64,000 bases of DNA, from assembly GCF_009901585.1 (NCBI RefSeq), contig NZ_WXYO01000010.1, forward strand, positions 1 through 64,000. The letters run 5' to 3'. Under the pieces are notes generated by a model. The model saw only the letters and a list, made by a program, of their open reading frames with translations. It did not search any database and was not told the DNA's origin. A program made the position numbers and the translations under genes. Every line of letters starts with the position of its first letter. Position 1 is the stretch's first letter. Shown piece after piece: positions 1-64,000 of the stretch. Source of the stretch: Poritiphilus flavus (lineage in GTDB: Bacteria > Bacteroidota > Bacteroidia > Flavobacteriales > Flavobacteriaceae).

Positions 1-1
1 G

Positions 2-508
2 TTCTGTATTTTGGAAGCCCCCAGGGTATCCGATCTTTCAGCCACGGGCAATGGCATCGTACGCTGGTACGAGGACGCGGACAGCACAGCGGAACTGGCG
101 AGCGATACCGCTCTGGAAGATGGCACCCAATATTACGGGGTATTGGAAGACGACAACGGCTGTATCTCCGAACGGGTCGAAGTTGTGGTAAGGATCAACA
201 TACAGGGCTGTGAAGACATGCCGGACTTGAACAAACTTGGTTTCTCGCCAAACGGTGACGGGGTCAATGATACTTTTTCGATTTCCTGGCTGAGGAATGA
301 CTACCCTAACTACAGAATGTCTGTCTATGACCGCAATGGTTCCCTGGTGTACGAAGGGAACATCAGCTCACCGGACTGGGATGGCAGCGCGGACCGGGGA
401 ATTATTCTGGGAGACGGTAAACTGCCCAACGGTGTGTACTATTACACCATAGATTTTGGGGATGAAGCAACACCACCGGTCCAGGGGGTTGTCTATCTGA
501 ACCGATAA
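2..508 (+). CDS. 3' end of a giant T9SS-secreted surface protein (partial)
   Basis: The reading frame is already open at base 2, so the gene starts before the window and only its last 168 residues are seen. They hold an Ig-like segment (IRWYED-like motif seen as VRWYEDADST) followed by a gliding-motility C-terminal (CHU_C, T9SS type B) sorting domain recognised by SPNGDGVNDTF and ending in VVYLNR. In this family the C-terminal domain directs export through the type IX secretion system to the cell surface. The residues match the last ~165 residues of the giant protein at 1807-12987 almost throughout, so the two are tandem paralogues. What the rest of this protein looks like cannot be seen here; by analogy it is probably another BspA/HYR repeat protein, which is inference. 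Confidence 0.9.
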   Translation, partial: FCILEAPRVSDLSATGNGIVRWYEDADSTAELASDTALEDGTQYYGVLEDDNGCISERVEVVVRINIQGCEDMPDLNKLGFSPNGDGVNDTFSISWLRNDYPNYRMSVYDRNGSLVYEGNISSPDWDGSADRGIILGDGKLPNGVYYYTIDFGDEATPPVQGVVYLNR

Positions 509-1806
509 GGCGGAAAGATCTGAAACTGTAAAGCTGTGAAGTTGTAAAACTGTAAAATTGCAACTAAGGGTCTAACATTGACAATTCTGTTCGACAGGCC
601 TATAGCAATTACAGGGATTCAATAGTTTAGGGTGCCCTGTGAAAATTGTAGCTTTTCCTACTCAATTATTTGCACAATTCCGGCGGCTTAAATAGAAATA
701 CCCTATTTCATCCGTTCGCTACACTTGTCAGAGTTCCAGCTTGTTGCTTATTAGTGAAAGGATATTGAACTATGGAGGAGGGTGATAGACAACCAATTTG
801 GAGAGAACCTACAAATATTATGATGTAAAAAAACTATTTCCCGCCCAAAATGTTCTTGTAAAGAATCTTTCTATATCAATGTATTCTACACTTATTTTTT
901 CAATAAACCACTTATGCATTCTCCTTTTTTTCCTTTGGTGACTTTCCTTAATTTCGAATTGTTCAGTTTAAAGGGATGCCATATTGCATTTAGCTTTACA
1001 ACTTTTAGTTTCATTTTCATATCGTTCTTCACAAGTTGGTTCTACCAACCTAGATTAAAATCCCATAACTGGACCTATTTAAATGTTTTCTTAGAGGATT
1101 CGTGCACCAATGGTATGACCAACGTGCCGGGTCCTCCTTTTTTGGACTTCGGATCCAAACACTTATTTCAATGGGAACCCGCCTATGCAATGGCTTTGGT
1201 TTATCTAATAAACTCTGTGTAATTTAGTATTTCAGGTTATTGGATTGTCTCCTTGAAAACCGAAAACATAAATTGGGTTGTTATATGTTGTTGATGGTTG
1301 TAAAGAGCTGTCAATTCCCCTACCAGGTACATAAGAATTGTGTAAAACCATTCTTATGCCCACTTATTCGTAAATAGCTACACTTGTTACATCATTGGTG
1401 CGGTTTTGGTTCCAAGGGAGTACTTTTACACCACTGAAAGTTTACATTTAATATTGATTGATGGTGTTAGCAAAGAAAAATTCCCAGGAACTTCCCGCCA
1501 GGCTATCCTTGGAACATTTCCCCTTCTAGTAAAGCTGATCTGGCTGGTTGTATGATTTTGAGAAATGAAGATTAGAATATTAAGAGACGACCTGTCTTTG
1601 GGAAATTAAAGGAAAACAATGTCCAGAATGTTGTCCAGGGTACGATGTTCGGGTTACCCGGAACGCTTTTACTTCTATTTCCGGGATCCGAAACTAAAAC
1701 CAGTTCACTTGACCCTCCAAGCGGGATTTGGGAAATCCCTATCCCATGTCGCGATTCCGCTCGATTTTTTGCAGTCGATTACTTCATTCAAACACCTTGA
1801 TCCATA
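509..1806. other. gene-poor spacer between two giant surface protein genes
   Basis: About 1.3 kb with no gene I can support. The first 60 bases after the upstream stop are a low-complexity run of CTGTAAA/CTGTGAAGTTG-type words, and a similar run follows the downstream giant gene (13005-13050). Two open frames exist (914-1222, 102 codons; 1619-1807, 62 codons) but neither encodes a recognisable or compositionally protein-like product. The second overlaps the giant gene's start by one base (TAATG) and has a purine-rich AAAGGA a few bases before its ATG, so a leader peptide is conceivable but unsupported. The long 5' distance leaves room for regulatory DNA, but I found no clear TTG/TAnnTTTG promoter pair. 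Confidence 0.6.
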
Positions 1807-4800
1807 ATGAGAACAAACTATCAGATGCGCCTGAAGGGACCTATTCTTTCCTGTTTCATCATATTATGGATGACCACAAACCTGTTTGCCCAAGGTGAGT
1901 TTATTACTACCTGGGATACTACCAAACCAGGAACTTCTGATGCAAACTCCATCACCATACCCGCCTTAGGGGCTTTCGATGTGGACCTGGGCGCAGATGG
2001 AACCTATGAACTGTTCGACATGACGGGGACCCAAACCGTCAATGTCACTACCTACGGCTATACCGCCGGGGAGATTAGGGTGGCTCTTCGCAGGGCTACC
2101 GTCGTCCAAGGACTCAGGGCTCTGGACAGGATATATTTCAACAATACCGGCGACAAGGATAAGCTACTCTCCGTAGACCAATGGGGTAGTATTTCATGGA
2201 GCACTATGGAGGGAGCATTTTATGGCTGTAGTAATCTGGATGTTAAGGCTACAGATACTCCCAACCTTAGTAGGGTTACCAATATGAGTGGGATGTTTCA
2301 TGGGGCGGCTAATTTTAACGGGAATATCAGTTCCTGGAATACGGCTAAGGTGAACAGCATGAAATCAATGTTTTCTGGTGCATCTGGTTTCAACCAGGAC
2401 ATTGGTTCCTGGAATACAAGCCAGGTTACCAATATGGAAGGCATGTTTTATCAGGCCACTGCCTTTGATCAGGATCTTGGTACATGGGATTTGGGAAATG
2501 TGACCAATGGTAGCGATATGCTCAACAACAGTGGTCTGTCCGTTGCTAATTGGGATAACACCCTGATCGGCTGGTATAGCCAGAACTTTAGCAACACCCC
2601 CACTATCGGGGCCTCTGGACTAGTCTATTGTAAGGCCGGCACCGAGCGTACCGCCTTGACCTTCAATTTTACCGGTGACATTGCCGAAACGACTAAACCG
2701 ACGGCACAGTGCAAGGCGACAGCACTTATACTGGGCACCGATGGCACAGCCACCCTGACGGCCAATCTTGTAGACAAGGGGTCTTACGATGCTTGCGGGA
2801 ACGTCTCTTTAAGCCTGTCCAACAGCAGCTTTACAACTTCTGATCTGGGTACGAATACAGTGACCCTTACCGCAACTGACCCCAATGGGAACACAAACAG
2901 TTGTACTGCAATGGTCACCGTGGTGGAGCATGCATCAGGGGTATTTATCACCACCTGGGACACCACCACCCAGCATGGCACCTCTAACAGCAATTCTATC
3001 ACTATCCCCGCCACAGGAACTTACGATGTGGACCTGGGCGATGACGGTACCTATGACTTGTTCGACCAGACTGGTACAATTACTATAGACGTTACAGCCT
3101 ATGGCCATACTGCTGGGGAAATAGAAGTAGCCCTTCGAAGTGCTGCTTCCGGTAAGGGGAGTCTGACCCGTATACACTTTAACAATGGTGGTGACAGGCG
3201 AAAATTACTCTCTGTGGACCAATGGGGTAGCGGTATCACTTGGAGTACCATGGAAGATGCATTCCATGGCTGTTTGAATATGGAGGTCAAGGCTACCGAC
3301 GCCCCTAACCTGAGCAGTGTAACCAATATGTCCAGGATGTTTAATAGTTGCTCGTCACTTAAGGGGACTACAGGTCTCTCTGGTTGGAATGTGGCTACTG
3401 TAACTGATATGTCCAGGATGTTCTATCTGGCAAGAACCTTCAATGCGGACATTGGTTCCTGGGATGTGTCCAAGGTGACCGATATGAGTGAGATGTTTAC
3501 CGGTAGTAGTTCTTTCACGGGTACAGCGAGCCTCTCCAATTGGAATGTGTCCAGTGTGACCGATATGAGCTACATGTTTGCCGCTGCAAGTGTCTTTAAT
3601 GCGGATATTGGCTCCTGGGATACCAGCAGTGTGACAGATATGAGCTGGATGTTTCGGTTCGCATCCGCCTTTGACCAGGACCTCAGCACGTGGAATGTAT
3701 CCGGGGTGACCAATATGGTCAATATGTTCCGGGCTATGGACGTCTTTGACCAGGATTTGAGTAGCTGGGACACGGGTAGCGTGACCGATATGTCCGGCAT
3801 GTTTGCCTACACCAAGGCTTTTAACGGGGACATCAGTAGCTGGAACACAAGTGGCGTCAATGATATGAGCGGAATGTTCTTTCAGGCAACCGCTTTTAAC
3901 AGAGACCTCAGTTCCTGGGACACCGGCAATGTGACCAATATGCACTCCATGTTCCGGGACGCAAGCGCCTATGATCATGACCTAGGTGATTGGGATCTGG
4001 GGAAGTTGATCAGTGGCGATTTTATGCTCAATAACAGTGGGCTCTCATCAGGTAAATGGGACGCTACACTGATCGGCTGGCACGCCCAGAACTTTACGAA
4101 TACACCTACTATCGGCGCCTCCGGGCTGGTCTACTGTACAGCCCGCACCCAGCGTGCCGCACTGACTTTAAATATTACTGGGGACAGCGTGGAAACTACC
4201 AAGCCGACGGCCGCCTGCAAGGCAGTAACACTGGAATTGGATAACAACGCCACGGCCACTCTTACGACTGAACTTTTTGACAATGGATCCAATGATAACT
4301 GCGGGAGCGTCTCCCTAAGTTTATCGCAGAGTGAATTCACAACCGCTGATATTGGTTCCAAAACGGTGACCCTAACGGTGAGTGATCCCAATGGGAACAC
4401 GGAGAGTTGCAGCGCAACAGTGACTGTAGTAGGTAATTCTGAGCCCATAGCATCCTGTAAAAACATGACGCTACAGCTAGATGCGACAGGCAGCGGGACG
4501 ATCACAACGGCGGACATCGATAACGGCTCGTCTGACAATAGTGGCACGGTTTCCCTTTCCCTGAGCAAAGCGATTTTTGGATGTTCCGATGTGGGGGACA
4601 ACACAGTAACCCTTACAGTGGCCGACAGTCGCAACAACACAAAAACCTGTAACGCCATTGTAACGGTGGAGGACAAGATCCAGCCGACAGCCAGTTGCAA
4701 AGGTGCCACCGTACGATTGGATTCAGGAGGCAGCGCATCGATTACCGCGTCGGAATTGGACGGTGGTTCCAGCGATGCCTGTGGCGAAGTCTCATTGGGC

Positions 4801-7800
4801 TTGTCCAAGAGCAGCTTTACTACCTCCGACTTAGGCGTGAATATGCTGACCCTTACGGTGACCGATCCCAATGGGAACGCGAACACCTGTCTGGCCGCGG
4901 TGACCGTAGAGGATCCCGAAAACCTGTTTATCACCACATGGAACACGACCAAGTCCGGCACGTCCAACAGCAAATCTATTACCATCCCTGCCACCGGGAC
5001 ATATGATGTGGACCTGGGCAATGACGGAAGCTATGAACTGCTGGACCAGACCGGAACCATCACTGTGGATGTCACTACCTACAGCTATACCTCCGGGGAA
5101 ATACAGCTGGCCCTTCGAAATGCCATATCTGGAAGCGGGACGCTGACCAGGATACATTTCAACAATGGAGGTGACAGACAGAAACTGCTTTCCGTCGACC
5201 AATGGGGCAATAGTATTTCCTGGAGCACCTTGGCGGGCGCATTTTATGGTTGTACCAATTTAGAGGTGAAGGCGACCGACTCTCCGGACCTCGGCAATGT
5301 AACCAATATGGGAAGCGCATTCCGCGCTTGTACCTCACTTACGGGGACGACCAGCTTCTCCAACTGGAACACGGCCAAAGTGACGAATATGAGCAGTATG
5401 TTTGAGGGAGCAAGCGAATTTAATGTGGATATCGGATCTTGGAATACAAGCAAGGTAACCCTTATGAGCTTCATGTTCCAAGACGCAAGTGCCTTTGACC
5501 AGGACATCGGTTCCTGGGATGTGGCCAACGTAACCAATTTGCACAAGATGTTTCGATTTGCCGCGTCCTTTAACCAAGACATCGGTTCCTGGAATACGAG
5601 CATGGTGCAAAACATGGGTGGCATCTTTAGAGGTGCAAGTGCCTTTGACCAGGACATTGGTTCCTGGAACACAAGCGCTGTGATTGATATGGCTCTCATA
5701 TTCGAAGGCGCTACTGTCTTTAATCAGGACATTGGCTCGTGGGATACGAGCAACGTGACCAGTATGTATGCCGTATTCGAGGATGCAAGTGCCTTTGACC
5801 AGGACATCGGCTCCTGGAATATGAGCAAGGTGACGGATATGGACTCGATGTTCATGAACGCCAGTTCCTTTAATCAGGACATAAGCTCATGGAATGTATC
5901 CGGTGTAACCGATATGAGCAAGATGTTTTCTGGAGCAACCGCCTTTGACCAGAACCTGGGGGCCTGGGATTTAGAACAGCTGTCCAAGGGTACGGCAATG
6001 CTCAACAATTGTGGGCTTTCCCTTAGTAACTGGGACAACACGCTTATTGGTTGGTACGGGCAGAGCTTTACCAATACCGTTACAATCGGGGCTTCCGGCC
6101 TGGTCTATTGTACGGCTGCCACCCAGCGTGCCGCGCTTTCCCTAAACATTACTGGTGATAGTGTAGAGGCGAACCCGCCAACGGCCGCATGCAAGGAGGC
6201 GGTAACACTCGAACTTGACGCTAATGGCACTGCCACTCTGACGACCGATCTTGTTGACAATGGTTCCAGCGATGCCTGTGGGAGCGTCTCTCTAGGTTTG
6301 TCGAAGAGTGACTTCTCTACTGCCGAACTTGGTGCAAACACTGTGACCCTGACGGCGACCGACAATAGTAGCAAGACAGACACTTGTGATACTACGGTGA
6401 CTGTGTTAAGCAGATCGGAACCGGTGGCATCCTGTAAGGACATCACGGTACAGCTCGACGCAACGGGTGCTACTGCTATCACTGCTATGGACGTTGACAA
6501 TGGATCTTCAGACAACAGTGGAACAGTGTCACTTCTGATAGATAAAACCGGTTTCGGCTGTTCCAATGTTGGGGCGAACATAGTGACCCTCACCGTGGCT
6601 GACGCTAACAACAACACTAAGACCTGCTCCGCCACGGTAACTGTGGAGGACAAGGTCCAACCGACGGCAATGTGCCGGGCGGTGACACTTCGACTGGATG
6701 CCAACGATACCGCCACCCTGTCCACCACTCTTGTTGACAATGATTCTAGTGATGCCTGCGGGATTGTTTCGCTTGGTCTGTCCCAAAGCAACTTTAGCAC
6801 TGATGACCTTGGTGTGAAAACGGTGACCCTGACGGTAACCGATACCAATGGGAATACAAATAGCTGTAATGCCACAGTGACTGTGGAGGCTTATCCCAGA
6901 ACCACTTTCGTCACAACCTGGGATACGACCAAATCCGGTACTTCGGGGGGGAGCTCAATCTCTATTCCTGCCATGGGGATATATGATGTGGACTTGGGGG
7001 ATGATGGCTCTTATGAACTATTGGAGCAAACCGGGACCACTACCGTAGATGTGACCACATACGGATATAGTTCCGGTATAATAAAAGTGGCCCTTCGAAA
7101 CGCCATCTCCGAGAATGGCTCCCTTTCCAGGATAAATTTCAATAATAGTGGTGATAAGGTCAAAATACTCGCGATAGAACAATGGGGCAGTGCGATATCC
7201 TGGAGCAGCATGCAAAATGCATTTCGCGGCTGTACAAACCTGGACGTTTTGGCGAGCGATACCCCTGATCTGAGCAGTGTGACCACTATGGAGGCCATGT
7301 TCCACAATTGCAGTTCCCTCAAGGGGACCTCTGCAGACAACCTTTCCGGTTGGAACACCGCGAATGTGACGGATATGTGGAGCCTTTTCTATGGGGCAAG
7401 CTCCTTTAACCAGGACATCGGTTCGTGGAACACCAGCAGTGTGACGGATATGCGGTGGATGTTTTACCAGGCGACCTCCTTTAACCAGGATCTTGGAGAC
7501 TGGGACCTGGGAAATTTAACCAGTGGTGCCAATATGCTCAATAACTGTGGGCTTTCCGTCGAAAACTGGGATAAGACACTTATCGGCTGGCATAAACAGG
7601 GATTTACAAACACGCCAACCATAGGGGCCAACGGGCTAATTTACTGTACTGCTGGTACTGAGCGAGACGCTCTTTCCCTTAACGTCAGCGGCGATACGGC
7701 CGAAACTACCAAACCGACCGTTAAGTGCAAGGCAGCTACCCTCCAACTGGGAACGGGTGGCAGTGCCAGCCTGAACGCCTCCCTTGTTGACAATGGTTCG

Positions 7801-10800
7801 AATGATTCCTGCGGGAACGTTAGCTTCAGTTTGTCCCAAAGCAATTTCACAGCCAACCATCTTGGAACAAACACGGTTACGCTTACAGTTACTGACCCTA
7901 ACGGGAACAAGGATAGCTGTACTTCTTCAGTAACCGTTGAAGACAAGATTGCTCCCACCTCCAGTTGCAAGAACATCACCTTACAACTTGATGCAACGGG
8001 CAGCGCGGCCATCACCACCTCGACCATAGACAATGGCTCCTCCGACAACAGTGGTAGTATATCATCGCTTATACTGGACAAGACCAGTTTTAGCTGTTCC
8101 GATATAGGGCAGAACACAGTGACCCTTACGGCGACCGATGGCAGTAGCAACACCAACAGCTGTTCAGCTACGGTGACCGTAGAGGACAATATCAACCCAA
8201 CGGCTGCATGCAAGGCAGCTACCCTCAGAATCGGCACCAATGGAGTACCAGTACTCACAACCGGCCTGGTGGATAACGGATCCGCTGATGCCTGCGGAAG
8301 TGTCTCATTGAATTTGTCTAAGACCAACTTTACGGCCTCCGACCTGGGACCGAACACCGTGACCTTGACTGTTTCCGACCCCAACGGGAACACGAACAGT
8401 TGCCAGACGACGGTGACCGTAGAGGACCCTGCAAGCGTATTTGTTACCACATGGGATACTACCAATTCGGGCATATCCAACGGGAATTCCATCACTATCC
8501 CTGCTACGGGTACCTATGACGTGGATCTGGGCAATGATGGTAGTTACGAATTACTCAACCAGAACGGTACCACCACTATAGATATTACAACTTATGGTCA
8601 CGCTTCCGGAGAGATTCAACTGGCCCTTCGCAATGCCGGATCCGGGACCCTGAGTATAAAATTCAACAATACGGGAGATAAAGCCAAGATACTGTCCGTG
8701 GATCAGTGGGGTAGTGGAATATCATGGGGTTCCATGGGATGGGCATTTTACGGCTGTACCAATCTGGACGTTTTGGCGAGCGACACTCCCGATCTAAGCA
8801 ATGTAACCACTATGGCGGCCATGTTCCACAGTTGCAGTTCCCTCAAGGGGACATCTACGGGCAACTTCTCCAATTGGAATACCGCCAAGGTGACGGACAT
8901 GTGGAGCCTTTTCTATGGGGCAAGCTCCTTTAACCAGGACATTGGTTCGTGGAATACGGCCAGCGTAACAGATATGCGATGGATGTTTTATGAGGCAAGT
9001 GCTTTTGACCAGGACTTAGGGAACTGGGATCTGGGGAAGTTGACTAGTGGGACCAGTATGCTCAACGATAGTGGGCTCTCCGTGAAAAACTGGGACGACA
9101 CGCTAATTGGTTGGTACAACCAGGGATTCACGAACACCCCCACCATTAATGCCTCCGGGCTGGTCTACTGCACAGCCGGCACTGAGCGGGATGCACTTTC
9201 CCTCAACATCATCGGCGATGTTGCAGAAACTATTAAGCCAACGGCACAATGCAAGTCAGTAACGCTCGAACTGGACGCCAATGGAGCAGCTAGCATAACA
9301 GCAGGCCAATTGGATAATGGTTCCAGTGATGCCTGCGGAAGTGTAAGTCTGGGGCTATCCCAGTACAGTTTTACAGCCTCCGACCTGGGGGCGAACCCTG
9401 TGACCCTTACGGTGACCGACCCTAATGGGAATACCAACACTTGTACTTCCACGGTGACCGTGGTGGATGCGACGGCCCCTGTGGCCTCTTGCCAGGATAT
9501 TACTTTAGAATTGGATGCGACGGGCAGCGCGGCCATCACTACCTCGGTTATAGACAATGGCTCCTCCGACAACAGTGGTAGTATATCATCGCTTATACTG
9601 GACAAGACCAGTTTTAGCTGTTCCGATATAGGGCAGAACACAGTGACCCTTACGGCGACCGATGGCAGTAGCAACACCAACAGCTGTTCAGCTACGGTGA
9701 CCGTAGAGGACAATATCAACCCAACGGCTGCATGCAAGGCAGCTACCCTCAGAATCGGCACCAATGGAGTACCAGTACTCACAACCGGCCTGGTGGATAA
9801 CGGATCCGCTGATGCCTGCGGAAGTGTCTCATTGAATTTGTCTAAGACCAACTTTACGGCCTCCGACCTGGGACCGAACACCGTGACCTTGACTGTTTCC
9901 GACCCCAACGGGAACACGAACAGTTGCCAGACGACGGTGACCGTAGAGGACCCTGCAAGCGTATTTGTTACCACATGGGATACTACCAATTCGGGCATAT
10001 CCAACGGGAATTCCATCACTATCCCTGCTACGGGTACCTATGACGTGGATCTGGGCAATGATGGTAGTTACGAATTACTCAACCAGAACGGTACCACCAC
10101 TATAGATATTACAACTTATGGTCACGCTTCCGGAGAGATTCAACTGGCCCTTCGCAATGCCGGATCCGGGACCCTGAGTATAAAATTCAACAATACGGGA
10201 GATAAAGCCAAGATACTGTCCGTGGATCAGTGGGGTAGTGGAATATCATGGGGTTCCATGGGATGGGCATTTTACGGCTGTACCAATCTGGACGTTTTGG
10301 CGAGCGACACTCCCGATCTAAGCAATGTAACCACTATGGCGGCCATGTTCCACAGTTGCAGTTCCCTCAAGGGGACATCTACGGGCAACTTCTCCAATTG
10401 GAATACCGCCAAGGTGACGGACATGTGGAGCCTTTTCTATGGGGCAAGCTCCTTTAACCAGGACATTGGTTCGTGGAATACGGCCAGCGTAACAGATATG
10501 CGATGGATGTTTTATGAGGCAAGTGCTTTTGACCAGGACTTAGGGAACTGGGATCTGGGGAAGTTGACTAGTGGGACCAGTATGCTCAACGATAGTGGGC
10601 TCTCCGTGAAAAACTGGGACGACACGCTAATTGGTTGGTACAACCAGGGATTCACGAACACCCCCACCATTAATGCCTCCGGGCTGGTCTACTGCACAGC
10701 CGGCACTGAGCGGGATGCACTTTCCCTCAACATCATCGGCGATGTTGCAGAAACTATTAAGCCAACGGCACAATGCAAGTCAGTAACGCTCGAACTGGAC

Positions 10801-12987
10801 GCCAATGGAGCAGCTAGCATAACAGCAGGCCAATTGGATAATGGTTCCAGTGATGCCTGCGGAAGTGTAAGTCTGGGGCTATCCCAGTACAGTTTTACAG
10901 CCTCCGACCTGGGGGCGAACCCTGTGACCCTTACGGTGACCGACCCTAATGGGAATACCAACACTTGTACTTCCACGGTGACCGTGGTGGATGCGACGGC
11001 CCCTGTGGCCTCTTGCCAGGATATTACTTTAGAATTGGATGCGACGGGCAGCGCGGCCATCACTACCTCGGTTATAGACAATGGCTCCACCGACAATAGT
11101 GGTAGCATATCATCACTTATACTGGACAAGACCAGTTTTAGTTGTTCCGATATAGGGCAGAACACAGTGACCCTTACGGCGACCGATGGCAGCAACAACG
11201 CGGCTAGCTGCACGGCAACGGTCTTGGTTCGGGACCAGACCCCTCCAATGGCCCAGTGCCATGAAGTAACGCTCGAACTGGACGCCAATGGGGAAGCCAA
11301 TATCCCAGCCGACCTTGTGGACAACGGTTCCAGTGATGCCTGTGGAAGTGTGAGCCTGGAGTTATCCCCAAGTAGTTTTACGATCGATGACCTGGGTGCG
11401 AACACGGTGACCCTAACGGTGACAGACCCCAATGGGAATACGAACTCTTGTACCTCCACAGTGACCGTTGTGGATGCGACAACCCCTACGGCCTCTTGCC
11501 AGGATATTACTGTAGAATTGGATGCAACGGGTAGAGCGACCATCGCGGTAGCCGACGTAAACAACGGTTCTTCCGATAATAGCGGAACCTTATTCCTTTC
11601 GCTGGATAGTGCGGATTTTAGTTGTTCCGATATAGGGCAGAACACAGTGACCTTAACGGCGACTGATGGCAGCAACAACTCGGCTAGCTGCGCGGCTACA
11701 GTCTCGGTTCGGGACCTGACCCCACCAATGGCCCAGTGTCAGGAAGTAGCGCTCGAACTGGACGCCAATGGGAACGCCAACATAACGGCCAATCTTGTGG
11801 ACAATGGTTGCAGTGATACCTGTGGAAGAGTCCGTCTGGAGGTATTCCCAAGTAGTTTTACGATCGATGACCTGGGTGCGAACACAGTGACCCTTACCGT
11901 AACCGACAACAGTGATAATATTGCGACTTGTCAGACCACGGTGACTGTGGTGGACGATACGGCCCCTACGGCCCTTTGTAAGGACATCACTGTGGAGCTA
12001 GACACGAAGGGTAGTGCGACCATCGCGGCAGCGGATATAGACAATGGCTCCTTTGATAGCAATGGTGATACAGTGTCACTTGCTCTGGACAGGACTGATT
12101 TTGGCTGCTCCGATGTTGGAGAGAACACTGTAACCCTGACCGTTACGGACGATGGCGGCAACACAGCCAGCTGTACCGCTACGGTAACGGTTCTGAATTT
12201 AACTGCACCTATGGTCCTTGTTACCAATAGCGGACCGGTCTGTCAGGGATCCGTTTTGCAATTGAACGAGATCAGTGGACTTGGTCTCTCATGGTCCTGG
12301 AGCAGCGATGGAGATGCCGTTTTTAACAACCCTGACATACAAGATCCCGAGGCTACCAATGTCTCGGACGGGGAGGAATTCACGGTTACCGTCACCCTGG
12401 CAAATGGCTGTACCGTAACAGGCACCACCAAGGCCTTTCTTCTGGAAACCCCTGTCCTGAAGACAGTCAGCGAACAGGAATTCTGTATTTTGCAGACCCC
12501 TATTGTATCTGATTTGGCGGCCTCAGGTAATGGCACCATCCGCTGGTATGAGGATGAGAACAGCAGCACGGAATTGGCAAGCGATATTCCACTTGTAGAC
12601 GGCAGCTTGTACTACGGAGCCTTAGAGGATGATAATGGATGTATATCCGAGCGGATTGAAGTCCTAGTAAGGATCACAATGAAAGATTGTGATGAACTAC
12701 CGAAGGCAGATAAACTTGCCTTTTCGCCGAATGGTGATGGGATCCATGATACTTTCTCCATTTCCTGGTTACGGAATGATTACCCTAACTACAGCATGTC
12801 GGTTTACGATCGAAATGGCACCCTGGTATATCAAGGGAACATCGGTATGGCTGACTGGGACGGTAACGCGGACCGTGGACTTATCCTGGCAGATGGCAAA
12901 TTACCCAACGGGGTATACTACTACACCATAGATTTCGGAGATGGGACAACGCCATCAGTCCAGGGGGTAGTCTATCTGAACCGATAA
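1807..12987 (+). CDS. giant BspA-like / HYR-repeat T9SS surface protein (3,726 aa)
   Basis: Likely cell-surface adhesin or surface-layer component. Residues 1-29 are a signal peptide (hydrophobic run ending NLFAQ). Six BspA-type blocks (DUF285-like) begin near residues 30, 378, 1039, 1699, 2210 and 2718; each starts with an ITTWDTT motif and carries about 22-residue repeats of the form [23 protein letters not shown] (about 3, 9, 9, 3, 3 and 3 copies). Between and after them lie about 19 HYR/Ig-like domains of ~80 residues (PTAxCK...DNGSSDACG...NTVTLTVTD). The end holds an Ig-like segment (from ~3468) and a CHU_C type B sorting domain ([11 protein letters not shown], ~3637-3726). Blocks 5 and 6 with their HYR triplets are a duplicated 508-residue unit. 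The partial upstream gene shares the same ending. DUF285 repeats are known from Mycoplasma and Bacteroidota surface proteins; ligand unknown. Confidence 0.95.
8026..11088 (+). repeat. tandem duplication, 1,524-bp period, no mismatch seen
   Basis: The bases at 8026-9549 recur at 9550-11073, in frame (1,524 bp = 508 codons). The shifted self-match continues 15 bases into a third, diverged copy, where ATAGACAATGGCTCC is followed by A instead of T. I compared many segments and all translated residues and saw no difference between the two copies, including silent positions. Each unit holds one BspA block with its flanking HYR domains. Other units in the same gene are clearly diverged, so this copy is recent or maintained by gene conversion. 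A long-repeat assembly artefact is the main alternative. Confidence 0.93.
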
Positions 12988-13696
12988 GCAGGAGGAATTT
13001 GAATAGTTGATTTCTGAAGTAGTAAAACTGTGAAGTCGTTAATTGGATCTTATCCAATTAAAACTTTTTTAAGCATTAGTTAGCAAGAAGGTTCTGTAGC
13101 TTAAATGGAACTGTATTGTCTGCCAGTTTTGTCTTATCAATCCTTTGTTTCCTTAATAAACTTCGTGCCAGTCACATGCCTTTGCATTATTTATGGCGTC
13201 TACGGCTACCAACCTGTACTTATTAAAATACCACAATGAAAATTTTTTTCCCAACGCTCCCGCCAGTTTTCAACTGGTGGGCGATTTTATCTTTATAAGT
13301 TTATTAAGCGAACCACGAGATGCAATCTCGCGGTAGCGAGGGGCAAGAAGATTCTGTGGTTTAATTGTAGGTATAAGTTTAAAAGTTTTGAGTGCTGAGC
13401 AAGGAAAACTGTTCACTGTTTACCGTTCACTGATTACTGTTCACTGCAAACTGATTACTGCCCACTGCCAAATGTTCACCGGGGTTCTAAACCCCTCCCC
13501 AAATTCAAGTTAATTCCTGGGACTGAAATTTAAGAGCAGAAAGGATTAAGATCAAGTATAAGCTCAAGTGTAAGTATAAGTTTAAACGTTTTGAGTGTTG
13601 AGTAAGGAAAACCGTTTACTGTTCACTGATTACTGTTTACTGATTACTGTTCACTGCAAACTGATTACTGCCCACTGCCAACTGAACACATTATTC
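12988..13696. other. non-coding spacer with hairpins and repeats
   Basis: No gene is supported here. Just after the giant gene there is a CTGAAGTAGTAAAACTGTGAAG run like that at 520-560. A hairpin with arms CCCGCCAGTT / AACTGGTGGG lies near 13259-13281 and is followed by a T-rich stretch, so it may terminate transcription. A second hairpin, CGAGAT-GCA-ATCTCG, lies near 13316-13330. The phrase GCAAGAAGRTTCTGTRGYTTAA occurs twice, near 13083 and 13342. The remainder is the low-complexity repeat described separately. Confidence 0.6.
13371..13684. repeat. paired low-complexity block (GTTCACTG/GATTACTG words)
   Basis: Two related ~105-bp blocks, 13371-13475 and 13574-13684, each begin GTATAAGTTTAAA and GTTTTGAGTG and end with many variants of the 7-8-base words TTCACTG, TTTACTG and GATTACTG, closing with CCCACTGCCAA. 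Between them is a GGGGTTCTAAACCCC palindrome (13481-13495) and an AAGTATAAGCTCAAGTGTAAG-type run. The same set of elements in the same order relative to the palindrome occurs near 21930-22090. No reading frame or RNA gene explains it. Confidence 0.8.
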
Positions 13697-13782
13697 CTCC
13701 ACAGCACAAGCAGGCTTGGCTGTTACGAAATAAAAAAGCCACCAACTTTCGTTGATGGCTTCTCTTAGTAGCGGGGACTGGA
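13697..13782 (-). repeat. partial copy of tRNA-fMet 3' end with its terminator
   Basis: Bases 13697-13782 repeat 13873-13958 (offset 176) with one or two differences. The copied part holds the last dozen or so bases of the tRNA acceptor and T arm, the 3' trailer and the terminator hairpin; after GGGGACTGGA the two diverge. It is a tRNA remnant and not a functional gene. Such 3'-end copies can arise by tandem tRNA gene loss or by integration at the tRNA 3' end, but no integrase lies nearby and the DNA between copies is only ~90 bp. Confidence 0.85.
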
Positions 13783-13904
13783 TTCTTTCCTCGCATTGCT
13801 CGGAAAGGGCCTTTGGGGTGGCTTTACCAAGAAAAGCCATCTATTTGCTGGCGCAAATAGGTCTTTTTATTGCTCCACAGCACAAGCAAGCTTGGCTGTT
13901 ACGA

Positions 13905-13937
13905 AATAAAAAAGCCACCAACTTTCGTTGATGGCTT
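13905..13937 (-). terminator. rho-independent terminator of tRNA-fMet
   Basis: Read on the minus strand just after the tRNA: AAGCCATCAACGAAAGTTGGTGGCTTTTTTA. Arms AGCCATCAAC and GTTGGTGGCT pair around GAAA, followed by a run of T. A second copy, with the tRNA remnant, lies at about 13729-13761. Confidence 0.85.
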
Positions 13938-13944
13938 CTCTTAG

Positions 13945-14017
<73 letters not shown>

Positions 14018-14103
14018 ATGTATGTTTTTCAGTCTATTACGACCGTGTTTTTTGTTTCTTTTCTCAGGATGAGTAGGTACCCTGTCCTGAGCCTGCCGCA
14101 GGA

Positions 14104-14124
14104 TACTGCTCTACCCCGCGATGT
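14104..14124 (-). repeat. 21-bp copy of the tRNA-fMet 5' end
   Basis: Bases 14104-14124 are identical to 14001-14021, which covers the first 17 bases of the tRNA and four bases upstream. The copy lies 103 bp before the tRNA's own 5' end and breaks off after AGCAGTA. The break abuts a palindrome-rich stretch: arms CTCAGGA/TCCTGAG at 14063-14069 and 14085-14091, and CCTGCCGCAGG at 14092-14102. This looks like a second tRNA gene interrupted by a small palindromic element or a deletion. Confidence 0.85.
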
Positions 14125-14231
14125 GGACGGCAAATATACAACGGTTTTCTTCACCAATCCAAACTATACCCATAATAATTTAAGCTGGCCGAACTACCCA
14201 AACCTTAAATTGCATAACTTCGGGCTTTGAT

Positions 14232-15617
14232 ATGGACGTTATTAATGATTTTCTCTCTGCCCTGATTCCTTATGCGGAATGGGTAATGCTCTTTTTAGTG
14301 ATCGGTGGTGGATTATACCTGGTTTTCTATTCCAGGGGTATTCCCTATCGCTATTTCCGACATGCCATCGGTATTACCGCTGGGAAACACGACAACCCGG
14401 ACGATCCCGGGGAAGTAAGTCACCTTCAGGCCTTATCTGCCGCGGTTGCCGCAACGGTAGGACTCGGAAATATCTCCGGCGTAGCCATAGCAATTTATCG
14501 GGGTGGGCCCGGCGTAATCTTCTGGATCTGGCTTACTGCCATTATAGGGATGTGCATAAAATTCTACTCCTGTAGCCTTGCCATCATCTACAGGGATCAG
14601 AACGCCCACGGAGAATTACAGGGTGGCCCCATGTACTACATCACCAAAGGAATAGGGCAAAAAGCCAGACCTCTGGCCTCTTTTTTCTGTGTTGCCGGGC
14701 TTGTGGGATTCCTCGGGGTGTTTACCGTAAACCAGTTTACCCAAACCTTTATGGAAGTGGTATCCCCGGATAATAGCATTGTCCATCTCGGAGGTACTTC
14801 CGCGAATCCTCAATTGTATTGGAAACTTATCATAGGGATAACGCTTTCCATTATCACCTCCTTTGTGATCTTTGGAGGCTTGCAAAAGATTGCCAGGGTG
14901 GCAACCGCCATCGTTCCCTTTATGGTAGTACTGTATTTTCTGGCAGTATTGGTAGTTATGGTCATGAATTCAGGTGAAATACTGCCCAGCCTTAAACTGA
15001 TCGTCACTGAGGCATTTAATTTCAATACAGCCATAGAAGGCGGCTTCTGGGGAATTATAATACTTGGGGTTAGGCGTGCGGTCTTTTCCAACGAATCCGG
15101 GCTGGGAAGTGCGCCGATGTATCACGGACAATCCAAAACCAAAGAACCTGTCCAGGAAGGGCTGGTGGCCATGCTGGGGCCTTTCATTGATACCATCATA
15201 GTGTGTACCCTGACAGCTGTGGTTATTATCCTAAGCGGGGCCTACCTGGAGGCGGAAAGCGACGGCATATTGATGACGCTTATAGCCTTCAAAAAATCAC
15301 TCTTCGGCTTTGGCGACGTACTCCTGATGCTGATCGTTTCAGCATTTGCGCTCTCCACGCTTTTTACTTATTCTTATTACGGTGTTAAATGCTTGTCTTT
15401 CCTCACCAACCCTAAGATTGGTAAGTATTTTAATTTCTACTATGTGGCTACTATTACATTTGCCGCGGTGGCTTCTGTAGGGCTAGTTATTAATCTTATT
15501 GACCTGGCTTATGCGTTAATGGTTATTCCAAATATGCTGGCCGTGCTGTATTTGGCACCCAAAGTAAATGCCGAGATGAAACTGTATTTCAAAAAACTGA
15601 AAAATGAGCGCTCATAA
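14232..15617 (+). CDS. alanine/glycine:cation symporter (AGCS family)
   Basis: Inner-membrane sodium- or proton-coupled uptake of small neutral amino acids such as alanine or glycine. The 461 residues form about ten hydrophobic segments. AGCS family motifs are visible: the N-terminal ALSAAVAATVGLGNISGVA glycine-rich stretch (~77-95), GGPMYYI (~136-142), and the conserved RRAVFSNESGLGSAP segment (~287-301). Length is normal for the family. Its 3' end overlaps the start of era by 14 bases, so the two are probably cotranscribed. Substrate choice between alanine, glycine or another amino acid cannot be read from the sequence. Confidence 0.93.
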   Translation: MDVINDFLSALIPYAEWVMLFLVIGGGLYLVFYSRGIPYRYFRHAIGITAGKHDNPDDPGEVSHLQALSAAVAATVGLGNISGVAIAIYRGGPGVIFWIWLTAIIGMCIKFYSCSLAIIYRDQNAHGELQGGPMYYITKGIGQKARPLASFFCVAGLVGFLGVFTVNQFTQTFMEVVSPDNSIVHLGGTSANPQLYWKLIIGITLSIITSFVIFGGLQKIARVATAIVPFMVVLYFLAVLVVMVMNSGEILPSLKLIVTEAFNFNTAIEGGFWGIIILGVRRAVFSNESGLGSAPMYHGQSKTKEPVQEGLVAMLGPFIDTIIVCTLTAVVIILSGAYLEAESDGILMTLIAFKKSLFGFGDVLLMLIVSAFALSTLFTYSYYGVKCLSFLTNPKIGKYFNFYYVATITFAAVASVGLVINLIDLAYALMVIPNMLAVLYLAPKVNAEMKLYFKKLKNERS

Positions 15618-16497
15618 GGCTGGATTTGTCAATATTATTGGAAACCCCAATGTGGGGAAATCTACTTTGATGAATGCTTTTGTGGGTGAAAAGCTGTCCA
15701 TCATCACGTCCAAGGCACAAACTACCCGCCACAGGATATTGGGTATTGTAAATGGCGAGGATTTCCAGATGGTATTATCCGATACTCCCGGTATTATCAA
15801 ACCCGCCTATGAGCTGCAGGATTCCATGATGGATTTTGTGAGATCTGCCTTTGAAGATGCAGATGTGCTGCTCTATATGGTAGAGATTGGGGAAAAGGGT
15901 TTAAAGGACGATCGATTCTTCAAAAGGATAGAGAACAGCAAGATACCCGTATTATTGCTCTTAAATAAGATAGACACTAAAGATCAGCAGTTCCTCGAAG
16001 AACAGTTGGCGTATTGGCAGGAGCGTTTACCGAAGGTGGAGATCCACCCTATTTCGGCCCTGGAGAATTTCAATATCAAGGAAGTTTTTCAACGGATCAT
16101 TGAGCTGCTACCGGAATCACCACCCTATTTTCCTAAAGACCAACTCACGGATAAGCCGGAACGCTTTTTTGTAAATGAGACGATACGAGAAAAGATCTTG
16201 AAATTCTATAAAAAAGAAATACCCTATGCGGTAGAAGTAGAAACCGAGGAATTTTTAGAAGACGAAAAGCTCATCCGTATCCGGTCCCTGATCATGGTGG
16301 AACGCAACTCCCAAAAAGGGATAATCATAGGTCACCAGGGAAAGGCACTTAAGAAGGTCGGGGTGGAAGCCCGTAAAGACCTGGAGAAATTCTTCGCGAA
16401 ACAGGTTCATCTGGAGTTATATGTAAAAGTGAACAAAAACTGGAGAAGCAATACACAGCAGCTGCGGCGATTCGGCTACGATCAAAAGAAATCATAA
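15604..16497 (+). CDS. era: GTPase Era
   Basis: Ribosome-associated GTPase needed for 16S rRNA maturation and 30S subunit assembly. The G1 loop GNPNVGKS is at residues 13-20, the G3 motif DTPG near 59-62 and the G4 motif NKID near 121-124. The C-terminal KH RNA-binding domain shows GIIIGHQGKALKKVG around 239-253. The 297-residue length is typical. The start ATG lies inside the end of the symporter gene. The 3' end overlaps the convergent gene 16492-16989 by six bases. Confidence 0.97.
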   Translation: MSAHKAGFVNIIGNPNVGKSTLMNAFVGEKLSIITSKAQTTRHRILGIVNGEDFQMVLSDTPGIIKPAYELQDSMMDFVRSAFEDADVLLYMVEIGEKGLKDDRFFKRIENSKIPVLLLLNKIDTKDQQFLEEQLAYWQERLPKVEIHPISALENFNIKEVFQRIIELLPESPPYFPKDQLTDKPERFFVNETIREKILKFYKKEIPYAVEVETEEFLEDEKLIRIRSLIMVERNSQKGIIIGHQGKALKKVGVEARKDLEKFFAKQVHLELYVKVNKNWRSNTQQLRRFGYDQKKS

Positions 16498-16989
16498 GGT
16501 GTTTAACCGGTCCTGCATAAAATCGTACAATTGATTCATCTGAGGCCTGCCTTTGCGTTTTCCAGACCGGCCGAAAAAGTAAAGTGCAAACCATATCAAA
16601 ACCAGGAATGCCATAGCGCCAAGCTGGATGCCGTAAGGATGGTCTAATGCTGCATTGGAATACGCCCAGATCCCCAAGATGATAAAGAAAGTAGCCACCC
16701 CAAAGTGCAGGAACATAAAAAAGGTCCAAAGGGTAGGATTTGGCCCGAACAGGCCGTAAATTCGGGATGATTTATCGTCTAACTCATTGACTTCCAGCTG
16801 TAACTGCGGAGACCAGAAATTTCGGTGCTTATCCACAAATTTGATAAAAACATGATCATCTATCCGACGGATCAGGAAGGATTTGTGCTCAGCGTTTTCA
16901 AAGGCCTCGATAACAGACTCTTTAGGCGATCCAGGTTCCAGCTGAAATCTGGGCCGCAATACAACGGAATTGGGTAAAGTACTCATCAC
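16492..16989 (-). CDS. conserved two-TM membrane protein, function unknown
   Basis: A 165-residue protein with a soluble N-terminal half (about 1-85) and two hydrophobic segments (about 88-110 and 118-138), then a basic C-terminus (GRSGKRKGRP). I recognise it only as a conserved hypothetical commonly found next to era in flavobacteria, where it is often labelled GTP-binding protein by proximity; no G motifs are present. Convergent with era, with a six-base overlap of the 3' ends, so transcription of one runs into the other. Confidence 0.8.
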   Translation of the reverse strand: MMSTLPNSVVLRPRFQLEPGSPKESVIEAFENAEHKSFLIRRIDDHVFIKFVDKHRNFWSPQLQLEVNELDDKSSRIYGLFGPNPTLWTFFMFLHFGVATFFIILGIWAYSNAALDHPYGIQLGAMAFLVLIWFALYFFGRSGKRKGRPQMNQLYDFMQDRLNTL

Positions 16990-17168
16990 GGCTTATTCTT
17001 ACTAAAAGATACACTTTTCTGAGACAATAAAGGATTGTTTCGGATGCTACAATACCTAAAAGCAGCCTTTAATGATTTTTAATCATCAAATTTTCAATCA
17101 ATTACAACTTGTCAAAAACCCTTTATCGAAAAAATGTAGCTTTTTACTTAATAGTTGTTTACTTTTCC

Positions 17169-17176
17169 TATATTTG
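17169..17176 (+). promoter_or_regulatory. -7 box TATATTTG upstream of the NeuD-like gene
   Basis: TATATTTG matches the Bacteroidota TAnnTTTG -7 consensus. No good TTG lies at the usual -33 distance. It sits in an AT-rich 244-bp spacer, 57 bases before the start codon. The transcript leader would carry two copies of TTTATCGAT (17178-17186 and 17201-17209), possibly an operator. Confidence 0.5.
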
Positions 17177-17233
17177 ATTTATCGATGAAATGCATAGTTT
17201 TATCGATAAACTGCTCCAAATCCCCCAAACACT

Positions 17234-17938
17234 ATGAACAACATCATCATATTTGGTGCCTCCGGTCATGGCAGTGTCGTATTAGACTGTATTGAACAGG
17301 AAGGCAAATACCAGGTCATTGGCTTTGTAGATTCCTTCAAGAAAAAAGGCAGGCTTCAAAACGGCTATGAGATCCTGGGTAATGAGCACGACCTTCCTGT
17401 GCTCATGGAAAAGTTCAATCTTCATGGTGGTATTATTGCGATAGGGGATAACTGGACCCGGAAGATCATCGCAGACAAAATATCCAAGATCGTTCCCAAT
17501 TTTAATTTCATTACCGCCATTCATCCCACCGCGATTATTGGTAAGGACGTTACTATAGGGAAAGGAGTGGTGATCATGCCTGGGACTATCGTAAATGCCA
17601 ACTGCCAAATTGAGGATTTTTGCATCCTCAATACAAATTCCTCCCTGGATCACGATGGTAAAATGGAAGAGTATTCCAGCCTTGCCCCCCGTGTGTGTAC
17701 AGGAGGAAACTTACAGCTGGGCAAATTCTCAGCTATTTGTCTGGGAGCTAATGTTATAGAAAGCATTACCATAAAGCAACATACTGTGGTAGGTGCAGGA
17801 TCACTCGTCATTGATGATATTGACAGTCACGTTCTGGCCTATGGTTCCCCGGCCAAAGCTGTAAGAATACGTGCTGTTGGGGAAAAGTACCTTACCGCAG
17901 GGAAAGTACCCTACCTACTGAATGTAGTGGACGCCTGA
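17234..17938 (+). CDS. NeuD/PglD-family sugar O-acyltransferase
   Basis: Probable acetyltransferase acting on a nucleotide-linked or surface sugar. The N-terminus has a dinucleotide-fold-like glycine motif (GASGHGSVV, residues 8-16) typical of NeuD/PglD. From about residue 95 the protein has hexapeptide left-handed beta-helix repeats (AIIGKDVTIGKGVVI, GNLQLGKFSAICLGANV) and ends with the usual SPAKAVR turn. The catalytic histidine candidate is in SSLDHDGK. At 234 residues it is slightly longer than typical (~210). It has its own spacer and candidate promoter and is not beside other polysaccharide genes, so its substrate is not indicated by context. Confidence 0.85.
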   Translation: MNNIIIFGASGHGSVVLDCIEQEGKYQVIGFVDSFKKKGRLQNGYEILGNEHDLPVLMEKFNLHGGIIAIGDNWTRKIIADKISKIVPNFNFITAIHPTAIIGKDVTIGKGVVIMPGTIVNANCQIEDFCILNTNSSLDHDGKMEEYSSLAPRVCTGGNLQLGKFSAICLGANVIESITIKQHTVVGAGSLVIDDIDSHVLAYGSPAKAVRIRAVGEKYLTAGKVPYLLNVVDA

Positions 17939-18013
17939 ACCCGTATCACCTTTTAGCCCATAGTTGATTTTCCAAATGGCTCGCAAGCTCATGGTCAGTT
18001 AGCCTATTAATAC

Positions 18014-18021
18014 TACCTTTG
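18014..18021 (+). promoter_or_regulatory. -7 box TACCTTTG upstream of der
   Basis: TACCTTTG fits TAnnTTTG and ends 17 bases before the der start codon, predicting a leader of only about a dozen bases. The -33 TTG is not evident at normal spacing. Confidence 0.5.
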
Positions 18022-18038
18022 TGGCCTGATTTTATAAG

Positions 18039-19340
18039 ATGAGTGCCATAGTAGCCATAGTAGGGAGACCCAATGTGGGCAAATCCACCTTTTTTAACCG
18101 CCTGATTCAGCGCAGGGAGGCTATTGTTGATGCCGTAAGCGGCGTAACCCGGGATAGGCATTATGGCAAAAGCGATTGGAACGGAAAGGAGTTTTCCCTG
18201 ATCGATACCGGGGGATACGTATTGGGAAGTGACGACATCTTTGAACAGGAAATAGACAAACAGGTTGAGTTGGCCATTGAAGAGGCCGACGCGATCATTT
18301 TTATGGTGGACGTAGAGGCCGGAATTACCGGAATGGACGAAGATGTAGCCCGCCTGTTACGCAAGGTTAGCAAGCCTGTTTTCCTAGTAGTCAATAAAGT
18401 AGACAACGCCAAGAGGGAGGAGCAGGCTGTGGAATTCTATTCCCTGGGCCTTGGAGATTACTATTCGCTGTCCAGCATAAATGGAAGTGGCACCGGAGAG
18501 TTACTGGATGCCCTGGTGGAGGTGCTACCTGAGAGTACTGAAGAAGCCGATGAACTTCCGCGTTTTGCAGTGGTCGGGAGGCCCAATGCCGGAAAGTCTT
18601 CCTTTATTAATGCGCTAATAGGCGAAGACCGCTATATAGTTACGGATATCGCTGGAACCACCCGGGATAGTATTGACACCAGGTACAACCGCTTCGGCTT
18701 TGAGTTCAACCTGGTAGATACCGCGGGGATCAGGCGCAAGGCCAAAGTAAAAGAAGACCTGGAATTCTACTCGGTTATGCGCTCTATAAGGGCCATTGAA
18801 CATGCGGATGTTTGTTTGTTGGTGGTAGACGCAACAAGAGGTTTTGACGGGCAGGTGGAGAACATTTTCTGGTTGGCCGCGAGAAACAACAAGGGGATTG
18901 TGATCCTGGTTAACAAGTGGGACCTGATTGAGAAAGAAACCCAGTCTGTCAAGAAATTTACCCAGAATATCAAAAAAAGCATAGAGCCTTTTACCGACGT
19001 TCCTATTATATTCATTTCTGCGCTAACCAAACAGCGGATCTTCAAAGCCATTGAAACCGCGGTTACGGTTTATGAAAATCGGTCTAAAAAGATCCCTACC
19101 CGTAAGTTGAACGACATTATGCTTCCCATCATAGAACATACTCCTCCACCCTCCTACAAAGGGAAATATGTTCGTATAAAATTCTGTACTCAGTTGCCTA
19201 CCCCATACCCGCAGTTCGCATTCTTTTGCAATTTGCCACAATATGTGAAAGACCCTTACAAGCGTTTTCTGGAAAACAAGCTTCGGGAAAACTTCGATTT
19301 CACCGGAGTCCCCATTACCATTTTTATGAGGAAGAAATAA
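18039..19340 (+). CDS. der: ribosome biogenesis GTPase Der (EngA)
   Basis: Tandem-GTPase factor required for 50S subunit assembly. The first G domain has GRPNVGKS at residues 9-16 and NKVDN near 119-123. The second has GRPNAGKS near 181-188, DTAG near 227-230 and NKWD near 292-295. The C-terminal KH-like domain (from ~350) ends [11 protein letters not shown], as usual. Length 433 residues is normal. It is one of two essential ribosome GTPases in this window, with era 2 kb upstream. Confidence 0.97.
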
Positions 19341-19481
19341 GTCTGTGATTGGCGGTCTTCAAATTTCCGGCTGATTGGCCTTAGATCTCGGCATTAACAG
19401 CAGGAATTTTACCCTTTCTATTATCAACCTTGCATTAAATGTTGTATTTTGAAATAGGAAATACCTTTAAGAAAAAGCCTG

Positions 19482-21812
19482 ATGAGAGTACCTGTCGCAA
19501 GTTTTCTTTTCTTCCTTCTTCTCAACAGTACAAGCCTATGTGGTCAGCTCTCTACCCTTGAAGAAGCCCATGCCGAATTCTTTACACCTCATAGGGAGTT
19601 ATTCCATTTGCAGACAAACAAAGCTGCCTACATTGAGGGAGAGCACATCTGGTTTGCGGCTTATGTCCTTAACCAGTTAACTGAAAAGCCGTCGGACAGC
19701 ACCAGGAATTTATATGTGGGAATCTACGATGAGCAGGGAATAGAGATCAAGAAAAAGCTCTTGCATGTTAATCAAGGCGTTACCCATGGAAATTTTCTTA
19801 TCGATTCGCTCTTTATCAAAGATAAATACTACCTGAAGGCCTATTCAAACTGGATGAAGAATTTTGCGGTATCCAATTCCTTTACAAAGTCAATACGAAT
19901 ACTGGGCCGCAAATCAGCTGCAAATGAGCATGACAATAGCCTGGGTTTTGACCTTCAGATCTTACCTGAGGGTGGTCACCTGGTTGAAGGCACTCATAAC
20001 ACGGTTGGATTTAAGTTGATGCAGCATCAGGGAACAGGAGTGCAGGTAGCTCATGCGGAGTTGATGGATAATAATGGCAAGGCCGTGGTTAGCGATATTC
20101 TGAATAATCACCTTGGCTTTGGAAAGTTCCGTTTCTATTATGAAGATGGCCGAAATTACAGCTTAAGGGCTCATCTGGGCAACGGGGAAGTTGTAGAAAA
20201 GTCGCTGCCACTTGCCAGGGACAAGGGTCTGTCCCTATCCCTCAAGGTGATGAATCCCGTTTATCTGCTCATGCGCATCAGTACAAATCGTGCAACTCTG
20301 GACGAGAGAACTGGGCAAAAGTGCTATTTGGCATTTCACAAAAACAAGGAGCTCATCATCAAGGAGTTTGTTCTTGAGCATTCCAATCATTTTATCAGGC
20401 TTAGGAAAAGCGAATTGCCTAAAGGTTTAAATCAACTTACGCTCTTTGATGAAAGCTTAAATCCAATTTCAAGGCGACTATTCTTCAACGATATAGATCT
20501 AAAGAGGCTGGATTTAGATGTAAGTGCTCAAAACTATGACAGGGATAGTGTAAATTTATTTATTTCACCAAAAGCTGCTGAGAAAACCAAGGCTTCTTAT
20601 AGATTAAGTGCTTCGGTATTGCCTGAAGCCACCAGGGTCCAGGCTTCGGACAACTCAATTTTGTCATCCTTTTGGTTGAAACCTTACCTCCGGCATCCGG
20701 TTGAGAATCCGGCGTATTATTTTGAGAATTTAAGAGCAAAAATGCTTGCGCTGGACCATTTGTTGATCGTTCAGGGCTGGTCTAATTACGATTGGGATCG
20801 AATATTTAACTATAGGCCGGAATACAAATTCGACTTCGAAAAAGAAATTACGATAAGCGGTAAGATTATCAATGCGGATCTGACCAGGGAGCAGAATGTA
20901 ATGCTGAGAACTTCTGGCTCAGAAAACTTCATTATTGCTCCACTCGACAGGAATAAAAACCTGCTGCTGAAAGCTCCGCTTTTTAAGAACGAGTCTTTAG
21001 ATATTGCGATCATTAATGATAAGGGCAAGCTTAGAAGACCCAGGTTGGATCTGACCTTCTTACCCAGGGCCGATAAGGATTTCCTCAGTTTATCCGAACT
21101 CAGATTGATGGATAATGAAATGGATATGTTTCCGGAAGATGAGGTGGAATTTGCGAATGGGGGAGTAGCCGCGGGAAATCTCATCAGGCTTAAGGAAGTG
21201 GAGGTATTTGCCCAAAACAGCCAAAAAGAAAAGGAATATCTATTCCAGTTGGCTACGGATGAAGGTACAATAATCACGGATGAGGACAGGCTAAAATACA
21301 GATCTGTTTACAACTATCTGAGAAGTTTGGGTTTTGAGGTGGAGATCTTCAACAACCAGGTGAGGATTCGTGCCAACCAGGGGCATTTGAGGGGATTTAT
21401 ACCCATTTACATTGATGGCTTGCCAGTCCATGGACGTGAATTGGTTTCCATGCCACTCGTAAGGGTGCAAGCCGTGGTATTTGATACCTTTAAGGAACAA
21501 TATGTCAATGTAATCCTCCGCAACGGGGATTATACAGACCCCAATTTACCGGCTCAGTACATAAGCACAATTATAAAGCAAGGTTACGCCAAGCCATCCC
21601 AGTACTACGAACCTTTGTATACCTCGCTCTCCCCTGAGACTCTGGAAAATTACGGTTCTATCGCCTGGTTGCCGGACCTGGTTTCCGGGCAGGACGGCAC
21701 TACTTCTTTCTCGTTTTTGAAAAGTGGGCAAAATAGCGTGAAAGTATTTGTTGAAGGCTTTGATGAACAGGGAAGACTGGTATCGGTAATGAAAACCGTA
21801 GAAATTCAGTAG
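19482..21812 (+). CDS. large secreted MG2 / TonB-plug-like protein
   Basis: A 776-residue exported protein with a signal peptide (residues 1-21, ending SLCGQ). Residues ~35-140 look like an alpha-2-macroglobulin MG2 domain (LQTNKAAYIEGEHIWFAAY, typical of a Bacteroidota family). Long beta-rich regions follow. Near 640-710 there is a segment like a TonB-dependent receptor plug (YIDGLPVHGRELVSMPL, then VNVILRNG), but there is no beta-barrel and the protein ends after an Ig-like stretch. Family members are described as carboxypeptidase-regulatory/plug-domain proteins without a proven role. I infer periplasmic or outer-membrane location. It is monocistronic, bounded downstream by non-coding repeats. 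Confidence 0.75.
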   Translation: MRVPVASFLFFLLLNSTSLCGQLSTLEEAHAEFFTPHRELFHLQTNKAAYIEGEHIWFAAYVLNQLTEKPSDSTRNLYVGIYDEQGIEIKKKLLHVNQGVTHGNFLIDSLFIKDKYYLKAYSNWMKNFAVSNSFTKSIRILGRKSAANEHDNSLGFDLQILPEGGHLVEGTHNTVGFKLMQHQGTGVQVAHAELMDNNGKAVVSDILNNHLGFGKFRFYYEDGRNYSLRAHLGNGEVVEKSLPLARDKGLSLSLKVMNPVYLLMRISTNRATLDERTGQKCYLAFHKNKELIIKEFVLEHSNHFIRLRKSELPKGLNQLTLFDESLNPISRRLFFNDIDLKRLDLDVSAQNYDRDSVNLFISPKAAEKTKASYRLSASVLPEATRVQASDNSILSSFWLKPYLRHPVENPAYYFENLRAKMLALDHLLIVQGWSNYDWDRIFNYRPEYKFDFEKEITISGKIINADLTREQNVMLRTSGSENFIIAPLDRNKNLLLKAPLFKNESLDIAIINDKGKLRRPRLDLTFLPRADKDFLSLSELRLMDNEMDMFPEDEVEFANGGVAAGNLIRLKEVEVFAQNSQKEKEYLFQLATDEGTIITDEDRLKYRSVYNYLRSLGFEVEIFNNQVRIRANQGHLRGFIPIYIDGLPVHGRELVSMPLVRVQAVVFDTFKEQYVNVILRNGDYTDPNLPAQYISTIIKQGYAKPSQYYEPLYTSLSPETLENYGSIAWLPDLVSGQDGTTSFSFLKSGQNSVKVFVEGFDEQGRLVSVMKTVEIQ

Positions 21813-22190
21813 TATTGAGACAACTAAACACAAAGCATCGGAAATATCAGCAAGCTTACTATCAACTATCAACTATCAACTGTCAACTAACAATACATCC
21901 TCAAGAGCTTTGGCGAGGGAAGACTGTTCACTCCCGATAGTTATCGGGACTGTTCACTGTTCACTGAAATTTGGGGTTCCAAACCCCACCCCAGAGTTAA
22001 ATTAGTCTTTGGCACTGTAAATTAAAAGCAGAATGACAGGGTTAAAGTACAAGTACAAGTTTAAGCTGAAGTAAAAGAAAAGGGTTCTGAAATGTATGCG
22101 TTGAATTGTAAATGTGAACTGCCCAATTGATCCTCAACAGTCTAAGCGAAGAAGTACTGTTCACTGTTCACTGCCAACTGCGTACTGACT
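21813..22190. repeat. non-coding repeat region, second copy of the 13.4-kb family
   Basis: No gene. Holds ATCAACTATCAACTGTCAACTAACAA-type words (21858-21890), a TTCACTG tandem run (21925-21966 and 22155-22175), a GGGGTTCCAAACCCC palindrome (21973-21987), then GTACAAGTACAAGTTTAAGC-type sequence. The palindrome and its flanks parallel 13481-13590 (ACTGNAAATTNAAAGCAGAA is shared). An inserted hairpin TCCCGATA-GT-TATCGGGA at 21932-21949 splits one TTCACTG array. Confidence 0.75.
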
Positions 22191-22988
22191 TCACCATCCT
22201 CCTGAGGCTCCGCCTCCACCAAAGCCGCCGCCTCCGAAGCCACCTCCGAAACCGCCTCCGCCACCAAAACTTCCTCCGCCGCCGGAAGAACCTCCAAATC
22301 CTCCACGGCCCATATTGCTCAGGATAATTACATCCCAAAGATCTATACCAGACCTTCTTCTACCACCTCTGCCGCCACCTCGCCGGTTGTTTCTGGTGGC
22401 AAGGATGATAAAGATGATAATGAAGATGATAATAGGCAAAATTGCTCTGAACGGGAACTTGTCTTTTTTTGCAAAGCTGCGGTCTTCCTTGAATTCTCCG
22501 GTGAGGACTTTAAAAATTGCCTCAGCACCCTTGTCCAACCCCGCGTAGTAATCCCCTTTTTTAAATTCAGGGATGATCACCGTATCTATGATTCTTTTGG
22601 ACATGGCATCTGTCAAAGAGCCCTCAACTCCGTAACCTGTATTGATCGCGATACGCCGGTCCTGGCTGGCCAGGATAATCAAGATCCCATTATCCTTGCC
22701 TTTCTGGCCTATACCCCACTTTTGGCCCCATTGAGCTCCCAGGTAGTTGATATTCTCGCCCTCAGTAGATGCTATTACAACTACTACGATCTGAGTAGAG
22801 GTGCTGTCCGAATAACGGATAAGCTTTTGTTTTAGTGCGGTTTCCTGGCTTTCCGCTAACAGGTCTACATAGTCATAAACACTGGTCTGAACTGAGGGTC
22901 TTTCCGGGATCTCAAACTGTCCGAAGCTCGTAAACACCGCTCCTAGAAAAAGGAGTACAAAGAGAAGATCAGCCCTTGGATATCTCAT
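22191..22988 (-). CDS. TPM-domain membrane protein with Gly-rich tail (YgcG-like)
   Basis: A 265-residue envelope protein: signal peptide (1-23), a TPM domain (about 30-165; VYDYVDLL, YSDSTSTQIVVVV, INTGYGVEGSLTD), a transmembrane helix (~180-197, IIIFIIIFIILAT), a basic cytoplasmic-side stretch, and a tail of about 37 residues made almost only of Gly, Ser and Phe ending GASGGW. TPM domains have been linked to phosphatase activity and to photosystem II repair in other organisms; the role in Bacteroidota is unknown. It overlaps the preceding TPM gene by 20 bases and is the last gene of the M23-MerR-LemA-TPM-TPM run. The Gly-rich end is a common feature of the family. Confidence 0.9.
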   Translation of the reverse strand: MRYPRADLLFVLLFLGAVFTSFGQFEIPERPSVQTSVYDYVDLLAESQETALKQKLIRYSDSTSTQIVVVVIASTEGENINYLGAQWGQKWGIGQKGKDNGILIILASQDRRIAINTGYGVEGSLTDAMSKRIIDTVIIPEFKKGDYYAGLDKGAEAIFKVLTGEFKEDRSFAKKDKFPFRAILPIIIFIIIFIILATRNNRRGGGRGGRRRSGIDLWDVIILSNMGRGGFGGSSGGGGSFGGGGGFGGGFGGGGFGGGGASGGW

Positions 22989-23412
22989 CGCTCAATTCGT
23001 TGCGGTCTCCGTGTTCCCATGGAAAGTGGGCTTGCAATTCCTTGCCTGCCTGCAGTATTCCCTCTATCAGCCCCTGTTTGAATCTTCCATGCTGAAAATG
23101 ATCCTGAATAAGGTCTTTGGTACTGTTCCAAAAGTTTTCCGGAACTACCCGGTCTATTCCACGGTCTCCGTAAATTGTAAACTTTCTATCCCTTACAGCC
23201 ACGTAGATCAATACCCCGTTCTCATCTTTGGTATTGTCCATTTTTAGGAGGTGGAACAATTGTTTAGCCCTGTCCAGATGTTCCAGGTCGGTATGAGCCT
23301 CAATGTGCACCCGTATCTCTCCGGAGGTATTGCTTTCCGCTTCAAGAATGGCAGATACTACTTCCTGCTCCTCCTGAGCTGTTAAAAATGCTTCTACCTG
23401 TGAGGATGGCAT
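22969..23412 (-). CDS. soluble TPM-domain protein
   Basis: A 147-residue protein consisting of little more than a TPM domain: SGEIRVHIEAH (~31-41), GVLIYVAVRDRKFTIYGDRGID (~62-83 region), and an EGILQAGKEL end. No signal peptide or membrane segment. It starts two bases after the LemA stop and overlaps the next TPM gene by 20 bases, so translational coupling is likely. The LemA-TPM-TPM trio is a recurring arrangement in Bacteroidota; the pair presumably works together at the membrane. Confidence 0.9.
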   Translation of the reverse strand: MPSSQVEAFLTAQEEQEVVSAILEAESNTSGEIRVHIEAHTDLEHLDRAKQLFHLLKMDNTKDENGVLIYVAVRDRKFTIYGDRGIDRVVPENFWNSTKDLIQDHFQHGRFKQGLIEGILQAGKELQAHFPWEHGDRNELSDEISKG

Positions 23413-23414
23413 AT

Positions 23415-24014
23415 CTAGTTAAAATCAAAATTTACATCTGGGGCTTGCTCAGAACCGGGTGCAGCCTGGTATCTGGCCATTTCTTCGAACCCGAACCAAC
23501 CTGCAAGTAGTTTATTCGGAAACTTGGTAGTATGGATGTCGTAAGTGTTCACCCTGTCGTTATAGCGGTCACGTGCTACATTGATCCTGTTCTCAGTGCC
23601 TTCCAGTTGGGATTGCAGCTCGATGAAATTACGGTTCGCCTTGAGGTCCGGATAGCGTTCAACTACGACCATCAACTTGTTTAAAGCACCGGTAAGCCCG
23701 CTCTGGGCCTCCTGAAATGCTGCCATGTTCTCTGGGGTCAGATCGCCGGCATTAATAGTGGTTTTGGTCGCTTCAGCACGCGCCTGAATAACCCCTTCCA
23801 GGGTTTCCTTTTCAAAGTCTGCCGCCCCCTGTACGGTCTTTACAAGGTTCCCTATCAGGTCATTTCGTCGCTGATAAGAACTTTCAACATTAGACCAGGC
23901 GGTTTTGGCGTCTGCTTCGTAGGTAACTGCAGTGTTGTTGAAACCTACGGCCCATTGATAAATAGCAAAGCCTAATACCAATAGGATAATTACTGGAATT
24001 AACCATTTTTTCAT
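23415..24014 (-). CDS. LemA family protein
   Basis: A 199-residue protein with an N-terminal membrane anchor (MKKWLIPVIILLVLGFAIY) and a helical LemA domain: YQRRNDLIGNLVKTVQG (~47-63), a middle coiled stretch, and ERYPDLKANRNFIELQSQLEGTE (~122-144 region). The anchor leaves a long helical domain outside the cytoplasm. LemA proteins are widespread and of uncertain function. The short spacing to the two TPM genes downstream supports one operon. Confidence 0.95.
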   Translation of the reverse strand: MKKWLIPVIILLVLGFAIYQWAVGFNNTAVTYEADAKTAWSNVESSYQRRNDLIGNLVKTVQGAADFEKETLEGVIQARAEATKTTINAGDLTPENMAAFQEAQSGLTGALNKLMVVVERYPDLKANRNFIELQSQLEGTENRINVARDRYNDRVNTYDIHTTKFPNKLLAGWFGFEEMARYQAAPGSEQAPDVNFDFN

Positions 24015-24041
24015 GATAGTGTTCTTTAGGTTAGTGTAGTA

Positions 24042-24371
24042 TTACAATTGATTCTTGATCTTGATAAGCTCAGATTTTACCCGTTCTAATTTCTGAATAA
24101 TCTCAAAATTAGACAAGGTCTTCTGCCGCTCTTCCCGAAGGTGGATCTTGGCGCCTTCCAGGGTGAAACCGCGCTCTTTGACCAGGTGATAGATCAGTTG
24201 TAGATTCTTAATGTCTTTTGGGGTGAATTTTCGGTTTCCCTTGGCATTTTTCTTGGGCTGGATAACATCGAACTCTTTTTCCCAAAAGCGGATGAGCGAA
24301 GTATTGACATCAAAAGCCCTGGCAACTTCGCCAATTCCATAATACCGTTTTTCGGGTAAATCTATATGCAT
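24042..24371 (-). CDS. MerR-family transcriptional regulator
   Basis: A compact 109-residue regulator. The N-terminal winged helix-turn-helix is clear (YYGIGEVARAFDVNTSLIRFWEKEFDVI, key residues at 10-37; RKFTPKDIKNL at ~48-58), followed by a helical tail likely used for dimer formation. There is no effector-binding domain or cysteine cluster, so no metal or drug ligand can be assigned. Its start codon overlaps the stop of the M23 peptidase gene by one base, and LemA follows 27 bases later. This M23-MerR order beside alaS is a frequent flavobacterial arrangement. Confidence 0.93.
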   Translation of the reverse strand: MHIDLPEKRYYGIGEVARAFDVNTSLIRFWEKEFDVIQPKKNAKGNRKFTPKDIKNLQLIYHLVKERGFTLEGAKIHLREERQKTLSNFEIIQKLERVKSELIKIKNQL

Positions 24372-25348
24372 TAATCCAGTGATTGATTCTCCTGATTGGC
24401 GTATTTGAGCATGTTCTCAAATTCTTCGGGGGTCAAACTTCCATAGTAGAAGTTAATCGGATTTATCCGGTCTCCGTCTTTCCACACTTCGTAATGCAGG
24501 TGTGGCGCCTCTGAACGGCCGGTACTTCCTACGAATCCTATCAGGTCTCCGCGTTTTACTTTTTGCCCCCGCTTGACGTTGTATTTACTCAGGTGGGCAT
24601 AAAGTGTCACATAGCCGTAGCCGTGATCTATTCTGATGTGTTTTCCAAAGCCTGAAGACTTATTATCCGCTCTCTTTACCTTGCCATCACCCGTGGCATA
24701 TATCGGGGTTCCCTTGGGAGCGGTAAAGTCCATACCCCTGTGCATTTTTCGCGCCTTGGTAAAGGGATCCGATCGCCAGCCGAAACCGGAGGCCATACGG
24801 GTCAGGTTTTCGTTGTTCAGTGGTTGTATGGCAGGTATAGCTGCCAACAACTTTTCCTTTTCCTCCGCCAGTTTGGTGATCTCATCCAGCGACCTGGACT
24901 GAATGACCATTTGTTTCTGTATGATATCTAACCTCTTGGTGGTGGATATGATCATTTCTGAATTGTTGAAGCCTTCCAGGGACTTGTATCGATTTATCCC
25001 TCCGAATCCAGCGCGCCTTTGCTCCTCAGGAATGGGGTTCGCTTCAAAATACAACCGATAGATATTATTATCCCTGTCTTCAATATTCGCCAACACCTGT
25101 TCTATCTGCTCCATTTTCTTGTTGAGCAGCTCAAACTGCAGTTCGTAATTCTTGGCTTCCCGCTGTAGCGAAAGTTCCCTCGGCGTGTTCAGCAAATTGG
25201 TATTGAGCAATAGGGTCAATCCCAAAAAACCGAATAGGGCGGAACCCAAAAGAAAGAGAAAAATATTTCGGTATCTTCTCGATTTTTTCGGTTCAATCTT
25301 TCTGTACGAAAGGGTGTCCGGATCGTAATAATACTTTACTTTAGACAT
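24371..25348 (-). CDS. M23-family peptidoglycan endopeptidase, membrane anchored
   Basis: A 325-residue protein with a short cytoplasmic N-terminus, one transmembrane helix (~28-48), a coiled coil (~55-190) and a C-terminal LytM/M23 domain. Zinc ligands are visible: HRGMD (HxxxD) near 199-203 and HLHYEVW (HxH) near 279-285. M23 enzymes cut peptide cross-links in peptidoglycan, or act as regulators when inactive; here the ligands are intact. It is the first gene of the minus-strand operon and is divergent from alaS across a ~100-bp AT-rich spacer. Confidence 0.93.
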   Translation of the reverse strand: MSKVKYYYDPDTLSYRKIEPKKSRRYRNIFLFLLGSALFGFLGLTLLLNTNLLNTPRELSLQREAKNYELQFELLNKKMEQIEQVLANIEDRDNNIYRLYFEANPIPEEQRRAGFGGINRYKSLEGFNNSEMIISTTKRLDIIQKQMVIQSRSLDEITKLAEEKEKLLAAIPAIQPLNNENLTRMASGFGWRSDPFTKARKMHRGMDFTAPKGTPIYATGDGKVKRADNKSSGFGKHIRIDHGYGYVTLYAHLSKYNVKRGQKVKRGDLIGFVGSTGRSEAPHLHYEVWKDGDRINPINFYYGSLTPEEFENMLKYANQENQSLD

Positions 25349-25394
25349 GAAGGGATTTTGTCCTATTTTTGTGCTTTCGTTTTATCAGAACAAA

Positions 25395-25402
25395 CAAATA
25401 TA
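25395..25402 (-). promoter_or_regulatory. -7 box TATATTTG for the M23 operon
   Basis: On the minus strand TATATTTG (TAnnTTTG) lies 46 bases before the M23 start codon within the divergent spacer shared with alaS. The same spacer has TATAATTTG and TAAAATTTG on the plus strand (25418-25435), near matches that could serve alaS. Confidence 0.5.
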
Positions 25403-25452
25403 AAAATTGTTTTGTATAATTTGTTAAAATTTGCAAAACCTTGCCTTTTTGT

Positions 25453-28071
25453 ATGACTTCCAAGGAAATTAGAACCCATTTTCTAGACTTTTTCAGGGAT
25501 AAAAACCACAAAATCGTACCCTCAGCTCCTATGGTGATCAAGGACGATCCGACATTGATGTTTACCAATGCCGGTATGAACCAGTTCAAGGAGTTTTTTC
25601 TTGGGAGCAGCAGCTCTAAAAACCCCAGGGTAGCAGATACCCAAAAATGCCTTAGGGTAAGCGGAAAACACAATGATCTGGAAGAGGTTGGTAAAGATAC
25701 CTATCACCATACGATGTTCGAAATGCTTGGGAATTGGAGTTTCGGTGATTACTTTAAAAAAGAAGCCATCCACTGGGCCTGGGAGTTTTTGACTAAAGTC
25801 TGTAAAATTGACCCGAATAACCTCTATGTTTCCGTTTTTGAAGGTAGTGATGATGCGGACCAGCTTGAAATGGATAAGGAGGCATATGAGCTTTGGAAGG
25901 ATATAGTTCCGGAAGACCGTATTATTATGGGTGATAAGAAGGATAACTTCTGGGAAATGGGTGACCAGGGGCCATGCGGACCTTGTTCTGAGATCCATGT
26001 TGACATCCGATCCGCAGCAGAAAAGCAAAAGACCCCGGGGGCAGAACTGGTCAATAAGGACCATCCATTGGTGGTTGAGATATGGAACCTGGTGTTTATT
26101 CAATACAATCGCAGGGCCAATGGGCAGTTGGAGCCCTTACCTGAAAAGCATATAGACACCGGAATGGGCTTTGAAAGGCTCTGTATGGTCTTACAAGGGG
26201 TTCAGTCTAATTACGATACCGATATTTTTACCCCCCTTATTCGAGAGGTGGAGACGATCACCAATTCCGAATACGGTAAATCTGAAAAAACCGACATCGC
26301 CATTCGGGTAATAGCGGATCACATTCGTGCCGTGGCCTTTGCCATTGCAGACGGGCAGTTACCCAGTAATACAGGTGCGGGATACGTCATCAGAAGAATA
26401 CTGAGAAGGGCAATTCGATACGGGTTTACCTTTCTTGGGACCAATGAGCCCTTTATTTTTCTTTTGGTAAAAGTTCTGGCTGATATTATGGGTGAGGCAT
26501 TCCCCGAGCTAAAGGAGCAAAAGACACTTATTGAGAATGTTGTTCGGGAAGAGGAGCATTCATTTCTGAAAACCCTAGAACAAGGCCTGGTTTTGTTGGA
26601 TACTGTGGTAAGTACTACCAAAGGCAAAACTGTAGACGGACAAAAGGCATTTGAATTATACGATACCTATGGCTTCCCGATAGACCTTACTGCCCTGATC
26701 CTGGAAGAGAAAGGCTTTCAATTGGACGAAGAGGGATTCCAGAAGGCGATGCAGGCGCAGAAAGACCGGTCTAAGGCTGCATCAGAAGTTTCCAAGGAAG
26801 ACTGGACCCATCTGGTGGAGGATGCCGAACAGGAATTTGTGGGGTATGACACCCTGGAGGCCGACGTAAAGCTGGTAAAATATCGAAAAATCAAGACCAA
26901 AAAGGACGGAGATCAGTACCAATTGGTTTTCAATCTTACACCATTTTATGCTGAGGGTGGCGGCCAGGTTGGTGACAAGGGATACCTGGAGGTACCTAAT
27001 GGTGATGTGGTTTATATCCTTGACACAAGGAAAGAGAACAACGAGATCATACATTTTGCCAAAAACCTGCCCAAGCATCCGGGGGAGACCTTAAGGGCAG
27101 TGGTAGACAAAAGTCAAAGAATGCGCACGGCCCGCAACCATACCGCCACACATCTGCTGCACCAGGCGCTGAGGGAAGTACTTGGAAACCACGTAGAACA
27201 GAAGGGATCCGCAGTGCATTCCAAGTATCTCAGATTTGACTTTTCGCATTTTGCCAAGCTGACAACGGACGAATTACGGATGGTAGAGAATTTCGTAAAT
27301 GCCCGTATAGATGAACAATTACCCTTGCAGGAAAATCGCGATGTTCCGATGAAGCAGGCCCGGGAAGAAGGTGCTATTGCGCTCTTCGGAGAAAAATATG
27401 GCGATTCTGTAAGAACCATCCGTTTTGGGCAATCCATAGAACTCTGCGGAGGGACCCATGTGTCTAACACCGCGGATATCTGGCATTTTAAGATCACCTC
27501 AGAGGGAGCGATCGCAGCCGGGATACGAAGAATAGAAGCCATTACTTCCGATACGGTAAAGGAGCTCTTCGCCAACAATGACAAGACCCTTGGCGGTATA
27601 AAAATGCTTTTTAAAGGGGCCAAAGACCCTTTGAAGGCAGTAACCGATCTATTGGAGGAAAACAGCAAACTTAAAAAGGAGGTTGAGCAGTTGCAAAAAG
27701 CCAAGGCCAAGGGCCTGAAGTCAAGCCTTGAGCAAGAGCTCGAGAGCATTAAGGGCCTTCAATTTCTGGCGCGTGAAGTAGACCTGGATGCGGCAGGGAT
27801 CAAAGATCTGTCTTTTGAGATGGGAGGAAAGCACGATAACCTTTTCCTGCTTCTGGCTTCAGAACGAAATGGCAAAGCCCTGTTATCCTGCTATATTTCA
27901 AAGAAAGTGGTAGCTGACAAAGGACTGAATGCGGGTGCCATTGTGCGCGAATTGGGGAAGCATATTCAGGGCGGAGGCGGTGGCCAGCCATTTTTTGCAA
28001 CGGCGGGTGGAAAAAATCCTGCAGGCATACCCAAAGCTTTGGAAAGCGCCAGGGACTTTATACCTGAATAA
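25453..28071 (+). CDS. alaS: alanyl-tRNA synthetase
   Basis: Charges tRNA-Ala. I chose the ATG at 25453 ([14 protein letters not shown]); the frame is open four codons upstream from a TTG but those residues are not family-like. The 872-residue protein shows the class II catalytic core ([14 protein letters not shown], ~30-43; [19 protein letters not shown]), the editing domain with HTATHLLH (~561-568) and CGGTHV (~663-668), and a C-terminal C-Ala domain with a GGGGGQP glycine run. The stop overlaps the next start codon (TAATG). Confidence 0.97.
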
Positions 28072-28727
28072 TGAGAAGATTTAATCTTGCAAAGCTCAAC
28101 TGGAAGTACGTAATTGGGGAGGTACTCCTAATTTTTATAGGGATCAACCTGGCCATCTGGTTCAATAACTGGAATACGTCCAGGACGAGAAATGCGGATA
28201 AAGAGATCGCACTTCAGAAAATCGAGGAAGAAGTAAGCAACAACCTGGAAGAATTGGTGAATGCCAGGGAGGCGAACTACAGCGTAAAAGAAGCGATTGA
28301 TGCCTATAGGAAAATGCAGGTTAGCGGTCTCGGAACGGTTGCTACATCTGAAGAAATCACCCAATTCCAAAAGGATTACCCGCGATTTTTCAGAGTGCAG
28401 GACTCCGTATTACACCAGGGGAAGAAATATATTTACGACGGAGATACCTTTATTAACCTGGAGCTTATGGAACTTACCGAAATCGCCTGGGAAACTTCTA
28501 AGACAACAGGCATTACCGGAGCATTCGGATATGAATGCCTTTACCTTCTGGAAGGAATGTACAATGTGCAGAAACTGGTACAAAACGAGGTGACCAAGGC
28601 CGCCAATGCCCTTCAGGAAGGAGATATAAAGCGACTGCTACGGGTTCTGGAGTTCATGGAGCAACTGGATGCGCAACTCGAAAGAGACTATAATTCCGTA
28701 CTCGAGAATATTCGCAACTGCGACTAA
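28071..28727 (+). CDS. DUF6090 family membrane-anchored protein
   Basis: A 218-residue protein with a basic N-terminus and one transmembrane helix at ~12-31 (YVIGEVLLIFIGINLAIWFNNW), followed by a helical domain. This N-terminal pattern (GEVLLIFIGI.LA...NNWN) is that of DUF6090, a family confined largely to Bacteroidota with no known function. It begins one base inside the alaS stop codon, so it is likely translated by coupling to alaS. Its role is not indicated by context. Confidence 0.85.
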   Translation: MRRFNLAKLNWKYVIGEVLLIFIGINLAIWFNNWNTSRTRNADKEIALQKIEEEVSNNLEELVNAREANYSVKEAIDAYRKMQVSGLGTVATSEEITQFQKDYPRFFRVQDSVLHQGKKYIYDGDTFINLELMELTEIAWETSKTTGITGAFGYECLYLLEGMYNVQKLVQNEVTKAANALQEGDIKRLLRVLEFMEQLDAQLERDYNSVLENIRNCD

Positions 28728-28743
28728 GTTTACAGGCATAGGG

Positions 28744-29703
28744 ATGGAACTGCAAACCCATTTAAAATTATCCAGGGCAGATCAGCAGATCACTTACGAC
28801 AGCCATTTGCTGATGCTTGGATCCTGCTTTGCTGAACACATGGCAGACAAACTCTCCTATTACCAGTTTCGTACATTATCGAACCCGTTTGGAATACTAT
28901 TTCATCCGCTGGCCATTGAAAACCTTTTGGGCAGGGCAGTGGAACAGCAGAATTTCTCTAAAGGGGATATTTTCTTCGCCAACGAGCGGTGGAAGTCTTT
29001 TGAAGCGCATTCCGACCTAAGTTCTTCCGATGCTGAAGGTCTGTTGAAAACGTTAAATCAGGCAGTTGATCAAACGCGTGAGCAGTTGCGAAACGCCAGC
29101 CATGTTATTATCACTTTAGGCACTTCCTGGATCTATGAGCTTAAAAAAACTCGGGATGCCGTAGCGAACTGCCACAAGGTTCCTCAAAAAGAGTTTGATA
29201 AACGGCTATTGGCTGTTGATGAAGTGCTTGAATCTCTTCACAACATGCTTAGGATGATACGGCAATTGAACAATAAGGCTGAGGTAGTTTTTACCGTATC
29301 CCCGGTTAGGCATTTGAAAGACGGCTTTATAGAAAATCAACGGAGTAAATCGCATTTGCTGACGGCCGTACATCAGTTGCTTGATGACCCAAGCCAGAAA
29401 AGGGTCTCGTATTTTCCCGCTTTTGAGATCATGATGGACGAATTAAGAGACTACCGCTTTTACAAAGCGGATATGGTGCACCCAAATGAATTGGCTGTAA
29501 ACTACATCTGGGAAAAGTTCGTGGAATGCTGGATTGCCGATTCTGCCCAGCCGGTTATGGACAAGGTTGCAGCCGTGCAAAAGGGTCTTGATCACAAGCC
29601 TTTTAATACCAATTCGAAGGCTTACAAAGACTTCAGGAAATCGATCGAGGCAAAAATTTCGTATTTAAAGCAGGATTATCCTTTTATGCAATTTGATCAG
29701 TAA
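28744..29703 (+). CDS. GSCFA-domain protein
   Basis: I take the ATG at 28744 (MELQTHLKL); upstream codons in the frame overlap the previous gene and do not look like the family. The 319 residues show the namesake GSCFA motif (LMLGSCFAEHMADKL, ~24-38), ITLGTSWIY (~121-129), VSPVRHLKDGF (~196-206) and DMVHPNELAVNYIWE (~245-259). GSCFA resembles SGNH/GDSL hydrolases, with the GS and DxxHP elements in catalytic positions, but substrate is unknown. It lies 16 bases after DUF6090 and is often found near alaS in this group. Confidence 0.92.
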   Translation: MELQTHLKLSRADQQITYDSHLLMLGSCFAEHMADKLSYYQFRTLSNPFGILFHPLAIENLLGRAVEQQNFSKGDIFFANERWKSFEAHSDLSSSDAEGLLKTLNQAVDQTREQLRNASHVIITLGTSWIYELKKTRDAVANCHKVPQKEFDKRLLAVDEVLESLHNMLRMIRQLNNKAEVVFTVSPVRHLKDGFIENQRSKSHLLTAVHQLLDDPSQKRVSYFPAFEIMMDELRDYRFYKADMVHPNELAVNYIWEKFVECWIADSAQPVMDKVAAVQKGLDHKPFNTNSKAYKDFRKSIEAKISYLKQDYPFMQFDQ

Positions 29704-29770
29704 AGATTTCCGGCTTTACAAGCAATCCCCGGTTTTATCGTTTTAGATCTGAATGCTTTTAAACTGTTTT

Positions 29771-30385
29771 ATGAAAAAGGTACTCATTGGTATTGTGATC
29801 ACCCTTGCTGCGGTCTTTGTAGTCCGCTCCTGTTCCAAAGACATGGAGGAGCGAGCCATTCTAAGGGAGAACAGCATGCTTATCCAGCAAGAGATCAGTA
29901 AGGTATCCAAACTGGTAGTTACAGAAGGACATTTCGCTGAAGTCTATAACTACAGGGATTCCCGGGAACTCTTCGGATCCCTCCTCAAGGCAGATAAAAA
30001 GGCCTTGGTGGTTGTGAACGCGGAGGCTACCATCTCTTTTGACCTGGCTAAGATTGAATTTGAGGTGGATGAGGCCAACAAAACCCTTCACATCCTGAAG
30101 CTACCGGAACCGGAGATCAAAGTGCATCCGGATTTTGAATATTACGATGTTAGTGCGGATTATTTTAACCCCTTCGATGCTGAAGACTACAACGCCATCA
30201 AGAACACTGTAAACGCCTCACTTTTGAAAAAGGTGAAGGCCTCTTCCATGTTGTCTAACGCCCAAAACCGCTTTCTCAGTGAATTGTCAAGGTTCTATGT
30301 GTTGACCAATACCATGGGCTGGACCTTGAGCTATCAGGGTAAGGTTGTGGACCGAAACGTTCCGGAATTCTTTCTGATGGACTAG
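29771..30385 (+). CDS. DUF4230 family protein
   Basis: Start chosen at the ATG 29771 (MKKVLIGIVITL); an in-frame ATG at 29753 adds six residues. The 204-residue protein has an N-terminal membrane anchor or uncleaved signal (1-20), then the DUF4230 domain (SKLVVTEGHFAEVYNYRDS, ~44-62; KALVVVNAEATISFDL, ~73-88; a C-terminal helical part). The family is typically membrane anchored with an exported domain. Function unknown. It follows GSCFA by 67 bases. Confidence 0.88.
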   Translation: MKKVLIGIVITLAAVFVVRSCSKDMEERAILRENSMLIQQEISKVSKLVVTEGHFAEVYNYRDSRELFGSLLKADKKALVVVNAEATISFDLAKIEFEVDEANKTLHILKLPEPEIKVHPDFEYYDVSADYFNPFDAEDYNAIKNTVNASLLKKVKASSMLSNAQNRFLSELSRFYVLTNTMGWTLSYQGKVVDRNVPEFFLMD

Positions 30386-30451
30386 TACCAGCTTTTTCCG
30401 AAATCATCCCTGCAATTCAGAAATAGTCCTTATATTCTGAAAAACAGCATT

Positions 30452-31090
30452 ATGGAACAAAGCAATGTAAGGGGAAGAAGAAATTTTATCAAGGTATCGG
30501 GGACTTTAGGTGCCGGGCTTTTACTACCCGCCATGGGTTTTGCAGGGGAAAATTCGCTTGAATTATCCGATAATATTCATGAATTCGGAAAACGGGAAGG
30601 CTATTCGGATCAGATCAGTATTCTGGTTTCAATGATGGACTGGATGAGGGCTACCGTGCTTCGTTCGGTAAATAGCCTTTCTCAGAAGGATCTGGATTTT
30701 CTTCTCGATGAGGAATCCAATTCCATTGGAGCTATGTTACTGCACCTTGCGGCTACTGAGCGCTATTATCAGATCCATACATTTGACGAACGCGATTGGG
30801 GTGATTTTGATAAAAAGGACATAGAGCGATGGGATATGGCCATGAACCTGGGAGCGCAAGCGCGCAAAAAGATAAAGGGGCATCCTTTAAGCTATTATCA
30901 GGACCAACTGGCAGAGGTCCGCGAAGCCAGTCTTGTAAAACTAAGATCTCTTGATGATAGCTGGTTAATGAAGTCTACCAAATTCTTTGCAGGAAAGCCA
31001 ACGAATAATTACTGTAAGTGGTTCCATGTTGTAGAGCACGAATCCAATCACAACGGCCAGATCAAATACATCAAAAGCAGGATTAGCTAA
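30452..31090 (+). CDS. exported DinB-like protein with Tat signal
   Basis: The N-terminus has a twin-arginine export signal (RGRRNFIKVSG, residues 7-17, then a hydrophobic stretch to about 30). The mature part resembles DinB/YfiT helical-bundle proteins: SIGAMLLHLAATERYYQ (~92-108) and HVVEHESNHNGQIKYIKSR (~192-210) place histidines in the usual metal-site positions. DinB-fold proteins are often metal- or thiol-dependent transferases. Tat export of such a protein fits folding with a metal before secretion, which is inference. It converges with the hydroxylase gene. Confidence 0.85.
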   Translation: MEQSNVRGRRNFIKVSGTLGAGLLLPAMGFAGENSLELSDNIHEFGKREGYSDQISILVSMMDWMRATVLRSVNSLSQKDLDFLLDEESNSIGAMLLHLAATERYYQIHTFDERDWGDFDKKDIERWDMAMNLGAQARKKIKGHPLSYYQDQLAEVREASLVKLRSLDDSWLMKSTKFFAGKPTNNYCKWFHVVEHESNHNGQIKYIKSRIS

Positions 31091-31129
31091 GTCTTAGCTT
31101 TATTTAAAAAGGTACCGGTACGGGAGAAT

Positions 31130-32890
31130 TTAAGATTCCCTGGCAGTCAGGGAGACATTCACCAGGTTTAGCCCATCGTCTATCAAATGCCCCACATTCG
31201 GATTGTTTTGTTTAACGGTTTCCAGATGTTCTTCAATCTCCGAGGCAAATTCCGCGTCGTTGTTATTTTTGGCCAACTCGTAAAGTTCCACAGGTAGCAG
31301 CCAGTCATCCGGATAGTTTTCCCGCACTTCCTTGAAGACTTTGTTCCTTGAGATGGTCCTGTTGGCACCTTCCCTAAAGTCCCTGATCTGCTGGTAATAC
31401 TGTTCCAGTTTTTTATCGGAATCCGTTAGTTTTGGTTTGATAGTGGTACTGGAGATCTCATGGGTAATCAGGTCAAAACTACTGAGGTCTGCGGGTCCGT
31501 TAAAGGCCGATGCGATTTTTTCTCCTACCGCCATATTATAAAGCCCTTGTTCCGGAGAAAACAAGACTTTATTCCCGTGGGTAACGGTACAGTCCGTAAA
31601 GGTGATCAGGATGATCTCACCCCGTAAATTACGGGTACCGGTAATGATCTTGCCGGTTACAGTGATATCTCCTTCAAATTCCAGCGTTTTGGTCTCTCCT
31701 TCAAAAATATTGTAGGCCTTCAGGTCTTTAGGACTCATGTCTTCTATGGCAATATTGATGCCCTTGAGCTTTCCGATAGGGGAGCCGAATCCATCCGCAT
31801 GGTGTTGCCTACTGTGCCCTACCAGTTCCTTTTCGCGATAAGAGAGTGCTGTTTCACCTGAAGTACGCAAGTAAACCGCTTTTCCTTCATGCTCTACGAC
31901 CTCAGAGAACTTACCGGAAATCTGAAGCCCTGTGCTCAATTCCACAGTACCCAACTCCCTGGATGCTATAAGTTTTTTTAGGCCGCTAAGTCCGCCTTTC
32001 CGAAGTCCCATCGTATTGGCGAATTCCTCTAATACTTCACTCAGATAGGCAAAATCAGGGGTTACAAATAGCTGAGGTTGAGGTTTTGTGATGTCGAAAG
32101 AGGTATGTGCCGCCTCTATGGAATAGGGGATCTTCCGCACTTCATCCGTCATACACCAGGCGCTTTCACCTATGGAAGACAGTAGTCCGGCCCCATAGAT
32201 CTTAGGCGCTTCCAGGCTGCCGATCAACCCGTATTCTACCGTCCACCAATGCAGGTTCCGGATAAGCGCCATTTCGCTGGGCTCACCCATATTTTGCTGA
32301 AGTTCCTCTATATGAGCTTCGGCGGCTTTTATTTCCGCTTCAGGAGTTCCGTGAGCCTCTTTAATGATAGACAAATGCCTTACGGCTTCATAAAGTTCGT
32401 AATCCTTTGCACTGGAAATGGCCTTACAGCCAATCTCCCCAAATCTTCTGAGATATTCAGCGTATTCCGGATTGGCGATGATGGGCGCGTGCCCTGCGCC
32501 TTCGTGGATGATATCCGGTGCCGGGGTATATTCTATATGTTCCAACTGTCTTATGTCCGAGGCGATCACCAACACATTATAGGCCTGAAATTCCATAAAA
32601 GCTGACGGTGGAATAAACCCGTCGACCGCCACTGCGGCCCAGCCGATCTCCTTAAGGATCCGGTTCATTCCATACATATTGGGAATTCGGTCCAGGGAAA
32701 TGCCTGTTTTAGCGAGTCCTTCCACGTAAGAAGTATGGGCTACCTTGCTCAGGTAATCCACATTCTTTCGCATTACATAACGCCAAACAGCCTGATTCAC
32801 GGCGGAGTAATCCTCGTAATTCTGAGGCTTGATGTATTGCCTTAAATGCTCGGGAAGCTTGTCTAAGATGGGGTTGCTTTCGTAAGACAT
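31130..32890 (-). CDS. aromatic amino acid hydroxylase (long Bacteroidota form)
   Basis: Pterin- and iron-dependent hydroxylase of phenylalanine or a related aromatic amino acid. The catalytic core occupies roughly residues 60-310; the iron ligands are HEGAGH (~128-133) and the glutamate in the following KDYELYEAVRH segment (~162-172). Classic bacterial phenylalanine hydroxylases are ~260-300 residues; this one is 586, with an extra C-terminal region (~330-586) of beta-rich and helical sequence not seen in them. The 586-residue form is usual for flavobacteria. Which amino acid is used cannot be read from the sequence. Single gene; converges with the DinB-like gene. Confidence 0.92.
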   Translation of the reverse strand: MSYESNPILDKLPEHLRQYIKPQNYEDYSAVNQAVWRYVMRKNVDYLSKVAHTSYVEGLAKTGISLDRIPNMYGMNRILKEIGWAAVAVDGFIPPSAFMEFQAYNVLVIASDIRQLEHIEYTPAPDIIHEGAGHAPIIANPEYAEYLRRFGEIGCKAISSAKDYELYEAVRHLSIIKEAHGTPEAEIKAAEAHIEELQQNMGEPSEMALIRNLHWWTVEYGLIGSLEAPKIYGAGLLSSIGESAWCMTDEVRKIPYSIEAAHTSFDITKPQPQLFVTPDFAYLSEVLEEFANTMGLRKGGLSGLKKLIASRELGTVELSTGLQISGKFSEVVEHEGKAVYLRTSGETALSYREKELVGHSRQHHADGFGSPIGKLKGINIAIEDMSPKDLKAYNIFEGETKTLEFEGDITVTGKIITGTRNLRGEIILITFTDCTVTHGNKVLFSPEQGLYNMAVGEKIASAFNGPADLSSFDLITHEISSTTIKPKLTDSDKKLEQYYQQIRDFREGANRTISRNKVFKEVRENYPDDWLLPVELYELAKNNNDAEFASEIEEHLETVKQNNPNVGHLIDDGLNLVNVSLTARES

Positions 32891-33000
32891 AGTTTAACTC
32901 AATTTTGTGCTCTAAAGATACGAAATTCGGGGCGGATCAGCCTGAATAAGTATGTGTTTGAAGATGGATTCAGCAGCAGGCTTGCCTTCGAGTAAAGAGA

Positions 33001-33034
33001 CAAAAAAGGCCCTGATCTAAAGAAACAGGGCCTT
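33001..33034 (-). terminator. terminator of the DUF4136 gene
   Basis: Arms AAGGCCCTG and CAGGGCCTT (33006-33014 and 33026-33034) with an 11-base loop; on the minus strand the hairpin is followed by TTTTTTG. It lies nine bases after the DUF4136 stop. Confidence 0.85.
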
Positions 33035-33042
33035 GTATATTA

Positions 33043-33603
33043 TTAGTTAGATGCGATAGCGTCTGGCGGGTACTCGTCCAGGATCTGAGATACGAATTTC
33101 CGTATGCGCTTTTCTTTTCTATCGATATTTCCGGTATTGCTAAGGGTTCCGACGCCGCGGCCCTGCCATACCAATTCTTTGGTGCGAGTGTCAATGACAT
33201 CTATGTACAATGAACCTTCGGTGCTGGTGGTGACATTACTGCCTCCCCATCCGGGTCCACCCCAGAGCCAAGGGTTCCAGCCCCAGCCCCAGCCCCAACC
33301 CCAGTTGTTGTTGTAGACGTTGACGCGCTCTCGCTCCTTAGTAAAAATACTGATAAGAATATCCGGCTGCCGTGACTTCACAAACCCACGTGAGCCCAAT
33401 TCAGATTCTATGGCCTTTAAGATACGTTTCTTGTCCAGGTCAGAGACTTGTGCCTTGTCTATACCTGTTTTATAGAAAGCGTAACTTTTGTAAGTGCCAA
33501 AGTCTGCTTCCCGGTCGTAATCCGCTAAAACACGTACCGAAGAACAGGAACTCATGAATAGAATAATAAGGGCCGGAAGAGCTAAGAGCTTAAATTTTTT
33601 CAT
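33043..33603 (-). CDS. DUF4136 lipoprotein with WG repeat
   Basis: A 186-residue lipoprotein: signal with lipobox FMSSC (Cys20), then a DUF4136 domain (YDREADFGTYKSYAFY, ~29-44; LYIDVIDTRTKELVWQGRG, ~132-150 region). In the middle (~100-122) is a run of Trp-Gly pairs (NWGWGWGWGWNPW, then GGPGWGG) that inserts a hydrophobic, glycine-flexible loop. DUF4136 proteins are outer-membrane or periplasmic lipoproteins of unknown function; the WG-type insert is common among Bacteroidota members. Transcribed alone, with a clear terminator. Confidence 0.9.
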   Translation of the reverse strand: MKKFKLLALPALIILFMSSCSSVRVLADYDREADFGTYKSYAFYKTGIDKAQVSDLDKKRILKAIESELGSRGFVKSRQPDILISIFTKERERVNVYNNNWGWGWGWGWNPWLWGGPGWGGSNVTTSTEGSLYIDVIDTRTKELVWQGRGVGTLSNTGNIDRKEKRIRKFVSQILDEYPPDAIASN

Positions 33604-33678
33604 ATCGCAATTTTTTGGGTTTATTTACAACTTGTTTTACATAGAGGGTATCAAATATCATGCCGAATACCATGATTT

Positions 33679-33837
33679 TTATAGGGAGTCCCTCTTTTTA
33701 TCATAGCCGTAAGGACAGTGCCTACAACCACTTTCGCAGCAGTAACCTCTTTTCAGATGGTATTGCGCTGTAAAAACCCGATAGCCTTCTTTGGAAAGGT
33801 AGAAGTCACCCTCCTCTACCGGCAGAATCTTCTTCAT
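33679..33837 (-). CDS. DUF5522 mini-protein, Cys-rich (52 aa)
   Basis: Read from the bases on the minus strand, ATG 33837-33835 to TAA 33681-33679, 52 residues. The core YHLKRGYCCESGCRHCPYG (residues 26-44) is the signature of DUF5522, a short family with a CC-x3-C-x2-C cysteine cluster likely to bind zinc or an iron-sulfur centre. Related sequences occur alone or fused to larger proteins. It follows its promoterless-looking 5' region after ~180 bp of spacer shared with the divergent gene at 34017. Function unknown. Confidence 0.9.
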   Translation of the reverse strand: MKKILPVEEGDFYLSKEGYRVFTAQYHLKRGYCCESGCRHCPYGYDKKRDSL

Positions 33838-33984
33838 AAATATAAAAATACGGCTTTATTGTTAATAATCAGGCAGGCAAACCGTCAGAATACCGGCTTT
33901 AACGTTATAATTGGCATTATAAGGTATTTCTGATTTTGTTCGTAATAAACTGCTGTTGATAACAATTTGAGGGGAATTAACAAT

Positions 33985-33992
33985 TATCTTTG
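33985..33992 (+). promoter_or_regulatory. -7 box TATCTTTG upstream of the HERIH protein
   Basis: TATCTTTG matches TAnnTTTG and ends 24 bases before the start codon at 34017. A TTG lies at 33967-33969, closer (15 bases) than the usual ~19-base spacing. Confidence 0.55.
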
Positions 33993-34016
33993 TAGAACAG
34001 CGTTAGAGAATAGCGT

Positions 34017-34340
34017 ATGATATTAGTTATCAAACATTTCTTCTATAAAAACTACGTAGGTCTTTCTATATGGCCTTTTATTATTCTTAAAAACATTCAT
34101 TTAAAGGAAGACGCGGTACTCATCAACCATGAGCGCATCCATTTGAGACAGCAACTGGAAATGCTTATTCTACCCTTTTACATCTTTTACATTTTGGAAT
34201 GGCTGATACGTTCTGCAATCTATTTGGATAGCTATAAGGCCTATCAGAATATCAGCTTTGAAAGGGAAGCCTACCACAACGAGAAACAATTGGACTACAT
34301 CGAAAGGCGAAGACCTTTCAGTTTTCTTAAATACCTTTGA
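34017..34340 (+). CDS. minimal HExxH membrane protein (M48/M56-like zincin candidate)
   Basis: A 107-residue conserved hypothetical. It carries HERIH at residues 38-42 between a membrane-like N-terminal segment (~12-26) and a hydrophobic segment (~49-62), and FEREAYHNE at 81-89. HExxH followed ~40 residues later by ExEA is the zinc-site layout of M48/M56 gluzincin peptidases, where the glutamate is the third ligand. I infer a minimal membrane metallopeptidase fold; activity is not shown. The start codon is supported by the upstream -7 box. It ends 21 bases before the D-cysteine desulfhydrase-like gene. Confidence 0.8.
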   Translation: MILVIKHFFYKNYVGLSIWPFIILKNIHLKEDAVLINHERIHLRQQLEMLILPFYIFYILEWLIRSAIYLDSYKAYQNISFEREAYHNEKQLDYIERRRPFSFLKYL

Positions 34341-34361
34341 GCCATAATTGATATTCAATCA

Positions 34362-35267
34362 TTGAAGGCCGAAGTACAAAAGATCCAACTCCCGATTCTA
34401 GAACAGAAGTCAATTTCTCTCCAAATCAAGAGGGAAGACCTTCTTTATCCGGCCCTTTCCGGAAACAAGTACAGAAAACTCAAATACAATCTGCTCAGTG
34501 CCCGGGAACAAGGCCACGAACAGCTTCTTACCTTTGGCGGAGCTTACTCCAATCATATTGCGGCAACCGCGAGGGCAGGGAAGGATAATGGTATCAAAAC
34601 CATAGGTATAATTCGGGGTGAGGAATTAGTTTCCGCATGGGAGCAGAACCCCACTCTAAAAAAGGCCCGGCAGGATGGCATGCAATTCAAATTTGTAAGT
34701 CGTACTACCTATCGCGAAAGGCATGATCCGGCTTTTCATGCAAGGCTCCGGGCGGAATTCGGTAAATACTACCTCTTGCCTGAAGGCGGCACCAATGAGC
34801 TGGCTATCAGGGGCTGCGAGGAAATACTTAGTGATGAGGATAAGGAATTCAACGTGGTCTGTTGCAGTGTGGGAACCGGGGGGACCCTGGCCGGGATCGT
34901 AAATAGCTCATGGGAGCATCAGCTTATTTTGGGTTTTCCCGCCTTAGCCGGGGATTTTTTGAATAAAGATATTCGTAAATTTACTGCCGGAAATAATTGG
35001 GAATTGCAGCAAGACTACCATTTCGGAGGTTATGCACGGGTCAATAAGGAGCTGGTACTGTTTATAAATAATTTCTACAGCCAGACTAAAATTCCACTGG
35101 ATCCCGTTTATACAGGAAAGATGATGTTTGGAATACTGGACCTTATAAGAAAGGATTTCTTTGCAGCCCATACGAAGATTTTAGCCATTCATACGGGTGG
35201 CCTGCAGGGGATAGACGGAATGAATACAAAATTGAAAATGAAAAACTTACCATTGATCGAGGTATGA
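34362..35267 (+). CDS. ACC deaminase / D-cysteine desulfhydrase family PLP enzyme
   Basis: A PLP-dependent enzyme of the 1-aminocyclopropane-1-carboxylate deaminase / D-cysteine desulfhydrase family. The PLP lysine lies in SGNKYRKLKYN (~33-43), followed by FGGAYSNHIAATA (~56-68) and a GTGGTLAG phosphate loop (~169-176). Length 301 is at the short end of the family. No ATG fits; the best start is TTG at 34362, with ATA or ATT codons a little upstream as alternatives. D-cysteine desulfhydrase activity is more likely than ACC deamination in bacteria of this kind, which is inference. The last four bases overlap the next start. Confidence 0.88.
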   Translation: MKAEVQKIQLPILEQKSISLQIKREDLLYPALSGNKYRKLKYNLLSAREQGHEQLLTFGGAYSNHIAATARAGKDNGIKTIGIIRGEELVSAWEQNPTLKKARQDGMQFKFVSRTTYRERHDPAFHARLRAEFGKYYLLPEGGTNELAIRGCEEILSDEDKEFNVVCCSVGTGGTLAGIVNSSWEHQLILGFPALAGDFLNKDIRKFTAGNNWELQQDYHFGGYARVNKELVLFINNFYSQTKIPLDPVYTGKMMFGILDLIRKDFFAAHTKILAIHTGGLQGIDGMNTKLKMKNLPLIEV

Positions 35268-36085
35268 GAAGACTATGCACTCTGGCCCTGTTGGCCGTAC
35301 TGCTGGGTAGTTGCGGTACCAAAAAGAGAACCTCCTATTCCAAGCGATACAAACCCACGCCAAAAACTACAACAGTTGATACTTCGGAGGATAGTGATGA
35401 TAAATTATATCCCATGCCCGAGGACAATGGCAAGTTCGTTAAATTCCCTATCAATTCTGTAGAAGAGTACATTGACACCTTCGCGGAGATCGCCCAGTTC
35501 GAGATGAAGGCCTACGGCATTCCTGCGAGCATAACCCTGGCCCAGGGGATATTGGAAAGTGGATTTGGCAGGGGCCAACTCACCACGCGTAGTAACAACC
35601 ACTTCGGCATAAAATGTCATAAGGGCTGGGACGGGCAGGTTGTTTATCACGATGATGACGAGAAGGGCGAGTGTTTCCGAAAATACAATCACCCTATGTA
35701 TTCCTTCAGGGATCACAGCATATTTCTTTCATCCAGGTCCAGGTACGCCTCTTTGTTTGAGCTGCGAAAAGACAATTACAAGGCATGGGCCAGGGGACTT
35801 AAGGCGGCCGGCTATGCCACGGACAAGCGCTATCCACAAAAACTGATCTCCTTTATAGAACAATACAAACTCTACGAATACGACCGGGCCGTAATGCGTG
35901 AAAAATATGGAGGATCTAAGATCGAGATCACACGAAGCCCTGAAGTTTACATTGTGAAAGCCGGAGACACCCTTTACTCCATCTCCAGAAGGTATCTGGT
36001 CTCCGTGGAAGAGTTAATGGAATTGAACCGCATGGAAGATAGTACTTTGTCCATAGGACAGGAACTCAAAATAAAATCCGAATAG
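35264..36085 (+). CDS. GH73 glucosaminidase lipoprotein with LysM
   Basis: A 273-residue cell-wall hydrolase. Lipoprotein signal with lipobox LLGSC (Cys17). The glucosaminidase domain (~65-205) shows [18 protein letters not shown] (~86-103, catalytic Glu97 in GILESGFG) and NNHFGIKC. A single LysM follows at the C-terminus ([14 protein letters not shown], ~228-241; IGQELKIK). It likely cuts the glycan strands of peptidoglycan from the outer membrane side. It overlaps the upstream PLP gene by four bases and precedes hemL by five bases. Confidence 0.93.
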
Positions 36086-36090
36086 AACAT

Positions 36091-37380
36091 ATGCAGTATA
36101 AAAGAAGCAGTGCGCTTTTTGCTGAAGCTAAAAAATACATTCCCGGGGGTGTAAATTCCCCTGTCAGAGCATTTAAAGCTGTTGGGGGCGACCCGATTTT
36201 TGTGTCACATGCCAAGGGTGCCTATTTATTTGATGAGGACGGAAACAGGCTCATAGACTACATTGCCTCCTGGGGACCGCTTATTTTGGGTCATGCCTAT
36301 GAACCGGTAATAGAGGCGGTGACAGAAAAAGCCAAAAAAGGTACTTCTTTTGGAATGCCTACGGCCATAGAAACTGAATTGGCGAAATTGGCCGTGTCCA
36401 TGGTCCCTAATATAGATAAGATCCGTTTTGTCAATAGCGGTACAGAAGCCTGTATGAGTGCCATTCGCCTGGCCCGGGGATTTACGGCCAAGGACAAGAT
36501 CATAAAATTCGCGGGATGCTACCACGGCCATGCAGATGCATTTCTGATCCAGGCAGGTAGTGGAGCGGTCACATTCGGTAGTCCAAATAGCCCAGGAGTT
36601 ACCCAGGGCACTGCGAAAGATACCCTATTGGCAGATTATAACGATCTCGGGAGCGTAGAAAAACTGGTAGAGGCGAACAAGGGAGAAATTGCGGCTGTGA
36701 TCATAGAACCTGTAGCGGGTAATATGGGTTGTATAATTCCGGAAAAAGAATTTATAGAAGGACTTCGGAAGCTCTGCACAGCAGAAGGGATCTTATTGGT
36801 TTTTGATGAGGTCATGACCGGGTTCCGGTTGAGTCGTGGTGGAGCACAGGAAACCCTTGGGATAGATGCGGATATTGTTACTTTCGGAAAAGTTATTGGC
36901 GGGGGACTTCCTGTTGGAGCCTTTGCGGCCAGATCTGAGATCATGGCATATCTGGCTCCTGAAGGTCCGGTTTATCAGGCAGGAACCCTCAGTGGTAATC
37001 CCCTGGCAATGAGCGCCGGTTATGCCATGTTGCACAGCCTGAATTCCAAACCGGAAATTTTTGAGAGTCTTGCTGAAAAAACGCATTACCTGCACCAGGG
37101 ATTTGACCGGGTTTTAACCGCTGCCGGGATCCCCTACCAGGTAAATCGATTTGGAAGTATGATCTCCGTGCATTTCACAGCGGAACCGGTAAAGGATTTT
37201 AAGTCTGCTGCCAAGGGGAATAACGATACCTTTAAGCGCTATTTTCACGGTATGTTGGAGCAGGGGATCTATCTGCCCCCCAGCGCATTTGAAAGTTATT
37301 TCCTCAATGACGCTCTGAGTTATCAAGACCTGGATGAAACTATCGCGGCTTTGGAAAAGGTATGCCCGCTACTCACTTAG
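36091..37380 (+). CDS. hemL: glutamate-1-semialdehyde 2,1-aminomutase
   Basis: Last step of 5-aminolevulinate synthesis for haem by the C5 pathway. Motifs: [19 protein letters not shown] (~10-28), [18 protein letters not shown] (~112-129), the PLP lysine in [15 protein letters not shown] (Lys267) and [14 protein letters not shown] (~299-312). The 429-residue length is normal. It lies five bases after the glucosaminidase gene, so the two may be cotranscribed with the PLP enzyme upstream. A MITE-like element follows the stop by 60 bases. Confidence 0.96.
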
Positions 37381-37440
37381 CTGAAGCTTAACTTTCAATT
37401 TTCCTTTTGTTAGTCTGATTGACCTTAACTGTCAATGTAA

Positions 37441-37607
37441 GGAGGCTGTATAAAAAGAGTAATTCGTCCGTTCTAGCATCCGCCCGGGCAGTCTAGAACT
37501 TATTAAAGTTCTGAATATCTAATACATCTCGACTGCCTGCCCGACTAAGTCATTCAGGCGGGCGCTCGATGTGACCAAGGCATGTACAGACTTTTTAGAC
37601 AGCCTCC
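37441..37607. mobile_element. 167-bp MITE-like element with terminal inverted repeats
   Basis: Ends GGAGGCTGTATAAAAAG (37441-37457) and CTTTTTAGACAGCCTCC (37591-37607) are inverted repeats matching at 16 of 17 positions. Inside are further palindromes, GTTCTAG...CTAGAAC (37469-37500) and GCCCGGGC. There is no reading frame. No clear target-site duplication is visible. GGAGGCTGTCTAAAAAG-type ends resemble those of insertion sequences, so this is probably a non-autonomous derivative; the parent IS is not in the window. Confidence 0.75.
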
Positions 37608-37616
37608 ATCGTATGC

Positions 37617-38057
37617 TTACCTACTACGTTTTCCGTGCTTCTGCCTGCGGTGTTTGCTCTTGAGGGCCATAATCTTTTCCCACTTCGCATATTGATCGTC
37701 GTCAAGTATGGAACGCATCTTTTTTTTCTCGGCGATCGCCTTATCCAGACGCTCGATCTGAAGTTGATAACGCTGTTCAGTACTCAGTTTACTATCCTCT
37801 GAATTTTCCCTGGCTTCCTTACGGGATTCCATCTTAGCCTTTCGCTCCGTGGCTTTTTCAAGGCTTAGTTTTTGTACTTGCCTTTGCTGGGCGTCGGAAA
37901 GATCCAGGGCCAGGGTTAATTTCTTGGTGTGCAGTGTAGCCAATTGCTCCGGACTCAGGTCCTTTAAATTTCTCTTGTGATCCATGCTATGCTCGCCTCT
38001 TTGCCCAAAAGCAACTAAACCGATCAGCATGAATACGGTAACTAAAACTCTTTTCAT
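37617..38057 (-). CDS. Spy/CpxP-like periplasmic protein (putative)
   Basis: A 146-residue secreted protein with a signal peptide (1-18, ending AFGQ). The mature part is highly charged and helical, with LSPEQLATLHTKKLTLALDLSDAQQRQV (key residues ~34-61) and LSTEQRYQLQIERLDKAIAEKKKMRSILDDDQY (~91-122), the layout of Spy/CpxP-type proteins where two LT/LS-x-x-Q elements surround a helical core. The usual LTxxQ motif is only partly kept. I infer a periplasmic chaperone-like role; the basic C-terminus is distinctive. Monocistronic, next to the MITE-like element. Confidence 0.7.
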   Translation of the reverse strand: MKRVLVTVFMLIGLVAFGQRGEHSMDHKRNLKDLSPEQLATLHTKKLTLALDLSDAQQRQVQKLSLEKATERKAKMESRKEARENSEDSKLSTEQRYQLQIERLDKAIAEKKKMRSILDDDQYAKWEKIMALKSKHRRQKHGKRSR

Positions 38058-38171
38058 GTTGTTTAAATTTTATTGATTCAACCTTTAGACCTTTACAAGG
38101 CCTCAAGGTTTAAACAACAAAGAGAATTTATGATGCATTTAACTTTTAGGACCTGCTGAGTTGGAATTATA

Positions 38172-38211
38172 CAAAACACCCGGGGTGCGAAGCTATTCGC
38201 ACCCCGGGTGT
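38172..38211 (-). terminator. perfect 16-bp hairpin terminator
   Basis: Arms at 38176-38191 and 38196-38211 are perfectly complementary over 16 bp (ACACCCGGGGTGCGAA) with a four-base loop. On the minus strand it is followed by TTTTGTATAAT. It lies 28 bases after the small membrane protein gene 38240-38431. Such symmetry could also serve the opposite strand, but no plus-strand gene ends here. Confidence 0.8.
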
Positions 38212-38239
38212 CTGTTAAGAATATAAAGGTTAATCGAAA

Positions 38240-38431
38240 TTACTGCTTTACCTCATCTGCATCTGAAAAATTTGTTGAAGACAGGTCTTCTGTCTGTATC
38301 TCTGCAAAGGTTTCTTTTTTAGTGTTCGCCATTTGTTCCGCTTCCAGTTTTATATTGTAGTTATAGTAAAAGAAAAGGGCCGCTACGAAACAAACGAAAT
38401 AGGCAAGACTTTTTATTTTATAGGTTTTCAT
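38240..38431 (-). CDS. small single-TM protein (63 aa)
   Basis: A 63-residue protein with one hydrophobic segment (~9-26, AYFVCFVAALFFYYNYN) and an acidic polar tail (ETFAEIQTEDLSSTNFSDADEV). No family recognised. Support for being real: a clean start region and a strong terminator directly downstream on the same strand, and no other gene on this DNA. Flanked by 180-195 bp spacers. Confidence 0.55.
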   Translation of the reverse strand: MKTYKIKSLAYFVCFVAALFFYYNYNIKLEAEQMANTKKETFAEIQTEDLSSTNFSDADEVKQ

Positions 38432-38571
38432 GGATCGGGGGTTTTAATTACATCACTAAATTACCCATAAATAGGGCTTTTTCCAATATCTATGTTGTAA
38501 AAGCCCCCCTTCATGGGGTGAATTCTCAAAAAAATGTGGTTAGGCTTGGAAAACCCTTATTTTTTTGGCAA

Positions 38572-38606
38572 AAAAAAGCGCTGATCATCGATGAAAAGCG
38601 CTTTTT
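38572..38606 (-). terminator. terminator of the DUF5117-type metalloprotease gene
   Basis: Arms AAAAAGCGCT (38573-38582) and AGCGCTTTTT (38597-38606); read on the minus strand the hairpin ends in a run of eight T. It lies 19 bases after the metalloprotease stop. Confidence 0.85.
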
Positions 38607-38625
38607 ACGGTAACATTTTTATTCC

Positions 38626-41124
38626 CTAGCTCGGGTTTAGGATCAGATTGATGCGCTCCAAAGCGTCCTGCAGGTGGTATCTGCTCATTTGATCCGAAGT
38701 CCTTGATATGGCGCCGCGTATTCTACCTTGCAGAATATTTAGTTCGGCACGGGCTACTGAACGAATGTCCGATTGGCTGGTATTTACCACGGTGGATTTC
38801 TGGTAGCCTCTGATTTCCGGTTTTTTCGCCTGATTCTTTGCGGTCATCAGGTATTCCAGTCTGTCTATATGCGCCTTTTGCAAATTCCGGCGATAGGTAT
38901 CAATTTTACGCCCACTTCGGAGCTCAGACCAAAGTCCGTTTCGCAGATCCTGCATCATACCGCTCAAGGAATAGGCCTCAGAGCCGTTTAGCGTTTCATT
39001 CTCTATAAGCCTTGCCATTTTACCAAGACTCAATATTCGGTTAAGCGTACGAACCTGAAGTGCCCTTACACGCTCTACGGATCCTGAGTATTCAATTTTG
39101 GAGAACAACTCCTTATCCAACAACCATTCGGGAGTTTGAAACAACTGCTCATGGACAAAATTCAGACAATTTTTTTGATGCTCTTTAGAAACATGAGTAT
39201 AGACCGCCCCATCCTGATCATAAGTCTTATGGTATTCGTAAACACCTCCGATATTATTAGAGACATGACCCATATATCGGTTGAATTGGGCGATTACCTG
39301 TCCGTATAATGTTTCCAGATCATCGTAGTTCTTACCGTCTTCGGCAGTCCATTCCGTTAAATTAGGTACGATGCGTTTTAGGTTTTCAATGCCGTAATCA
39401 CTGGCTTTGATCGCATCGTCCCCAAGGTCTTCGGTTTGGGAACTGGGGTCAACAACATCACCGATCTGCTGATGACCAAAGCGATACATGGGGTCATCCG
39501 CATGGTCCAATATCCACTGATCCAGAATTGGTTTCTCTTCCTCTGCAGACTTGTCCGGGATAGGCCTGTAGCCCCATCTTATGGAGTGCTTGTCATATAC
39601 ACCGATATCCGGCATCAATGCCACATCACCGTCTTCCGGTTGTGCGATATAATTGAATCGGGCATAGTCCATTATGGAAGGAGCCGTCCCGTATTTTTTA
39701 GTGAAGTTTACAGATCGGAGCGAATCTACCGGATAGGCTACGCTACTTCCCATATTGTGTGGCAGGCCCAAAGTATGTCCTACCTCATGAGCCGAAACAA
39801 AGCGGATCAACCGGCCCATAACTTCTTCCTTAAAAGCCACACCCCTGGCGTCCGGGTTTATGGCAGCTGTTTGTACAAAAAACCAGTTACGTAAAAGGGT
39901 CATTACATTGTGATACCAATTGATATCCGATTCCAGGATCTCCCCGCTACGCGGATCACTTACGTGAGGTCCATTGGCATTGGGTATAGGAGAAGCCAGG
40001 TAGCGAACCACAGAATACCTGATGTCTTCCGGAGACCATTCCGGGTCTTCTTCCGGTGAGGGTGGGTCCTTGGCCAGAATGGCGTTTTTGAAACCGGCAC
40101 CCTCAAAAGCCACCTGCCAGTCTTCAATGCCTTGTTTGATAAATGGTATCCACTTTTTGGGAGTGGCCCGGTCAACATAGTACACTATGGGCTTTTTAGG
40201 TTCCACCAGCTCTCCATTCTTAAATTTCTCCATGTCCTCTTCCTTAACCTCGAGCCGCCAGCGATCCAGGAATCTAACCGTCTTGCTTTCCTGGGCCTCC
40301 AAACCGTAATCCGTCTGCCCGCGGGCAAACCATCCTACCCTTCTGTCGAAATAGCGCCTTTTCATAGGTTCTTCAGGTAATAGGATCATAGAATTGTTGA
40401 TCTCAATAGAAATAGAACCCAGGCTGGTGTTAGAGGGCGGCTCTTTGGCGAGATAGGTCTTTACATGCCTTGCCTCCAGGTTGAGAGGATAACTTTTCAG
40501 CGATTCTATATAACTTCTTTTTTCATCAAGTCGAGACACCTTGTAACGTTTTCTATAGAACTCCGGCATCCCAAGCGCTTTGGCATCTTTGGTAAACAGT
40601 TCGTCTACCTCGATCACTGTTGCCGGATTCAGGGAATCCTTTTTAAAGGCTTTGATATCGAAAGCGAATAATACCGGTTCAAAATTAGAATTGACCACAG
40701 CTTCGTGTATAGGAAGCGAATCCGCAGCTACCACACCATAACTAACGACCCTCAGAAGGACTTTCTTAGGCTTTTTCTCCCATCGCAAGACCTGGGTGTT
40801 GATCTTGCCTCCCCCAAAACCTATTCCGGAAGCTGTTTTAGATATCCTGCTCACCATGAGCATTTCCCTGCTAAAAAGTGAATCAGGAATTTCGTAATAG
40901 TGTTTGTCATCGACCACGTGTACATCAAACAGCCCCTTGTCTGTTACAGCATCTTTGGTGATAACCTTATCGTAAGCTTTTATTTTGTCTTTTTTGCCCT
41001 TGGAGTCCTTGGACGCCTGCTCCGTTTTGTTCTTTTTCTTTTTGAATATCTGTGCTTCGGTTTGGGAAGGTAAACTTAGAACCAAGCAAAGTACGAGTAA
41101 CTTACAAAGGGTAGTTTTGGCCAT
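38626..41124 (-). CDS. zinc-dependent metalloprotease (DUF5117/DUF5118 type)
   Basis: Start chosen at the ATG 41124 (MAKTTLCKLL) because it opens a proper signal peptide (1-24, ending QTEAQ); the 28 codons upstream look non-coding. The 832-residue protein has an N-terminal propeptide-like region (DUF5118, ~45-100), DUF5117 (~100-300), and a metzincin-type zinc site HEVGHTLGLPH at His446-His456, with MGSSVAY and SIMDYARFNYIAQPEDG downstream, where SIMDY is the met-turn-like element. Exported endopeptidase common in Bacteroidota; natural substrate unknown. Confidence 0.93.
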   Translation of the reverse strand: MAKTTLCKLLVLCLVLSLPSQTEAQIFKKKKNKTEQASKDSKGKKDKIKAYDKVITKDAVTDKGLFDVHVVDDKHYYEIPDSLFSREMLMVSRISKTASGIGFGGGKINTQVLRWEKKPKKVLLRVVSYGVVAADSLPIHEAVVNSNFEPVLFAFDIKAFKKDSLNPATVIEVDELFTKDAKALGMPEFYRKRYKVSRLDEKRSYIESLKSYPLNLEARHVKTYLAKEPPSNTSLGSISIEINNSMILLPEEPMKRRYFDRRVGWFARGQTDYGLEAQESKTVRFLDRWRLEVKEEDMEKFKNGELVEPKKPIVYYVDRATPKKWIPFIKQGIEDWQVAFEGAGFKNAILAKDPPSPEEDPEWSPEDIRYSVVRYLASPIPNANGPHVSDPRSGEILESDINWYHNVMTLLRNWFFVQTAAINPDARGVAFKEEVMGRLIRFVSAHEVGHTLGLPHNMGSSVAYPVDSLRSVNFTKKYGTAPSIMDYARFNYIAQPEDGDVALMPDIGVYDKHSIRWGYRPIPDKSAEEEKPILDQWILDHADDPMYRFGHQQIGDVVDPSSQTEDLGDDAIKASDYGIENLKRIVPNLTEWTAEDGKNYDDLETLYGQVIAQFNRYMGHVSNNIGGVYEYHKTYDQDGAVYTHVSKEHQKNCLNFVHEQLFQTPEWLLDKELFSKIEYSGSVERVRALQVRTLNRILSLGKMARLIENETLNGSEAYSLSGMMQDLRNGLWSELRSGRKIDTYRRNLQKAHIDRLEYLMTAKNQAKKPEIRGYQKSTVVNTSQSDIRSVARAELNILQGRIRGAISRTSDQMSRYHLQDALERINLILNPS

Positions 41125-41242
41125 AAAAAGAGCGTTTTGAAATTTTGAATTTGTCAAAGAACTGAAAAAATGCACAATTCTTTTGTTAACAAAATCATAA
41201 GCATACAATTGTTATTATTTACATTTTATATTCTATAAATAA

Positions 41243-41275
41243 TTGAAAATCAGAATTATAAACTACATTTTTTTG
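41243..41275 (+). promoter_or_regulatory. candidate promoter and long leader of the acidic repeat protein
   Basis: TTG at 41243-41245 and TACATTTTTTTG from 41264, 18 bases apart, approach the TTG-N19-TAnnTTTG consensus. The predicted leader is about 125 bases and includes a hairpin with arms AAGACTGT (41324-41331) and ACAGTCTT (41349-41356), followed by a CAATCAATCATCAATCAATC run before the ATG. Confidence 0.5.
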
Positions 41276-41403
41276 TAGTACACCACCTACTTCGGTCTTA
41301 AATTGTGATGTTAAACAAAGCACAAGACTGTAACAATTTAATTTTTGAACAGTCTTATAAGCAAACAATAAACAATTCATCAATCAATCATCAATCAATC
41401 AAA

Positions 41404-42036
41404 ATGAATAAGTTGTTACTAATATGTGGAATGATAATGCTGGGCACTGTCACCACACCGCAAGAAGGAAAAGCATCTCAGGATTGCACTTCCGATAAAA
41501 CACCCTTAGAAAACACAAAATTGGAAAGCTTGCCTGTGGTTTTGGCAAGTGTTGAATCGCCGGAAATTGTGGCTCCAAAGCTTGTAAGCTGGACCGCGAA
41601 GGCAGAGCCTGTAGAACTTGATCTTTGTGAGATCGTCTATATTGAGGAGGAATCAGATTTCGACCTTGGATTCGACACCGCGGATTATCTGCCAACGGAC
41701 TTTGACCCTTATAAGGTCTATGTAGATCTAAGCAGTGTAAATTATATAGAGGAAAACGAAGATCCATTCACCGGTATAGTTACCGAAAGCCATCTGCCTG
41801 AAGGATTCAATGCGTACGCGGCTCCCGAAGATTTCATGTCGGTTTCCTACATAGAAGAGGAATCTGAGCTTGCCTTAGGATTTGACACAGCTGCCTACCT
41901 GCCAGCAGGATTTGACCCTTACGAGCCCTACTTTGACCTGAATGCTATAGAGTATATAGAAGAAGCAGATGAAGTAGAGCTGGATTTTGACACCTTAGAT
42001 TATTTACCCGAGGGTTTTGACCCTTACTCGCGATAA
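41404..42036 (+). CDS. secreted acidic repeat protein (four ~35-residue repeats)
   Basis: Start chosen at the ATG 41404 (MNKLLLICGMIMLG), which opens a signal peptide; codons upstream in frame look like leader DNA. The 210-residue protein is very acidic. From about residue 75 it carries four repeats of ~35 residues with the pattern YIEEExxxxLGFDTxxYLPxGFDPY: VYIEEESDFDLGFDTADY, NYIEENEDPFTGIVTESH, SYIEEESELALGFDTAAY and EYIEEADEVELDFDTLDY. The second is the most diverged. It ends with PYSR just after the last repeat. No characterised family recognised; similar acidic repeats occur in flavobacterial hypotheticals. Possible calcium binding by the acidic loops is speculation. Confidence 0.8.
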   Translation: MNKLLLICGMIMLGTVTTPQEGKASQDCTSDKTPLENTKLESLPVVLASVESPEIVAPKLVSWTAKAEPVELDLCEIVYIEEESDFDLGFDTADYLPTDFDPYKVYVDLSSVNYIEENEDPFTGIVTESHLPEGFNAYAAPEDFMSVSYIEEESELALGFDTAAYLPAGFDPYEPYFDLNAIEYIEEADEVELDFDTLDYLPEGFDPYSR

Positions 42037-42092
42037 ATAAGTGGATAGAACATTTTCTCATTTTCTATCGGATTATTTGATTAGTTAGCCAT

Positions 42093-42124
42093 AAAGCCCT
42101 GACGCAAGTCGGGGCTTTATTATT
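42093..42124 (+). terminator. terminator after the acidic repeat protein
   Basis: Hairpin arms AAAGCCCTGAC and GTCGGGGCTTT (42093-42103 and 42108-42118, one G·T pair) around GCAA, followed by ATTATT. Lies 56 bases after the stop. Confidence 0.8.
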
Positions 42125-42198
42125 CCTGTAATCATTCCTTAGTGTTGCACGTACTTGTGAAACCTGTTGAAGAATTCTGGAGTCAGCGCTTTTCGATA

Positions 42199-43638
42199 TT
42201 AAAAAAGTAAAGGTAGTACAAACTGGAACATCAGTATTAGCAAGCCAACCGCGATCAGATTCAGTACCACACCAACCCTGGCCATCTGATGTACCCTTAT
42301 ATAACCGCTTGCAAAGACTATAGCATTTGGCGGAGTGGCCATGGGGAGCATAAAGGCGCAACTGCTCGCGATAGTTACCGGAATCAGGAGGTATAGTATA
42401 GGAATTTCCAGGCCAATGGCTATGCCCGCTACCACAGGTGCCAGCACAGCAACCAGGGCCACATTGCTCATCAGTTCTGTCATAAACAACATCAACGTGA
42501 TCAGCAAGGCCGCGGTAAACAGAATGCTTATTTCGCTGGAGGCTATGGCGTTAGAAACCGTGTCTACAATGCCACTTACAGCCATTCCTCGGGCCAATGC
42601 CAACCCGCCTCCAAAGAGTATTAGAATTCCCCAGGCAAGCCTTTGAGTGTCCTTCCAGTCAATAATAAAATCACCGCGTTTAAGATTAAACGGAATGGAG
42701 AATAAGGCCACGGCCGCCATCATACTGATAATGGTATCCGAAAGTCCCAGCACAGGGAAAATACTGTTTATTAAGGTTCGGAATATCCAGAGAAATACGG
42801 TTACTCCAAAAATGATCAGGACCATTTTTTCCTTAGGGGAAGTGGGCCCCAGTTTTTTCAACTCCTGATCAATAACCTCTTTTGAGGCGTTGAATTTTAA
42901 ATGTTTGTTCGGGAACATCCACTTTACCAGAACCAGGTAGCAGATGCTCAGTAGAATGAGGGAGAAGGGCAGGCCGATAGTCATCCAACGCAAAAAAGAT
43001 ATTTCTATCTGGTATTCATTTTCCAACAATCCGATCAAAACCGAGTTAGGCGGGGTGCCTATAACCGTAGCGATACCCCCGGCATTCGCGGAAAATGCGA
43101 TTCCCAGCATGACACTCAAGGCAAAATTCCTATCGTCTTTTGTAAATCCGTCTTCGTCATTGATCAATAAGCCTATGACCGACATGGCAATTGGCAGCAT
43201 TACAACCGTACTGGCCGTATTACTGATCCACATGCTTAAGGAGGCCGTAGCGATCATAAAACCGAGAACGACTTTGTTCGGGGTGGTGCCTGTGATCCTG
43301 ATAATATTCAGGGCGATCCTTTTGTGCAGGTTGACCTTTTCCAGTGCCAGGGCGAGCACAAATCCTCCGAAAAAAAGAAAAATGATTGGACTGCCATAGT
43401 TCGCCCCGACTTCCGCTATAGGCATCACTTTGAGTATCGGAAAAAGTACGAGGGGCAGCAGGGCAGTGACTGAAATGGATACTGCCTCGGTAATCCACCA
43501 TAGGACCATCCAGGCGGCTACGGCAATAACACCATTGGCGTATTCCTTGCCAGGTATAAGGTCCGGGATGTTGATAAGTAATAAAAAAAGCAGTGGGCCC
43601 AAAAGCAGGCCAATTCTCTTGCTGAGGGTCATGAACAC
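42199..43638 (-). CDS. DASS-family sodium:dicarboxylate/anion symporter
   Basis: Inner-membrane uptake of di- or tricarboxylates or another divalent anion with sodium. The 479 residues form about 11-12 hydrophobic segments. DASS/SLC13 motifs are visible: the first SNT motif in MWISNTASTVVMLPIA (~135-150), ITEAVSISVTALLPL (~49-63), the second half counterpart TELMSNVALVAVLAPV (~385-400), and a MATPPNAIVFASGYI C-terminal element (~431-445). An alternative start lies two codons downstream. Substrate is not evident. It precedes the PKD lipoprotein and cytochrome cassette on the same strand but is separated from neither by a clear operon signal. Confidence 0.92.
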   Translation of the reverse strand: MFMTLSKRIGLLLGPLLFLLLINIPDLIPGKEYANGVIAVAAWMVLWWITEAVSISVTALLPLVLFPILKVMPIAEVGANYGSPIIFLFFGGFVLALALEKVNLHKRIALNIIRITGTTPNKVVLGFMIATASLSMWISNTASTVVMLPIAMSVIGLLINDEDGFTKDDRNFALSVMLGIAFSANAGGIATVIGTPPNSVLIGLLENEYQIEISFLRWMTIGLPFSLILLSICYLVLVKWMFPNKHLKFNASKEVIDQELKKLGPTSPKEKMVLIIFGVTVFLWIFRTLINSIFPVLGLSDTIISMMAAVALFSIPFNLKRGDFIIDWKDTQRLAWGILILFGGGLALARGMAVSGIVDTVSNAIASSEISILFTAALLITLMLFMTELMSNVALVAVLAPVVAGIAIGLEIPILYLLIPVTIASSCAFMLPMATPPNAIVFASGYIRVHQMARVGVVLNLIAVGLLILMFQFVLPLLF

Positions 43639-43709
43639 TAATTTGGACCCTAAACTATACTTTTTGCTTTAGTTTTAAAAATAATGTCACTATACCAATG
43701 TCCGGGTTG

Positions 43710-45107
43710 TTACTGGTTGAGGTTGATAAGGTTCAGATCTTTGTCCGAAGAGCCGTAAAATAACTTTACCTCTCCCTCTATGTCATAACCGGCCACAAAG
43801 AATAGCTTGTTTTCAATTTCCAGTATCTCAGGCAGGTAATTCCCGTTGTATTTAAGCTCTTTTTGCTGCATACCATCGGAATCGAACTTTCTGAGGTAAC
43901 TGTCGCTTGAAAGTACAAAGGAATCTCCGAGCCCAATCAAAGCCTGGTTATTACTGGTATCCTCAAAATAGGTGCTACTCAATTTTATACCCGAGGCATC
44001 CGACACGATAACTTCCCCATTGGCATACATCACAATATTGCCGTTAGAGAGTTGTTCCAGGTGATAGGAGCCATTCAGGTCGTTAAAAGAGCTTATTTTG
44101 GCAACCAGTTCAGAATCCTCATATAAAACATGGGAGGTAACCGTGAGGCTATTGTCCATGAAAATCAATAAGGGAGTGTAATCGCTCACATAAGGAACAC
44201 CGGTATTCTTGGTAAACGCGGCTCCAAATGCCAGGTAGCCACCGCTTACTTTTATCATATCACCTATCATGGAATCTGCCGGTCCGAAGGTGTTTAAGCT
44301 TACCTGAAAGGCATCCCCACTGGCGTTCCTGGTTTCAACCGCAGCCTTGTAAATTCCCGCGTCTTCTTCCGTACCAAAATAGAGAGAATTTACACCCTCC
44401 TGAATAAAGCCGTTGCTGTGCTTGGTAGCGGAGGTAATGGCGTTTACAAATCCCCAGACACTGTTGTAGGTCAATTCCTGGGTCCCGTAAAAACCATCCA
44501 GGGTTCGTGAGAATACCAGGTTTCTGTTACCACTTGCATAGAAATTGACAAACGCGCTATTAGAGCTAAAGGGCTTATCGGCAATGTAGGTTGAGGTTGC
44601 CTGATAATTCTGATCCAGTTCTTTGTAGTAGAACTTGGATCCGCCTGAGCCCACATTGTCTTCCAGCAATTCAACAAAGTACAGGGAACCATTTTCAGGG
44701 TTGATACCTGCTTCCAGAGGAATAGCTGTAAATCCGGTTGGGATTTCCGGAAAAATGTAGTTGAATTCCACCGGTTCTGTGACCGTTACAGCCTTGGTAA
44801 AAGAGTCTGTATTCTCCTCTTCGTCCTTTACCGTTAGCTTGATGGTGTAATTTCCGCCTTCGGAGAGAATAATTTCAGGATTCTCCTTTAGGCTGGTCTC
44901 GCCATTTCCGAAGTCGTACAAAAATGAGGTAGCCCCCTCGGAGCAACTCACCAACTTCAGGACTTCACCCACGGCGATGGTCTCACTACTCACTGTGAAA
45001 CAGGCCCTGAGATTTGAATCCGGATTGCCGGGTTCTTCTCCTGGACTGTCTTTTGAACAGGAATGTAGTATGAAAATAAATAGGAATAGAAAGTAGCAAT
45101 GCTTCAT
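43710..45107 (-). CDS. PKD-domain lipoprotein
   Basis: Start chosen at the ATG 45107 (MKHCYFLFLF), three codons after an upstream ATG, because it opens a good lipoprotein signal with lipobox ILHSC (Cys17). The 465-residue protein has a PKD domain at ~30-110 (FTVSSETIAVGEVLKLVS, YDFGNGETS, GGNYTIKLTV) followed by a ~340-residue region of short repeated beta strands resembling a propeller (motifs such as GLGDSFVLSSDSYLRKFDSDG). Surface-exposed lipoprotein; no enzymatic motif. Function unknown. Lies in the minus-strand run between the cytochrome cassette and the DASS symporter. Confidence 0.82.
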   Translation of the reverse strand: MKHCYFLFLFIFILHSCSKDSPGEEPGNPDSNLRACFTVSSETIAVGEVLKLVSCSEGATSFLYDFGNGETSLKENPEIILSEGGNYTIKLTVKDEEENTDSFTKAVTVTEPVEFNYIFPEIPTGFTAIPLEAGINPENGSLYFVELLEDNVGSGGSKFYYKELDQNYQATSTYIADKPFSSNSAFVNFYASGNRNLVFSRTLDGFYGTQELTYNSVWGFVNAITSATKHSNGFIQEGVNSLYFGTEEDAGIYKAAVETRNASGDAFQVSLNTFGPADSMIGDMIKVSGGYLAFGAAFTKNTGVPYVSDYTPLLIFMDNSLTVTSHVLYEDSELVAKISSFNDLNGSYHLEQLSNGNIVMYANGEVIVSDASGIKLSSTYFEDTSNNQALIGLGDSFVLSSDSYLRKFDSDGMQQKELKYNGNYLPEILEIENKLFFVAGYDIEGEVKLFYGSSDKDLNLINLNQ

Positions 45108-45213
45108 AAGCGGCAAGATTTGGGTTTCTAACCCAATAACGCCTCCAGAACTCCGTTTATTTCAAATTTTAACAGGATTTCGATGAATTGCAGCCTTTGT
45201 AGGAAATTGATTA

Positions 45214-46611
45214 TCAATAAGATATGGAGTCAGAAGGGATGCCCGGCAGGCTGTAATTGCCATATTCTATAGAAATATTGCTGTTTGAGAGGAATTCCAC
45301 CCCGCTTTTCTCGGTGAACGGGCTGTTGTACAGATAGACTGTCCGGAGACTTTTGAAACTATTTAAGGCCGCTAAATTGTTTATTTCAAAGGGGGTAGCT
45401 GTCAAATTAAGGGATTTGAGATATTCCAGTTCCTGTAACTTTTCCAGTTGTGCACCGGTTACCCCTGTATTGTCCAGTTTAAGGACGGTGAGGTGTGGTA
45501 ATTGCGCTAATTTTCCAAAAATGCTGTCGGTTACGGCTGTACCACCAAGATCAAGGACCGCAATGTTTTGGGCAATACCGAGCAGCGGATCAAAATCCAT
45601 GTCCTGAAATGCAGGATTGTTGACCATGGATACCCTTACAAGTTCTGAATTGGCGCTTAATCTACTGATATGGATGCGACTTTTCTTAAATAACTCCAGA
45701 CTGTCCGGGGACAATGGCGGAGGATTTACTTTGGGATAACCTGCTAAGGAATCCTTTCTGAAAAAGGTAATTAGCTCAGATTTTTTAAGACCGGCCTCCC
45801 CAAGGGTTTTCTCAAAGGAATTCCCGCTAAGGATCCACTGTCTGATGAGGTTGATCTCCGCTTTGGAGGGTTGTGATTTTCCACTCGGCGGCATATGATC
45901 TTCATGAGATTTGGGTAAGATCAGCCTGGCATGGAGCGGACTGTTTTCAAGGTCTCCGGACACTATTACCTCTCCATTTTCTCCTCCTTTGAGAATTCCT
46001 TCGCGTTCGGTGAGAATGAGGTTAGCCTTGGCCTTTCTTGGATTGTGGCAACTGGCACAATAGTTATGTATCATCGGATCGATAAGACTGTCGTAAAAAA
46101 TGAGTTGCTGCCAGTTTTCCTCATTGAGCACTATCTCTTTCTTTTCAAAGGTTTCGTATCCCAGTGTTCTTTGGAGGGATTGCGGTAGCGGCTCTATAAG
46201 AAAATCGGCCCCATGGGTAATGCTTCCCCCAAAATGCCCTGTTACTGAGATAAGCAGGAACAAAACAATAGACAGAGCAACCGGTGAAGCACCCCTCAAC
46301 AGCTTTACCCATGAGTTTTCTATTACTCTCAGATAGACCAAAAGGCAGAAGACCGTAGTGATCAAACCTGTCCAGAGGTGAAGTTGTACGGACGAAAACG
46401 AATAACCTTCCTGTCTGTAGTGTACATAGCCTGTTAGGGAAGCCAGGAGAGCGCTTATGGCACCCCAGAGGAAAGCCAGGGCAATGACCTGTTCATATCG
46501 CTTCTTTTTTCGATCTGTCCAAAGCAATAGCACACCAAAAACAATGAAACCTATAGGGAGGTGCACCAATACCGGATGCAGCCTTCCGAAAAATTGCATA
46601 AACCCCTCCAT
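45214..46611 (-). CDS. membrane protein: DUF2231-like, c-type cytochrome and LRR domains
   Basis: A 465-residue fusion. Residues ~1-150 hold four hydrophobic segments of a DUF2231-like membrane domain (LHPVLVHLPIGFIVFGVLL). Residues ~165-270 are a planctomycete-type cytochrome c domain with CASCH at 185-189 and the distal ligand element DHMPPSGKSQPS (~233-244). Residues ~330-455 are leucine-rich repeats (LPHLTVLKLDNTGVTG, LEYLKSLNLTATPF). Its start overlaps the DUF1501 stop by one base. I infer an inner-membrane electron-accepting partner of the two exported proteins encoded upstream. Confidence 0.85.
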   Translation of the reverse strand: MEGFMQFFGRLHPVLVHLPIGFIVFGVLLLWTDRKKKRYEQVIALAFLWGAISALLASLTGYVHYRQEGYSFSSVQLHLWTGLITTVFCLLVYLRVIENSWVKLLRGASPVALSIVLFLLISVTGHFGGSITHGADFLIEPLPQSLQRTLGYETFEKKEIVLNEENWQQLIFYDSLIDPMIHNYCASCHNPRKAKANLILTEREGILKGGENGEVIVSGDLENSPLHARLILPKSHEDHMPPSGKSQPSKAEINLIRQWILSGNSFEKTLGEAGLKKSELITFFRKDSLAGYPKVNPPPLSPDSLELFKKSRIHISRLSANSELVRVSMVNNPAFQDMDFDPLLGIAQNIAVLDLGGTAVTDSIFGKLAQLPHLTVLKLDNTGVTGAQLEKLQELEYLKSLNLTATPFEINNLAALNSFKSLRTVYLYNSPFTEKSGVEFLSNSNISIEYGNYSLPGIPSDSISY

Positions 46612-48119
46612 TAAGAAAGGATTTCATGGATTATCTCACCTTCCACATCAGTAAGCCTGAATGGCCTTCCCTGGAAATTATAGGTGAATTGTTCATGATC
46701 AAAGCCCAGCAGGTGTAGTATAGTCGCATGAACATCGTGTACCGAAACCCGCCCTTCTACCGCGGAAAACCCAATTTCATCGGTGGTACCCCATGATGCG
46801 CCTCCTTTTATGCCTCCTCCGGCCATCCACATGGTAAAGGCATCTCCGTGATGGTCCCTGCCCATATAGCCCATTTCTTTTCCCTCTCGGTTTTCCTGCA
46901 TTGGGGTCCTGCCAAATTCTCCACCCCAAACTACCAGTGTTTCTTCTAGTAGCCCTCGCTGTTTTAGATCGAGCAGTAAGGCTGTCATAGGGCGGTCTAT
47001 ATCCCGGCATTTGTTCCTGAATCCGAGGTCTATTGCTGTGGAGGGGTCCGTACCGTGACTGTCCCATCCCCAATCGTACAACTGCACAAAGCGCACACCG
47101 TCTTCTACCAGCTTTCTTGCCAGTAAACAATTGTTCGCAAAGGATTCCTCTCCCGGCACCACACCGTACATCTCCTGTATATGTTTGGGTTCCTTATTGA
47201 TATTCATGATCTCAGGTACGGAGATCTGCATGCGATAAGCCATTTCGTACTGATTGATCCTGGCGAGTATCTCAGGATCTGCATACCTGGCATATTCCTC
47301 CTTGTTTATGGCGTTTATGGCCTCTATGGTGCGTTTTTTCATATCCCGGGAAACTCCTTCCGGATCTTCAATATAAAGCACAGGATCTCCTTCCGAGCGA
47401 CATTGCACCCCCTGGTAAATTGAAGGCAGGAAGCCACTTCCCCAAACACTTTTCCCGGCACTTGGGTCATTACCCCCTGAGATCAGCACTACAAATCCCG
47501 GTAAGTTCTGGTTTTCGGATCCTAGGCCATAGGTAACCCAGGAACCCAGGCTTGGCCTCCCAAGACGTGGTGTTCCCGTATGCATGAATAGCTGGGCCGG
47601 GCCATGGTTGAACTGGTCCGTATGCACTGCTTTCAGGAAAGCCACTTCGTCTATCACCTTTCTAAAATGTGGAAGATAGTCCGAAACCCAATTCCCGGAT
47701 TCACCTTCCTGCTTAAAGTTAGATTGAGGCCCCAGTAGTTTGGGAATCCCCCTGATAAAGGCGAATTTCTTACCTTCAAGCAGAGATTCCGGACAAGGCT
47801 TACCGTGCAGTTTTTGCAGCTGAGGCTTATAATCGAACATCTCCAGCTGGGAAGGAGCGCCGGCCATATGAAGATAAATTACAGATTTTATCCTGGACAT
47901 ATTCGGAGGAGGTAATACGGAAAGCGGATTAAGGTCGCGTTCGGTCAGCTTTCTTCCTGTAGGTTGTGGTACTGCTTTCTTCCGATCGCAGGCTGCGAAT
48001 AAGGAACCAAATGCAAGGCCTCCCATGCCCGCGGCGCATTCTTTGATAAAATGCCTTCGGGTCCTTGCCTGCAGTTCTCTTTCTATTTTCTCCTTGATCA
48101 ATTTTTGTATAGGGTCCAT
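46611..48119 (-). CDS. DUF1501 protein, Tat-exported
   Basis: A 502-residue protein with a twin-arginine signal (TRRHFIKECAAGMGGLAFG, ~20-38). The DUF1501 domain (~60-490) has the sulfatase/alkaline-phosphatase-like pattern: IYLHMAGAPSQLEMFDYKP (~83-101), WDSHG (~343-347), VVWGGEFGRTPM (~387-398) and GRDHHGDAFTMWMAGGG (~411-427). DUF1501 proteins are abundant in Planctomycetes, usually beside DUF1549/DUF1553 genes. Function is unproved. It lies one base from the membrane cytochrome and two bases from the DUF1553 gene, so the three are one operon. Confidence 0.92.
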   Translation of the reverse strand: MDPIQKLIKEKIERELQARTRRHFIKECAAGMGGLAFGSLFAACDRKKAVPQPTGRKLTERDLNPLSVLPPPNMSRIKSVIYLHMAGAPSQLEMFDYKPQLQKLHGKPCPESLLEGKKFAFIRGIPKLLGPQSNFKQEGESGNWVSDYLPHFRKVIDEVAFLKAVHTDQFNHGPAQLFMHTGTPRLGRPSLGSWVTYGLGSENQNLPGFVVLISGGNDPSAGKSVWGSGFLPSIYQGVQCRSEGDPVLYIEDPEGVSRDMKKRTIEAINAINKEEYARYADPEILARINQYEMAYRMQISVPEIMNINKEPKHIQEMYGVVPGEESFANNCLLARKLVEDGVRFVQLYDWGWDSHGTDPSTAIDLGFRNKCRDIDRPMTALLLDLKQRGLLEETLVVWGGEFGRTPMQENREGKEMGYMGRDHHGDAFTMWMAGGGIKGGASWGTTDEIGFSAVEGRVSVHDVHATILHLLGFDHEQFTYNFQGRPFRLTDVEGEIIHEILS

Positions 48120-48121
48120 CG

Positions 48122-50860
48122 TTAAGATTTCGTCAGGAATTCATCCAGGTTCATAATGGCATTTGCCACAATAGTAAGTGCCGCGATCTCGGGTTCGGTA
48201 GGGGCTTCCAGGGATAAAAAACCCTGAACAGATGTTTCATCTGCCCTGAATTCTTTTAGTGATACTGTATAGAGTTCTTTGAGAACCCCGAGCTTCTGAT
48301 CGTCAATTTTCTTAAAAGTTGCCTTTTGATAGAGTCTGGAAATGGTTCCGTCCGGATCATCCGGGATGGCGTTGGCAACCGCCATTTGGTGTGCAGCTTC
48401 CAGGTAAACCGGATCGTTAAGGGTAACCAGCGCCTGAAGTGGGGTGTTTGTAACGGTTCTCCTAACCATGCAGACTTCCCGGCTACCGGCGTCAAAGGTC
48501 ACGAATGAAGGATAGGGACTTGTTCTTTTCAGATAGGTATAAACTGCTCTTCTGTAGCGGTCTTCTCCCTTACTCTCTACCCATTTTTGACTGTTGTAAA
48601 CAGATTTCCAAATGCCTTCAGGTTGAGGTGGCATAACCCCGGGCCCGTACATTTTGTCACTGAGCAGACCGGAAACGGCCAGGGCCTGGTCCCTGATCTG
48701 TTCGGCACTTAACCGAAGCCTTGGGCCTCTGGCTAGCAGCTCGTTATCCGGATCCCTTTCGTATAGCTCCGGGCTACTTTCAGAATCCTGTCGATAGGTG
48801 CCGGACATTACAATATCCTTTACCAGGCCTTTAATACTCCATTGATGTTCGTGCATAAACCGCAGGGCAAGCCAGTCTAGCAAGTCCGGGTGGGAGGGGG
48901 GGTCTGATTGACTCCCGATATCCTCTAAAGTAGCCACCATCCCACGACCGAAAAACTGATGCCAAACACGGTTAACCAGGGTTCTGGCGGTCAAAGGGTT
49001 TTCTGTACTAACGATCCATTTCGCCAGCCCCATTCGATTTTTTGGCCATTCCGGATCCCAGGGGTTTAAAACCTGCGGGGTTGCAGGGCTTACGGTATCT
49101 GCCTTTAACAACCAGTTACCCCTTTCAAAAACCTGGGTTGTCCGCCCCATATAATGTGGGTTTTCAGCCATAATAGGAAGGCTGGGCGTCTGGGTATTTA
49201 GCAGTTTTAAGAAAGAGTTGTCAATCTCTGTATAACCGGGTTCTCCTTTTCCCGGAAGGTCTTCAATAAAACCAAACCAAACTATGAAACTAGTTCCGGC
49301 CTCCTTGGGAATACCGTCATTGTTGGCTTCAAAATAAAGCGTAAGTTCTTCGTTTGTAGGTTTGAAGGGGATCTTACGGATTATTCTTCCCCTGGTTTTG
49401 TCTATGCGGAAGCGTGCCAGGATCTCACCCCCTGCATGGTCTTTTCTTATGGTCATTTCCGTGCCATTCAGATTAGACCAGTAGTTCAAGAGTAGCGAAG
49501 AAGCCCCATGTGTATGGACGTTCTTTACCTGGCAGGAGCCGTCGTCCCAGAGCGAGAGCCACTTGGTATCTGATAGCTCTCCGTTCTTAAACCCGGTTGC
49601 CGTATGGGCCTGGTAGATTGGCTCGTTAAACAATAGGAAATCACGGTATTTCCTCGCACTTTCAGCAGAACCGTATTTGGCCACCCACTGCTTTATTTTT
49701 TCAACCTTTCTCAGATCTTCTTCTTCGTAGAATTTTAGCGCAGGTTCTTCCCCCGGGGTATCTTCATCCCGGGTATTGTTGAAGAAGGCCATAAGCTTGT
49801 AATACTCTTCGTGCCTGAAGGGATCATAAGTGTGGCTATGGCATTGGGTGCACCCGATAGTTGTACTCTGCCAGACCTCAAAGGTGGTGTTTACACGGTC
49901 TATCACAGTGGCAACTCTAAACTCCTCATCTTCGGTACCCCCTTCATCGTTGTTCATGGTATTCCGGTGAAAGGCCGTGGCTATCAACTGATCCATAGAG
50001 GGTTCAGGTAAGAGGTCGCCGGCTAATTGTTCCAGGGTGAACTGGTTATAGGGCATGTCTTTGTTAAATGCCCTTATCACCCAGTCACGGTATTGCCAGA
50101 TGGTACGCCCAAGGTCTTTTTCATAGCCTTTGGTGTCTGCATATCGCGCCAGATCAAGCCACCAACTGCTCCACTTTTCCCCGTAGGTTTCTGAAGCCAG
50201 TAAAGAATCTACCAGCCCCTCATATGGTAGCTCAGCTTCCAACCATGCATCAAAAAGTTGCGCATTAGGGGGTAATCCTGTAAGGTCTAAAGCCAATCTC
50301 CTGGCAAGTATTTCCCGGGATGCCTGCTGATTTGGCTGCAATCCTTCTGCTTTTAACCGGGTTAGCACAAATTGGTCTATTCCATTTTGAAGGAAATCCT
50401 GATCCTTTTCAGGCAAAAAGCCGGCTTCTTGAGTAATTTCAGGGAGATCTACCTTATCCGGAAGGGTATAGGCCCAGTGCTTACCCCAGGGGGCTCCCTG
50501 GTCTATCCAACGGCTTAATAACTCTATCTCATCATCTTTTAGTCTGGGTTTCTCGTAAGGCATCCTCAATTCGGGATCATGGGCTTTTATCCTCCTGATG
50601 AGTTCACTTGCTCCGGGCTCTCCCGGGACGATGGCGGCCTTTCCGGAATCCATAGGCCCCAGCGCATCTTCTTCAAAGAGCAGGCTTAGTCCGCCATTTT
50701 TTTTCACCCCTCCGTGACAGGAGATACAGTGTTTGTTGAAAATGGGTTTGATTTCCGCGCTAAAATCTACCGGATCTGAGGGTTTAAGGAAATTCCATAG
50801 CAGGATGATTGCCAATATCAGCAAAACCCCAAAGAGCGCGACGGTTATCTTTTTTTGCAT
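48122..50860 (-). CDS. PSD1 / planctomycete cytochrome c protein (DUF1549-DUF1553)
   Basis: A 912-residue exported or membrane-anchored protein. Residues ~5-25 are hydrophobic. A cytochrome c domain follows with CISCHGG at 45-51 and a methionine candidate in LRMPYEKP (~98-105). DUF1549 (~155-360) has a second CxxCH (GCTQCHSHTYDPF, ~337-349). An LamG-like insert covers ~430-560. DUF1553 (~600-870) has TARTLVNRVWHQFFGRG (~621-637) and RRTVTNTPLQALVTLND (~818-834). This is the first gene of a three-gene minus-strand operon. Known only from genome surveys; possibly oxidation or hydrolysis of a polymer-derived substrate. Confidence 0.93.
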   Translation of the reverse strand: MQKKITVALFGVLLILAIILLWNFLKPSDPVDFSAEIKPIFNKHCISCHGGVKKNGGLSLLFEEDALGPMDSGKAAIVPGEPGASELIRRIKAHDPELRMPYEKPRLKDDEIELLSRWIDQGAPWGKHWAYTLPDKVDLPEITQEAGFLPEKDQDFLQNGIDQFVLTRLKAEGLQPNQQASREILARRLALDLTGLPPNAQLFDAWLEAELPYEGLVDSLLASETYGEKWSSWWLDLARYADTKGYEKDLGRTIWQYRDWVIRAFNKDMPYNQFTLEQLAGDLLPEPSMDQLIATAFHRNTMNNDEGGTEDEEFRVATVIDRVNTTFEVWQSTTIGCTQCHSHTYDPFRHEEYYKLMAFFNNTRDEDTPGEEPALKFYEEEDLRKVEKIKQWVAKYGSAESARKYRDFLLFNEPIYQAHTATGFKNGELSDTKWLSLWDDGSCQVKNVHTHGASSLLLNYWSNLNGTEMTIRKDHAGGEILARFRIDKTRGRIIRKIPFKPTNEELTLYFEANNDGIPKEAGTSFIVWFGFIEDLPGKGEPGYTEIDNSFLKLLNTQTPSLPIMAENPHYMGRTTQVFERGNWLLKADTVSPATPQVLNPWDPEWPKNRMGLAKWIVSTENPLTARTLVNRVWHQFFGRGMVATLEDIGSQSDPPSHPDLLDWLALRFMHEHQWSIKGLVKDIVMSGTYRQDSESSPELYERDPDNELLARGPRLRLSAEQIRDQALAVSGLLSDKMYGPGVMPPQPEGIWKSVYNSQKWVESKGEDRYRRAVYTYLKRTSPYPSFVTFDAGSREVCMVRRTVTNTPLQALVTLNDPVYLEAAHQMAVANAIPDDPDGTISRLYQKATFKKIDDQKLGVLKELYTVSLKEFRADETSVQGFLSLEAPTEPEIAALTIVANAIMNLDEFLTKS

Positions 50861-50932
50861 TCCCCCTGTAAAATAAAGACCAGCAGACTAAATATACTTA
50901 TAAAATCTGAGGTTTTGATCAGGAGTCGGGCA

Positions 50933-50956
50933 ACAAAACAAGCCCTGAACTCAGGG
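50933..50956 (-). terminator. candidate terminator of lysS
   Basis: Minus-strand hairpin CCCTGA-GT-TCAGGG (50943-50956) followed by CTTGTTTTGTT. Short stem and interrupted T run make it moderate. It lies 22 bases after the lysS stop. Confidence 0.55.
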
Positions 50957-50978
50957 ATGGAGGTCTACCTGCTGAAAT

Positions 50979-52676
50979 CTAAGATTTCAGGGTAACGGTT
51001 TTAGCCTCACCCTCCAGTTGTACTTTTATCACGCCGTTTTTGGCCAGGGCCTTCATGGATTTGTCCCATTTTTTGCCGCTTAGGCCGGTCCGGGATCTAA
51101 GGGTACCGAGCTCCATTTGTCCCTCTGGCTTAAGAAGATTCACTATGGTCTTTTCCTCTTCCGTAAGTTGAAGCTGTTTTTGCTCCGGCCTCATCTGAGG
51201 GAAGAAAAGCACCTCCTGTATGGAAGAATTGTTGGTGAGCAACATCACCAGGCGGTCTATGCCAATTCCAATACCGCTGGTAGGGGGCATACCGTATTCC
51301 AGGGCCCGCAGGAAATCCTGGTCTATGAACATGGCTTCGTCATCGCCTTTTTCGGACAGCCTTAACTGCTCTTCAAAACGTTCGCGCTGGTCTATGGGGT
51401 CGTTCAGCTCGGAATAAGCATTAGCGAGTTCCTTACCGTTGACCAGAAGCTCAAATCGCTCGGTTAGCCTTGGATTAGTCCGATGTTCTTTGGTAAGCGG
51501 ACTCATCTCTTTAGGATAGTCTGTAATAAACGTCGGCTGGATGTAGTGATGCTCACAAGCCTCGCCAAAGATCTCATCGATCAACTTACCTACCCCCATA
51601 GTATCGTCTACCTCTATACCCAATTTTTTGGCGGTTTCCCTTAATTCATCCTCATCCATTTCCGATACGTCGTAACCTGTGTGTTCCTTGATCGCCCCAA
51701 GTATAGGGACTCTGGGATATGGTGCCTTAAATTCTATCTCGTCATCACCAACCGGAACCCGGGTTGATCCTGTAGCGTCTATGGCTACCTTTTCCAGTAA
51801 TTGCTCCGTCGTGCTCATCATCCAGTTGTAATCCTTGTAGGCCACATAGAGTTCCATAACCGTAAACTCCGGGTTATGGGTTCGGTCCATCCCTTCATTC
51901 CTGAAATCCTTAGAGAATTCGTAAACTGCATCAAAGCCACCAACTATGAGCCTTTTCAGGTAGAGCTCGTTGGCAATTCTCAAATATAGCGGGATGTTCA
52001 GGGCATTGTGATGGGTGACAAACGGGCGTGCGGTAGCCCCACCTGGAATAGGCTGTAGAATAGGCGTTTCCACCTCCAGGTAACCTCTTTCATTATAGAA
52101 TTCCCGAATACTGTTGGTAATCCTGGTGCGCTTTACAAAAGTATCCCTGACCGACGGATTCACCACCAGATCCACATAGCGTTGGCGGTACCTGAGTTCA
52201 GGGTCGTTAAATTCATCGTATAAGTTACCCTCCGCGTCCTTTTTTGGTAGTGGTAAGGGACGCAAAGCTTTACTCAGCAGTGTAAAGTGTTTGACCAGTA
52301 CGGTCTTTTCTCCCACTTTTGTGATGAAAAGCTCTCCTTCTACTCCAATGAAATCCCCTATATCCAAAAGTCTTTTGTAGACTTCGTTATAAAGGGTTTT
52401 GTCTTCACCCGGGCAGATCTCATCCCTGTTAAAGTAAACCTGTATCCTACCTTCACTGTCCTGTAGTTCGGCAAAAGAGGCCTTCCCCTGTATCCTCCTG
52501 GACATCAACCTTCCTGCGATCACCACCTTCCCGCCTTCCACAAAATCCTGTTTTATGCTCCCGGAAGTGGCATCAACAGGATATTCCGCTGCCGGGTAGG
52601 GATCGATTCCCAACTCCCGCAAACGGGTCAATTTTTCTCGCCTTACGACTTCTTGTTCAGAAAGCTGCATATTCAA
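50979..52676 (-). CDS. lysS: lysyl-tRNA synthetase (class II)
   Basis: Charges tRNA-Lys. N-terminal OB-fold anticodon-binding domain (~55-150; [23 protein letters not shown]), then the class II core: motif 2 [20 protein letters not shown] (~263-282) and motif 3 [19 protein letters not shown] (~473-491). A ~60-residue C-terminal extension (from ~505) has a winged-helix-like sequence ([19 protein letters not shown]), typical of long Bacteroidota LysRS. At 565 residues it is longer than the ~500-residue E. coli enzyme. An alternative start two codons in (MQLSEQE) is equally plausible. Confidence 0.96.
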
Positions 52677-52771
52677 AAGGATTTAAGCTGCAAATATAGC
52701 CACAATGGCTAAATCTATCAATGGAATGATTTAAACAAAACAGAAGGTATTAATCCGGCCGATTTGAAGGC

Positions 52772-53296
52772 TTAATCTGCTGTTTTCCGTATCATGGCAA
52801 AGCGGATCTCATCACCTATGCGATCATTTTTAATGATGGCTTTTTCCGCTACCCCTTCGCGGTGAAATCCGGCTTTGATCAACGCCTTTTGGGAAGCAGT
52901 ATTAAAGTCAAAACAGCAGGCATATATACGGACGAGTCCCAGTTCTTCAAACACATATTTAGCAACCAATCTTATAGCCACCGGAGCGATGCCCTTACCC
53001 CAGAAAGGCTCTCCTATCCAAAAACCGATTTCTGCCGTCAGGCGATATACATCCTTTTGAGGTTGGATGCCGATACAGCCTGCAAGTTCATTCTCGTAGT
53101 CAATGGCAAAGGTGGCCTGGGGATCCTCATCCTTTATGGCGCGGACAAAAGCCAGACCGTCCTTTTCGGAATATGGATGGGGCAGGTAATCGCGTACATT
53201 GTTCCAGATCTTTATGTTATTGCACAATAATGCCAGCCGGGGGGCGTCTTTCTCGCTAAATTTGCGCAGTGTGATCTTTTCAGAAGTAAGTTTCAT
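52772..53296 (-). CDS. GNAT acetyltransferase (RimJ/RimL-like)
   Basis: A 174-residue GNAT protein of the RimJ/RimL branch: LRKFSEKDAPRLALLCNN (~11-28), GCIGIQP (~68-74), AEIGFWIGEPFWGKGIAPVAIRL (~87-109), the acetyl-CoA loop in FWGKGIA, and NTASQKALIKAGFHREG (~132-148). It transfers acetyl from acetyl-CoA to an amine, possibly a protein N-terminus; the substrate is not evident. Divergent from the YqaE gene. Transcribed alone. Confidence 0.92.
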   Translation of the reverse strand: MKLTSEKITLRKFSEKDAPRLALLCNNIKIWNNVRDYLPHPYSEKDGLAFVRAIKDEDPQATFAIDYENELAGCIGIQPQKDVYRLTAEIGFWIGEPFWGKGIAPVAIRLVAKYVFEELGLVRIYACCFDFNTASQKALIKAGFHREGVAEKAIIKNDRIGDEIRFAMIRKTAD

Positions 53297-53395
53297 CCTA
53301 TCACTAAAAATACAGAATATTTATAGGTATGATGAAGTGTAACAGAATTACTTTTTTAGCGTCACATAAGTACATCATCATCAAAAACCTACGTT

Positions 53396-53551
53396 ATGAG
53401 CTTCTGGAGAGTCTTACTCGCGATACTTTTTCCGCCCTTGTCGGTTATCGGAAAAGGTTGTGGTTCTATTTTAATTGTACTACTTTTAACCTTGTGTGGC
53501 TGGGTGCCTGGGGTCATTGCAGCGCTAATCATTTTAAATAATCCAAATTAG
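53396..53551 (+). CDS. YqaE/Pmp3-family membrane mini-protein (51 aa)
   Basis: Read from the bases: ATG 53396 to TAG 53549-53551, 51 residues. It matches the UPF0057/Pmp3 proteolipid family: WRVLLAILFPPLSVI (~4-18, with the family PP turn) then a second hydrophobic hairpin arm with GWVPGVIAALIIL (~35-47). Two transmembrane helices with an NP-N end. Members are induced by cold, salt or membrane stress and affect membrane potential in other organisms. It precedes the 53560 lipoprotein gene by eight bases, so the two may be cotranscribed. Confidence 0.92.
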   Translation: MSFWRVLLAILFPPLSVIGKGCGSILIVLLLTLCGWVPGVIAALIILNNPN

Positions 53552-53559
53552 GCAGAAGT

Positions 53560-54297
53560 ATGTATAAGATCAGATGTTGGGTGCTACTTGCAGTGGTTGC
53601 CCTGGCAGCGGCATGCAATTTTACAGAGGAGATATTTCTTGAGGAAGACGGTTCCGGTAAAATATCGATCAATTTTGACGGATCCGAGCTCATGGAGATG
53701 GCAGGGGAGGAAATGGCCCAAACCAATGAAAAGCCAGTGGATTCCATTATATCTTTTAAGGATTTCCTGGAAGAAAAGAAAGATAGCATCGCGACCCTTA
53801 GCCCGGAGGAACAGGCGAAGCTCAAAAAGCTGGAACCTTTTAATCTGCATATGATCATGAACCCGGAAACCGGGGTGATGAAATTTGATATGTATAGCGA
53901 ATTTAAAGAGGTAGGTGAGGTTAGTGACGCCTTTAACGCCTTTCAGAATGCCAGCGCCATAGGCCCGAATTCCGGCGCACAAGACAGCCCAATCAATTCG
54001 GACTACCAAAGTTCCGAAGTCAATTACACCTTTAAAGATAATACCTTTAAGAGAACCGCGAGGATCACCGATAGCGTGTTGCACCAGATGAGCCTGGATA
54101 GCCTGCAGGGTGCGGAAATGTTCCTGTCCGGATCTACCTATACCCTGAAATACCACTTTCCAAAAAGGGTAAAGTCTGCCTCAGCAGAGGAGGCAACCTT
54201 CAGTGCGGACGGAAAAACCATGATCTATACCGTAAAGTTCCTGGATTATATGAAAGATCCGGAAGCTCTGAACATTTCAGTAGAATTGGAAAAATAG
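53560..54297 (+). CDS. lipoprotein, function unknown
   Basis: A 245-residue lipoprotein with lipobox LAAAC (Cys19). An acidic region follows (FLEEDGSGKISINFDGSELM, ~26-45) and then a helical middle (EEKKDSIATLSPEEQAKLKK) and a beta-rich C-terminal half (~110-245). The C-terminal part resembles conserved flavobacterial hypotheticals with a DGSG motif near the start. No recognised domain. It sits eight bases after the YqaE gene and 32 bases before lipB. Confidence 0.75.
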   Translation: MYKIRCWVLLAVVALAAACNFTEEIFLEEDGSGKISINFDGSELMEMAGEEMAQTNEKPVDSIISFKDFLEEKKDSIATLSPEEQAKLKKLEPFNLHMIMNPETGVMKFDMYSEFKEVGEVSDAFNAFQNASAIGPNSGAQDSPINSDYQSSEVNYTFKDNTFKRTARITDSVLHQMSLDSLQGAEMFLSGSTYTLKYHFPKRVKSASAEEATFSADGKTMIYTVKFLDYMKDPEALNISVELEK

Positions 54298-54317
54298 CTT
54301 CTCTGGAAAGCTCTTCG

Positions 54318-54325
54318 TATCTTTG
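54318..54325 (+). promoter_or_regulatory. -7 box TATCTTTG directly before lipB
   Basis: TATCTTTG matches TAnnTTTG and ends four bases before the lipB ATG at 54330. With the usual distance from -7 box to start, transcription would begin at or very near the ATG, giving a leaderless transcript. No good TTG at -33 spacing was found. Confidence 0.5.
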
Positions 54326-54329
54326 CAGG

Positions 54330-55046
54330 ATGAATAAGGAGGTACGATATCAGGATCTTGGCCACATGGATTATAAGGCTTGCTGGGACTATCAGGAGCA
54401 GCTGTTTGATGAGATCGTTGGCCTGAAAATAAAGAACAGGAGGGAAGGCACTTCCTTAAGCACCCCTAATCACCTATTATTTGTTGAACATCCACATGTT
54501 TTTACCCTGGGTAAAAGCGGAGACCTGTCTAATCTCCTGGTGAACGAATCCCAATTGGCAGACAGGAATGCCACCTTCTACAAAATAAACCGGGGTGGAG
54601 ATATTACCTATCACGGACCGGGGCAGGTGGTCGGTTACCCCATCCTGGACTTGGACAACTTTTTTACGGACATCCACAAATATCTGCGGTTTTTAGAAGA
54701 GATCGTTATCCTTACCCTGGCAGATTATGGAATTAAAGGAGAGCGCTCAGACGGAGAAACCGGTGTATGGCTTGATGTGGGAACACCGTTTGCCCGAAAG
54801 ATCTGCGCTATGGGCGTAAGGGCCAGCCGCTGGGTAACCATGCATGGTTTTGCCTTTAATATCAATACGGACCTGGGCTACTTTGACCTGATGATCCCAT
54901 GCGGCATCAAAGACAAATCAGTAACCTCTTTGAACGTGGAGTTAGGCAAGGAGAGGGTAGACGAAGAAGAGGTCAAACAAAAGCTTCTAAACCACTTTGA
55001 ATCCCTGTTCAAGGCCACCCTAATCCGAGAAGAAAAGACCGTATAA
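54330..55046 (+). CDS. lipB: octanoyltransferase LipB
   Basis: Moves octanoyl from acyl carrier protein to lipoyl domains, first step of lipoate assembly. Motifs: RGGDITYHGPGQVVGYPI (~88-105), Lys in RKICAMGVRASRWVTMHGFA (~152-171) and the acyl-accepting cysteine in MIPCGI (~188-193). At 238 residues it is a normal length. lipA is not in the window. The preceding -7 box suggests its own, possibly leaderless, promoter. Confidence 0.95.
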   Translation: MNKEVRYQDLGHMDYKACWDYQEQLFDEIVGLKIKNRREGTSLSTPNHLLFVEHPHVFTLGKSGDLSNLLVNESQLADRNATFYKINRGGDITYHGPGQVVGYPILDLDNFFTDIHKYLRFLEEIVILTLADYGIKGERSDGETGVWLDVGTPFARKICAMGVRASRWVTMHGFAFNINTDLGYFDLMIPCGIKDKSVTSLNVELGKERVDEEEVKQKLLNHFESLFKATLIREEKTV

Positions 55047-55047
55047 A

Positions 55048-55524
55048 CTAATTATAAGGTCCGTTCTGGGCTGCATCCCCATCGTCTTCATCACCTTTAT
55101 CATGCACGATAATCCCATTGCCATTGGTGTCTATGCCATTACCCGGTGTGCTGTCCGGATCTATCCCTGAACTGGCAATGATCTCAGCAGATAAGATAGC
55201 ATCGTCTTTTGTGGCATAAAATGCGATTACCCCAAGCACTTTGGCCTTGTAACGGTCTACCGTACCAATGCGCCAGATCCCGGTTTCAGGATCAAAATCC
55301 TGGGTGTTGGGGGTAAAGCTTGAAAACTTAAGACCAGATCGCATATTGACCTTTACTCTTACCCCCTTCGCGGGATCCTCGTCCTTATTTCTAACCGTAA
55401 TATTGAACATGATCCTATCGCCAATCACAGAGGTAGGGAGTACATGCACACCGAGTTCCAGGTCCTGTGAAAATGACATTAAGGGCAATAAAAGCAAAAG
55501 GACATAAATTTTTTTAAGTTTCAT
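55048..55524 (-). CDS. secreted DUF11-like protein
   Basis: A 158-residue secreted protein: signal peptide (1-19, ending SFSQ) then one DUF11-like/CARDB-like beta-sandwich (~22-118; RIMFNITVRNKDEDPAKGVRVKV, and the LKFSSFTPN strand typical of DUF11), then an acidic Gly/Asp tail (GNGIDTNGNGIIVHDKGDEDDG) with calcium-loop-like character. It lacks a T9SS sorting end. Minus strand, 18 bases after the metalloprotease-like gene. Probably a surface or periplasmic partner of the cluster; that is inference. Confidence 0.8.
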   Translation of the reverse strand: MKLKKIYVLLLLLPLMSFSQDLELGVHVLPTSVIGDRIMFNITVRNKDEDPAKGVRVKVNMRSGLKFSSFTPNTQDFDPETGIWRIGTVDRYKAKVLGVIAFYATKDDAILSAEIIASSGIDPDSTPGNGIDTNGNGIIVHDKGDEDDGDAAQNGPYN

Positions 55525-55542
55525 AATTATCTGGATTTAATA

Positions 55543-57975
55543 TTAACGTGGACAATTGTCCATCAGATCTTCCAAACCTTTTAATCTGGCAAGCTGACAC
55601 TCCAGAGCGTACAATTGCTCCCTCTGGTCCTCGAGGTCGTCTTTGCATCGTTCAACGGCCAGACTCATACAACCTCCACAGGCCGCATCTTGCCTGCTCA
55701 ATCTGTCGCAACGAACTTCAGTGTCAATAATCTGTTCCTGGATCGGACGCATCCGATCGCGTATGTCTCTCTCCAGTAATTGATGATCTGAGGCCGCTGT
55801 ACCGGATAAGCTCGGATCTTCAGGAAGATCGTAAACCGCGTCCTGCATCTGTCTCTGAATAGCCATCATTCTTTTAGTGACCTCAGCCTCGCATCTTTTA
55901 TCCCCGTTACAGCGTTCCATATCTTTGAGCATTGCCAGCATCTGATTGTTGAGTTCGTTCTGGCTATCCGCAAAGGCGTTTTGCTCTGCCTCCGTCATGG
56001 CGGCTATGGCCCCTGTACTGGCTCCAAGGGTCATCTTTTTATAGCCCGCCCCGTCAAAGGTGGCACAGAGTTTTTCCATATGGTTAAGGTGAACCTCGAA
56101 CATATCTCCATTGGGAAGGTCAAAACGGGTATACGCCAGGTTCTTGTTGCTTCCTGCTGCATCCCTGATATAACCGGCCATAAAGCCAAAGGAAGGCATA
56201 GGACTGCTAAAGGGTACGGACTCGTTGCTGATGTAAGCGGTAACTTTGTTGATCTTGCCTGGATCTGACCTTTCCTGTTGATTAAAGGCATAAGCCCGGG
56301 ATTTTCCGATCCATCGGCTACCGGCAGGAAGTGGTGCCGGAGATATTCCACTGCTCCTGCCTTCCCTGAGCAGCTCGGCCACTTTCACTATTCGCACTCC
56401 CATAATATCTGAACGGGTCTGGTTGAGGTCAATGGTTATCGCCCTTTTTACACCTTCATACAGATCATCAACATAACCCACCAGTTGTCCATTGGCAAGC
56501 CAGATCACTGCGTTGGCCTCCAAACTACGGTTGGAAGAAGTTCCGAAATTATCATTAAGAAAAGAGACAGGGAGTAATATGGAACCGTCCTTGGAGTTAA
56601 CGTAATAATTCATGTTGAGGGAATTACTCTCGCCGTCCGTATTATAGTTTATCGTGGATTCTATATAGTAATCAAAGGCGAATTTACCGTCTAATTCATT
56701 TTCTGTTGGATTTTCCTCTACCACAAGGTCTGCACTACAGCATCCTTCGCGTTCTTTAAGCTTATAGGTGACTTTAGTGCCTCTAACGGTCCTGGGGTTC
56801 ATATGTGTAGACAGTATCATAACCCGGACCTCCTCGTCGCATTCACCTTTAATTTTTACCTGTCTGTTCCAGTCCAGGATTTCCAGCTCATTTGCTTTTA
56901 AAGAGAAATATGCCGGGGCACTACTGCTTACAGGTGGGTTTATGGTCAGGTCATATCCCGGAGGTAACTTCAGCCCGTATACGTTGAGCCTTTGTGGACG
57001 AATGGAGTCCAGGTCTACCGTCTGTGCCGGTCCGGGGATCATGTCTACGGGATCCTGGCGCAGTTTTACTTCCCTTTCTCTTGGCACATAACCTCCGCCG
57101 GAGTCTTCCACCTCTCCCTTAAAGTGGGTAAAATAGGCCTCGTGCAGGATCTGATCAAAGCCAGCGCTTTTATAATGCCGCGTCAGTCGGCCGGGGCTAA
57201 CCTTGAATGATTGCCTTACTAATAACATTGTTTGCCTTATGGAGAATTGATTTGCATAGTGTTGCAGCATAACGTTAAACTTATAGGCCTGTTTAAATAT
57301 GGTATCGTCCAGGTCGAAGTCCCCGGCGGAATAGTGTTCCAGGTTATTGGCAGGGTACACCAGGGTAGAAAGAAACTCGGCATTGGCCTCATCTAACCAG
57401 GCGTGGTAGAAATAATCCTCACCTTCCATATTCTCTATCTGGTAGCAATGGCCGCATTCGTGAGCAACGGTTTGCTTGAAATCATCCAGGCTTCCATCTT
57501 CTGCCCAGGCAACGGATCGCATCCAGCACTGGTCCTCAAAAATGTAGGCCTGGGCGTCCTGATCCGGAGTCCTTCCTTCCAGGAAAAAGAACCATTTCTT
57601 ACGTACATTGCCATATTCACTAAACTTGCCACGGGATTTGATCATGGCTTCAAAGTTGGCTTCTATCTGCCTCATACGCCAACCGGGAGGAGTGCATGTC
57701 CAATGTCCCGGTACCACTACATGATCCATATTGTTCGGGCTTTTAAATACCAGGCAATCGGGGGTAGTACGCCCACCTCGTTTGTATAAGGAAAGCAGGT
57801 CGAATTCCCTGCCGTCCACTCCTGTCGAGCTAAGGCCGTCATGGTCTACCATACCGGTTGAAGTAAAGTTATATGCCTCGCAACTCTCACATATATACTG
57901 AGATGATGCGGATTGAGGAATAGAGAATCCAATAAGGCAGAGCAAAACTATTTGAATAAGAATATACTTTTTCAT
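55543..57975 (-). CDS. secreted HECGH metalloprotease-like protein with Cys-rich end
   Basis: An 810-residue secreted protein: signal peptide (1-26, ending SASSQ). A zincin-type helix HECGHCYQ begins at His172 (His172 and His176 as ligands, Glu173 catalytic), followed by AWLDEANAEFLSTLV (~192-206) where Glu196 or Glu200 would be the third ligand, a gluzincin pattern. The central ~300-650 region is beta-rich. The C-terminal ~120 residues are coiled coil with cysteine pairs (CGGCMSL, ECQLARLKG). No exact family recognised. It starts three bases before the OmpA-type gene's stop on the same strand, so they form one operon. Confidence 0.78.
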   Translation of the reverse strand: MKKYILIQIVLLCLIGFSIPQSASSQYICESCEAYNFTSTGMVDHDGLSSTGVDGREFDLLSLYKRGGRTTPDCLVFKSPNNMDHVVVPGHWTCTPPGWRMRQIEANFEAMIKSRGKFSEYGNVRKKWFFFLEGRTPDQDAQAYIFEDQCWMRSVAWAEDGSLDDFKQTVAHECGHCYQIENMEGEDYFYHAWLDEANAEFLSTLVYPANNLEHYSAGDFDLDDTIFKQAYKFNVMLQHYANQFSIRQTMLLVRQSFKVSPGRLTRHYKSAGFDQILHEAYFTHFKGEVEDSGGGYVPREREVKLRQDPVDMIPGPAQTVDLDSIRPQRLNVYGLKLPPGYDLTINPPVSSSAPAYFSLKANELEILDWNRQVKIKGECDEEVRVMILSTHMNPRTVRGTKVTYKLKEREGCCSADLVVEENPTENELDGKFAFDYYIESTINYNTDGESNSLNMNYYVNSKDGSILLPVSFLNDNFGTSSNRSLEANAVIWLANGQLVGYVDDLYEGVKRAITIDLNQTRSDIMGVRIVKVAELLREGRSSGISPAPLPAGSRWIGKSRAYAFNQQERSDPGKINKVTAYISNESVPFSSPMPSFGFMAGYIRDAAGSNKNLAYTRFDLPNGDMFEVHLNHMEKLCATFDGAGYKKMTLGASTGAIAAMTEAEQNAFADSQNELNNQMLAMLKDMERCNGDKRCEAEVTKRMMAIQRQMQDAVYDLPEDPSLSGTAASDHQLLERDIRDRMRPIQEQIIDTEVRCDRLSRQDAACGGCMSLAVERCKDDLEDQREQLYALECQLARLKGLEDLMDNCPR

Positions 57976-57979
57976 AGGA

Positions 57980-59302
57980 CTATATTATCACGAATTCCAC
58001 TCTTCTGTTCTGGGCCTTGCCTTCGCTGCTTCCGTTGTCTCCAACCGGTACGGTCTCGCCTTTGCCTTCTGTCCTTAGTCGACTGCCATCAACATTATAA
58101 ATATTGACCAGTGCGCTTTTTACCGCGTCTGCCCTTTTTTTGGATAAGGACATATTGTTGGAATCATCTCCGTCCGAATCGGTATGTCCTATAATATTCA
58201 GCTTGATGTTACCATCTTGCTGCAGCACCTGTGAGATCTGCCTTATCACTCCCATGGACTGCGGTTGCAGGTTGGCCGAACCGGAATCGAACAAAATGGC
58301 ATTGGTAGAGATACGTCCTTCACGGAGCAATTTTCTGCGAAGGTCTACCCCTCCTTTGGCTACCTTGAGATTGGAAATAAACAAGCGTTCTTTCCCATCT
58401 TTAAAGTTGTTAATACCGAATTTGATGGTATTCAGTATGACCCCCGTAGGAACAATTCTGGGAATGTCCACATGTTTTTCCTCATTGATCCAAAGGCGGT
58501 AGCGCTGTTTGTTGACTGCTATGGAAATATGGGGTCTGTTGATGACCTCCTCCCGTACATCTGCATTGATAGTGCTGTAAATAACCCGCTTGCCGTTGAT
58601 GTGGTTTTCCATATTTATCCCTATCTGAGAATACTGGCAGAAGGGTAGTTTAGCCTGTACAAAGTTGGCTCCTCGCTTAAACATATTATCATCGCTTAAG
58701 ACCACATCCAGAATGGCCGTTGAAGAGGTCTGCCTGTCCAGGCCCAGGGCCAGCAGGTCAAATTCAATAGTGTACTCTTCCGGTAGGTTGGGAATATCCG
58801 GGATGTAGAAGATATCCCACCCTGGTACCATTTCCAGCCATTTTTCGGACGAATCATTAACGGTTACTACTTCCCCGCTACCATTGGTATTCCATTTGGC
58901 CGGGAAATCCCCAACAAAATCGTAGGCAAAATCATCAAAGAACATGGGTTGGTCTCCGGGGACAAAGTCGAACTTACTGTAGACGGTGATGGATTTAGGG
59001 CCGCTCTCACCGGCATTGGTATCCGGACCGCCCAGGCCATCGTTTCCGGTATTGTTTGGATTATCTCCTCCGGGTAACGGTTGGCCGTCCTTTCCTTTAG
59101 GTTTTTTTCCTTTTTTTCCGGGTTCCAGAATGCTGTCCAGGACCTCGTCGGTCTTCTTGCTGGTTTCCCGGTCTACCCGTCGTTCTACGGTTCTTTCCGC
59201 GGCCCGTTCTGCTCGTTTCTTCAGTTTCTTCAACAGTTGTCCCTGTGCTGGTGCGACTCCTCCAAAAAGGGCAACCAGAATACAGATGGCGATTTTTTTC
59301 AT
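57980..59302 (-). CDS. OmpA-family protein with LamG-like domain
   Basis: A 440-residue envelope protein: signal peptide (1-20), a charged stretch with Lys/Arg/Glu (~24-65), a Gly/Asn-rich linker, then a concanavalin A/LamG-like beta domain at ~120-310 (FDDFAYDFVGDFPAKWNT, EYTIEFDLLALG, RYRLWINEEKHVDIPRIV), and an OmpA C-terminal peptidoglycan-binding domain at ~325-440 (FDSGSANLQPQS, IIGHTDSDGDDSNNMSLSKKRA, NRRVEFVII). It likely anchors a surface module to peptidoglycan. A paralogue at 63442-64000 shares this ending nearly word for word. It begins the downstream metalloprotease operon. Confidence 0.9.
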   Translation of the reverse strand: MKKIAICILVALFGGVAPAQGQLLKKLKKRAERAAERTVERRVDRETSKKTDEVLDSILEPGKKGKKPKGKDGQPLPGGDNPNNTGNDGLGGPDTNAGESGPKSITVYSKFDFVPGDQPMFFDDFAYDFVGDFPAKWNTNGSGEVVTVNDSSEKWLEMVPGWDIFYIPDIPNLPEEYTIEFDLLALGLDRQTSSTAILDVVLSDDNMFKRGANFVQAKLPFCQYSQIGINMENHINGKRVIYSTINADVREEVINRPHISIAVNKQRYRLWINEEKHVDIPRIVPTGVILNTIKFGINNFKDGKERLFISNLKVAKGGVDLRRKLLREGRISTNAILFDSGSANLQPQSMGVIRQISQVLQQDGNIKLNIIGHTDSDGDDSNNMSLSKKRADAVKSALVNIYNVDGSRLRTEGKGETVPVGDNGSSEGKAQNRRVEFVII

Positions 59303-59332
59303 TTTCTACTGGTTTTGAAGTTAAATTTCTAT

Positions 59333-59482
59333 TTAGCGTTTAGTGAATTTTGTACACTTAATGATCTTATTGTTATGGATGATTTTGAGTTTGTAATTCC
59401 CTTTTTCCAGGTGAGTCACATTTAAATAGATATCGTTCGCCGGTAACCTTTTGATACTTCCTTCATACTGCTTCTTTTTCAT
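59333..59482 (-). CDS. conserved small basic protein (49 aa)
   Basis: Read from the bases: ATG 59482-59480 to TAA 59335-59333, 49 residues. Sequence pattern: basic start (MKKKQYEGSIKRLPANDIYL), then NVTHLEKGNYKLKIIHNNK and a basic tail ending KFTKR. THLEKGxYxLKIxxxNKxIK is a motif seen in flavobacterial proteins with a short all-beta domain. No signal peptide and no membrane segment. It lies 30 bases upstream of the OmpA/LamG gene on the same strand, so it may be the first gene of that operon. Function unknown. Confidence 0.7.
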   Translation of the reverse strand: MKKKQYEGSIKRLPANDIYLNVTHLEKGNYKLKIIHNNKIIKCTKFTKR

Positions 59483-59597
59483 TTCGCTGAAGAAGTTTTA
59501 GATTGGGTGTAGGGGGAGAGTAGTTTGTATTATGGAATGTAAGCAGGAATAAAGCAGCGGGCTAAAAGAAATGTATCCAGCTCTATAAAATATGTAA

Positions 59598-59615
59598 CAT
59601 AGATGAAAATCTATG
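59598..59615 (-). terminator. candidate hairpin after the hybrid sensor gene
   Basis: Arms CATAGAT and ATCTATG with a four-base loop, 24 bases after the regulator's stop. On the minus strand it is followed by TTACATATTTTAT, a weak T-tract, so this is a possible terminator only. Confidence 0.4.
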
Positions 59616-59638
59616 ATAATCAGTGTGTTAGATCTGAT

Positions 59639-62542
59639 TTAGGCATACAAATACGCCTTTGGACTGCATCCGTAGGCCTCTTTAAAGCACTTGGCAAAGT
59701 AGGAGGGATCATTGAAGCCTACCTGATAGGCAATTTCGGAAATGGATACATCACTTTTTTCTAATAGTGTAACAGCCATTTTCAGACGTTGCGAACGAAT
59801 GAATTCGGAAGTGGCGAAACCGGTTAGTGCCTTGAGCTTTCGGTGAAGCTGCATACGGCTCATTCCCATATGTTCGCTGAATTCTTTTACAGTAAAGACG
59901 GGGTTGGTCAGATTTACATCCAATACCTCCTGAACCCGACTGAGGAATTGTTCGTCAAGGTTGGTTATGGCAATGTCCCTTGGCTTCAGGACGATCTCCT
60001 GGCTGTACCGCTGTCTTAAAAGTTTGCGGGAACTGATCAGGTTATGAACGCGACTTCTTAGTAGTTTTAGCTTGAAGGGTTTGGTGACATAGTCGTCCGC
60101 GCCATTTTCCAAACCTTTATATTGATCTTCCTCACCGGCCCTTGCTGTAAGCAGGATCACAGGGATATGGCTGGTGCGCTCGTCCTGCTTCAGTAAAGCA
60201 CATAACTCAAGCCCGTCCATTTCAGGCATCATAATATCCGATATAATGATATCAGGAATGCTTTCCACTGCTTTGTGCTGACCATCAACCCCATTTTCCG
60301 CTTCGAGCACTTTGAAATCACCAGAAAAGGATTTCTTTACAAATTGCCGTACATCTGCATTGTCTTCAACGACAAGCAGAATGGGCTTTTCCTCGGAAGT
60401 TCCAGCTTCTGTTACTTCCCCGGCCTTATGAGACACCAGTTCAGGAATTGGGTTTTGAGGTAAGATTACGTCTTCAGAAATCTCTTCAGACCTGAAATAC
60501 TTTTTAGCAAGTGGTAGCCGTACCCTAAACCTAAGCTTTCCATCCTTCTTTAGCTTTAATTTGATCTTACCGTGAGCCAGTTCCACCAGCTCTTTCACAA
60601 GTGCCAGGCCAATGCCGGCCCCTTCAGCCCGGTGGTCGGCCTGGTAGAACCTGCTGAATAGCATTTCGAGATTTTTTTCGTCCAGGTCACCAGTTGTGTT
60701 TTCAACATCCAACCTTAGAAATTTTCCCTTTTGCGATGCTTTCAGCTGAACGCTTCCGGATACCGGAGAGTACTTCAGCGCGTTGGATAACAGGTTAACT
60801 GTTACTTTTTCAATGAGATCCCTGTCGAACCAACACGAATCCATGGAGGTAACATTTACTTCATATTGAATTTTATTTTGTTTCGCCGGAAACCTGAATG
60901 ATTCCGCTATGGAACCTAATAAGCTTCCCAGATCTCCTTGCCCTACTCGCAATTGATAGCTGCCAGACTCCAATTTGGATAGTGCCAGTAATTGGTCAAC
61001 CAGACGTAGCAACCTTTGGGAGTTGCGCTGCATCAGCATGAGTTCTTCCCGCTCGGCAGGGCCTAAAGAATTATTCTCTAGTTTTTGCTGTAAAGGTCCG
61101 CTAATCAAGGTCAGCGGAGTACGGAATTCATGGGATATGTTGGCAAAGAAATCAGATTTCACCCTGTCTAATTCCCTTAATTTTTGCGCTGTCTTTTGAC
61201 GATTTCTGAATAGGAAGAAAAAAAACAGACCTACCACGGACAGTATACCCATGCCTGCCAGCAGGAGATTAAGCTGATTCCTTTTTTGCTGTGCAGCCAG
61301 GGCGTTTTCTGTTTTAAGTAAGGCTATTTCCTGTTCCTTTTTCGCCGCGTTGTGTTCCTGTTCCAATGCCATAAAGGCTTCTGCGTTCTGCTTCCCGATT
61401 TGATCGGCTCTGAGACTGTCCAGTTTTTTCTGCTTTAGGTAGGCCTGATGGAACTCACCGAACTGCTCGTGAAACTGTATTTCGGATTGGAGAAGCCTTA
61501 GCTGGTATTTTGCTTCCGAAAGGTATTTTGGATTGTCCCGGGCGTAATCCAGGTACTTCTGAGCCTGAGGCCTGTTGCCCTTCGCTGAATAGAGTTCTGA
61601 AAGCATCAGGCTGGCAAAAGTGGTATTTACAAAGTCATCATATTTCTGGAAAGTTTCTAAGCCCTGGATAAGGTACTCTTCCGCTTTTGCTAGCTTGCCT
61701 AATTTATATTCAAGTTCCCCTAAATTCACCATGGCATGTGCCAGGTTGATGGAGTCGTTCTGGTCTGCTTTACCATGCAAAGCCGAGCGATAGTATGTCC
61801 TGGCCAGGTCCAGGCTGTCTTCCTTTACGGCGATATCCCCCAGGAATATCTTGAAACCTATAATTCCGGGGATGTAGTTATTCTCTTTAGCGACTTTTAT
61901 GGATTTCTTTAGATAAGATTTAGCCATAAGGTGATTATCCGATTCGAAATACAGCTTTCCAATGTGGCCCAGAGCGTTGGCCAGTATTGGACTGGAGCTC
62001 TTATTTGCCGTGTACATGGAATCTATCTGTAGCAAATAGCGCATCACCTGATCACCTTCATCCTTTAGCGAGGCCAGACCAAAATAAGCGTTGGCGATGC
62101 CGTCAGGAAAGTTGATCTTTTTTGAGGTGGCCAGTGCCTCCTCGTAGGCAGAACGGGCTTGTTCTCTTTTGTTGTTAAAGAAGTGGTGATTGCCCACCCA
62201 AATCCTGGTCTTAACCCATTCTTTATCCATATTCAGGGTCCGGGCAGTTTCAAGGGCTTTTTCGTATAGCCGCATGGATGCCGGCAATTTAGACTTTACG
62301 AAGAGGTAATATGCCTGGCTGGATTGATAAAAATAAAGCGCTTTCCGATAATGAGATCTCTGGGCAAGCAGTTCAAGACTGTCTATATACTGCTTCGCAA
62401 CTTTGGCGTCAGAATGAATAATGGAGTCGAATTCAGAATATAATCGCGCTGTCCTCACCGAATCCTCAATCCTTTCGGTTTGGGCATTAACCGGGATGCT
62501 TAGGGAAAGCATCGAACACAAAACGCCAAAAAGAACACGCAT
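59639..62542 (-). CDS. hybrid two-component regulator: TPR sensor, kinase, REC, AraC
   Basis: A one-piece signalling protein of 967 residues. Signal peptide (1-20), TPR helical repeats in the periplasm (~30-400), transmembrane helix (~419-440, LNLLLAGMGILSVVGLFFFF), histidine kinase with SHEFRTPLTLI (His471) and ATPase (ENTTGDLDEKNLEML, FYQADHRAEGAGIGLALVKEL, ~600-640), receiver with phospho-acceptor Asp769 (DIIISDIMMPEMDG), then an AraC/XylS helix-turn-helix (~860-967, MGMSRMQLHRKLKAL, VGFNDPSYFAKCFKEAYG). Bacteroidota usually pair this layout with a beta-propeller sensor to control polysaccharide loci; here the sensor is TPR. It sits between the two OmpA paralogues, which it may regulate. 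Confidence 0.95.
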   Translation of the reverse strand: MRVLFGVLCSMLSLSIPVNAQTERIEDSVRTARLYSEFDSIIHSDAKVAKQYIDSLELLAQRSHYRKALYFYQSSQAYYLFVKSKLPASMRLYEKALETARTLNMDKEWVKTRIWVGNHHFFNNKREQARSAYEEALATSKKINFPDGIANAYFGLASLKDEGDQVMRYLLQIDSMYTANKSSSPILANALGHIGKLYFESDNHLMAKSYLKKSIKVAKENNYIPGIIGFKIFLGDIAVKEDSLDLARTYYRSALHGKADQNDSINLAHAMVNLGELEYKLGKLAKAEEYLIQGLETFQKYDDFVNTTFASLMLSELYSAKGNRPQAQKYLDYARDNPKYLSEAKYQLRLLQSEIQFHEQFGEFHQAYLKQKKLDSLRADQIGKQNAEAFMALEQEHNAAKKEQEIALLKTENALAAQQKRNQLNLLLAGMGILSVVGLFFFFLFRNRQKTAQKLRELDRVKSDFFANISHEFRTPLTLISGPLQQKLENNSLGPAEREELMLMQRNSQRLLRLVDQLLALSKLESGSYQLRVGQGDLGSLLGSIAESFRFPAKQNKIQYEVNVTSMDSCWFDRDLIEKVTVNLLSNALKYSPVSGSVQLKASQKGKFLRLDVENTTGDLDEKNLEMLFSRFYQADHRAEGAGIGLALVKELVELAHGKIKLKLKKDGKLRFRVRLPLAKKYFRSEEISEDVILPQNPIPELVSHKAGEVTEAGTSEEKPILLVVEDNADVRQFVKKSFSGDFKVLEAENGVDGQHKAVESIPDIIISDIMMPEMDGLELCALLKQDERTSHIPVILLTARAGEEDQYKGLENGADDYVTKPFKLKLLRSRVHNLISSRKLLRQRYSQEIVLKPRDIAITNLDEQFLSRVQEVLDVNLTNPVFTVKEFSEHMGMSRMQLHRKLKALTGFATSEFIRSQRLKMAVTLLEKSDVSISEIAYQVGFNDPSYFAKCFKEAYGCSPKAYLYA

Positions 62543-62718
62543 TTCTGGGAGTATCTGGTTACCCTTAATAGTACAAAATATCGCAGCTTCCGACTAGGAC
62601 AAATGTAACATCTCCTGGTACGCCTGTAACAACAAAGCCGTGGGCAGGATTACACCGGATCACAGCCGTCATAACAATGAATGCTATAGTCCTGATAATA
62701 CGGCCGAGCCGCCTATTT

Positions 62719-63405
62719 TTAGTTGCTGTAAGCCGTTAGAACGGTACTACTAACTAATTTACCACCCTGATTGTAATTCTCCGTCTTGACCATTCCAACA
62801 CCTTCTGTTAGCCACATTCTGGAGGGAAAATTACGTTCCATCATCATTTTGGTCTTGTTGTCACTGTAAATGACGTAACATTCGAAGGTGCCGGCAGGAG
62901 TGGTCAGGGTCTCTTTTTTTTCTACTTTTCGGTTCACCATATCCACCGTCATATTGATGTTCGTGACACCCGCGGCTACCTGCATGGAAACACTTGCGTC
63001 CGGTAATGCCTGACCTACGTTCAACTCATTTGGAAGTTCTATATCGGTTCCGGTTACTTCTACTTCCATATCCTGGAATTGTGCCATCATATCAGAATTA
63101 AGCAGGGATTCAAAATCGATCGTTACCTTATCTCCACTACAACTAAGGTTATAACTCGATTCCGCCACCTTCTTACCTTTTTTGTCCTTAACCTTCATGT
63201 TCATTTTGGCGTGAGTAACGGATCCATCAGAATTCACATCGGAAACCCTGTAGTCAATAGTGCCATCAGATTTCCCATTTTTTCCATACATGGTATACTG
63301 GAAGGTCGCATTCTCCTCAATAAGGTAATACTTACTACAGTTTTGAGAAAGGGCGTAGGACGAACCCAGGAAAATCAGGCAAAGGGTAATAAATACATTT
63401 TTCAT
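62719..63405 (-). CDS. DUF3108-like secreted protein
   Basis: A 228-residue protein with signal peptide (1-20, ending LSQNC region) and a beta-rich body. It resembles DUF3108/TapB-like periplasmic proteins: YYLIEENATFQYTMYGKNG (~26-44), TIDFESLLNS (~95-104), LTTPAGTFECYVIYSD (~165-180) and PSRMWLTEGVGMVKTENYNQGGK (~194-216). The pairs of paired strands and the AGTFECYVI motif fit the family. Function unknown. It lies 36 bases downstream of the truncated OmpA paralogue, so the two are probably cotranscribed. Confidence 0.85.
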   Translation of the reverse strand: MKNVFITLCLIFLGSSYALSQNCSKYYLIEENATFQYTMYGKNGKSDGTIDYRVSDVNSDGSVTHAKMNMKVKDKKGKKVAESSYNLSCSGDKVTIDFESLLNSDMMAQFQDMEVEVTGTDIELPNELNVGQALPDASVSMQVAAGVTNINMTVDMVNRKVEKKETLTTPAGTFECYVIYSDNKTKMMMERNFPSRMWLTEGVGMVKTENYNQGGKLVSSTVLTAYSN

Positions 63406-63441
63406 AGGGCTTAATAAGGTATTAACCGGTTTATTTAGAAC

Positions 63442-64000
63442 TTAAATTTTTACAAATTCCACTCTTCTGTTCTGGGCTTTGCCTTCGCTGGTTCCGTTGT
63501 CTCCTACAGGTTCAGTTTCCCCCTTTCCTTCTGTGGTCAGTCTGTTAGTATCTACATTGTAGATATTGACCAGAGCGCTTTTTACGGCATCAGCTCGTTT
63601 TTTGGATAAGGACATATTGTTGGCATCATCCCCGTCTGAATCGGTATGGCCGATAATATTGAGTTTGATGTTCCCATCCTGTTGCAATACCTGGGAGATC
63701 TGCCGGATTACGCCCATGGACTGAGGTTGCAGGTTAGCGGAACCGGAATCGAACAAAATGGCATTGGTAGAGATACGTCCTTCACTAAGTAGTTTTCGCC
63801 TCAGATCTACCCCGCCCTTGGCTACTTTGAGATTGGTAATAAACAGGCGTTCTTTTCCATCTTTAAAGTTATTGATACCGAATTTTAACGTACTCAGTAC
63901 AGCCCCCGTAGGAACAATTCTGGGGATGTCTACATGCTTTTCCTCATTGATCCAGAGGCGGTAGCGCTGTTTGTTTACCGCAATGGAGACATGAGGTCTG
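63442..64000 (-). CDS. second OmpA/LamG-type protein (partial, start outside window)
   Basis: The frame is open to the window edge, so at least the last 185 residues are seen and the start lies beyond. They contain part of a LamG-like domain (RYRLWINEEKHVDIP near the edge), the DLRRKL linker and a full OmpA C-terminal domain (FDSGSANLQPQS, IIGHTDSDGDDANNMSLSKKRA, QNRRVEFVKI). It differs from the paralogue at 57980-59302 at only a minority of positions over the shared region. The same order of OmpA then a secreted protein downstream suggests a duplicated module. Confidence 0.9.
   Translation of the reverse strand, partial: RPHVSIAVNKQRYRLWINEEKHVDIPRIVPTGAVLSTLKFGINNFKDGKERLFITNLKVAKGGVDLRRKLLSEGRISTNAILFDSGSANLQPQSMGVIRQISQVLQQDGNIKLNIIGHTDSDGDDANNMSLSKKRADAVKSALVNIYNVDTNRLTTEGKGETEPVGDNGTSEGKAQNRRVEFVKI

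Follow-up and report, generated by a model that had tools for sequence, protein, structure and literature searches.

A composite block within the gene for a giant, putatively type IX-secreted surface protein of Poritiphilus flavus has likely undergone a recent tandem duplication that kept the reading frame. We read the evidence from the sequence, the anatomy of the junction, the domain content, and a contrast at silent sites. In the window, the whole 64-kb stretch of DNA that was analysed, a single unbroken run of 1,539 nt is identical at an offset of 1,524, with 8026-9564 matching 9550-11088; the run consists of two copies of 1,524 bp (508 codons) plus a 15-bp overlap. The original prediction had given the span as 8026-11088, which comparison of both copies by offset returned exactly, and had described the unit as in frame with 508 codons, which held as well, since 1,524 is a multiple of 3 and the tract begins at a codon boundary. 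A base-by-base check for silent differences between the copies found 0 mismatches among the 1,539 assembled positions. Identity over such a length is far beyond chance; its exactness and the copy number rest on what looks like a short-read assembly.

The giant gene and its repeated unit

The features on which the argument depends are the following.

1807-12987, +: giant surface protein gene, an ORF of 3,726 codons with Pfam (DUF285, HYR, CHU_C) and NCBIfam (TIGR02167, TIGR04131) matches
6907-7713, +: SM4 FxTTW+PARCEL core, the nearest diverged neighbor (74.8% nucleotide identity to SM5, pS 0.64)
7985-8153, +: left-hand patch of homology, within HYR-B domain B4 (91% identity with 11033-11201)
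8026-9549, +: duplicated unit, copy 1 (1,524 bp or 508 codons; residues 2074-2581)
8440-9237, +: SM5 FxTTW+PARCEL core within copy 1 (module map)
9550-11073, +: duplicated unit, copy 2 (residues 2582-3089), same as copy 1
9550-9564, +: putative 15-bp interval of crossover, where the two copies meet in a novel junction, equal to 8026-8040 and 11074-11088 (three-way comparison)
9964-10761, +: SM6 FxTTW+PARCEL core within copy 2, identical to SM5 (module map, silent-site comparison)
10782-11894, +: older, diverged 480-bp tandem repeat of an HYR A+B pair, 2.3 copies, 82% matches
11033-11201, +: right-hand patch of homology, within HYR-B domain B6
11074-11088, +: third, partial occurrence of the 15-bp interval, the putative right parental breakpoint (three-way comparison)
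12718-12978, +: type B sorting domain (CHU_C / T9SS), residues 3638-3724 (Pfam, NCBIfam)

A module map drawn by pattern and by eye resolves the gene into six FxTTW+PARCEL/DUF285 supermodules (SM1 to SM6), alternating A and B HYR domains, and a C-terminal CHU_C type IX signal. The protein scored 319.8 bits against PARCEL model TIGR02167 (cut-off 30) in 12 stretches, 613.6 bits against PARCEL model NF045896 (cut-off 500), and 934.6 bits against DUF285 model PF03382 (cut-off 25), while its C terminus scored 43.9 bits against T9SS type B model TIGR04131 (cut-off 35) and 67.1 bits against CHU_C model PF13585 (cut-off 27). With 25-residue repeats and a C-terminal Bac_Flav_CTERM/CHU_C domain above the respective cut-offs, it is a predicted PARCEL repeat protein and a predicted T9SS type B cargo. 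The modules had been called BspA/HYR; the HYR half of that name is confirmed, and the leucine-rich-type half matches DUF285 and PARCEL models, with no BspA-named or LRR_5 model reported at E <= 0.001 in Pfam or NCBIfam. The term giant surface protein suits a product of 3,726 aa that carries HYR domains together with a signal for type IX secretion, its surface placement being predicted, and surface adhesion is its presumed function. A PDB sequence search gave 0 matches at E <= 0.01, and an Rfam scan of the window at the gathering threshold reported nothing besides one tRNA.

Silent sites set the two copies apart from the rest of the gene. Copy 1 and copy 2 have 0 silent differences across 513 codons (~366 synonymous sites), whereas the remaining 14 comparisons among the six module cores (10 distinct, SM5 being the same as SM6) give pS values of 0.64 to 0.79, at which silent sites are saturated. 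The claim that neighboring units are clearly diverged applies to the module cores but less to some HYR-B domains, where pS is 0.38 for B4/B6 and 0.34 for B6/B7. At the same offset of 1,524, identity falls to 56-87% per 100 nt left of the tract (7100-7999); on the right it is 96% and then 52-86% within 9500-9999, and 18-31% beyond 10000. The next longest exact repeat was 254 nt among 14 sequences of the same genome (~261 kb), comprising 13 stretches around the giant-gene family plus the window.

Copy number in an apparently short-read assembly

Contig ends of this genome have exactly 127 bp in common and the rRNA operon is collapsed, so the assembly looks like a short-read product, probably of SPAdes to judge from the 127-bp ends. 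Assemblers of this type can merge isolated differences between repeat copies. A 1.5-kb repeat is not spanned in a short-read assembly, and as a result both "two copies" and "no mismatch" depend partly on the assembler; there may in truth be more than two copies or a mixture of numbers, and single differences between copies may have been smoothed away.

It is unlikely, though the likeliest of the alternatives, that the array is real and contains three or more copies, or mixed numbers in the culture, and that the assembler walked the repeat loop once and wrote two. The marks of short-read de Bruijn assembly fit this explanation, as do simulations in which, by our own count from Table 5 of PMC6052550, SPAdes scaffolds contained 2 copies for 39 of 45 settings where the true number was 3 to 5. 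In the other 6 settings of that table, however, which combined 400- and 500-bp motifs with a 250-bp insert, a true 3 to 5 was written as 0 and a true 2 as 2, and a 1,524-bp motif resembles this case of a motif well above the insert size if the library was short-insert. As SPAdes also missed some two-copy repeats in the real data of the same source (motif of 612 bp), the benchmark does not settle copy number.

Junction anatomy and a proposed route to the probable duplication

The ends of the tract fall at corresponding positions of two HYR-B domains, with the reading frame kept, and each end lies in a 169-bp homology patch with sharp edges (91% identity inside versus 62-63% in the flanks). We propose that the parent gene carried two HYR-B domains 1,524 bp apart that had this patch in common, and that a misaligned exchange, either unequal sister exchange or replication slippage, took place inside the 15-bp identical interval, so that the left part of the downstream domain now runs into the right part of the upstream domain. 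The agent may have been RecA or slippage. The block so duplicated would comprise the end of an HYR-B domain, an HYR-A domain, an FxTTW domain with its PARCEL leucine-rich-type ladder, a further HYR-A domain, and the start of an HYR-B domain. Such an exchange would link positions that correspond in the two homologous domains, which explains why the reading frame was kept and, presumably, the junction's fold as well, and the protein would have gained 508 residues, equivalent to one leucine-rich-type module and the length of three HYR domains. The parental sites also have an exact stretch of 50 bp in common (8095-8144), longer than the 15-bp interval, so homology length alone did not pick the crossover site.

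The original prediction left the choice between very recent duplication and active gene conversion, and of these we retain duplication. Conversion making two older adjacent units alike, with no new duplication, finds a parallel in the patchy high identity between distant modules of this gene and of a paralogue, which has 751 nt at 95% identity at an offset of 8,451 and 34-61% per 100 nt just outside. A conversion tract, however, would need its two ends to lie exactly one period (plus 15 bp) from each other and would have no reason to end there, whereas duplication yields that length automatically; the conversion-only reading was therefore dropped as very improbable. Taken with ends that lie in HYR domains sharing a 91% patch, the shape of the tract points to a single event, an unequal exchange or slippage. 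That a single genomic copy was turned into two by the assembler is scarcely credible: the repeat is too long for any read of a short-read set to span, and contig ends of this genome cluster in the giant-protein gene family, but at the point of joining the two sites share no more than 15 bp of identity, all 111 of 111 junction 127-mers and 5 of 5 junction 21-mers are unique within the window, and a k-mer assembler presumably can write junction k-mers only if they are present in reads. The junction between the copies should thus be real.

Understood as a duplication, the pair is a clean example of how a giant type IX-secreted protein can grow, with one exchange adding 508 residues and leaving the frame unbroken, and the unit may be gained and lost between strains. 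Bacterial adhesins are known to undergo recent changes in length of this kind. Among 30 unmasked contig ends, 12 lie in ORFs assigned to the giant-protein family by motif counts and by eye, and 2 more lie in ORFs that encode a type B sorting domain; for this reason, the lengths given for these giant proteins deserve caution wherever genomes of such bacteria were assembled from short reads. A broader proposal, which we regard as rather doubtful, is that what recombines is a whole "reach plus grip" cassette of one leucine-rich-type module and three HYR spacers, that the giant PARCEL/HYR genes of this genome belong to one common recombination system, with short-read assembly concealing its exact arrays, and that cassette number changes within cultures, tuning the length and valency of the adhesin.

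Relatives and known repeat systems

Relatives were sought by synteny with the downstream symporter gene (14232-15617), with 80 of 168 loci kept in one round. At E <= 1e-10 no homologue of the giant protein was found in the 109 symporter loci searched (57 of at least 21.3 kb, the others cut by contig ends), and at E <= 10 there were two matches, with E values of 0.18 and 0.19, both in the same locus. A DNA search of 199 family genomes matched at least 29 at E <= 0.001, the genome itself included (two candidates scored per genome), and the best match outside that genome among the candidates scored was 132 nt at 73%. By profile search, at least 229 of 299 genomes matched at E <= 0.001, again including its own (up to four candidates scored per genome). 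In titles and abstract openings of the papers found on PARCEL, DUF285, HYR, Periscope, and repeat assembly, there was no description of the giant protein or its duplication, and no literature linking type IX secretion, the HYR domain, and adhesins was found.

Comparable repeats do occur elsewhere in the family. We took 17 loci from the profile list, a part of the places listed, in 15 single-contig genomes (multi-contig genomes were left out), assuming that a single contig marks a long-read assembly. In three of the 15, an ORF with HYR-type matches (strong in G063 and G094, weak in G177) contains a tandem repeat that is in frame and exact over one period or more; in the sampled loci of the other 12, no exact run reaches the length of its period. 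G063 carries ~17 copies of 240 bp and G094 two of 951 bp, the latter in a tract of one period plus 18 bp, much like the period plus 15 bp seen here, in an ORF that starts just after one in-frame stop, the frame being interrupted upstream. Both ORFs combine exact in-frame tandem repeats with HYR or HYR_4C domains, as in P. flavus, but unit lengths differ and, unlike the P. flavus protein, neither has a reported DUF285 match; the sorting domain is type A and below cut-off in G063 (21.5 versus 23 bits) and type B and above cut-off in G094. The same kind of event in single-contig genomes, where assembly is less in doubt, argues for duplication; the 12 genomes lacking such a run and the interrupted frame in G094 weigh against it.

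The P. flavus protein may work like the Periscope Proteins and is a candidate member of that group. Periscope Proteins (SasG, Rib, Sgo_0707, and CdrA) are described as located at the cell surface and built of tandem domains that are highly identical, as is, very nearly, the DNA encoding them; many have Ig-like stalk domains, and repeat gain and loss by intragenic recombination is proposed (PMC8201768, PMC9704523). Their hallmarks include a repeat number that differs among strains or cells, as observed with long reads, globular repeats that make up a rod-like stalk, and attachment to the cell surface. The P. flavus protein has identical tandem DNA in the assembly and Ig-like (HYR) domains, and where Periscope repeats exceed 50 residues with high DNA identity, its two units of 508 aa agree at all 1,539 nt of the tract. 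It differs in that its unit is a 508-aa composite of a leucine-rich-type module and HYR domains, in that a single pair of module cores is identical while the others are strongly diverged, and in bearing a type IX secretion signal. An AlphaFold2 model of the unit had a mean pLDDT of 76.6 and a pTM of 0.52, with values per ten residues mostly of 83-95 in the HYR part and mostly below 55 in the first 82 residues. The best 50 Foldseek matches to this model, with TMq of 0.15-0.26, were mostly tandem cadherins and included the RTX adhesin 6xi1, internalin K, titin Ig, and tandem Rib 6s5y. Should the number of copies vary in culture, the gene would offer a PCR-readable model of Periscope-like length variation in a Gram-negative organism with type IX secretion.

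The second comparison is with PARCEL proteins, for which PMC2996958 describes repeat DNA with dyad symmetry (palindromic coding sequence) and infrequent blocks of identical or near-identical repeats, most likely recent duplications. The 25-residue repeats of the P. flavus protein match the TIGR02167 family in 12 stretches, but the duplicated unit is ~20 times the length of one PARCEL repeat and ends in HYR domains rather than in PARCELs.

A 508-codon repeat in a giant surface protein

An in-frame tandem duplication without mismatches had been predicted from sequence at 8026-11088, and this proved both right and precise. At an offset of 1,524 there is a single exact run (8026-9564 = 9550-11088, 1,539 nt, 0 mismatches), made up of two 508-codon units (amino acids 2074-2581 and 2582-3089) plus 15 bp, in frame. 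The protein carries DUF285/PARCEL 25-residue repeats (Pfam PF03382, 934.6 bits over 10 stretches; TIGR02167, 12 stretches; NF045896, 613.6 bits), HYR Ig-like domains (PF02494), and a type IX secretion signal at its C terminus (PF13585 and TIGR04131), with weaker matches to DUF6941, PKD_4, and LapB_rpt_80. By pattern and eye, it divides into six supermodules (SM1 to SM6), each opening with an F-[IV]-T-T-W motif and a PARCEL ladder and followed by HYR domains alternating in the order A-B-A (one for SM1, three each for SM2 to SM5, and six for SM6). The F-x-T-T-W name and the A and B labels for HYR domains were coined in this analysis.

1807-12987, + strand: giant gene, 3,726 codons (ORF call)
1900, 2944, 4927, 6907, 8440, and 9964, + strand: starts of the F-[IV]-T-T-W motifs of SM1 to SM6 (pattern and eye)
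10782-11894, + strand: older HYR A+B tandem of 480 bp, lying downstream

The cores of SM5 and SM6, one in each copy, show no synonymous or nonsynonymous differences, and the whole tract has 0 differences over 513 codons; with the assembly taken at face value, 0 of about 366 synonymous sites places an upper bound on pS of about 0.8% (95%). The 14 other core comparisons (10 distinct, as SM5 = SM6) gave pS of 0.64-0.79, which is saturated, and pN of 0.14-0.25. Neighboring domains of this gene are not all as old as its module cores, with pS of 0.38 for HYR-B domains B4/B6 and 0.34 for B6/B7.

Origin of the duplication

The junction between the copies (about 9550) joins the sequence of the right site (about 11074) on its left to that of the left site (about 8026) on its right, and three-way comparison identified a 15-bp interval that the three sites share. 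The parental sites occupy equivalent positions in two HYR-B domains (starts 7954 and 11002), with a patch of homology (7985-8153 versus 11033-11201, 169 nt, 91% identity) between flanks of 62-63%. This arrangement is best read as a single recent event of unequal exchange that joined equivalent HYR domains within an adhesin-like protein secreted by the type IX system, since an exchange at the 15-bp interval would yield exactly the tract seen: identity over one period and the interval itself, with the frame kept. Replication slippage would produce the same pattern and may instead have been the mechanism at work. Gene conversion, which the original prediction had offered beside duplication, would have had no reason, if it acted between two older units, to end at the 15-bp interval.

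The switch did not fall in a 50-bp exact stretch nearby (8095-8144), which argues against a simple longest-homology rule. Being an island of similarity in its own right, the 169-nt patch points to an exchange before this one. Elsewhere in this genome, a paralogue on contig C14, in an ORF no shorter than 8,470 codons, contains a similar island (605713-606463 versus 614164-614914, 751 nt, 95%, offset 8,451) with identities of 34-61% per 100 nt just outside it, a probable case of conversion or dispersed duplication. Self-comparison of family loci gave near-identical stretches with offsets divisible by three in 26 of 27 cases, as expected because homologous modules of one frame are being compared; the exception, a 103-bp period (C14:574302-574536), overlaps a tRNA gene.

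Assembly of a repeat-rich gene family

The 4.99-Mb genome is in 19 contigs, with the window covering the opening 64 kb of C19. Contigs C6 to C9 read as N, and the 15 others provide 30 ends, among which 11 pairs share at least 20 nt (seven with the same starting bases, four overlapping). The shared length is exactly 127 bp in six pairs and 118, 119, 119, 123, and 137 bp in the rest. The rRNA operon (16S, 23S, 5S, and two tRNAs) is a single 5.6-kb contig, C5, onto whose start both C11 and C19 run. Together, 127-bp shared ends and a lone rRNA contig are the signature of short-read de Bruijn assembly, from which we infer a SPAdes-like assembler with k=127.

Short reads cannot span 1,524 bp, so both the copy number of two and the lack of any mismatch are partly the assembler's product. 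The junction itself should be real, as all 111 127-mers and all five 21-mers spanning it are unique within the window (the sole 17-mer is not), and a k-mer assembler could presumably have taken them only from reads. Isolated differences between repeat copies can be merged by assemblers. In 265 kb of this genome, the ends of C2 and C4 were the sole pair to share neighboring exact runs of at least 100 bp (119, 142, 108, and 251 nt), and no neighboring pair with both runs at least 127 bp was found, so this assembly offers no case of an isolated repeat difference retained. When the true number was three to five in the simulation of PMC6052550 (Table 5, our count), SPAdes scaffolds contained two copies for 39 of the 45 settings and none for the remaining six (250-bp insert, 400-500-bp motifs), where true pairs were given as two. 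With the real data reported there, it failed to restore some two-copy repeats of a 612-bp motif. Copy number here is thus not settled by the benchmark.

PARCEL matches in this genome number at least 150 at E <= 0.001 (150 of 580 candidates scored), nearly all in long ORFs, and the longest family ORF examined (8,470 codons) is cut by a contig end. Twelve of the 30 unmasked ends lie in ORFs assigned to the family from counts of motifs, the ends of the ORFs, and inspection by eye (for C3, from HYR-like sequence only).

Contig ends in family ORFs
C2, C3, C4, C10, C14: both ends
C15: end
C16: end

At two further ends, the starts of C17 and C19 (window position 1), ORFs end in a type B sorting domain (TIGR04131 in the latter). 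The C19 ORF (window 1-508) is cut by the contig start, and the first 127 bp of C19 are identical to the start of C17; the giant gene's upstream neighbor is thus a probable paralogue, and how it continues is ambiguous.

On the 3' side of the giant gene (13406-13685 and 13714-13958) lie two arrays with periods of 7-21 bp and a 69-bp exact repeat (13714, 13890). The 69-bp repeat adjoins a tRNA-Met gene (13944-14017, - strand), and part of the end of the tRNA is, by eye, present again as a remnant at about 14105-14125. A 96-bp exact match that includes a tRNA-Met gene (window 13944-14039; L122:14253-14348) links this region with C14, where it sits close to an HYR-type ORF whose end is type B-like, and the two neighborhoods may share an origin.

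Similar repeats in relatives and known proteins

The symporter beside the giant gene matched Flavobacteriaceae, with 82% identity at the protein level for the best named, Zeaxanthinibacter sp. PT1 and Flavobacteriaceae bacterium CP2B; the giant gene was not found near the symporter in 109 relative loci at E <= 1e-10. To see whether such duplications occur where assembly is less in doubt, we sampled 17 loci from 15 single-contig genomes among the matches listed from a profile search (at least 229 of 299 genomes with matches) and scanned them for exact repeats of at least 150 nt at offsets of 60-8,000.

Exact runs at least as long as their own offset, in frame each time, occurred in 3 of the 15 genomes. 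In G063, 4,079 nt repeat with a period of 240, amounting to about 17 identical HYR units (L177:10642-14720), in a 3,919-codon ORF that also has a Laminin_G_3 domain. G094 has a tandem pair of 951 bp, with 18 bp of overlap, and a 237-bp one, in an ORF with HYR_4C domains and a type B sorting domain; two long HYR-type ORFs here (L175:522-9176) share a frame with one stop between them, the 951-bp pair being in the downstream ORF, so the gene may be broken. In G177, a 270-bp array lies in an ORF truncated at the stretch edge, with a weak HYR_4C match (39.4 bits, no stretch passing alone). Runs shorter than their offset were found in frame in G191 (473 nt, offset 474) and G263 (176 nt, offset 1,680) and out of frame in G270 (246 nt, offset 2,962), and the sampled loci of the other nine genomes had no exact repeats of at least 150 nt. 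Within Flavobacteriaceae, HYR-type blocks have thus been duplicated exactly and in frame more than once, in a minority of sampled loci.

AlphaFold2 modeling of one unit (8440-9963, six window rows) gave a mean pLDDT of 76.6 and a pTM of 0.52, with the three HYR domains mostly at 83-95 and the first 82 residues mostly below 55. The 50 PDB matches listed by Foldseek were mostly tandem cadherins, with TMq of 0.15-0.26 throughout; others included titin Ig domains, the RTX adhesin 6xi1, a Periscope Protein's tandem Rib domains (6s5y, TMt reaching 0.58), and, with poor superposition, internalin K (4l3a). In general terms, these results support a rod built of Ig-like domains, and they have no bearing on a ligand.

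These data are a warning about the copy number of such repeats in short-read genomes. With its copy number taken from one genome, the giant protein is a candidate for the Periscope Proteins (PMC8201768, PMC9704523) and would work as they do.
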